Shown: positions 1 through 35,681 of the stretch, piece by piece
Layout of the letters: each line of letters starts with the position of its first letter
Position numbering within the stretch: position 1 is the stretch's first letter
NCBI GenBank assembly: GCA_001822815.1
Contig: MHSR01000024.1
Coordinates: 1 to 35,681, forward strand
Length of the DNA: 35,681 nt
Reading direction: 5' to 3'
Source of the DNA: Candidatus Terrybacteria bacterium RIFCSPHIGHO2_01_FULL_43_35
Lineage (GTDB): Bacteria; Patescibacteriota; Minisyncoccia; Terrybacterales; GWB1-40-14
Made by a program: the position numbers and the translations under genes
The notes under the pieces: model-generated
The model's database searches: none
Seen by the model: the letters and a program-made list of their open reading frames with translations, nothing else
What the model was told of the DNA's origin: nothing

Positions 1-101
1 CCACCGTTCTCGCTCTGTTGCTATGAGTAGTTGAGTATTATGTGTCATTACCTCCATGATACGGAGGTGTCAGATATGATCGTATACCATACCGCTAACC
101 A

Positions 102-129
102 TTGACAGATTGGTTTTTTATAATATAAT
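102..129 (+). promoter_or_regulatory. Candidate sigma70-type promoter for the SPFH gene
   Basis: TTGACA (102-107), 16-bp spacer, TATAAT (124-129); AAGGAGG RBS just before the ATG at 182. Confidence 0.6.
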
Positions 130-181
130 AGGATAACAATGTAAAGCTTCTTTACAACCAAACCACAAGGAGGCGTCTAAG

Positions 182-1039
182 ATGCAGATAGTTTGGGGAT
201 GGTTTGCGCTGGTCGCGATCGCATCACTCTTATTCACGACCCTTTTGGCCTTGCCTCTCTGGCTAGGCTTGATTCTCGCATTAGGCATCTGGTACTTCAT
301 CGCAAACTCTATAATTCTCCGCGTGCCGCCACTTAAAGTCGCGGTGCTTGAAAACACTATTACCGGAAAACTTAGGGCCGTGGGACCAGGGTTACGAAGC
401 AAACAACCATGGGAACGGCTTCATAAGGAAAAGCCGTTTGTGCCGTTCAAAGAAGACACTGTTGCTATCGAGGAAGCCAAGTACGACACCAAAGAATCGC
501 AGGTTGTTCTGGCTGGCGCACTACAATACCGGCCCGACCAGAAACTGGCCAGCACGTACGTGTCGCTTGAGACATCAACCTTAACGAAGGGCGTCAACGA
601 CAGGGCCAAAAGCATCATCAGAAATTTGCTTATGAACTACACTGCCCAAGAAGCGATAGGGGCGGGCAAAGAACTGGAACAAGGGGTTTCCGATGCCTTT
701 AAGGATAAACATGGCAAAGACGAGATCGAAAACACCTACGGGATAGAAGTCTTGCACTTCTCTATCCCGGTCCTGAAACTCGATCCTGAAGTTGAAGAGG
801 CCAGAAAACAAGAAGACATTGAAAGCCTGCGCCGTGAAAGCAAAAAGGTTGAGCAAACAACGATCATTGAACTTGTCCATATGCTTATGGAAGAAGACCC
901 GACCATGACCTTTGCCGAGGCTCATGACCGCGTGAAGATGGGTCAAGGTGTCTCCAAGAAAATCTTGGATATCAGGGGGCTGCCTCAAAACGGCGGCAAA
1001 GGACCAATTACAATGCTGCCGCTTGACGACAAAGACTAA
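182..1039 (+). CDS. SPFH/band-7-like membrane protein
   Basis: Strong RBS; N-terminal hydrophobic hairpin, then a band-7-like domain with a charged helical tail (DPEVEEARKQEDIESLRRESKKVEQ). Confidence 0.65.
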   Translation: MQIVWGWFALVAIASLLFTTLLALPLWLGLILALGIWYFIANSIILRVPPLKVAVLENTITGKLRAVGPGLRSKQPWERLHKEKPFVPFKEDTVAIEEAKYDTKESQVVLAGALQYRPDQKLASTYVSLETSTLTKGVNDRAKSIIRNLLMNYTAQEAIGAGKELEQGVSDAFKDKHGKDEIENTYGIEVLHFSIPVLKLDPEVEEARKQEDIESLRRESKKVEQTTIIELVHMLMEEDPTMTFAEAHDRVKMGQGVSKKILDIRGLPQNGGKGPITMLPLDDKD

Positions 1040-1042
1040 TAC

Positions 1043-1079
1043 AAAAATCCCTCGGAGTAATCCGAGGGATTTTTTCTTT
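1043..1079 (+). terminator. Rho-independent terminator
   Basis: AAAAATCCCTCGG-AGTAA-TCCGAGGGATTTTTTCTTT. Confidence 0.9.
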
Positions 1080-1080
1080 A

Positions 1081-1108
1081 CCCCCACACCCATACATGGG
1101 TGTGGGGG
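1081..1108. repeat. Perfect hairpin CCCCCACACCCA-TACA-TGGGTGTGGGGG
   Basis: 12-bp perfect arms between convergent genes; shares CCCCCACACC with the inverted repeat at 19527-19633. Confidence 0.8.
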
Positions 1109-1130
1109 TTTACAAAATATCTTTATTTTT

Positions 1131-1493
1131 CTAACAAGGGTTAATGGTTCCTGCGCCAAAGAAAGTAGAAACAATAGCCAAAATAGGATATGGCATAATG
1201 GCAATGATGATACCGACGATAGCGTACAACAAAAAGTCCTTGGCTTTACTGCGCGTGGTGGCATTATCACCGGCAGTCAAGAAAAAGAAGGCCGCAACCA
1301 GAATCATGACAATGGCGATTATCATTATAAATGTGAAAAACCAACCAGCCAAAGTGCAGGCGCGTGTAATAAAAGAGCTTATTCCGGTGATATTTGTAGT
1401 CGGTATGTCCAGCACGGCCCAAGCTCCGGTACCTGAAAAAACAGCTGTAAGCGTCAAAAGAGAGGTTAATTTTTTAAAAGTATTTAAGGTCAT
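1131..1493 (-). CDS. T4SS pilin-like (TrbC/VirB2-type) small membrane protein
   Basis: Signal peptide plus two TM helices; FFTFIMIIAIVMILVAAFFFLTAGDN pattern shared with neighbours. Confidence 0.75.
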   Translation of the reverse strand: MTLNTFKKLTSLLTLTAVFSGTGAWAVLDIPTTNITGISSFITRACTLAGWFFTFIMIIAIVMILVAAFFFLTAGDNATTRSKAKDFLLYAIVGIIIAIMPYPILAIVSTFFGAGTINPC

Positions 1494-1563
1494 AAATAAT
1501 ATGCTTAATTAATAATTTATTAAGGGACCAAATTTTTTAGTAAAAGGGCGTAAGAGAAAAACT

Positions 1564-1848
1564 TTAGCACGGGTTCACGGAACCGGCACCCAAAAAACTT
1601 GAGATTATTGCCAGGATAGCGTTGGGTAAAATACCAATTATTATACCCACAATGGCCCAAACAAGAATACTTTTGGCCTTCTTAATATTCTCTGGATTGC
1701 CTCCTCCGGTCAAAAAGAAAAAGGCGGCAACAACGATCATGACAATAGCAATGACCATTACCAAGGTAAAAAACCAATCACCGGCCTTGCAAAACAAGCC
1801 AATAAACTTGTCAAACGTAGTAAAGACTGGAGGTGGCAATGCTGGCAT
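1564..1848 (-). CDS. T4SS pilin-like small membrane protein
   Basis: FFTLVMVIAIVMIVVAAFFFLTGGGNPENIKKAKSILVWAIVGIIIGIL motif, paralogous to adjacent ORFs. Confidence 0.75.
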   Translation of the reverse strand: MPALPPPVFTTFDKFIGLFCKAGDWFFTLVMVIAIVMIVVAAFFFLTGGGNPENIKKAKSILVWAIVGIIIGILPNAILAIISSFLGAGSVNPC

Positions 1849-1877
1849 ATAAATATTATATCACAAAACTTTTTTAA

Positions 1878-2168
1878 TTAACAGGCCAAGGCGCCATTGA
1901 AACCAAAAAATCCGGATATAGCCACAACTATACCGCGCGCCAAAACCGCCAGCACCACACCCACAATAGTATAAATAAAACGGCTCTTGGCAACGGCCAC
2001 TTGCTCCTCTCGACCGCCCGAAACCATGAAAGAAAAAGCGCTTAAAAGAAACATCACTACTGCCAAAAGCATAGTTAGCGAAAAAATAACGCCCATGACA
2101 TTGCAGGCAACGCCCAAGGCTTGAGCCACCAAAGTTGAATTTAATAAATAACCACTTCCTTGTGCCAT
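1878..2168 (-). CDS. T4SS pilin-like small membrane protein
   Basis: Two TM helices with SGGREEQVAVAKSRFIYTIVGVVLAVLA; paralogous. Confidence 0.7.
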   Translation of the reverse strand: MAQGSGYLLNSTLVAQALGVACNVMGVIFSLTMLLAVVMFLLSAFSFMVSGGREEQVAVAKSRFIYTIVGVVLAVLARGIVVAISGFFGFNGALAC

Positions 2169-2243
2169 AATTAAAACTGGATTAAAAATATCTCAGTTTA
2201 TATAACATTGGCTTTTATATCATATGCCCTTCTATAAAACAAC

Positions 2244-2270
2244 CCAGCCCCAATTAAGAATTGGGGCTGG
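2244..2270. repeat. Perfect palindromic hairpin, CCAGCCCCAATT family, between two pilin genes
   Basis: CCAGCCCCAATT-AAG-AATTGGGGCTGG, related to 15049-15080, 27351-27415 and 28334-28397. Confidence 0.8.
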
Positions 2271-2296
2271 ATGGATATATAAGTACAAGGTAAGAA

Positions 2297-2677
2297 TTAC
2301 GGACAGGTCGGAATACCAGAAGCACTAGTTCCTACGGCAGTAACAACTACCAATACCAAGCCCTTAGCCAAAAGAGCGACTACTATACCAACGACAGCAT
2401 AGGTAAGATATTGCCTGGCCTGAGTCAATTTATCTTCACTGCCACCGCCAGTCAAAAACAAGAATGCGGCGTAAAGCAAGATAATTATTGACAAAAGCAT
2501 TATAACCGTAAAAAGCAAATTGGTGCCTTGACAGATCAAGTCTAAAAGACCGCCAATGCTGGTAATACCGGTGGGAGGAGGAACTGGGGTTACTGCCAAA
2601 ACGACTGAAGTTGGAGCCAATACTGAAACCAAAGCGGCTAAACGATATAGCTTTTTCATATTTTGTTCGATACTCAC
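2297..2677 (-). CDS. T4SS pilin-like small membrane protein
   Basis: Signal peptide plus two TM; LYAAFLFLTGGGSEDKLTQARQYLTYAVVGIVVALLA. Confidence 0.75.
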   Translation of the reverse strand: MSIEQNMKKLYRLAALVSVLAPTSVVLAVTPVPPPTGITSIGGLLDLICQGTNLLFTVIMLLSIIILLYAAFLFLTGGGSEDKLTQARQYLTYAVVGIVVALLAKGLVLVVVTAVGTSASGIPTCP

Positions 2678-2784
2678 CCCCTTTCGTTTTGAAGGGAATT
2701 ATTTTCTATACTTCCCAACAAAATCATAATAACACGAGGGCCAAAAATGGTAAACCCCCACTACAAAATATGCTCAAAATGTAG

Positions 2785-3159
2785 CTAGCTACATGTAGCT
2801 CCGCTTAAACCAAAGAAGCTATATACAACATAAACTATGCCTTGCGCCGACATGCCAACCGCCATGCCCAAAATGGCGAAAAAAAGCGCTTCTTTTCCTG
2901 CTTTAATCTTTTCCGGAGACCCGTTAGAGGTCATGAATAAAAATCCGGCGTAAACAATAACCAATATGCCAACGGGTATTGAAATCCAGAATATGGCGCT
3001 GGCTATGGCTTTAATAAGACCGCAGAAAGTAGAAAATTGCAGAGGATTATCTATAGTCAAGGAAACCGCGGCGTCGGCGGAATACGCAACCAACAAAAAA
3101 AATGCTGGTATAAATCTTATTAACGTGTCTGTTAAACGTTTTCTTGTAAAATAATTCAT
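2785..3159 (-). CDS. T4SS pilin-like small membrane protein
   Basis: VYAGFLFMTSNGSPEKIKAGKEALFFAILGMAVG; paralogous to the next ORF. Confidence 0.75.
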   Translation of the reverse strand: MNYFTRKRLTDTLIRFIPAFFLLVAYSADAAVSLTIDNPLQFSTFCGLIKAIASAIFWISIPVGILVIVYAGFLFMTSNGSPEKIKAGKEALFFAILGMAVGMSAQGIVYVVYSFFGLSGATCS

Positions 3160-3167
3160 ATATGTTT

Positions 3168-3545
3168 TTATCTAACTCTAGCGCCGCCACCGGCACCGCC
3201 GCCGCTACCGAGCAAGAAACTCTTTATAACCAGAACAAGGCTCTCAGCCAATATGGCCAGTCCCAAACCCAATACCGCAAACAGCAAAACTTCTTTGGCT
3301 TTTTTTATTTTTTCAGGCGAGCCCGAGGAGGTCATGAATAAAAAACCGGCATAGACAAACATCAGTATGCTGACTGGCACGGCTATAGCAAAAACAAAAC
3401 CGGCCATTGCGACAAGAAGGTCTGGAATTGAACCGATGTTCAACGGATTCGGGAGGCTGGCGGCCCGAACAACCGCAAGCGGAACAAGGCCCAGTATACC
3501 GGAGAAATAAATATAAAAGATGGCTGGTTTTAAAAATATTTTCAT
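3168..3545 (-). CDS. T4SS pilin-like small membrane protein, Gly-rich tail
   Basis: VYAGFLFMTSSGSPEKIKKAKEVLLFAVLGLGLAILAESLVLVIKSF. Confidence 0.75.
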   Translation of the reverse strand: MKIFLKPAIFYIYFSGILGLVPLAVVRAASLPNPLNIGSIPDLLVAMAGFVFAIAVPVSILMFVYAGFLFMTSSGSPEKIKKAKEVLLFAVLGLGLAILAESLVLVIKSFLLGSGGGAGGGARVR

Positions 3546-3606
3546 AGTATTTATATTTTAAGACATCTGCTAAATAAAACAATTTATGGCTAAAGTGCGC
3601 TTATGT

Positions 3607-4203
3607 TTAGGGGCAACAGTAAACGCTATTAGAATTTGGATCCGGATCAACTGTGCAGAATGGCTTATCGGTATAACCCAACTGAGAACAGGAAATTGTG
3701 TTGCATGCAGTGCTCTTGTCGGATGTCGATGCGACGTTAACGCATTGTGAAAGATCGACTGGACATAAATCAGCTGATGTTGTGCAAGTTGGAGTATTCC
3801 ACGGCCAAGGCTGCACTGAAGAATTAGCAAAGAAATTTATTATTGTTCCGATAACCAGCCAGGAGCCAAACGTAATCAACAGTCCCATTATGGCTGCCGT
3901 GGCTATAGACTTAGCGCGAGTGTGTAAATTGGGATTGCCGCCGGAGATAAGAAAGAAAAACGCAGCTACTACCAAAAGCAGAATAGCAAGCGGAAAAGCT
4001 ACATCCCACCATAAAAAATTAACTATGTTCTTGCCGGTGACAAATAAATCGCAGAAATTACATGGGCACGTGGAAGAACCGCACTCAACGATAGCGGCAT
4101 CTGTACCCTGACCATAAAATAAAAAGGCTGCTGCGGCAACAAAAAAACCGTTTTTAAAAATGATATTAACTAACTTAAAATAATAAATTCTCATGAACAT
4201 CAC
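3607..4203 (-). CDS. T4SS pilin-like protein with Cys-rich C-terminal domain
   Basis: Pilin TM module followed by ~60 aa with many Cys (TPTCTTSADLCPVDLSQC...VYCCP). Confidence 0.7.
   Translation of the reverse strand: MMFMRIYYFKLVNIIFKNGFFVAAAAFLFYGQGTDAAIVECGSSTCPCNFCDLFVTGKNIVNFLWWDVAFPLAILLLVVAAFFFLISGGNPNLHTRAKSIATAAIMGLLITFGSWLVIGTIINFFANSSVQPWPWNTPTCTTSADLCPVDLSQCVNVASTSDKSTACNTISCSQLGYTDKPFCTVDPDPNSNSVYCCP
3797..4059. repeat. 263-bp exact direct repeat, copy 1
   Basis: Identical by eye to 6403-6665 (offset 2606); encodes the shared CNFCDLFVTGKNIVNFLWWDVAF...FFANSSVQPWPWN module. Confidence 0.9.
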
Positions 4204-4226
4204 CGTTTAATTGCACGATTTTAAAC

Positions 4227-6842
4227 CTAACGCTGAGCCCAATTAACAGTAATATGAGCATTAACAGTGTGCTCGTAATACGCAACTTTAACTTCGTGCG
4301 TGCCGGCAGACAATGTTGTGTCGAAGGAATAATTTCCAAAGGCCTGATCAAGCCAACCATTGATAATTTGGTTTCCGTCCACAAAAATCCTGACCCCGTC
4401 ATCACTGGAAGCAAAAAATCTGTATGTGCCGGCATTGAAAATGAAATTGCCAGTCCAGCGCACTGAGAAATAATCTGAGTTTACTATACCAGAAAACGGA
4501 CTATTGGTGAACCAGTTATGATTTATTATTGACTCGCATTGCGTCTGGGCTGGCGTGCCGACAAAATGCGAAGCACTGCTGCCATCACCGGAATAAACTT
4601 GATCGTTGAAATACTCGCCGAAAAATTGACCCGATCCGCATAATACAAAAACTTGTACAGTAGCTATATTAGAGATTGCCCCAGTATTATCTGTTATTTG
4701 TAAAACTTGATAAGTATATGTTCCGGGTGCGTCGTTAAAGGTAAGTGAACCCAAAGATATATTGCACGCCGAAGACGAAGCTGGATTATTAATGGTTGTT
4801 TCAAAGGTGGGCGCGCCTTGATTCAAATCTGAATTCCATTGGCATTTGCCGCCGTTTGACACTCCGCCTACGGACGTCCATCCGTCAGGATCAGAACTGC
4901 CCGAAGCGCTAAACCAAATGTTTGTAGGGACTCCGGTTGTTACCGATATTGAATTTGAATAATTAAGTCCATCTTTAGATACTTGGGCCGCGGCTATGGG
5001 TGCGTTGTTGAACAGATTTACCTGCAGGGGCCCGCAAGAAACAGATTGAGTCAATGAACCGGAAGTGACCAAAACCGTAGCCGTCTTGGATCCAGCGGTT
5101 GCATATGTTTTGGATACAGACTGTGTAGTGCCCGACAAACCATCGGTGCCGGACCAAGAATAAGTATAGGTGCCGGTTCCGCCAGTCGCATTGGCAGCCC
5201 AAATTGCTGGCTGACTCGTATTCACGGGATTTGGAGCGACAGAACAAGAAACATTCAGTGGCGGCAAATTAACTGCTAGTGTACTTGAACAAGAAACTGT
5301 TACTGTCTGTGAGCCTGAAGTTACCGTGACGGAAGCTGATTTTGTTCCGGCCGTAGTATAAGTTTTTGTTGCCGACTGACTAGAGCTGGTCAACCCATCT
5401 GTGCCCGACCAAAAATAAGTATATGATCCCGTACCGCCGGATGATACAGAAGACCAAGTAGCTGTTTCGCCAACGAGTATAGAGGTGGGAGAAACCGAAC
5501 ATGATGCGGTCAAGGACGGAGGCGGCGAAACCACACGCAAGGTTGAACACGTTATAGTTGCGGTTTGCGATCCAGACGTAATTGTTACCTGAGCCGATTT
5601 TGTTCCGCCTGTTGTATAAGATTTATTTATAGACTGCGTATTGCCAGAGAGGCCGTCGGTCCCTGACCAGGTATAGGTATATGTTCCCGTTCCTCCAGAA
5701 GGAGTTGCGGACCAAGTAGTTGATCCCGAAATATTTATTGTTGGCGGTGATGGAGCGCAAGAACCAGAAATTGGCGGATAATCCACATTAACGGTGTTTG
5801 TACAACTGCGAGTAAGCGTTTGGGTTCCGGAAGTTACTGTCACCGAAGCCGACTTTGTTCCGGCCGTAGTATAAGTTTTGCTTACTGTTGAACTTGAACC
5901 AGAAAGACCGTCTGTGCCTGACCAAGAATAAGTATAGGAACCCGCGCCCCCGGATGGAGAAGCGGTCCAGGTTGCCGACTGTCCAATATTAATAGATGCT
6001 GGTGAGCCGGAACATGAAACGGCAAGCGTTTGAGAACAAGTATTGTTACACCCGGAATCGCCGAATTGGCCGCCCGACGTGACTACACACGAACTGCCAG
6101 AACAAGCATAACAAGTATTAAGAGTACACGAAGTGGAACAGGAAGATGGACAAGATCCGTTCGAAGCATTCCCCCTATCACATTGCTCACCAGTCTCTAC
6201 TATGGCATTGCCGCAAACCGGAGACGAAGGCGGAATTACATAACCAGCTTGACAACACACATTAGTAGTAGTGTTACAATCGCCAAAGCCACCGGATGGA
6301 ATAGCTATGCCATAACCAGACTGACATTGTCCGCTTGGCACGCAAACACCGCCAAATGAAGAACAGGACGGCGGTGCGGCCGACAACACGCAATCTGGTT
6401 TGTTCCACGGCCAAGGCTGCACTGAAGAATTAGCAAAGAAATTTATTATTGTTCCGATAACCAGCCAGGAGCCAAACGTAATCAACAGTCCCATTATGGC
6501 TGCCGTGGCTATAGACTTAGCGCGAGTGTGTAAATTGGGATTGCCGCCGGAGATAAGAAAGAAAAACGCAGCTACTACCAAAAGCAGAATAGCAAGCGGA
6601 AAAGCTACATCCCACCATAAAAAATTAACTATGTTCTTGCCGGTGACAAATAAATCGCAGAAATTGCATGGTATGGGGGTACCCGAGGCATCTCTAAAAT
6701 TGCCGCACTCAACAATAGCGGCTTTGGCCGGCATGGCTGAAAAAAAATTCAGCAAAAACGCTAAAACGGACCAAAACCAAAGCGTTTGGGGTGCCTTATA
6801 ACGTTTCAATCTGAATTTAATAACCATGAATTTTGACCTCAA
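4227..6842 (-). CDS. Giant pilin-like surface protein: T4SS-pilin TM module, Cys-rich region, 4 Ig/PKD-like repeats, PKD-like domain, PA14 domain
   Basis: Same N-terminal module as 3607-4203; four ~80-aa repeats (GGTGxYTYxWSGTDGLSG...KTYTTAGTKSASVTVTSG); C-terminus FFASSDDGVRIFVDGNQIINGW typical of PA14. Confidence 0.8.
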   Translation of the reverse strand: MRSKFMVIKFRLKRYKAPQTLWFWSVLAFLLNFFSAMPAKAAIVECGNFRDASGTPIPCNFCDLFVTGKNIVNFLWWDVAFPLAILLLVVAAFFFLISGGNPNLHTRAKSIATAAIMGLLITFGSWLVIGTIINFFANSSVQPWPWNKPDCVLSAAPPSCSSFGGVCVPSGQCQSGYGIAIPSGGFGDCNTTTNVCCQAGYVIPPSSPVCGNAIVETGEQCDRGNASNGSCPSSCSTSCTLNTCYACSGSSCVVTSGGQFGDSGCNNTCSQTLAVSCSGSPASINIGQSATWTASPSGGAGSYTYSWSGTDGLSGSSSTVSKTYTTAGTKSASVTVTSGTQTLTRSCTNTVNVDYPPISGSCAPSPPTINISGSTTWSATPSGGTGTYTYTWSGTDGLSGNTQSINKSYTTGGTKSAQVTITSGSQTATITCSTLRVVSPPPSLTASCSVSPTSILVGETATWSSVSSGGTGSYTYFWSGTDGLTSSSQSATKTYTTAGTKSASVTVTSGSQTVTVSCSSTLAVNLPPLNVSCSVAPNPVNTSQPAIWAANATGGTGTYTYSWSGTDGLSGTTQSVSKTYATAGSKTATVLVTSGSLTQSVSCGPLQVNLFNNAPIAAAQVSKDGLNYSNSISVTTGVPTNIWFSASGSSDPDGWTSVGGVSNGGKCQWNSDLNQGAPTFETTINNPASSSACNISLGSLTFNDAPGTYTYQVLQITDNTGAISNIATVQVFVLCGSGQFFGEYFNDQVYSGDGSSASHFVGTPAQTQCESIINHNWFTNSPFSGIVNSDYFSVRWTGNFIFNAGTYRFFASSDDGVRIFVDGNQIINGWLDQAFGNYSFDTTLSAGTHEVKVAYYEHTVNAHITVNWAQR
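6403..6665. repeat. 263-bp exact direct repeat, copy 2
   Basis: Identical by eye to 3797-4059. Confidence 0.9.
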
Positions 6843-6848
6843 AAAAAC

Positions 6849-8186
6849 TCAACGACCGGTGAACGCTTTATGCATCAATACGCTTATTTTTTCCTGGGCG
6901 TCTTCGACGGCACGATCAACAAATTCATGATCCAAAACAACCGCGTCGATCATATCAGCAAAAATCTTTTCCACGGCACTATTATCAATCTGCCACCAAG
7001 AAACAGCCGTTAAGGCCTGATCGGCGAAAAGTCCGAGGTCTGGATCGGTCTCCTGCCATTCTATCAAATCGCGCCGAGCAACTGGTCGATTGGTGTAATA
7101 AGCATAATTTTGAGCCTGAGCCTTGTCGGTCAGGAACTGCGCGAATTCCAAAGCTAAATCGGTTGCTTTGCCTGCTTTTTGCGTCACGGCCAACCCCCAA
7201 TAATTAGGATAGTTGATTACCCTAGTCTGGTCTTTGGGTTGAGGCATGGACGCTACGCCGAAATTAAGCGAGGAAGATTTGTCTCTTATGGTTTTTATGT
7301 GGTGAGAATAATTAAACATCATTGCTGTTTTCCCTGCATAAAAAGCGTCTATGGAATAATCTAGTTTCTCGTTCCAGGTATAAGAAGAGCTTAACGGATT
7401 GGCAAAATCGGTATAAAAACTCAAGGCCCCAACGCCTGGACTTCTATAGCCGTCTGGCGTTGAAACAAGTTCAGAAAAGGTCGCGGCTTTATCTTCACGC
7501 GAAACCATTTTGGCTCCGGACTGAAGCATCAACAACGCCAGAATGTCGGTTGAACGATTTATGTTTCGTGCCGTGCCTATAGCCGCGGCCGAATTTACTA
7601 TTTCGCCATTGGCATCTATACGACTTATTTCTTTTACATCGTTCTGGAATTCTTCCCAGGTTTTTGGCGGACGTGTTATGCGGGCGGCATTGAAAATATC
7701 TTTGTTGTAGTATAGCGCCAACGTATCTAAATAAAGAGGTAAGGCGTACATTTGGCCATCCGGAGCAAAATCTGTTTCAACAACGTCAGGATATGTGCTT
7801 CGAACTTGAGTTATGGGTATACTTTTTTCAGGGAATGGCTGTAAATTATCCTGAAACTTTGGTAGCCAGGTATTGTGTACATAAATTACATCCGGTCCTG
7901 GCAATTTAGGATTGGCCAGTTGTTTTAAAACCTCCTGCTCATATTCGTCGGTTGATATTTTTTTGTAAATAACATCCAGGCCGGGATGCTTGCGGCTAAA
8001 CTCGCCTATGGCGTCATCCCAAACTTCTTGATCGTCAAAAACGCCCCAAAAGGTGAGTTCATTCACTTTGAATATTTGTTTTCCGCCGAGCTTTATATAT
8101 CCGCCCAAAAATAAAACCAAAAATATAAGACCGGCAAACAATCCAGCAAACAAAGCAATCTGTAATTTGGATACTTGCTGACCCAT
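6849..8186 (-). CDS. Extracellular solute-binding protein, family 1 (sugar ABC-type)
   Basis: N-terminal TM anchor; LTFWGVFDDQEVWDDAIGEFSRKHPGLDVIYKKI, LPLYLDTLALYYNKDIF, GKTAMMFNYSHH motifs. Confidence 0.75.
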   Translation of the reverse strand: MGQQVSKLQIALFAGLFAGLIFLVLFLGGYIKLGGKQIFKVNELTFWGVFDDQEVWDDAIGEFSRKHPGLDVIYKKISTDEYEQEVLKQLANPKLPGPDVIYVHNTWLPKFQDNLQPFPEKSIPITQVRSTYPDVVETDFAPDGQMYALPLYLDTLALYYNKDIFNAARITRPPKTWEEFQNDVKEISRIDANGEIVNSAAAIGTARNINRSTDILALLMLQSGAKMVSREDKAATFSELVSTPDGYRSPGVGALSFYTDFANPLSSSYTWNEKLDYSIDAFYAGKTAMMFNYSHHIKTIRDKSSSLNFGVASMPQPKDQTRVINYPNYWGLAVTQKAGKATDLALEFAQFLTDKAQAQNYAYYTNRPVARRDLIEWQETDPDLGLFADQALTAVSWWQIDNSAVEKIFADMIDAVVLDHEFVDRAVEDAQEKISVLMHKAFTGR

Positions 8187-8282
8187 AGATTTTGTTAGGA
8201 ACGCTTAAAAATGGGTATCAAATTAATTATATCAAAATATGTCTTAAGGCGCTCGGGCAAGGCCAAACAGCCTTATCAAAAA

Positions 8283-10706
8283 TTACAAAATGACAAAAGA
8301 GGCTATCTTATCTCCTGGCACCAGTTTCATTAGACGAACACCTTGAGTTGTCCGAGCTCGTTTGGGTATGGTTGAAAGAGGAGTTCTTATAACTTGCCCC
8401 TTAATTGAAACTACGATTAATTCTTCCTCCTTGCCGATTAAAATGTGACCGCCTACTAAGGGCCCGGTTTTGGCAGTAACCTGCATGGCCTTAATGCCAG
8501 CGCCACCACGCTTTTGTTTACGATATTGAGATAAATCTGTGCGTTTACCAAAACCGTTTTCGGAAACAATCAAAACATCGCCCTTGCCGTCCTGAATTAC
8601 GCCTATATCAACCACTTCATCAGCTTGAGCCATAGCAACACCACGCACGCCAAGAGCCGTGCGTCCCAAAGGCCTTAAATCTTTTTCGGGGAAGCGAACT
8701 GCTTTGCCTTTACGCGTTATCAAAAATATCTCGTTATCGCCTTTAGTCGAAACAGCGCCCACCAACTCATCCCCTTTTTGAAGAGCTAAGGCCGTGATCC
8801 CGTTTTTTCTAACATTAGCAAAATCAACAATTTTACTGCGCTTGATAACTCCTTTTTGAGTGACGAGAAAAAGATATTGAGGCGGACTCTCTTTAGGTAT
8901 AGGAACCAAGGCTGAAATTACCTCCTGCGGTCCTAAAGACAAAAAATTGGCTACGGCCTTGCCGCGACTAGTTCTAGTGCCTTCGGGAACATCCCACACC
9001 ATAACCCGGAATACACGACCCTTGCTTGAAAAACATAACAGGGCATCATGGTTGTTGCCGAATACAAAATCCAATACCGCATCTTCTTCTTTAACCTCCA
9101 TACCGGCGACTCCCCTGCCGCCACGTTTCTGCGTCCTAAACTGCGTTGGAGAAACGCGTTTGATAAACCCATCGGCGGTCAACACAATTATCACATCTTC
9201 GGGCACAATAAGATCTGCGTCTGTAACTTTTCCAAGCGCGGCAGACTCTATATAAGTGCGGCGCTCGTCACCAAAACGTTTCCTCAAATCTATCAACTCT
9301 TCTTCAATAACGACATCTAATTTTTTGGGACTGCCTAAAATTTCCTCAAAACCCTTAATCAATAATTTTTTAGCTTTCAATTCTTGCATCAAGCGCTCTC
9401 GTTCAAGACGAGCCAAGCTAGATAGAGGTAGGGCCAAAATGGCAGCGGCTTGCCGGTCGCTGAATCCGAACTTTTTACGCAGATTAACGTGAGCGTCTTC
9501 CTTATTGGCCGAAGATTTAATAAGTTTTATTATCGCGTCTATATGGTCAAGTGCCTTAACCAGGCCTTCAAGTATATGCGCCCGCTCTTTGGCCTTAGTT
9601 AGCTCGTATTGTGTGCGCTTGCGCACAACCTCCCGGCGGTGTTTTATATATTCCTCCAATACCGACTTTAAAGTTAAAACCTGGGGCTGCAAGCCATCCA
9701 CCAACGCGAGCATGTTTAAATGAAAAGTTTTCTGTAAATCAGTCATGTGGAATAGGGCATTGAGAATTTTTTGCGCATGTCCGTCGGATTTCAGATCAAT
9801 GACTACACGCAAACCTTCTTTATCTGACTCGTCTCTCACGTCTCTTATCCCCTCTAATTTCTTGTTGTGCACCAGATTAGCTATCTGTTCAATCAAATCA
9901 GCCTTAATAACTTGGAAGGGAATCTCAGAAATTATTATCTGTCTTGCTCTCTTGCCGCCTTCAATTATTTCGGCCTTACCCCTAACAACAATAGGACCTC
10001 GGCCTTGTGCATATGCTTGTGATATATCTGAAGAACCGTAAATTATTCCGCCGGTCGGGAAATCGGGACCTTTGATGAATTTCATAAGCTCATCATGTTT
10101 TGTTTGCGGATGACTCAACAAATGAATAGCACCGTCTATAACTTCAGAAATATTATGCGGCGGAATATTTGTTGCCATACCTACGGCAATTCCAACGCTT
10201 CCATTTAAAAGAAGATTTGGCAATTTAGCCGGCAGCACTTTGGGCTCTTGCCTTACGCCGTCATAATTTGGAACAAATTGTACGGTTTCTTTTTCAATAT
10301 CGGAAAGAAGTTCTTCGGCTACGGTGGTCAAGCGGCTTTCTGTATAACGCATAGCTGCGGCCGCGTCTCCATCTATTGAACCGAAATTGCCCTGCCCAGA
10401 TACGAGCGTATAACGCAGAGAGAAATTCTGCGCCATTCTTACCAATGCATCATAAACAGCAACATCACCATGCGGATGGTACTTACCCAATACTTCACCC
10501 ACAACAGCGGCGCATTTTCTGAATTTTACGGCGTGCCCAAGACCCATTTCGTGCATGGCAAAAAGTATCCTCCTATGCACGGGTTTCAAGCCGTCACGCA
10601 CGTCGGGTAATGCGCGCGCAACAATTACGCTCATGGCATAATCAAGATATGACGATTGAATCTCGTCTGAAATATCCTTTTTTTGTACGGCCCCTATATC
10701 GGACAT
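8283..10706 (-). CDS. gyrA: DNA gyrase subunit A
   Basis: [50 protein letters not shown]; GyrA-box-like QKRGGRG. Confidence 0.95.
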
Positions 10707-10749
10707 GGTTTAAATTAAAAAGTTAAAAAGAAGAATTTAAAATCTTAGT

Positions 10750-11187
10750 TCAATTACCGCCTGAAGCAACTGGCGCATTTTGTACATCGGGTTGAATAGC
10801 GTCATTTTGCTCCTGGCCTTGCGTAGTATTTGGGACGACATCCTGCGCCGGTTCGCTTGCGGCATTGTTCTGCTGTTCCATATTAAAAATCTGCGATTGA
10901 AGATCATTATATTGCGGATTCTCGCTGTTGAATCTGTCTATAGAAGAATTAAAGATGTCCTTAAGGTTCGGTAAAGACTGCATATTTTCTTTGGTATCTG
11001 CGCCGCCAGATTGGTCATCTTTACTGCCGGGAGAAGATATGTTGATAGTCATAACCCAACCTATAAAAAACATGAGCATAAAAACAAAAACGGCTACGGC
11101 ACGTAGTAGCCTGCGCGAGCCTTCCGGCATCATCCTTAATCTTTCTACTGCTCTGATAACCGCTGCTTGATGATAATTGATTGACAT
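10750..11187 (-). CDS. Hypothetical single-TM protein with Gln/Asn-rich tail
   Basis: Intact ORF; one TM helix (AVAVFVFMLMFFIGWVMTI). Confidence 0.6.
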   Translation of the reverse strand: MSINYHQAAVIRAVERLRMMPEGSRRLLRAVAVFVFMLMFFIGWVMTINISSPGSKDDQSGGADTKENMQSLPNLKDIFNSSIDRFNSENPQYNDLQSQIFNMEQQNNAASEPAQDVVPNTTQGQEQNDAIQPDVQNAPVASGGN

Positions 11188-11199
11188 AAGACTAGATTA

Positions 11200-11805
11200 T
11201 TAAACTTTCAAATGGATTATCTGGAGTTCCTCGGGCAAGTCTTTCTTCCTTATAGAAAATTTATCCAAAGTTTCTGCGTTTTTAACGCCGGCTTCCTCAA
11301 AAAAATCTCGCATGGTTTTTTCTTCTCTGGCAAAAGGTATGGTTAATTTTGGCTCAACTGCATTCATTAAAGATACGGCGGTGGCAGCATCGGGTGAAAT
11401 ATATTTTCCGTTCTTTTCCTGATTCAGCGGCAGGAGAAAAATATCTATTTCACCTATATCGTCAAATTCTTTATCACTTAAAGGCCGCGTGGGAAGCGCC
11501 GGCAACCAAAGAACATTCATATTTTCTACATGGATTTTTACCGCAGCTCCGAATGAACCAGAGATGTTTGCGGGTACGGCATAAATACTAAAACCGGCCA
11601 ATTCGTATTCACCAGGACCGATTATGGCAAAAACACCTTCGTTTGGTTTAACGTCTTGCGGCACTACAACAATAGCCGCACGCTCTTCCATAGCGTGCGA
11701 CCTGCTTGTCTTGTCTTGCGGGAAAAAAATTAATGACTTGGATTCTTCTCCTCTTTCGCGCGTTTCAATGCCGAGACAAGCATTCCCATACCAAGTAATA
11801 ACCAT
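11200..11805 (-). CDS. Divergent metallo-beta-lactamase-fold protein (UlaG-like), tentative
   Basis: N-terminal ITWYGNACLGIET and later ALPTRPLSDKEFDDIGEIDIFLLPL resemble MBL-fold proteins; metal ligands not obvious. Confidence 0.5.
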   Translation of the reverse strand: MVITWYGNACLGIETRERGEESKSLIFFPQDKTSRSHAMEERAAIVVVPQDVKPNEGVFAIIGPGEYELAGFSIYAVPANISGSFGAAVKIHVENMNVLWLPALPTRPLSDKEFDDIGEIDIFLLPLNQEKNGKYISPDAATAVSLMNAVEPKLTIPFAREEKTMRDFFEEAGVKNAETLDKFSIRKKDLPEELQIIHLKV

Positions 11806-12101
11806 AATAGCTTACAGTATAACAGAAATGAGCTTAATATCAAATCCAGATTCCAAAGCTCAAATATCAATTCACGAATCCGACTTCGCTCCCTTGACCT
11901 CTTCGAGTCTGGAGACTCTTCAGACGTTCGTCCCGAGGGCGTTTCTTGATTATTGCATCTTAATTCTATGGCATTTTTACTATATGACACCAAATGGGTA
12001 TGTCGCCGCTCAATTTTGTTGGAAAAATTATTACTCTCTCTTGCGCTACGCAACAAACTCCTCTATGATACTTCCGATAACAAGGAGGTGACGAGTAAAA
12101 A

Positions 12102-13418
12102 ATGGATTTATTAAACAAATTAACTTCGGCTTTCAACGCTTCCGATAAACTCGAGAAAGAAGATGATTCTGCGGCCACAGATACGCCGGCCGTTTTAAAG
12201 CACACGCGCAACAACGATGTGCTAAAAAGCATGCTCAATAACCAACCAGCGCCTTTAAAAACCGGTGACGTGGCAACAGGGACGCTTATAGGCAGAGGCG
12301 TAGCCACCATTTTTGTTGATCTTGGAGCTAAAGGAACCGGAATAATTTTCGGTCGGGAATTTTATCAAGCCCAGGATCTACTTCGCGGGATCAACAAAGG
12401 CGACAACATTTCTGGTAAAGTTGTTGATCCGGACAATGACGATGGATATGTGGAGCTTTCGGTGAAGGATGCCGGAAGAGAAATGGTCTGGCAAAGGTTA
12501 GACGAACACAAGAAATTAGGAACCAACCTTAAAGTTAAGATCACCGCTGCAAACCGCGGCGGACTCGTCGCACAAGTTGAAGGTATGCAAGCTTTCTTAC
12601 CCGTTTCTCAACTTTCGGCGACTCATTATCCAAGGGTAGAGGGCGGCGACAAAGACAAGATATACGGTGAGCTTCAAAAATTTGTCGGCCAGGAATTTGA
12701 AGTGCAAATATTGGATTTCTCTCCGCAGGAGCAAAAATTAATTTTATCCGAGAAGGCCGTTGAAAAAACAGAGCTTTCCGGATTGCTTAAAGATTATAAA
12801 GTTGGGGATATGGTAGAAGGAACCGTGTCGGGCATAGTAGATTTTGGAATTTTCCTGCGTTTCGGCCCCGACGATCGCCTTGAAGGCTTGGCTCATATTT
12901 CAGAACTTGACTGGCAGATGGTCCAAGACCCCGGCAGTTTATTCGGTGTCGGCGAAAAAATAAAAGCAAAAATTATAGAAATTGCCGATGGCCGCGTATC
13001 TTTATCGGTAAAAGCCTTAAAGCCAGATCCTTGGCAGGATATAGCCGAACGCTTTCCCAAGGGTGCTGAAGTTGGCGGTAAGGTAATTAAATTTTCGCCT
13101 TTCGGAGCCTTCGTTGAACTAGCGCCAAACATACAGGCGCTGATACATATTTCTGAATTCGGTAATGAAATGCGCATGAAAGAGGTTCTTGAGCTTGATA
13201 AAACTTTCAACTTCAGAGTTGCTTCCATTGATTCCAAAGAGCATCGCATGAGTCTAAAGTTAGCCAAAGAAGAAGAACAGCAAACAAATTCTGAAACAGT
13301 AAAAGAAGACATCGAATCAGATGTTAAAGAAGCAAAGGTCCAAGAAGTCAAAGAAAAAGAAACTTCTCAAGAGAGCACCGAGCAAAAAACAGAACAGGAT
13401 ACCGGCGCGCAGGAATAA
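12102..13418 (+). CDS. rpsA: S1 RNA-binding-domain protein (ribosomal protein S1-like)
   Basis: AAGGAGG RBS; four S1 modules (GDVATGTLIGRGVATIFVDLG; GTVSGIVDFGIFLRFG; GKVIKFSPFGAFVELA); acidic tail. Confidence 0.85.
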   Translation: MDLLNKLTSAFNASDKLEKEDDSAATDTPAVLKHTRNNDVLKSMLNNQPAPLKTGDVATGTLIGRGVATIFVDLGAKGTGIIFGREFYQAQDLLRGINKGDNISGKVVDPDNDDGYVELSVKDAGREMVWQRLDEHKKLGTNLKVKITAANRGGLVAQVEGMQAFLPVSQLSATHYPRVEGGDKDKIYGELQKFVGQEFEVQILDFSPQEQKLILSEKAVEKTELSGLLKDYKVGDMVEGTVSGIVDFGIFLRFGPDDRLEGLAHISELDWQMVQDPGSLFGVGEKIKAKIIEIADGRVSLSVKALKPDPWQDIAERFPKGAEVGGKVIKFSPFGAFVELAPNIQALIHISEFGNEMRMKEVLELDKTFNFRVASIDSKEHRMSLKLAKEEEQQTNSETVKEDIESDVKEAKVQEVKEKETSQESTEQKTEQDTGAQE

Positions 13419-13430
13419 TGGCGTATTTTA

Positions 13431-13460
13431 AAGCAACCCCGCTTTAAAGCGGGGTTGCTT
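13431..13460. terminator. Perfect 30-bp palindrome, terminator
   Basis: AAGCAACCCCGCTTTAAAGCGGGGTTGCTT directly after the S1 gene. Confidence 0.8.
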
Positions 13461-13464
13461 TCAT

Positions 13465-13493
13465 TTGACAAATTATTATTTTCCTGATATAAT
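13465..13493 (+). promoter_or_regulatory. Consensus promoter for the beta-CASP RNase gene
   Basis: TTGACA - 17 bp - TATAAT. Confidence 0.75.
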
Positions 13494-13591
13494 TAAACAA
13501 ACGATTTAACCAGTGTCATGCCGCTTTTTGAGACATGGTACTGGTTAGGTCTTTTACATAAAACAAAAACTGACAGCAACAAGGAGAAGAA

Positions 13592-14995
13592 GTGCGAAGA
13601 TACAGACAGTTTGGTGAAATCCGTGGCATCGGAGCCACGTCCCATGTACTTGATATTGAAGACAAACGCATCGTTGTTGACTGGGGCGTTGAGTTTGAAC
13701 GCAATGCCTCGGGTTCAAATACTTCCTTGCCGCCAAGCGGCAACTGGCTTGTAGGCGAGAAGGTGGACGCGATCATAGTGAGCCATGCGCACATGGACCA
13801 CATAGGAGCTATGCCTCGTCTTGCCGCCAAGCATCCGGAAGCAACCATCTACATCTCTGCTCAAGCTCTTGCCGCAGGAGAAATCCTTCTGAACGATTCC
13901 TTAAAGATCGCTCGGCAGGAAACACGTGCGGCAAGAGATGCCGGACATGAACCGCCGATAGAGATCTTCAATGCGTGGGAGCTCAATGCTTTCCTGCATA
14001 GTCCCGCACTTGAGGTTGTCGATAGTCCAACCTGGTTTGAACCATGGGAAGGATGGAAGATCGGCTTTCATCCAGCTGGACACGACACCGGAGCCATGAT
14101 GACCTTAATCGTTCCTCCACAGGAGGGGCCGGTCATAATCACCGGAGACATCTCAAGCCACGATCAGGAAATCGTGCCAGGCGTGATGTTGCCTGACCGC
14201 GCATTCAGTGAAGACTTTCTTGACTTGCCTGGCTTGGTGCTCATCACCGAATCTACCAACGGCAATCGCAAGTCGCCGGGGCCGCGCAGTGAAATCAAGA
14301 AAGAGTTGATCAGAGTCAGCCGCATAGTTGAGGCGAGAGGCGGAGTTATCCTCTGCGCCGCTTTTGCCAAGAACCGCAGTGGTAACCTAACGCTGATATT
14401 TGTTGAAGCCGGAATCGTGCCGCACATTGACGGGCTCGCCCGCATCCTCGTGCCAACAGAGATTCCTTATCTTCAACAGCTGATCGATGAAAAGAAGGTT
14501 GCCTTGTTTGGTCGGGGCAAGAGCGAAATTGAACGAGAGGCGACTGATCAACATCGTAAGATGGTTGATCGGGGCGAAGACGCCGTCTGCAACCTCAAGT
14601 TCTCGCCCATCATCTCGCCTTCAGCCGACCTGGAGAAAGGGTTTGGCGTTAAGCACGCACAGCGCATTCTGGAAGATCCTAGAAACGCCGTGTTCTTCGC
14701 GGGCCACATATTCGAAGGAACAGTGGCTGAACAAATCCTCAACATCAAGCGTGGCCGCACTGTGAAACTGGGCGACCAGATAGTAAACGTCCGGTGCGAT
14801 GTCTTTCACTTCGATTTAAGCGGACACGACTACCAGGAAGCACTGGTTGAGCGCGTCCGTCTAGCGCATCCCGAGACGGTGATTCTTCACCACGGCAGTC
14901 TTGAGGCCTGCGACGCGCTGACAGGAGCAATCAAGACTCTCCCTGACGCTCCACGAGTTGAGCGTGGCGAGTACTTGAGCGATATTGAACTGTAA
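13592..14995 (+). CDS. Metallo-beta-lactamase/beta-CASP-family RNase (CPSF/RNase J-like)
   Basis: GTG start with AAGGAG RBS; HAHMDHIGAMP, GHDTGAMM, ITGDIS, C-terminal HFDLSGH and HHGSLEA. Confidence 0.8.
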   Translation: MRRYRQFGEIRGIGATSHVLDIEDKRIVVDWGVEFERNASGSNTSLPPSGNWLVGEKVDAIIVSHAHMDHIGAMPRLAAKHPEATIYISAQALAAGEILLNDSLKIARQETRAARDAGHEPPIEIFNAWELNAFLHSPALEVVDSPTWFEPWEGWKIGFHPAGHDTGAMMTLIVPPQEGPVIITGDISSHDQEIVPGVMLPDRAFSEDFLDLPGLVLITESTNGNRKSPGPRSEIKKELIRVSRIVEARGGVILCAAFAKNRSGNLTLIFVEAGIVPHIDGLARILVPTEIPYLQQLIDEKKVALFGRGKSEIEREATDQHRKMVDRGEDAVCNLKFSPIISPSADLEKGFGVKHAQRILEDPRNAVFFAGHIFEGTVAEQILNIKRGRTVKLGDQIVNVRCDVFHFDLSGHDYQEALVERVRLAHPETVILHHGSLEACDALTGAIKTLPDAPRVERGEYLSDIEL

Positions 14996-15011
14996 ACTAA
15001 ATTCTTTCCAT

Positions 15012-15043
15012 GAGCCCCAAACTTGAAAAAGTTTGGGGCTTTT
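15012..15043 (+). terminator. Rho-independent terminator
   Basis: GAGCCCCAAACTTGAAAAAGTTTGGGGCTTTT. Confidence 0.85.
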
Positions 15044-15048
15044 ACTTA

Positions 15049-15080
15049 CCCAGCTCCAGTTTTGAAAAACTGGGGCTGGG
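15049..15080. repeat. Hairpin of the CCCAGCCCC family, right arm abuts TTGACA
   Basis: CCCAGCTCCAGTTTTG/AAAAACTGGGGCTGGG, 14 of 16 arm positions complementary. Confidence 0.75.
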
Positions 15081-15109
15081 TTGACAAAAGACGTTTTTTA
15101 TGCTAATAT
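15081..15109 (+). promoter_or_regulatory. Near-consensus promoter
   Basis: TTGACA (15081) - 17 bp - TAATAT (15104). Confidence 0.75.
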
Positions 15110-15324
15110 TGAATAGTCAGCTGGTTGGCTGATCCAAACCAAGTAATTCCTACATGGAGGGACTGCTATAACGAATTAAGCCATACCATCTATCCTCTCT
15201 TGCTTAAAGCTTGAGAGAACACGCGGTCCTTAAAAGACCGTTAGCACCTCGACAACAAAACCACTCGGACGCAAGGTGGAACATCCTTGTGAACGAAACA
15301 GCGAACGAAAGGATACACGCTGTC

Positions 15325-16554
15325 ATGTCTGAAGAGACTACCACCGCTTCGGCTAAGGCCGAAATCAAGGACGTCCACGCTCTCGTTGCCAGCGCACTGC
15401 GCCGGCAGGAGCATGAGGCGAACCGCGAGCCCATCAACAGCGCACGCGAGCTGACCCTGGAGCGCCAGAAGCTCGAGGGCGAGATCAAGAAGCTCCAGAG
15501 CGTCCCTGACTGGGAGGAGATCCCCGAGCTGGACTTGCAGGTCAATCTGCGCCAGGATCGGATCGAGGCCATCGACAAGGATCTGGAGGCCATCAGCAGC
15601 GAGAACGTCGGCATCGCCGCGTTCCGCAACGCTGTCGCCGTCTTCACGTCCTACCATAAGGAAGACGGTCAGACCGTCTTCGCCTTCGACGGAGTATCGG
15701 ATGTCCGCGCCTACGGCCGGGCTTTCCACGATCTCCTGTCCGTCACCGAGAGCGAACTCGTCTCTCAGGACGAGATGCAGTCTGTCCAGAACAACCCCGA
15801 TCTCCGCAAGCAGCTCATGCTGTGCCGCTACGATCGGGATTGCCGCGAAAACGTCTACACGTTCACGCGGATCCAGGCCGACGGCTCGACCAAGACGATC
15901 GAACTCAAGGGCAAGGAGTTCCGCTTCAAGCGGTACACCGGAAGCCCACAGCTCCGCTTCACCACCTGGATGGTCCAGAGCGTTCTCCGGCATCTCCAGG
16001 AGTTGGGTGCGGCGGCCGCCGAAGAGATGCAGGCGCATCGCGATGCGGCCAACAAGAGCATCACGAGCATCAAGCAGATCATCACCAAGGATGACTCTCC
16101 GATGCTCGGCGTTGCGGTCCTGGATGTCGAAGGTGACTTCGGTCGCCCCGACAACCGCAGGACATTCAAGGGCACGGTTGCCCTTGAGTCCACGTCAGAA
16201 GGGGTCACCCTTCGGGCGGTCGCTGGACCGCTGGCCAGCCGGCTCAACGACTACAACCCGGAAACGGGCGAGTCCACGACCCTGGTCGGCACCTTCTGGC
16301 CCCGTGGCGAGAAGATCCATCCCAAGGTCTGGCATCTGCGCGATCAGGGTTCGGCCTCAACCGCCGACTCTGACTCAGGCCAGACTCGGATGAACGATTC
16401 CTACGTCTCGACCAGCGAAGACTTCGAGGTCGAGTCACCTCTGGCAAAGCTTGCCGACTTGAAGGGTTCAAGCCGACGCGGTCAGAGCAAGCGGACCGAA
16501 ACGCCGAAGCGCAACCCGCGCCGGCGCAAGAATCAGGTCGTCGACAAGGAGTAA
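15325..16554 (+). CDS. Hypothetical protein, GC-rich coding sequence, basic C-terminus
   Basis: Intact ORF (track start 15211; MSEETTT at 15325 preferred because the upstream part looks like a structured leader); KRTETPKRNPRRRKNQ tail. Confidence 0.7.
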   Translation: MSEETTTASAKAEIKDVHALVASALRRQEHEANREPINSARELTLERQKLEGEIKKLQSVPDWEEIPELDLQVNLRQDRIEAIDKDLEAISSENVGIAAFRNAVAVFTSYHKEDGQTVFAFDGVSDVRAYGRAFHDLLSVTESELVSQDEMQSVQNNPDLRKQLMLCRYDRDCRENVYTFTRIQADGSTKTIELKGKEFRFKRYTGSPQLRFTTWMVQSVLRHLQELGAAAAEEMQAHRDAANKSITSIKQIITKDDSPMLGVAVLDVEGDFGRPDNRRTFKGTVALESTSEGVTLRAVAGPLASRLNDYNPETGESTTLVGTFWPRGEKIHPKVWHLRDQGSASTADSDSGQTRMNDSYVSTSEDFEVESPLAKLADLKGSSRRGQSKRTETPKRNPRRRKNQVVDKE

Positions 16555-16581
16555 GCTCTAGCAAAGAGCTTACTGCTCACT

Positions 16582-16630
16582 AGCCCCGTGTCTGAAACTC
16601 ACCAAGAGTTTCAGACGCGGGGTTCTTTTT
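16582..16630 (+). terminator. Rho-independent terminator
   Basis: AGCCCCGTGTCTGAAACTC-ACCAA-GAGTTTCAGACGCGGGGTTCTTTTTT. Confidence 0.85.
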
Positions 16631-16654
16631 TAATTTGAAGTTGTTTGGGCTATA

Positions 16655-16781
16655 ACCCCGTTAGAAATTTACGATGATATTTAGCCGTGATAAATGGGAC
16701 GTCCTTTCCCAACCGTTGCGCATGCCCAGAGGATAAACTTTACAGCAATATTCGATGATTGCTGTAAATTTCTAACGGGGT
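16655..16781. mobile_element. MITE-like 127-bp element with 18-bp perfect terminal inverted repeats
   Basis: ACCCCGTTAGAAATTTAC ... GTAAATTTCTAACGGGGT; flanked by ATA on both sides; no ORF inside. Confidence 0.6.
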
Positions 16782-16797
16782 ATAATCAAGCTTAGAA

Positions 16798-17532
16798 ATG
16801 AAAAAGCTGAAAAATAAAAAGGCTATTGTTGTTATCGCTTTTGGCGGATCGGTTCTTGCTCCCAAAGACCTTGATATTGCACTGCTAGCAAAACTTCGTT
16901 CTTTACTCCTTGCATCAATTAAATCACAAAAATCTAAATTCGTTATTGTTGTCGGCGGCGGAAACCCGGCCAGAAAATATCAGGCTATCGCCAAAAAACT
17001 AAACCCCACCGCAATGCAAGCCGACCTCGACCGTATCGGTATAGCTTCAACCAAACTTAATGCGGAATTAATACGGGTTATATTCGGTAAAAATTCTCAT
17101 TCAAAAATAATCGATTCTGAATCATTGGTTAAAAATACAAAATCTCCTTTAACTGTCATATCCGGCTGGAATCCCGGCTATTCAACCGACGCCGTAGCCG
17201 TCAGAACGGCCAAAAAGCTTAAAATAGGTGCGGTGATTATTGCCGGAAAGCCCGCTTACGTTTATAACAAAGACTTCACTAAATTTAATAACGCCAAACC
17301 ATTTGCCTATATTTCTTGGGCTAACTATATAAAACTTATTCCCAAACAGTGGTCGCCGGGATTAAAGACGCCAGTTGATCCCATAGCCGCCAAAGAAGCG
17401 CGGCTCCACAATATTGACGCCATAGTAATAAGCGGAAAGGATATGAAAAATATCGCTTCTCTGCTTAGAGGTCGCGCCTTCCGCGGAACACTAATTTCAA
17501 ACCGCCCGCGACAAGGTATTGCCCAAAAATAG
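16798..17532 (+). CDS. pyrH: Amino-acid-kinase-family UMP kinase
   Basis: IAFGGSVLAP, VIVVGGGNPARKY, ISGWNPGYSTDAVAVRTAKKL, TPVDPIAAKEA. Confidence 0.75.
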   Translation: MKKLKNKKAIVVIAFGGSVLAPKDLDIALLAKLRSLLLASIKSQKSKFVIVVGGGNPARKYQAIAKKLNPTAMQADLDRIGIASTKLNAELIRVIFGKNSHSKIIDSESLVKNTKSPLTVISGWNPGYSTDAVAVRTAKKLKIGAVIIAGKPAYVYNKDFTKFNNAKPFAYISWANYIKLIPKQWSPGLKTPVDPIAAKEARLHNIDAIVISGKDMKNIASLLRGRAFRGTLISNRPRQGIAQK

Positions 17533-17576
17533 TTTTGCGCTTACAATAAGGCCTTGTTCAAGGTAGTCTCAATTCA

Positions 17577-19475
17577 ATGCAAATCGTAAACCTAAAACCG
17601 CAAATCAATAACCGCAGTCCTTTCAAAAAACTGCTGATCCAACTCATCAGCGGATTTATAGCCATTTTTTTAATAATGAGCATTCTATCGGCGATTTTCG
17701 GCTCCACGCCTCCAAAAGAAATCCGCCTCGGTGAACTGATACAGGAGATAAACGATGATAAAGTAGACTACATTAAAGTTTACGGCAATAACCTTGATAT
17801 CAAGCTAAAAAACGGAGAGAAACAAAAGTCGCGCAAAGAAGCCGAGGGGACTTTAAGCGAAACTTTAAATAATTCTGGCGTCTCGGCAGAAAAAATAGCC
17901 TCAATAATTGAGGTTGAAGGTGATTCAAATTTAAGCATATTTTTAAATACCGTTTTGCCATTGCTTTTGCCGTTCGTAATTTTTGGATTATTTTTGTGGT
18001 TCCTGATGGGACGCGCTAACCAGGGATCCATGCAGGCTTTTTCTTTCGGTAAGGCCAAGGCCAGACTTTTTAGCGCCAGTACCGAAAAGGAACGCATAAC
18101 GTTTAAAGACGTAGCCGGGGTTGATGAGGCTAAAGAAGAATTACTTGAAGTTGTTGAGTTTTTGAAAGTACCGCGTAAATTCCTGGATATCGGGGCGCGC
18201 ATACCGCGCGGCGTACTACTCATGGGCTCGCCCGGCACGGGCAAAACGCTGCTGGCCAGAGCCGTTGCCGGAGAAGCCAATGTCCCCTTCTACCACATGT
18301 CTGGTTCAGAATTTGTTGAAATGTTCGTCGGCGTAGGCGCTTCTCGCGTGCGTGATCTATTTGAAACAGCAAAGCACAACGCGCCAGCAATTGTTTTCAT
18401 AGATGAAATAGATGCGGTGGGCCGCCTGCGCGGCGCTGGCCTTGGCGGCGGCCATGACGAACGCGAACAAACCTTAAACCAGATTTTGGTCGAAATGGAT
18501 GGATTTGACCGTGAAACTAACGTAATTGTCATGGCCGCAACTAACCGACCAGACGTTTTGGATCCAGCACTTCTTCGGCCGGGACGTTTTGATCGACGCA
18601 TTATTCTTGATGACCCAGACATAAAAGCTAGAGAAGAAATATTGAAGATACACACCAACAACAAAAAAATGGGGCCGGATATTGCCTTGCGCGATATTGC
18701 CGAACGCACACCTGGTTTTTCAGGCGCAGATCTTGCCAATCTTATAAATGAAGCTGCTATTCTGGCTGCGCGTCGTAATAAATTCTTTGTAACCCAGCAG
18801 GAATTAATAGAATCTATAGACAAAATAATGCTGGGACCGGAACGTAAATCTCATGCCTTTTCCCAAAAAGAAAAGAAGATCGCCGCTTATCATGAAGGTG
18901 GCCACGCTCTAATCGCAACCTCTCTAAAAGATGCTGATCCGGTGCACAAAGTATCCATAGTTTCCAGAGGGCTCGCCGGCGGCTACACTATAAAACTTCC
19001 GACGGAAGACAAAAAACTGCATACCCGTTCAGAATTCATAGCCGACTTGGCCATAATGCTTGGTGGATACACGGCCGAAGAAATTATTTTTAAAGAATTG
19101 ACCACCGGCGCATCCAATGATCTGCAAAAAGCAACTGAACTGGCACGTAAACTGATAACCGAGTTCGGTATGTCTAAGGCCCTGGGACCGGTAACTTTCG
19201 TTGAACGCAATGAACTAGTATTTCTTGGAAGAGAATTGGGCGAGCAAAGGCATTATTCTGAAGAAACGGCAAAAAAAATAGACAAAGAAATGGAAACACT
19301 AATTAATGAAGCCCACAAGACCGCCCGTCAAATTTTGAGCAAAAAAATAACCACCCTGCATCTTATAGCCAAAAGGCTGATTGAAAAGGAAACTCTAGAA
19401 AGGGCTGAATTCAATGAGCTTATAAAATCAGCCGGCAGACATCGAACGAAAATAAGGGCTTCTCAAAAGAACTAA
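17577..19475 (+). CDS. ftsH: ATP-dependent zinc metalloprotease FtsH
   Basis: GSPGTGKT Walker [11 protein letters not shown] Walker [27 protein letters not shown] zinc site. Confidence 0.95.
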
Positions 19476-19526
19476 AAGTCGCAGAGGAAAAATCCAGCCA
19501 TCGGCGGGATTTTTTGTGAGAGCTTG

Positions 19527-19633
19527 CCCCCACACCTACTTTAAGTTTATTCTATATTTCAGAATAGTATTCAAATAGTATCTTTTCGATTAAACGCGGT
19601 ACTAAATGGTCAAAGCTAAAGTAGGTGTGGGGG
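19527..19633. repeat. 107-bp region bounded by 17-bp perfect inverted repeats, right end abuts TTGACA
   Basis: CCCCCACACCTACTTTA (19527-19543) / TAAAGTAGGTGTGGGGG (19617-19633). Confidence 0.75.
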
Positions 19634-19661
19634 TTGACAAAAAGGCCATAAAGCATAAGAA
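19634..19661 (+). promoter_or_regulatory. Candidate promoter for the HAD gene
   Basis: TTGACA (19634) - 16 bp - TAAGAA. Confidence 0.5.
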
Positions 19662-19697
19662 TAAGCTACGCTCAAAGAGCACTTTGATAAGGAAGGT

Positions 19698-20453
19698 TTG
19701 GCGGTGGCGATTCGCGCGGTCATTCTTGACTATGACGGAACTTCTTGTGATTCTTGGCCTCAGGCTATAAAAATCATTCGGGAGCTTCTTGTCGAATTCG
19801 ATGGCTCTGACACAAAAAGCAAAGAGTTGGCGATACGGCGTCAGTGGGGATATGCGGCGGCAGAGGCTTTCAAAAACGCGTTACCGCATGCCGATTACGA
19901 CGCGTTAAACGATTTCTGGATCAAAAACCTTAAACTGGCAAGCTCCATTAAACCTCTTGAATTGATAAACGGGGCGCAGGAAACATTATCCTGGTTATCA
20001 AGATCAAACATCGTACGCGTCTTACTAACCAACAGAAAAGCAAAGCACCTTGCTCCGGCTATCCCGCCTTCTCTTAACTTGACGGAAAACTTCGAAATTG
20101 TGCAAACTTTTTTTGATCACAAACATGCCGAAGAGAGATTCATAGATCATCCCCTACATATCACGGCCCAACACGCAAAACCCGATCGGCGGGCCTTCAG
20201 ACCAGTCCTCCAGACGTTAAAACGCGATTACGGCATTACTGCAACTGAGATCATTTCTGTCGGCGATGCGTTGGTGGATCTTGAGGTAGCCCGCGCAAAC
20301 AACATAACATTCGTAGGCGTGCTTACCGGCCCTCTAAACACCCATCTTCGCTGGATAAAGTGGGCCAGCCAAAAAGGGGTTGCGATAAATGATGACGAAA
20401 TTATCCCATCCATTAAAAATCTGCCTGTCTGGATTGAACGCATGAACAGTTAA
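19698..20453 (+). CDS. HAD-superfamily hydrolase (phosphatase)
   Basis: LDYDGTSCDSW, LLTNRKAKH, SVGDALVDLEVARANNITFVGV; TTG or GTG start after AAGGAAGG. Confidence 0.8.
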   Translation: MAVAIRAVILDYDGTSCDSWPQAIKIIRELLVEFDGSDTKSKELAIRRQWGYAAAEAFKNALPHADYDALNDFWIKNLKLASSIKPLELINGAQETLSWLSRSNIVRVLLTNRKAKHLAPAIPPSLNLTENFEIVQTFFDHKHAEERFIDHPLHITAQHAKPDRRAFRPVLQTLKRDYGITATEIISVGDALVDLEVARANNITFVGVLTGPLNTHLRWIKWASQKGVAINDDEIIPSIKNLPVWIERMNS

Positions 20454-20455
20454 AA

Positions 20456-20490
20456 AGCTCCGATTAATAAAATCGAAGCTCTTTTTTTAC
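20456..20490 (+). terminator. Rho-independent terminator
   Basis: AGCTCCGATTAATAAAATCGAAGCTCTTTTTTT. Confidence 0.75.
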
Positions 20491-20510
20491 GCGTAAAAAA
20501 GAATGAGTGG

Positions 20511-20663
20511 CTATTTTTTGCCCATAATGCGGAACATCTTCGTGCCGCAAACCGGACACTTGCCAGACATAGCCCTTCTGCCGCCCTTCATGTCAACCTC
20601 TTGAGGATCGACCATCATGCGCTTGGCTTTACATTTTACGCAATAAGCTTCTACATCAGCCAT
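20511..20663 (-). CDS. 50-aa zinc-ribbon protein (DUF5679-like)
   Basis: MADVEAYCVKCKAKRMMVDPQEVDMKGGRRAMSGKCPVCGTKMFRIMGKK, two CxxC knuckles; absent from the ORF track (too short). Confidence 0.8.
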   Translation of the reverse strand: MADVEAYCVKCKAKRMMVDPQEVDMKGGRRAMSGKCPVCGTKMFRIMGKK

Positions 20664-20856
20664 ATAAATTAGGTTTTAGGGTAGAGGGTAGTGGGTTTAG
20701 TGACTAAACGCTAACCGCTATACTCTAAAAGCTTAACTTTTATAATTCGGCCTTTCTATTTAATATTATAGCATGGACTGGGACATTCTATACATAATGC
20801 GGAAATATCTGTTTACGCCTTATATTTCAAAGGATATTTTGCATTTCTACAGTTTT

Positions 20857-21096
20857 CTAAACACCGTCTCTCGATATAATTTCTCTAATCTTTTTCTGTA
20901 ACTCTGGATCGTTGACGTCTTCAGGACCAATCTCGGCATATTCAGATTCATCGCTAATGCCAATATGATCAAGTCTCCACCTCTCTATCGCATCTGATAT
21001 TCCTTTTACCATGGCATCTACCCGTTTTTCTTTATCTGATTCTTCTGGGTTTGGCGTTCCTTCAGTATTTTCTCTTTCGTGTGACTTTTCTGGCAT
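20857..21096 (-). CDS. Hypothetical acidic small protein
   Basis: Intact 79-aa ORF. Confidence 0.5.
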   Translation of the reverse strand: MPEKSHERENTEGTPNPEESDKEKRVDAMVKGISDAIERWRLDHIGISDESEYAEIGPEDVNDPELQKKIREIISRDGV

Positions 21097-21143
21097 AAAA
21101 TTAAGTGCACTTTAATAATGATTTAATTAATAATATCTATTTG

Positions 21144-21216
21144 TGGATGCGCTAGGACTCGAACCTAGAACCGCAGAGGTATAAGCTCTGTGCTCTACCA
21201 ATTGAGCTACGCATCC
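21144..21216 (-). tRNA. tRNA-Ile (anticodon TAT)
   Basis: Full cloverleaf on minus strand; acceptor GGATGCG/CGCATCC, anticodon loop CTTATAC; no encoded CCA. Confidence 0.85.
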
Positions 21217-21246
21217 ATTTATATGCGGCTGGATATAATAATCACC

Positions 21247-23100
21247 CTATCTATGTTCATCTAACCACTTGCGGTATTGTTCTGCCGCGGCTTCTTTATT
21301 ATTATCTATAACTTCTCTTAATGCCGGCAGTTCATTAACCGCCGCCATGGCCTCGCTGCCGCCCAGCGCGTTAAGATCATTTTCCAATTCATCCAAAAAG
21401 CCCAACACTAACTCCTGATCTTTTAATTTCAATAATTCTGGCGGATCTTGAGGCGCGTCTGAAGATTCCTGATAATTACAACTCTTAACCTTCTCCACGT
21501 AGGCAAATAGTATATCAACACTTTCTGGCAATACAGACTGAACCATAGCCTTAATTATGTTTTGGCGTATATCGCGCTTGGCGGGATCAAGACAAATCTC
21601 GTCGCTTAATAACCTTATCCCTAGCCGTTCCGTGTATTCTGGTGGAGCCAAATCTGCTAAATCAGCATAAAGTTCGTAAAGTTCGGTGGCATCAGGATTT
21701 TTTCCAAGTTCCTTGAAAGCTTCTTCAGCTACTAATTTACCTTGCTGTTCTTTTAAAATAATTTGTAATGCAAATCTTTTTTCTGTATCGCCCCAATTTT
21801 TGGCGTGGTTTTTCCATTCAGCCACAATTTCGGATACATCAAAACTTTCTTTCTCTTGTGCCCCGACAACAACTGGCTGTCGTGCTAACGTCCATCCTGG
21901 ATTAGCCTCTTTCCATTCCTTAACACGCTCATCGCTTACCGTCATATAATTTGCAACTTCATTTTTAACTGAAGTCAGCAATCCGATTGAATCTTCGGCT
22001 TCGGCTGTTTCCTGAAAAGCGCCTTCTAATTTAGAAAGGGCTTCGATGATACTGGCGTAATCTTTGCTACGATATATATCAGAATGCATTCTTCCTTCGG
22101 TTACGTCGCCGTAGGATGTGCTAATTTGCTCCGCATATTTACGTAATATTTCCACAGCTTCAATGGATTTTGAACGCGCCAGGGTTCCAACAATAATATC
22201 ACGTATTATAAGCGTACCTGGTGTTACGGGAATTTTATCGCCCAAAAGAAGCTGGCCAAGTTGTAGATCTAAATCGGAATAATTGCTAACTTCCTCGTAC
22301 AAGGAATAAAATGCTTCGTTTAGAGGCTGCAGATTGATATGCTTTAAAAGCTTTTTGCAAAGTTCATACCTTTCCGGGCTTGACCTTACGGCTTCAACAA
22401 CGCCGGTTTTTTCGATAGTATTAAGCGAAGAATATTTAATTAAACTATCTACGAGTGTTGCCCTAATGAATGGCGGCAATTTCCCCTCGACAATAGCCCT
22501 AATGGTTTCAGCCGTCTCCTCATCGAGCGTACCTTTTACGCGCTCTTCTTCGGGAATCTCTTTGCTAACTATAAAATGTTCCTGCTCTGGCTTATCTTGT
22601 ACTCCGCCTATTTTCCCGCTTGCGGTAAGTGATTGAAAAAATTTTAAACGCGAAAAATTCCCTTGATCAAGCGTTCGGCGCAAGTCCTCAATTTCGGTTT
22701 TATTATCTCGTGCATCTTCCGGTCCGCCGACATCGCCTCCTTCAACGCTTTTTTTTACCGCCTTTATGTCGCCCAATTCTTTTCCGCCGAAAGTATTTGC
22801 CAATTCCTTATTGCTGCTCTGATACCCGGGTTTGCGTTTTTCGTCCTCATCGACTTTTTTATGGCGCATCGATGGTTCTTTTGGCGCTCCTTTCTCGCTG
22901 CCTAAACTAAAGCCCAAATCCTCTTCCATTTTCTTGATGGTTGCTTTCTCTTTATCAGACTGTCCAGGATTATTCTGCCGATTTCCACCACCCAAAGCAG
23001 CGCTTATGTCTTCCTTAAGTTTTTTGTCTTTGGACTGTTGTTCCGAACGACGCTCCGGATCTTCTGGATTACGATTTCTTCTATAATTACCACCTGGCAT
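21247..23100 (-). CDS. Large hypothetical protein: low-complexity charged N-terminus, helical (possibly HEAT-like) C-terminus
   Basis: 617-aa ORF; no motif recognised. Confidence 0.6.
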   Translation of the reverse strand: MPGGNYRRNRNPEDPERRSEQQSKDKKLKEDISAALGGGNRQNNPGQSDKEKATIKKMEEDLGFSLGSEKGAPKEPSMRHKKVDEDEKRKPGYQSSNKELANTFGGKELGDIKAVKKSVEGGDVGGPEDARDNKTEIEDLRRTLDQGNFSRLKFFQSLTASGKIGGVQDKPEQEHFIVSKEIPEEERVKGTLDEETAETIRAIVEGKLPPFIRATLVDSLIKYSSLNTIEKTGVVEAVRSSPERYELCKKLLKHINLQPLNEAFYSLYEEVSNYSDLDLQLGQLLLGDKIPVTPGTLIIRDIIVGTLARSKSIEAVEILRKYAEQISTSYGDVTEGRMHSDIYRSKDYASIIEALSKLEGAFQETAEAEDSIGLLTSVKNEVANYMTVSDERVKEWKEANPGWTLARQPVVVGAQEKESFDVSEIVAEWKNHAKNWGDTEKRFALQIILKEQQGKLVAEEAFKELGKNPDATELYELYADLADLAPPEYTERLGIRLLSDEICLDPAKRDIRQNIIKAMVQSVLPESVDILFAYVEKVKSCNYQESSDAPQDPPELLKLKDQELVLGFLDELENDLNALGGSEAMAAVNELPALREVIDNNKEAAAEQYRKWLDEHR

Positions 23101-23121
23101 AAATAAAATCTCTTTTTAGTA

Positions 23122-23517
23122 TTAAACGTTTTCTTCAGCGCTTTCAACGGTGCCGGTTTCTGGCGGCACTATATCACCGCGCATTTTCCTGGCCTTGCGG
23201 CCGCTTTTGCCGCGGACAAAGAAGAGTTTAGCTCGTCTTACCTTAGCGCGTCTCAATACTTCTATACGTTCCAATGTCGGGGCGTGAAGCGGAAATATCC
23301 TTTCCACACCGACACCGAAAGATATTTTGCGGACGGTCATCATGCCATTTATGCCTCTACCATGCTTTAAGGCAATGACTAAACCCTCAAAAGCCTGTGG
23401 CCGCTGTTTATCCCCTTCTTTGATCATCTGCACAACCCTAACAGTATCGCCAGAGCGTACATCCGGGATTTTTTTTGCTTCGTGCGTTTTATTGAATTTT
23501 TCTATTGTTTTATTCAT
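23122..23517 (-). CDS. rplS: 50S ribosomal protein L19
   Basis: PDVRSGDTVRVVQMIKEGDKQRPQAFEGLVIALKHG, GVGVERIFPLHAPTLERIEVLRRAKVRRAKLFFVRGKSGRKAR. Confidence 0.95.
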   Translation of the reverse strand: MNKTIEKFNKTHEAKKIPDVRSGDTVRVVQMIKEGDKQRPQAFEGLVIALKHGRGINGMMTVRKISFGVGVERIFPLHAPTLERIEVLRRAKVRRAKLFFVRGKSGRKARKMRGDIVPPETGTVESAEENV

Positions 23518-24370
23518 ATGTTATATGCGTTTCATTTTTCTCAATTTTATTTTCTTCATCTCTTTTGGATAAATCATTTAGGGTATTTTGAAAATCATAC
23601 GGCGGTTCTGCTTCCAAAGAAATTCTTTTGCCGTCTGGCATGCTTACTGTAAGCGAAAGCGCATGTAGCATTTGGCGTTCGGCACGCATTGCGCTAGTTT
23701 TTGAATCGTATAGTTTATCACCTAAAATGGGATGGCCCGCGGCAGACAATTGTACTCTTAACTGATGGGTTCTGCCGGTTTTTGGAGAAAGCAGAACAAG
23801 TGTTGCGTCTTGGAAGCGTTTTAACACTTTAAATTCAGTCTCGGCTTCTCTTAGCTTTTCTGGAAGTTTTTCATGCGGGCGCAACTTTCCCGCGTCTATA
23901 AGCCTGAATTTTCCGCCAATGCGCCCCAATTTACCCTTAAATGTTCCCTTTAAAGAACTCATACGGCCTTCAACGATGGCCAAATAATGCTTTTCAACCT
24001 CTCTGGATGCGAATTTGTTCTTTAGCCACGAAAAAGTTTTTTGGTTCTTAGCCGCAACAAGAATACCTGATGTGTCCGCGTCAATCCTGTGTACGATCCC
24101 GGGTCTCAACTGATTCTCTCCAACTTTTTTAATGGGCGGATAATAATCTATAAGTTCTCTAACCACGGTGATTTTTGAATCGTTTTCCTTGACTGGATGT
24201 ACGGCAATGCCCGGCGGCTTGTTTATAACGATAATATCGTCATCTTCGTAAACAATATCTAGCATTTGGTCATTTCTTATTAACACGTTTGGCCCTTTTT
24301 GCACAAGAGAAGTATACTTTATTGATAGCCCATAATCAAGAATGTTTAAGTTTGCGCCAAAAATTAGCAT
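23510..24370 (-). CDS. RluD/RluA-family 23S rRNA pseudouridine synthase (true start probably inside the ORF)
   Basis: IVYEDDDIIVINKPPGIAVHP, HRIDADTSGILVAAKN, LSPKTGRTHQLRVQLSAAGHPILGDKLY. Confidence 0.9.
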   Translation of the reverse strand: MLIFGANLNILDYGLSIKYTSLVQKGPNVLIRNDQMLDIVYEDDDIIVINKPPGIAVHPVKENDSKITVVRELIDYYPPIKKVGENQLRPGIVHRIDADTSGILVAAKNQKTFSWLKNKFASREVEKHYLAIVEGRMSSLKGTFKGKLGRIGGKFRLIDAGKLRPHEKLPEKLREAETEFKVLKRFQDATLVLLSPKTGRTHQLRVQLSAAGHPILGDKLYDSKTSAMRAERQMLHALSLTVSMPDGKRISLEAEPPYDFQNTLNDLSKRDEENKIEKNETHITYE

Positions 24371-24389
24371 GTGCTAAAAAACAACGTAT

Positions 24390-24463
24390 GGGCGGTTAGC
24401 TCAGTTGGCTAGAGCGTTACATTGACATTGTAAAGGTCATAGGTTCGAGTCCTATACCGCCCA
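24390..24463 (+). tRNA. tRNA-Val (anticodon GAC)
   Basis: Acceptor GGGCGGT/ACCGCCC; anticodon loop TTGACAT; no encoded CCA. Confidence 0.9.
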
Positions 24464-24483
24464 CTTGTGTCCAACCAAACAAA

Positions 24484-24513
24484 AAGCAGCCTCATCCAAT
24501 GAGGCTGCTTTTA
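24484..24513. terminator. Bidirectional terminator hairpin overlapping the 3' end of the minus-strand HAD gene
   Basis: AAGCAGCCTCATCCAATGAGGCTGCTTTT. Confidence 0.85.
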
Positions 24514-25115
24514 TTCTCAAGGTAGGCAAGAATGTTTGGGATTTCATCCCATGATTTTGCGCGCTTAATCTCATTTTCGTCCAAATTAGCCCAGTTATCA
24601 AAAGGATCAAAAAGCACTTTTAATATTTGTTTATCCATAAACTGTAGCACTTCAAGTTTATCGTCAACAAAAGCCGCTACATTTTCTGCTAGACATACAC
24701 CGCTTTTATCTTCGTCGTTTTCAACAAAAAATATCTTGTGTTCCGGAATAAGTCCCGGCAGGTGCGCGTTTAACCATTGGCGCGCGGCTTGATGAGCATC
24801 GGATCCTCTGCGCGATACTAAAATAAAATTCCAGCCGCGATTTTTAAGCGCATTTAAACCTTCTTCAAGCGAGTCTTGCTTTACGGCCAAATGGCTAAAT
24901 TCGCCATAAACTCTGCGCTGGAATTCTTTGTAATGTTCGGCTGATATTATATCCTGTATTAATTCTGGGGATGTTTGGTGCGGTTCAAGCACATAGCCCA
25001 GTTCGCGAGCCAAACCTAATTTAGATTGCGTGTGATCGGCAAGCGTACCGTCAAGATCCAAACCAAGAATTAAAGGTTTTCCCATACTCTTTAAAATAGC
25101 ATTATAATCGGACAA
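24492..25115 (-). CDS. HAD-superfamily hydrolase
   Basis: LGLDLDGTLADHTQ, ILVSRRGSDAHQAARQW, AAFVDDKLEVL. Confidence 0.8.
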   Translation of the reverse strand: MSDYNAILKSMGKPLILGLDLDGTLADHTQSKLGLARELGYVLEPHQTSPELIQDIISAEHYKEFQRRVYGEFSHLAVKQDSLEEGLNALKNRGWNFILVSRRGSDAHQAARQWLNAHLPGLIPEHKIFFVENDEDKSGVCLAENVAAFVDDKLEVLQFMDKQILKVLFDPFDNWANLDENEIKRAKSWDEIPNILAYLENKSSLIG

Positions 25116-25148
25116 AATAAAACAGCTCTTGATTAGAACTGTTTAAAT

Positions 25149-25859
25149 TTATTTAAGATCGAAGCGTATTTCAAGCATTTCAAGCGTTTTATCGATTATT
25201 TCGGCAGCAACTTCTTTGGGAGCCACGTTGGTCGTGTCCACCATAACCACGGGCGCGCCGCGCGCGTGCCAGTACGCATAGGTCTTACGAGTTATATCAA
25301 CCAGCGCTTTCACCGATTCTGGATTGGTGGTTTCTCCAAATTCATCTAGAGGAATAGCGAGCTGATTGCGTTTTATGGCCTCTTCTGGCTCACACACCAC
25401 AAAGAAACATATATCTATCTTGGAAAGCCATTTTGGATCACCAAAAAATTTGCGGTAAAAATTAGCTTTGTCTCTATCAATCTGACCTTTTCTGGCCCAA
25501 TACTCCATCCAGCAGGAAAGGTCATAAAGTCCTCGATCAAGTATGAAAAGATCTGTAAATCTGTCATAAGAACCATCTATGACAAGGCCGAGCTGATATA
25601 CGCCCGTGCGTATATTATATTCATAGTCACTGCGCGGAACATGACGAATTACTTCAGCGCCTTCCTGCGGACGCATCACACGAAAACCTAATCTGCGGAA
25701 AAATGGATCAAGCGCATCAATAATCGTGGTTTTACCGGCATCAGGAGAGCCGGTAAATTCAATGATAACCGGTCTTGGCAATGCTCTACTTTTAACGCCT
25801 TCTGGATCAAGATATTCAAGTATGCGTTTAGCGCGATCCTTCAGGTTGGCTGCGTCCAT
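25149..25859 (-). CDS. P-loop kinase (deoxynucleoside/thymidylate-kinase-like)
   Basis: IIEFTGSPDAGKTT Walker A; LFILDRGLYDLSCWMEYW DRG-type motif. Confidence 0.65.
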   Translation of the reverse strand: MDAANLKDRAKRILEYLDPEGVKSRALPRPVIIEFTGSPDAGKTTIIDALDPFFRRLGFRVMRPQEGAEVIRHVPRSDYEYNIRTGVYQLGLVIDGSYDRFTDLFILDRGLYDLSCWMEYWARKGQIDRDKANFYRKFFGDPKWLSKIDICFFVVCEPEEAIKRNQLAIPLDEFGETTNPESVKALVDITRKTYAYWHARGAPVVMVDTTNVAPKEVAAEIIDKTLEMLEIRFDLK

Positions 25860-25968
25860 CTTGACTCCTTTTTCAAAAAACTACTGCCAAGTATAAAACC
25901 TCAAAGCTATTCTTGCAACAGTTGCTGCCACAACAATTAAAAAATAAAACGGCTTTTTTGAGCCATTG

Positions 25969-26577
25969 TTAAGTTTTATTTTTCACGTGACATTTACGAC
26001 ACCGCGCTTCATAGAGGTCTAGATCGCCAACTTGAATTTCCTCTCCAGTGCCGCCAAGTATTTGAGTGTAACGTGCTGTAGCGCCGCAGTTGAAACAAAC
26101 CGCGGTCAGTTTTGTTACTTCATCCGCCATCGCCAGAAGCTGCGGCATAGGTCCGAAAGGTTCCATTTGCGCGGTCATATCAAGGCCGGCGATAATTATG
26201 CGGAAATCTTCTTGTGAATGCTTATCCAATAATTCCTGAACGGCCGCTATAAAGTCAACCGATACAAACCATGGCTGGGTGAAAAATTGTGCTTCATCAA
26301 TGGCCAGCACGTCGAAATCATTTTTATTGACAAGGTGCCAAAATTCTTCAAGGGTGCCGATGCTGAAAGCAGGAAAATCTTCTACAACAGCGGATTTACC
26401 ATTTTTTATTGCTCGTTCGGCGATGCGGTTTTCTCCACTTCGATGATCGATAGACGGCTTGATTACCAAAATCTTTTTTCTGGCATAAGTGGCGCGGTTC
26501 AACAATCGAATAAGTTCCGCGCTTTTGCCGGAAAACATCGGGCCAGTTATGACTTCAAGTTTTGCGGGCATATGCAT
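25969..26577 (-). CDS. tdk: Thymidine kinase (type II)
   Basis: LEVITGPMFSGKSAELIRLLNRATYARKK, VLAIDEAQFF, IIAGLDM, CFNCGATARYTQ, CRKCH zinc knuckle. Confidence 0.92.
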   Translation of the reverse strand: MHMPAKLEVITGPMFSGKSAELIRLLNRATYARKKILVIKPSIDHRSGENRIAERAIKNGKSAVVEDFPAFSIGTLEEFWHLVNKNDFDVLAIDEAQFFTQPWFVSVDFIAAVQELLDKHSQEDFRIIIAGLDMTAQMEPFGPMPQLLAMADEVTKLTAVCFNCGATARYTQILGGTGEEIQVGDLDLYEARCRKCHVKNKT

Positions 26578-26737
26578 CTCCTCGAATTAAAAGAGTTTAT
26601 ACAAGTTTACCAAATCGCGTCCTAAAAACAAGAGCAATAATTGTTGTCATGTAGGCAGAATTCCGTTATAGTTTTTAGAGTACAACCTTAAAAAAGCTAG
26701 TCTAAAATTTACTGCTGAAGTGCAATGCTTTACCTTT

Positions 26738-26982
26738 GGTGCTGTCTCGCAAAGGCGTGTCTCGCGCCCCAGCGAGGCGCTCGCACTCTCGCTCAACCTC
26801 GCTCGCCGCGCTGTGTGGCCGCATTCGGTGAGCGGCCTTAAGGCTTGTTCTAGATTAGCCGGAACGGCTTTATTGATGGAAAGATTCCTTGCAGACGCGA
26901 AACGAATGCGGCTGCGCTTGGCGAAGCTTAAAGCGCGGCGCCATGCCCGCTCGGCTTCCGCGAGGCTTTGCGAGACAGCACC
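26738..26982. repeat. 245-bp GC-rich element with 17-bp perfect terminal inverted repeats
   Basis: GGTGCTGTCTCGCAAAG (26738-26754) / CTTTGCGAGACAGCACC (26966-26982). Confidence 0.75.
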
Positions 26983-27025
26983 GCTCGGAATGTTGCGCTT
27001 AAAGCTAGAATCCATGGTGAAAAAG

Positions 27026-27053
27026 TTGACAAAGTGTTTTTTTGTGATATAAT
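27026..27053 (+). promoter_or_regulatory. Consensus promoter for the tRNA cluster
   Basis: TTGACA (27026) - 16 bp - TATAAT (27048). Confidence 0.8.
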
Positions 27054-27088
27054 AGGCTTATTGGTGAACGTCTCACCTACGGCCTCTT

Positions 27089-27165
27089 GGACGATTAGCT
27101 CAGTTGGTTAGAGCGTCTCGTTTACACCGAGAAGGCCGTAGGTTCGAGTCCTACATCGTCCACCA
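27089..27165 (+). tRNA. tRNA-Val (anticodon TAC), CCA encoded
   Basis: Acceptor GGACGAT/ATCGTCC; loop TTTACAC. Confidence 0.92.
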
Positions 27166-27274
27166 CACATTTTGCCCAAGAGCTAAGCGATTGGTTGCAA
27201 AATGTAGTGTCCCGACATAACGTCGGGACTACCTTCACCCACCGCAAATCGCTTAAGTCCGATGGACTTACGGC

Positions 27275-27351
27275 GGCGCCGTCGTCTAGAGGCCCAGGAT
27301 GCCTCCCTTTCAAGGAGGAGATCAAGAGTTCGAATCTCTTCGGCGCTACCA
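27275..27351 (+). tRNA. tRNA-Glu (anticodon TTC), CCA encoded
   Basis: Acceptor GGCGCCG/CGGCGCT; stem CCTCC-CTTTCAA-GGAGG. Confidence 0.9.
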
Positions 27352-27415
27352 CCCAGCCCTAACCCAGCCCCAATTCTTAATTTGAACTGGGTAGAGCTGG
27401 ACAAAAAAACAAAAC
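27351..27415. repeat. CCCAGCCCCAATT-family repeat, copy in tRNA spacer
   Basis: ACCCAGCCCTAACCCAGCCCCAATTCTTAATTTGAACTGGGTAGAGCTGGACAAAAAAACAAAAC; about 53 of 56 positions shared with 28334-28397. Confidence 0.85.
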
Positions 27416-27433
27416 ACAGCATCTTGATCGCGT

Positions 27434-27508
27434 GGGCCCGTAGCTCAACGGTAGAGCGGAGGCCTTTTAAGCCAAGGGTTGAGAGTTCGAGTCTCTCCGG
27501 GCTCACCA
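27434..27508 (+). tRNA. tRNA-Lys (anticodon TTT), CCA encoded, imperfect anticodon stem
   Basis: Good acceptor, D and T arms; loop CTTTTAA; stem GAGGC/GCCAA has two mismatches. Confidence 0.75.
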
Positions 27509-27560
27509 CCTTTCAAGATGCAGTAGTAGGTCGTGGGTTCGAATCCCTCTCGGCCTGCCA
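27509..27560 (+). pseudogene. tRNA 3'-half remnant
   Basis: GTCGTGGGTTCGAATCCCTCTCGGCCTGCCA T-arm/acceptor/CCA-like end without a D arm or 5' acceptor strand. Confidence 0.6.
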
Positions 27561-27565
27561 ATCGC

Positions 27566-27636
27566 TGCGGGATCGTCTAACGGTAGGACAGCAGCCTTTG
27601 GAGCTGAATATCTTGGTTCGAATCCAAGCCCCGCAG
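27566..27636 (+). tRNA. tRNA-Gln (anticodon TTG)
   Basis: TGCGGGA...CCCCGCAG; loop CTTTGGA; U1, discriminator G. Confidence 0.85.
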
Positions 27637-27830
27637 CTCTTCAATTTTCGCTCCGCTCAAATTTCAGAGTCTTCAGTTTTCTCTTGCGAGAGAAAACTTC
27701 CGACCCCCAAACTGCGGAAATTGAAGATCCTGATGAGCGAAGCGAAGAAGGACGACGAAATGCTCCTTTACAAAAGATACACCAGCCGGTGCCGGCTGGC
27801 CGCCAACAGCGGAAAATTAGGCACATCAGT

Positions 27831-27907
27831 GGGCCCTTAGCTCAGTTGGTTAGAGCAACAGTCTTATACACTGCACGTCCTAGGTTCGAGTCCTAGAGGG
27901 CCTACCA
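27831..27907 (+). tRNA. tRNA-Ile (anticodon TAT), CCA encoded
   Basis: Acceptor GGGCCCT/AGGGCCT; anticodon loop CTTATAC. Confidence 0.85.
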
Positions 27908-27961
27908 ACCCCACGCACTCATCCAAGGCCACCTTAATATCGCGGCCTTAAACATATCGGT

Positions 27962-28044
27962 GCCGAAGTGGCGGAACTGGCATACGCGGAGGTCTCAAAC
28001 ACCTCTCCGAAAGGTTAGGAGTTCAAATCTCCTCTTCGGCACCA
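27962..28044 (+). tRNA. tRNA-Leu (anticodon CAA), CCA encoded
   Basis: GCCGAAG/CTTCGGC; GAGGT-CTCAAAC-ACCTC; class II variable arm. Confidence 0.92.
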
Positions 28045-28055
28045 AACTCTCTTGT

Positions 28056-28132
28056 GCGGGGATGGCGAAACTGGCAAACGCGGTAGATTTAGGATCTACT
28101 TTTTGGGGGTTCGAGTCCCTCTCCCCGTACCA
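28056..28132 (+). tRNA. tRNA-Leu (anticodon TAG), CCA encoded
   Basis: GCGGGGA/TCCCCGT; GTAGA-TTTAGGA-TCTAC. Confidence 0.88.
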
Positions 28133-28143
28133 ACCCGCAAAGT

Positions 28144-28227
28144 GGGTAGGTTGAGCAGGTGGTGAGCTCAGCTGACTGTAAATCAGTAGCTTCGGCTGAA
28201 AAGGTTCGATTCCTTTCCTGCCCACCA
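28144..28227 (+). tRNA. tRNA-Tyr (anticodon GTA), CCA encoded
   Basis: Loop CTGTAAA; long variable arm; acceptor GGGTAGG/CCTGCCC. Confidence 0.88.
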
Positions 28228-28249
28228 AAAACGAATAACACCACACGGT

Positions 28250-28333
28250 GCCGAGGTGGCGGAATGGCATACGCGTCCGGCTTAAACCCGGATGCCGAAA
28301 GGCTTGCGAGTTCGAGTCTCGCCCTCGGTACCA
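28250..28333 (+). tRNA. tRNA-Leu (anticodon TAA), CCA encoded
   Basis: TCCGG-CTTAAAC-CCGGA; class II variable arm. Confidence 0.92.
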
Positions 28334-28397
28334 CCCTGCTCTAACCCAGCCCCAATTCTTAATTTGAGCTGGGTAGAGCTGGGCAAAAAACAAAACA
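28334..28397. repeat. CCCAGCCCCAATT-family repeat, second tRNA-cluster copy
   Basis: TAACCCAGCCCCAATTCTTAATTTGAGCTGGGTAGAGCTGGGCAAAAAACAAAAC. Confidence 0.85.
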
Positions 28398-28411
28398 AGG
28401 AAGGAGAAGCG

Positions 28412-28831
28412 ATGAAACAAGTAGCTGCAGATTTCAATTGTCTGGATGAACAAGGCCGATGCTGGGGCATTGACCAAGACGGTATAGCCGCAGGAGATCG
28501 AGTTGTACTGGTAGATGCCGAAGGCGCTTTTACTTTCGGTCGCATTGAAAAGAATGAAGTTCTGAACACGTTTGTTGCGAGATTGTCCGGACCCCCACTA
28601 ACCAAGGAACGGTCACGGCGCATACAGCAAGCGGTTCTCACAGATAACCGCGAACTGATTGCCCAGCTGTTCGTAGAAGATATGGAACAAAGAATAGAGT
28701 GGCATCGCAAAAGATTAGCCTCTCTATACGTGAACTCTTCGGCGAATGAGAATCCCAATCCAGACATGATACCATTAGACACGCCAGTTATATCTGCTGG
28801 AGAGGTTGACCCAGATCTCTGGGATTCATAG
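28412..28831 (+). CDS. Hypothetical protein
   Basis: Strong RBS AAGGAAGGAG, intact 139-aa ORF, terminator follows. Confidence 0.7.
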   Translation: MKQVAADFNCLDEQGRCWGIDQDGIAAGDRVVLVDAEGAFTFGRIEKNEVLNTFVARLSGPPLTKERSRRIQQAVLTDNRELIAQLFVEDMEQRIEWHRKRLASLYVNSSANENPNPDMIPLDTPVISAGEVDPDLWDS

Positions 28832-28859
28832 ACCGGTCATAATCACCGGTCTTTTTTTC
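28830..28859 (+). terminator. Rho-independent terminator
   Basis: AGACCGGTCATAATCACCGGTCTTTTTTTCTT. Confidence 0.9.
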
Positions 28860-28897
28860 TTGAATACTTTAAAAAACAGTGGTAATTTATTAACTAT

Positions 28898-28917
28898 GCT
28901 GGGGTATCTCAGTTGCG
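28898..28917 (+). pseudogene. 5' fragment of tRNA-Phe
   Basis: GCTGGGGTATCTCAGTTGCG closely matches the start of the intact tRNA-Phe (GCTGGGGTAGCTCAGTCGGT). Confidence 0.6.
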
Positions 28918-29034
28918 TTTCCCCCGACCCCCGACTTCAGAAACCCACGGTTTCTGACGCTCCCTGCGGTCGCTGGTTTCCTTCACGGGGAAAACGCCCG
29001 CTACCCTCAGCATTCACTCTTTTCATTCGTTCAT

Positions 29035-29107
29035 GCTGGGGTAGCTCAGTCGGTAGAGCATCTCCCTGAAGAGGAGGGGGTCGTCGGTTCGATTCCGACC
29101 CCCAGCA
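29035..29107 (+). tRNA. tRNA-Phe (anticodon GAA)
   Basis: GCTGGGG/CCCCAGC; TCTCC-CTGAAGA-GGAGG; no encoded CCA. Confidence 0.92.
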
Positions 29108-29156
29108 CAGTCTACAATTTTTATCGAGTGACCGAGACGCTTCGGTTGCCAAAACA

Positions 29157-29549
29157 ATGCAAAGAAAGTTCTTAAATCAAGAAGAATTGAAAGAATATCT
29201 CTCAGAAAGAGAAGAGATTGTCTTTATAGATAGCTCTCCCGCAGAAGCTATAACTCTTCCTCCAAGATCATTGGCGGCCGCTTTTCATATCGACAAAGTC
29301 TACGGGGCCCAAAGTACGTTATATGTAATGCGACATGACAGCAACGATACGGTTGCATTAAATATAGACGCTTATTCTTTCCGAACCTCTTCTGAGGAAA
29401 AAATTGAATTGGATGGACCTTTTAAGCCTGCCGAATATCACCACGTTGACGATATTCCATCCTTCTTAAGGGTTAAGGCTCCACAGAAATATATTGATAG
29501 ATTAAAAGAGATAAAGGAAGGTAACTTTTCAGATACAAATTTCCTTTAG
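29157..29549 (+). CDS. Hypothetical protein
   Basis: Intact 130-aa ORF directly downstream of tRNA-Phe. Confidence 0.55.
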   Translation: MQRKFLNQEELKEYLSEREEIVFIDSSPAEAITLPPRSLAAAFHIDKVYGAQSTLYVMRHDSNDTVALNIDAYSFRTSSEEKIELDGPFKPAEYHHVDDIPSFLRVKAPQKYIDRLKEIKEGNFSDTNFL

Positions 29550-29582
29550 TGTTCGCCTTATTTGCAATTCATTAACGACAAC

Positions 29583-30629
29583 ATGAAAAAATTTGCCATT
29601 CTGATTATTATTTTTGTGGCAATTGCTGGTATTGGTTAAATTTTATACTTCGGTGAATCAAAAGAAGATATTGTTGTTACACCGCCTATAATTAATCGGC
29701 AGGCACGGTGTTTGAACGAAAATGAAATCGCGGAATACGAAAAATTGCCTGAAGAAAAAGGCAAAGAAACGCAGGCAAGAATTATTATTCGCGATAAAGA
29801 TACACACGAAGAAATTTCATCATTTATTATAGAGTTAGTTAGTCCTAACCATTATCATCCGATCGAGATCCATCAGTGCGGGGTATATGCAGCGCGTTCA
29901 TTTGGCTACGATTATAAAAATAGACGTCCACAACCAAATTATTCGGCAGAAATAGCACGTTATTATTTTGATGGATCGGTTGAATCTATAGCAGAATTAG
30001 GCACCAGTATTAACGGTGTATACAATAAGGTTTTCCAAAACGATTTTCGTATAGATCCAGAAGAGCTTTTTGTTGTTCTTGTGAAAGGTTTTGGAGGAGA
30101 GGCTGGTTATGCCCTCGTTTTCAGAAATCTTGATAGCAAAAGCGACGCTTATTCAGCGACTTTTTCAGAATTAAAAAATAGATTTACATTTATAGATGGC
30201 GAGTTTGATTTTTATGATTGGGCTAGAGATGGTAAATATTTCTGGGGAAATTTTTCGATTGGAGCCGATGTATCGGCGATTTTCCGAATTAATAAGTTAA
30301 ATTGGACATTAGAGATTTTTAGAGCTCCTATAGGAACGAAGGGTGGAGATATTTTAAATATGGAAAAGGGTTATATAACCTACTATGATGGGTCACCGTG
30401 GACAGGAGATGCTGATCTTGACAAACAACTTGAAGATAAATGGATAAAAGAAGGGCGGCAAATTCACTTTTATATATATGATTTGTTTAATCAGAAAAGT
30501 ATTCGGTTGGCAACAATAAAGGATCCAGCGTGGCAATTTAGAGCAAAATGGCTTTCTGACACCGAACTTGAATACTATGTTCCACCCGAACCAGGAACAA
30601 GAAGGGTATATACGATTCTCTCTAACTAA
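29583..30629 (+). pseudogene. Secreted/anchored hypothetical protein interrupted by an in-frame TAA in its signal sequence
   Basis: ATG AAA AAA TTT ... MKKFAILIIIFVAIAGIG-*-ILYFGESKEDIVVTPPIINRQARCLNENEIAEYE is one frame with the 305-aa ORF; TAA at 29637-29639. Confidence 0.65.
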
Positions 30630-30890
30630 TTTGAGGTATTCTAAGTCAATATATTTAAATCCGGCACATAAATATGTCCATTCTGCCTCTGAATAATAGT
30701 TTTAACGTCGTCTACGATACTGCACCAGACAATATTTAAAATAGAATAGATTTTGTGATGGGGGGAGGAATCGAGAAAAGGGGTCGGGAAAACGTAGTTT
30801 TCCCGTATAGGCCGTTCGGCTCTGAGAGCCTCAGGCTCGAATGAGAAAAAATTAAAAACCGAGGGTTTTTAAAAGCGGGCATAGCGGGCG

Positions 30891-30909
30891 CGATTAGGAC
30901 CCCCAGCAC
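30891..30909 (+). repeat. att-like copy of the tRNA-Phe 3' end
   Basis: CGATTAGGACCCCCAGCAC vs CGATTCCGACCCCCAGCAC at 29090-29108 (17 of 19). Confidence 0.6.
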
Positions 30910-30926
30910 TTCTTTTTTCTACAAAC

Positions 30927-30952
30927 AAAAAAGCCCCTCGCGGGGCTTTTTG
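30927..30952. terminator. Bidirectional terminator
   Basis: AAAAAAGCCCCTCGCGGGGCTTTTTG. Confidence 0.85.
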
Positions 30953-30963
30953 TTATATTTTGC

Positions 30964-31452
30964 TTATCGTGTGACTTCGAGTGGCGTGGTAATTTCTGCC
31001 CCTGGCGCTTTTACGGTTATTCGACCGCTGGTCGCATCGCGTACGACATTATAGCAGGTATCGTAAGCTGCAGTGCTTGTGTAGGAGCCGGTGCAGCTGC
31101 TTCCTTTCTGATCAAAAAGCATAGCGGGCAAATACGTAGGGACAAGACACGGCGCGATATCGTATCCGCCAGCAGCACTTTTCATATCCGTATCTGTGGT
31201 GGGGATAGCACCTGCGGCGCAACCGGTTTCAAAGATGCCTTTATTATCGGCGATTCTTTGTCCAATCGCATTAAGTATGGCATTTATATTTGATATACGC
31301 TGGGAATCTCGCGCTTGCGCAAACTGTCTAGCGGGGTTTAACGCGACCAGCACGATCGTAGCCAAGATCGCGATGATGCCTATGACAACAAGGATTTCAA
31401 TTAACGTGAAACCTTGCTGATATTTTTTTGATTTTGTTGTTATTGTATTCAT
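30964..31452 (-). CDS. Type IV prepilin (PulG/PilA-like)
   Basis: QQGFTLIEILVVIGIIAILATIVLVALNP prepilin signal. Confidence 0.92.
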   Translation of the reverse strand: MNTITTKSKKYQQGFTLIEILVVIGIIAILATIVLVALNPARQFAQARDSQRISNINAILNAIGQRIADNKGIFETGCAAGAIPTTDTDMKSAAGGYDIAPCLVPTYLPAMLFDQKGSSCTGSYTSTAAYDTCYNVVRDATSGRITVKAPGAEITTPLEVTR

Positions 31453-31563
31453 GTTTTATTATTTTTATTAAGAATATTCTTCGACACCTAAATTATAGTA
31501 CCTAAATAGTACTATATTAATATAGCACACTTACCTATACCTTGTCAAGGCCATTGTTTTTGG

Positions 31564-32286
31564 TCAAAATTGTGGTACTTCTAACCAGGAAAGAATTGTG
31601 AGGCTGACGGTATCAATTACGATGCTGAGATCTGTTACGGCTTCATTATAAAACGCTTGTGTCTCAATGGTAGTCTGACCCGATACAGGAAAATCTTTTT
31701 TTACTGGCCGAATCTGACAAGTACCAGTATTGCTTCCTATATTATTTATCGTTTCTGGCCCAGTATATCCCGAATCTTCAGCAAACCGCAACAATGCAGT
31801 ATCCACACAAGCTTCGGCAAGCGCCGAACTTCGTTCTTTATATTCCGCGTCAAGAATTTGGGAGCGAGTTAAAAATCCTGCTTGATTCAAACCAATAGCG
31901 ACTGTGAGAAGAATTACCGAAATCACAATTACGGTCATTAAAGCCACAAATCCTCCGTTAGAGGTTGCGGTTGCCGATGGCAACCTACCTCTCACGGAGT
32001 GAACCCGCCCCGTTAGAGACAGGAAGCGTTTGAGGCGATTTTTTAGATAACGCTTACCCATACCGGATTTTAAATATTTCTCTCTAACAAATGCATCATG
32101 TTCATTAAGACAAGCTTCAAAATAGATGATTTCCAAGGGACTTCGTCCTTTGGTGGAACTGACAAGGTTTGCATTATGTTCACTCAAACGCTTCCGTAAA
32201 TCACTGGTAGCGCCAGTATACCATTTGCCATCTTTTTTGCTTTGTAAAACATATGCATAATACATGGTCGTCTCTAACGGGGTCAT
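31564..32286 (-). CDS. Fusion ORF: GIY-YIG endonuclease domain followed by PilX-like prepilin
   Basis: MYYAYVLQSKKDGKWYTGATSDLRKRLSEHN...KSGMGKRYLKNRLKRFLSLTG, then NGGFVALMTVIVISVILLTVAIGLNQAGFLTRSQILDAEYKERSSALAEACVDTAL. Confidence 0.88.
   Translation of the reverse strand: MTPLETTMYYAYVLQSKKDGKWYTGATSDLRKRLSEHNANLVSSTKGRSPLEIIYFEACLNEHDAFVREKYLKSGMGKRYLKNRLKRFLSLTGRVHSVRGRLPSATATSNGGFVALMTVIVISVILLTVAIGLNQAGFLTRSQILDAEYKERSSALAEACVDTALLRFAEDSGYTGPETINNIGSNTGTCQIRPVKKDFPVSGQTTIETQAFYNEAVTDLSIVIDTVSLTILSWLEVPQF
31953..31999. repeat. Imperfect hairpin between the GIY-YIG cassette and the PilX-like body
   Basis: CTCCGT-t-AGAGGT-tgc-GGTTGCC-gat-GGCAACC-t-ACCTCT-c-ACGGAG. Confidence 0.8.
32008..32282 (-). 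mobile_element. Putative GIY-YIG mobile cassette bounded by 13-bp perfect inverted repeats
   Basis: CCCCGTTAGAGAC (32008-32020) / GTCTCTAACGGGG (32270-32282); encodes only the GIY-YIG domain; splits the N-terminus of a prepilin gene. Confidence 0.7.
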
Positions 32287-32822
32287 TTTCTTAAATATTT
32301 CGCAACAGTAAACAGCTTGCTAACACCGGACTCTTTGCTCATGACAGTGAAATTTATCTTAACGCCTTCGGGTTTGCCGCCGGATGATGGAATATCTATA
32401 AAAACTACTCCGCCCACACCGGCAACGGCCACGTTGGAACTGTTAAGATTTGCTGTTGTCAAAATAGGGTTGCCGCGTGTTAACTGTAAATTTGATCCGT
32501 CCAAAGATAAAATCAATGGATTTTGGGAAGACGGAAAGCCGGTTATCGTGTCCTTTGTTACGGAAAGGCTGGTGGGAGTTACAGATATGCTTGATGCGCC
32601 GGTCAAGGCCCATTCAATTTTTCTTAACAAAAAATATCCTTCGGCTTGAGTATTAATATCGGTTTTATTTTTTTGTCCGGAATCAATAATATAAAAACCC
32701 GCCGTCATTCCCCCGCCCATTAAAAACGCCAGGATCGCAATATAGATGACGGTTTCTATTAAGGTAAAACCGGCGGTATTTTTAAAATCTTTATTCATCA
32801 GTTCACGATTAAAGATTCGCAT
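32283..32822 (-). CDS. Type IV prepilin-like (PilW/PilJ-type minor pilin)
   Basis: NTAGFTLIETVIYIAILAFLMGGGMTAGFYII; ends ATGA-overlapping the next ORF. Confidence 0.85.
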   Translation of the reverse strand: MRIFNRELMNKDFKNTAGFTLIETVIYIAILAFLMGGGMTAGFYIIDSGQKNKTDINTQAEGYFLLRKIEWALTGASSISVTPTSLSVTKDTITGFPSSQNPLILSLDGSNLQLTRGNPILTTANLNSSNVAVAGVGGVVFIDIPSSGGKPEGVKINFTVMSKESGVSKLFTVAKYLRK

Positions 32823-35143
32823 GGTCCATCCACAGCATTATAATTAAAATCTCCGTTATAGTGAGCTTGATATGAAATACTCGGCTTGTCGCCATTCTTT
32901 GTTTTATAAGTTGATGATTGAGCGGCCCCAGATATTAAATCTACGCCAGAATCGGTTTTTATAACTTGTCCTGGACTAAGATTGCATGAATCATTTTTAT
33001 ACAGCGTGAAATTAACCGTACCGGTTGGCGTTCCTACGCTCCCAGTTAACGTCGCTTGATCATAAACCACCGTTCCGGAAGGGACAGAAGTTACTGCTTG
33101 ACCGTCGGCATTATCATAAATAGTGGTACTTACCGTTGGTGTTGCTTTTGCCATGATGAGCGACTTGCACGCGCTGTCGCCGACATTATAGATGCTATCT
33201 CCTTCGTAATGGGCTTGGAAAGAATACGACCCGGCGTTGAGCGGTCCTTGGTTAGAAGACGGATCAACTACGCCAGTATTGTCTAGTGCAAATGGGTTGG
33301 AAGAGTCAGAAATTCCGCCGGAAGTGCAGTTATCGCTACTAGTATAAAAAGTAATATCAACTTTTCCGGCTGGAGTCCCTTCCGTACCAGCAACCATGAC
33401 GCTGGCGTGGACCGTATCTCCGATATTGGCCGCGGTTATGGGATCGTGAGCCGCATTATGAACGGCAAGCGTAATTGTGGCATTGATAAGACCGGGTCCA
33501 ATAATTTGCAGGGCCTTATTGCTTCTTTGGGCCGTATACACAAGATTACCATCGCAATCCAGTCCACCGGTGGGCGTTTGTTGCGTATTTAGTGCGGCGT
33601 AAGGCGTAGGACTGCCCAAATTATTTAAGTCCCAGATCTGGAAACCCAAATTAGTGTCGCTCGTCCACAAAAACGCTAAGTTGCTCCTAACCGCAATCGC
33701 GTTTACCGTAATACCAATCTTCCCATCTACTTTAGTGCCAATATACTTTGAATTTATTGGGCTAATACTATTAGGGTTAGTTACGTCCAAGGAAAAAAAT
33801 ACTGGATTGCTAGAATTAGCACCTCCTTGTCCTAAATACAAAGTCTTACCGTCTTTAGATATGTACAATCCTTCGCCAGACATAGTCGCGGGATTTGGAG
33901 AAAATGTATTTAGCTGGGTAATAACACCGGCATCGGCTTGGCTGACATCCAAAATCTTTAATTGTTCGGATATTGTAGAGGTTGAATCGTCATCCGGAAC
34001 CGCTAAATAAGCAATATTATTTTTAACTGTTATGGCGTTAACTCTGGAATTAATTTCAAACGAGGCTTTCGCCAATGGATTTAAGGGATCAGAAACATCT
34101 ATAACATAGAATTCTGGCCCGGAAGATTTGATTAAGCCCAAATAAACTCTTTTATTGGTATAAAAAATACTGTTGCCCACCGCCGCATCTCCGACTGCAG
34201 TAACCTTAAGACTTGCGGATGGAACAACTGTTGGAGAGGTTGGTACAGAGATATCTATTATTTGCAATTGACTGACCGTACTCATATTTGCAACGTAGGC
34301 ATATTTACCCGCGGCATGAACTGTCGCAAGCCCCGCTTCAGTGCTTGGGTTAGTATCTATGCTACCCAAAATTGGCAGATCAATATTGGGATTGGCTACA
34401 TCAACGACATAAAAATTAGGTTTGTTGTTTCCGCTTGGATTGGTTGTCACATAAGCCTTTTTACTAAGTACGTCTACGTCCGTACCTCCATTATCCCCAC
34501 CAACATCAACCGTACCCAGTAACTGCGGGTTTGCCCAATCACCGCTCAAGGTTTGAGTACAAGTATCTCCGCCTAAGACCGAGATCCAATCGGCTACGAC
34601 AGTACTTAATTCCACTTTTTGAGGACGCAAAGAGCCTATCGAATAAGTAACTTGGCTTGTAACTTGCTTACTAAATGAATCTATGTCGGTAACAATCACT
34701 TTACGATTGTAAAAAGGGTCAAGCGCGCCGCTGCACTTTGTCGCCGAACTGTCATCGCAATTTTGGACTAAATTTATATCCTGCCTGGAAAGAGCACGCA
34801 TATTCTCCAATTGCTCTTGCGCTTTGGCGAGAGCCTCATTGTTGGTTTGGCTATCAACTTTTAAATCCTGGTTTGCTGAAGACAAAAGCAATACCGCGGA
34901 AATTCCCAAAGACAAAATCGCGAGGGCAATTAAAACCTCTACTAATACCGAGCCCTTATTGGACTTACGGGTTTGCCTTTTTTGAGCGGATTTTGCGGTC
35001 ATTTTGGCGTGGTCTCCGCGTTTTACGCGGAGCAAAATGGCCGCAACCTCGGAGCCACGCGCTGGCGTGGCGAGAATGAGCGAGAAAAATGGCAAACGTG
35101 TAAGTCCTACCATATTAAATTTACCAATCAATTCCGCCTTCAT
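32798..35143 (-). CDS. Giant PilV-like prepilin with LVIVD-like beta-propeller and two Ig-like domains
   Basis: NKGSVLVEVLIALAILSLGISAVLLLSSANQ; repeated (N)FYVVDVANP/QIIDISVP/FYVIDVSDP/KILDVSQ blades; GTPAGKVDITFY...HYEGD, GTPTGTVNFTLY...HYNGD. Likely start MTAKSAQK at 35002. Confidence 0.82.
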   Translation of the reverse strand: MKAELIGKFNMVGLTRLPFFSLILATPARGSEVAAILLRVKRGDHAKMTAKSAQKRQTRKSNKGSVLVEVLIALAILSLGISAVLLLSSANQDLKVDSQTNNEALAKAQEQLENMRALSRQDINLVQNCDDSSATKCSGALDPFYNRKVIVTDIDSFSKQVTSQVTYSIGSLRPQKVELSTVVADWISVLGGDTCTQTLSGDWANPQLLGTVDVGGDNGGTDVDVLSKKAYVTTNPSGNNKPNFYVVDVANPNIDLPILGSIDTNPSTEAGLATVHAAGKYAYVANMSTVSQLQIIDISVPTSPTVVPSASLKVTAVGDAAVGNSIFYTNKRVYLGLIKSSGPEFYVIDVSDPLNPLAKASFEINSRVNAITVKNNIAYLAVPDDDSTSTISEQLKILDVSQADAGVITQLNTFSPNPATMSGEGLYISKDGKTLYLGQGGANSSNPVFFSLDVTNPNSISPINSKYIGTKVDGKIGITVNAIAVRSNLAFLWTSDTNLGFQIWDLNNLGSPTPYAALNTQQTPTGGLDCDGNLVYTAQRSNKALQIIGPGLINATITLAVHNAAHDPITAANIGDTVHASVMVAGTEGTPAGKVDITFYTSSDNCTSGGISDSSNPFALDNTGVVDPSSNQGPLNAGSYSFQAHYEGDSIYNVGDSACKSLIMAKATPTVSTTIYDNADGQAVTSVPSGTVVYDQATLTGSVGTPTGTVNFTLYKNDSCNLSPGQVIKTDSGVDLISGAAQSSTYKTKNGDKPSISYQAHYNGDFNYNAVDGPCESLIVN

Positions 35144-35660
35144 TGTTTATAGTTATATTAGAACTATTAATCGTTACGATTCCACCGGAACTATCTCCGG
35201 AAAGCTGATTAAAAACCATTTCGGTGGCTCCGGTATAAACAAGTACGCCGGATTTCTGGATTTTGAGGTCGTAGGCAGAATTACGATGAACATAATCCTT
35301 AGGTGTGCCCTGGCCGCGGAATAAAATTAAATTAGAGGCATCATCAAACTTAACTCCGTACCATGACTCCCCTATATTATTAATCGCTCCACTCCGCGCT
35401 TTCTCAAGCAGGCTCACCGCCGTATCTTCTTCACTGTGAAAATTAGATCGTCTATATGTATCAAAACCGACGATGACCCCAAAAGTGCCCAAAAAAACGA
35501 TGATGGTCATTACAATGACCACCTCGATTAACGTGAAGCCTGCATCATTTTTTAGGCTTAGAAAATTATGTTGAGCGGTTTTAATATTCCAATACCTAAT
35601 ATTATTGTGGGCCGAGGTGTTGGGTGACTGCATAGATAGGCGTAATAATGGATATCGCAA
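35121..35660 (-). CDS. Type IV prepilin-like protein (FimT/PulH-type)
   Basis: NDAGFTLIEVVIVMTIIVFLGTFGVIVGF. Confidence 0.88.
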   Translation of the reverse strand: MRYPLLRLSMQSPNTSAHNNIRYWNIKTAQHNFLSLKNDAGFTLIEVVIVMTIIVFLGTFGVIVGFDTYRRSNFHSEEDTAVSLLEKARSGAINNIGESWYGVKFDDASNLILFRGQGTPKDYVHRNSAYDLKIQKSGVLVYTGATEMVFNQLSGDSSGGIVTINSSNITINNEGGIDW

Positions 35661-35681
35661 TAAAACCGACCAGAAGACCGA

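Follow-up and report, generated by a model that had tools for sequence, protein, structure and literature searches.

Element upstream of pyrH

The window, a stretch of 35,681 nucleotides, contains a short inverted repeat without an open reading frame (ORF) upstream of a pyrH-like gene. The question raised by this locus is whether the repeat is a mobile element or a leader of pyrH and, if mobile, what moves it. The initial annotation had proposed a MITE whose autonomous partner is a GIY-YIG cassette elsewhere in the window. The features of the locus are as follows.

16656..16780, no strand assigned: MITE CCCCGTTAGA...TCTAACGGGG, 125 bp, no ORF
16651..16655, no strand assigned: left copy of the 5-bp target duplication TATAA
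16781..16785, no strand assigned: right copy of the target duplication TATAA
16656..16672, plus strand: left terminal inverted repeat CCCCGTTAGAAATTTAC
16764..16780, minus strand: right terminal inverted repeat GTAAATTTCTAACGGGG
16739..16768, no strand assigned: subterminal hairpin TTTACAGCAAT/ATTGCTGTAAA, competing with terminal pairing
16798..17532, plus strand: pyrH-like UMP kinase gene downstream of the MITE, with synteny in L185-L187

An 18-bp inverted repeat, ACCCCGTTAGAAATTTAC/GTAAATTTCTAACGGGGT, is found at 16655-16672 and 16764-16781, as the initial annotation had claimed. However, sister copies put the ends of the element at CCCC/GGGG (16656-16780), leaving perfect terminal repeats of 17 bp with one chance pair outside. 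The outermost A/T pair is part of the flanking sequence, and the target duplication is therefore the 5-bp direct repeat TATAA rather than the 3-bp ATA suggested earlier. The hairpin does use bases of the right arm, as had been noted. No ORF of at least 80 aa lies inside the inverted repeat, and the single-strand folding of the element is far above that of shuffled sequences, with an RNA z of -5.3 and a DNA z of about -4.3. The terminal core CCCCGTTAGA, at one mismatch or fewer, occurs 7 times in the window (mean of 1.57 and maximum of 5 in shuffles). Short, ORF-less, bounded by terminal inverted repeats, flanked by a target-site duplication (TATAA/TATAA), and belonging to a family with many dispersed copies and empty sites, the element has the characteristics by which MITEs are recognized. 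Together with the next base, the right TATAA copy forms TATAAT, which resembles a -10 hexamer and lies about 11 bp upstream of the pyrH start; a promoter scan found no full sigma-70-like pair at this copy, so the possible -10 box is read from the TATAAT hexamer itself.

The pyrH upstream region was compared among relatives. No such element is present between the conserved upstream gene and pyrH in G002 and G003, and a different one is present in G001, a member of the same genus, in which the pyrH start codon is occupied by CCGGGTAGTGAAAATTCG...CGAATTTCTACTACCCGG, with TATG on both sides. The sequence upstream of pyrH in the window was thus inserted and is not a conserved leader. The outcome that the initial annotation had named as contrary to its reading, a pyrH leader RNA conserved across the clade and lacking other copies, was not found, and a cis-regulatory pyrH RNA was rejected, since the element is absent at that place in all three relatives and has no Rfam match.

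Element family in the host genome

The host genome (827 kb, 98% complete) was read as stretches around matches. The genome-wide search proposed in the initial annotation revealed 46 exact CCCCGTTAGA sites, compared with 2 for the reversed pattern, and about 30 elements of 59 to 277 bp are built from these sites. They comprise subfamilies of 59-73, 80, 93, 125-132, 138-140, and 202-204 bp and two GIY-YIG cassettes (275 and 277 bp), and include three more full-length copies sharing 74% to 79% identity with the window copy. Exact 4-bp duplications flank 23 of 33 elements, compared with 2.2 on average and at most 8 when the right flanks are shuffled; two 5-bp cases bring the count to 25 of 33. A 59-bp element with the duplication CTTG is nested in a copy of the 69-bp family, the uninterrupted form of which, L020, reads as a related empty site for this insertion, and three 203-bp copies each contain an 80-bp element.

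With dispersed copies, duplications, nesting, and presence or absence at pyrH, the sequences support the MITE reading, which together with its putative GIY-YIG partner holds and extends further: across Patescibacteria and other metagenomic lineages, GIY-YIG genes are found alone between terminal repeats, with 4-bp duplications. The core CCCCGTTAGA is indeed common to the pyrH-upstream element and the GIY-YIG cassette at 32008-32282. However, the pyrH copy shares only this terminal 10-bp core with the cassette and hence belongs to another subfamily. Both ends of the window's own cassette, CCCGTTAGAGACGACC and GCTTCCTGTCTCTAACG, are found in another MITE, L017:498-635, which has a relative in L012 and has 16 to 17 bp in common with the cassette at each end. 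The cassette, itself a mobile element, is probably the "autonomous" partner of the MITEs.

In the seven host cases with TTGA duplications, the outer copy usually reads on as TTGAC(A/T), with a -10-like hexamer 15 to 18 bases on. The promoter score reaches at least 9 in six of the seven, compared with 14% of other TTGA sites.

Start-codon MITEs in G001

G001 contains 60 CCNGGTAGTGAAAAT sites, compared with 0 in the control. These sites form MITEs of about 130 bp with the ends of G001's own GIY-YIG element (L058, 306 bp). The duplication is mostly TATG, and about 25 of 31 copies share one orientation and coincide exactly with start codons, among them those of pyrH and rpmJ-like, rpmC-like, and pgk-like genes; in the same loci, about 10.6% of TATG sites look like starts. 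Because nearly all of the duplications are TATG, flank matching is weak evidence of duplication in G001 (25 observed versus a shuffled maximum of 23), and the start-codon position is the stronger fact. Taking the host genome and G001 together, the insertions thus occupy -35 boxes, a -10-like box, and start codons, reflecting either targeting or the survival of harmless insertions.

The arms of the G001 MITEs co-vary. Among 23 distinct copies, 99.3% of the arm cells pair, and the co-variation score exceeds those of all 500 shuffles and all slid versions, a count that is not a probability since the copies are related. G-T and A-C pairs at positions 10-11 are constant in all 28 copies, and wholesale arm-to-arm copying therefore does not account for everything. 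Pairing within the inner hairpins is kept although their sequences differ. Internal boxes, ATCTGG and TAGAAATTCG, are complementary to the MITEs' own ends (L188-L217, alignment A4), so that, as in the copy upstream of pyrH in the window, pairing of the ends may face competition from subterminal hairpins.

GIY-YIG cassettes and their terminal repeats

The cassette region of the window contains the following features.

32008..32282, minus strand: GIY-YIG cassette, 275 bp, terminal core as in the MITE, sole ORF encoding a PF01541 protein
32008..32286, minus strand: GIY-YIG coding region MTPLETTMYYAYVLQ...RFLSLTG, with the ATG in the flank and the last residues encoded by the terminal repeat
31953..31999, no strand assigned: 47-bp related mini-element CTCCGTTAGAGG...CCTCTCACGGAG adjoining the GIY-YIG cassette

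The GIY-YIG protein of the window is above the Pfam cutoff for PF01541. The cassette products are 85 to 95 aa long, vary little or not at all in their catalytic columns (Y, Y-x-G, R, H, and E), and are under purifying selection (median dN/dS of 0.19). Several cassettes carry in-frame stops. By sequence, the closest PDB structures are 1zg2 and 1ywl (UPF0213), followed by SLX1 structure-specific nucleases, and the nearest named NCBIfam model is that of a group I intron endonuclease, below its cutoff. The AlphaFold model predicted from one sequence is poor (pLDDT of 64). The GIY-YIG pattern search was based on an alignment of 7 sequences, one of 15 being too diverse.

With the GIY-YIG protein as the query, named genomes yielded 501 relatives, the best 80 of which were kept. 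These 80 come from Patescibacteria, Omnitrophota, WOR-3, Planctomycetota, Desulfobacterota, and others, the hosts being mostly metagenome-assembled genomes, some of which may be mis-binned. Repeats of the (N)CCCGTTAGA type, 267 to 314 bp apart, bound 78 of 81 loci (the best 80 of 501 and one viral-contig locus), a proportion that is not a rate for all GIY-YIG genes, as the best 80 were selected for their similarity to the cassette proteins; in a sample drawn without regard to repeats, many of the 49 loci lack such a repeat around the GIY-YIG gene. Repeats together with an exact duplication of at least 4 bp were found at 36 of 78 GIY-YIG loci and at 1 of 820 control spots, and 4-bp duplications were found at 34 of 72 loci (shuffled mean of 10, maximum of 19). 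Only about half of the cassettes keep an exact duplication, and the window's own cassette has none. The duplication is often TGAA within ATGAA, the left copy of which starts the GIY-YIG frame (MNPVRD...); at the right end, GGGA plus TGAA provides the GIY-YIG stop and a regenerated ATG of the host gene, e.g., a nucleotidyltransferase-like gene in L030.

More distant GIY-YIG genes are bounded by other repeat types, including CCCAGTAAGAC, CCCAGAAATAC, CCAGGTAGTG, CCCCCACACC, CCCTCACC, and others, several with duplications of TATG, TGTG, or TAAG. With groups assigned by eye from the terminal sequence, repeat type changes 8 times on the GIY-YIG protein tree, compared with 26 times in shuffles, and 4 times, compared with 18, after the repeat-coded C-terminal end is trimmed. 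Repeat type thus follows GIY-YIG phylogeny. One element with CCCTCACC ends, L079 in G004, has direct repeats of 9 bp (GTGATTAGC) rather than 4 bp at its flanks, and the GIY-YIG genes of L049 and L050 lie near a different dispersed repeat, of the TTCTTCGCTNCGCTCAGAATGAC type.

Many of 57 relatives are also enriched in the core CCCCGTTAGA, the highest count being 165 sites, in G011; among the G011 sites listed, many pairs are only about 42 bp long and are almost bare hairpins. Genomes with a cognate GIY-YIG gene have a median of 27 sites, compared with 2 in those without one (P = 0.002).

Candidate mover and alternative explanations

The pyrH-upstream sequence is a non-autonomous copy (MITE) from a family of very small DNA elements. 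We consider it probable that the GIY-YIG-only cassette of about 275 bp is the autonomous form and that GIY-YIG is the mover: this protein is the sole product of the shortest complete element, its phylogeny tracks the repeats, and sites are more numerous in genomes with a cognate gene. The dispersed families, duplications, related empty sites, link between repeat type and GIY-YIG, purifying selection, and start-codon and -35 bias are directly supported. From these sequences, we infer the GIY-YIG protein as the catalyst, the folded ends as its substrate, and the stagger of the cut. The nuclease would recognize paired or folded ends, consisting of CCC...GGG tips and type-specific inner sequence, would free or copy the element, and would cut a short target (TTGA, TATG, TGAA, TTTA, or TATAA) with a 4-nt stagger; repair of this cut would then produce the 4- to 5-bp duplication. 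Copies would persist where the duplication recreates the struck signal, i.e., a -35 box, a -10-like box, or a start codon.

More tentatively, the GIY-YIG protein of about 90 residues may be a self-sufficient transposase that reads folded ends, targets single-stranded or open promoter and start regions, and seeds MITEs. The arms would then co-vary copy by copy because folded ends rather than an exact sequence are recognized, and dozens of MITEs would be seeded in essential genes, at their -35 boxes and start codons. To our knowledge, no GIY-YIG protein catalyzes terminal-inverted-repeat transposition alone, and a literature search, whose coverage excluded bioRxiv and most subscription journals, retrieved no paper on a GIY-YIG transposon or transposase.

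Alternatively, genuine MITEs may be moved by a conventional or domesticated transposase that is encoded elsewhere and acts on all CCC...GGG ends, with GIY-YIG being a frequent passenger, which we regard as rather unlikely. Elements moved by DDE transposases typically have terminal repeats and 4-bp duplications. About ten genomes have at least 12 sites and no close cognate GIY-YIG gene (e.g., 34 sites in G022, 27 in G023, 25 each in G041 and G050, and 17 in G012), and such MITE-rich genomes leave room for an unlinked enzyme; conversely, G031 has a cognate GIY-YIG gene and no CCCC-type site. Moreover, tRNA genes lie exactly between CCCCGTTAGA-type repeats in the relatives G022 and G012 (L181:579-681, L184:512-647, L065, and L069), as if carried by the element, and cargo carriage in trans is therefore possible. 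However, repeat type tracks GIY-YIG phylogeny in several independent types, which is unexpected for a mere passenger. In addition, no transposase was found between the repeats among the pairs read in the host genome, G022, G041, G050, and G012, which were all short and, for G041 and G012, took in only part of the mismatched partners; on this basis, a conventional insertion sequence parent, or a DDE family element with its transposase between the repeats, was rejected. The Y1 (PF01797) transposase was not found in the host genome, G001, G022, G050, or G012, and there was one match in G023. With no Y1 in the host genome and target duplications present, an IS200/IS605 or REP-RAYT origin was also rejected.

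It is improbable that the copies are primarily kept as leader RNAs or regulatory elements, for example by allowing reinitiation or by letting ribosomes hop from AUG to AUG across the hairpin, their mobility being secondary. The one-orientation, start-codon position of about 25 of 31 G001 copies fits this explanation, as do their co-varying arms (0 of 500 shuffles scored as high), wobble pairs included, and the persistent pairing of the inner hairpins. However, duplications, nested insertions, and nonorthologous positions indicate mobility, the Rfam search found no match for the elements, and the pyrH copy of the window lies outside the start codon and is absent in relatives. The co-variation may equally come from folded-DNA recognition or from arm-to-arm copying by template switching.

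The least probable of the explanations considered, and a very doubtful one, is that GIY-YIG is a homing cassette that cuts MITE copies or empty sites and recombines in, the spread of MITEs being old and of another cause. GIY-YIG is a classical homing-nuclease fold, the group I intron endonuclease is the nearest named model (below its cutoff), and the nonduplicated flanks of cassettes suggest recombination between copies. Against this, the insertion sites have only about 4 bp in common and the same kind of duplication is found at MITEs and cassettes. L030 looks like a fresh cassette insertion, with no earlier element at the site and a new duplication. A homing endonuclease of a self-splicing intron was rejected because the element of about 275 bp is almost all ORF, has no Rfam intron match, and shares only about 4 bp among sites. 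A phage origin (one viral-contig match, without such repeats) and a plasmid origin (no matches in plasmids) were likewise rejected.

Comparison with known systems

Like the present elements, those of IS200/IS605 and REP/RAYT are very small and have subterminal or palindromic hairpins. However, they use Y1 (HUH) transposases and make no target duplication, whereas Y1 was not found in the host genome here. UPF0213 and SLX1 proteins are the closest to the cassette protein among solved structures by sequence, and we know of none that is part of a terminal-repeat element. Translational bypass (byp) elements are hairpin inserts between matching short direct repeats containing a codon; in contrast, the present copies lie at start codons, and the downstream ATG can start the gene.

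Prokaryotic MITEs such as Correia, MITEAba12, and others are likewise short and ORF-less, with terminal inverted repeats, a target duplication, and many intergenic copies upstream of genes (PMC10969869). In the present family, however, a transposase-bearing parent was not found, the partner is a GIY-YIG-only element, the G001 arms co-vary copy by copy, and the start-codon and -35 bias is strong. Penelope-like elements are also mobile elements using a GIY-YIG nuclease, but they are eukaryotic retroelements with a reverse transcriptase (PMC3846280), whereas GIY-YIG is the only gene here and the ends are inverted repeats. In CPR rRNA genes, GIY-YIG-bearing insertions fitting no intron class and short ORF-less insertions of unknown type have been described, and GIY-YIG appears to fall outside spread by homing (PMC11270868). 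The text of that paper mentions neither inverted repeats nor MITEs. These insertions may be the same elements as those described here.

If GIY-YIG moves these elements, they represent a new kind of transposon, in which a fold of homing, repair, and restriction nucleases is the only enzyme of a DNA transposon about one-third the size of small insertion sequences. The GIY-YIG elements of about 275 bp would then be among the smallest autonomous transposons, the abundance of GIY-YIG genes in Patescibacteria would be explained, and the unclassified short and GIY-YIG-bearing rRNA-gene insertions (PMC11270868) might be explained as well. The idea can be tested directly with one DNA of about 280 bp. 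MITEs and GIY-YIG cassettes of this kind insert into start codons and promoters in ultra-small bacteria, whose streamlined genomes can hold dozens of such insertions placed precisely at start codons and -35 boxes; consequently, predicted gene starts, leaders, and promoters in these organisms may need rereading.

Prepilin-like and tRNA genes

At 31564-32286 of the window (minus strand), the GIY-YIG frame continues past both terminal repeats and the 47-bp mini-element and joins a prepilin-like gene, so that a GIY-YIG-pilin fusion may be encoded. Repeated in-frame half-repeats (NLTGFT...) were found in prepilin leaders of G022 (L064), where they come from TTTAACGGGGTTTAC units upstream of the GFTLLE motif. 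A long pair at this locus was rejected as an element in its own right, since it consists of a MITE, one end of which is mismatched, and of half-repeats within prepilin genes. The window also contains a tRNA gene cluster at 27089-28330.
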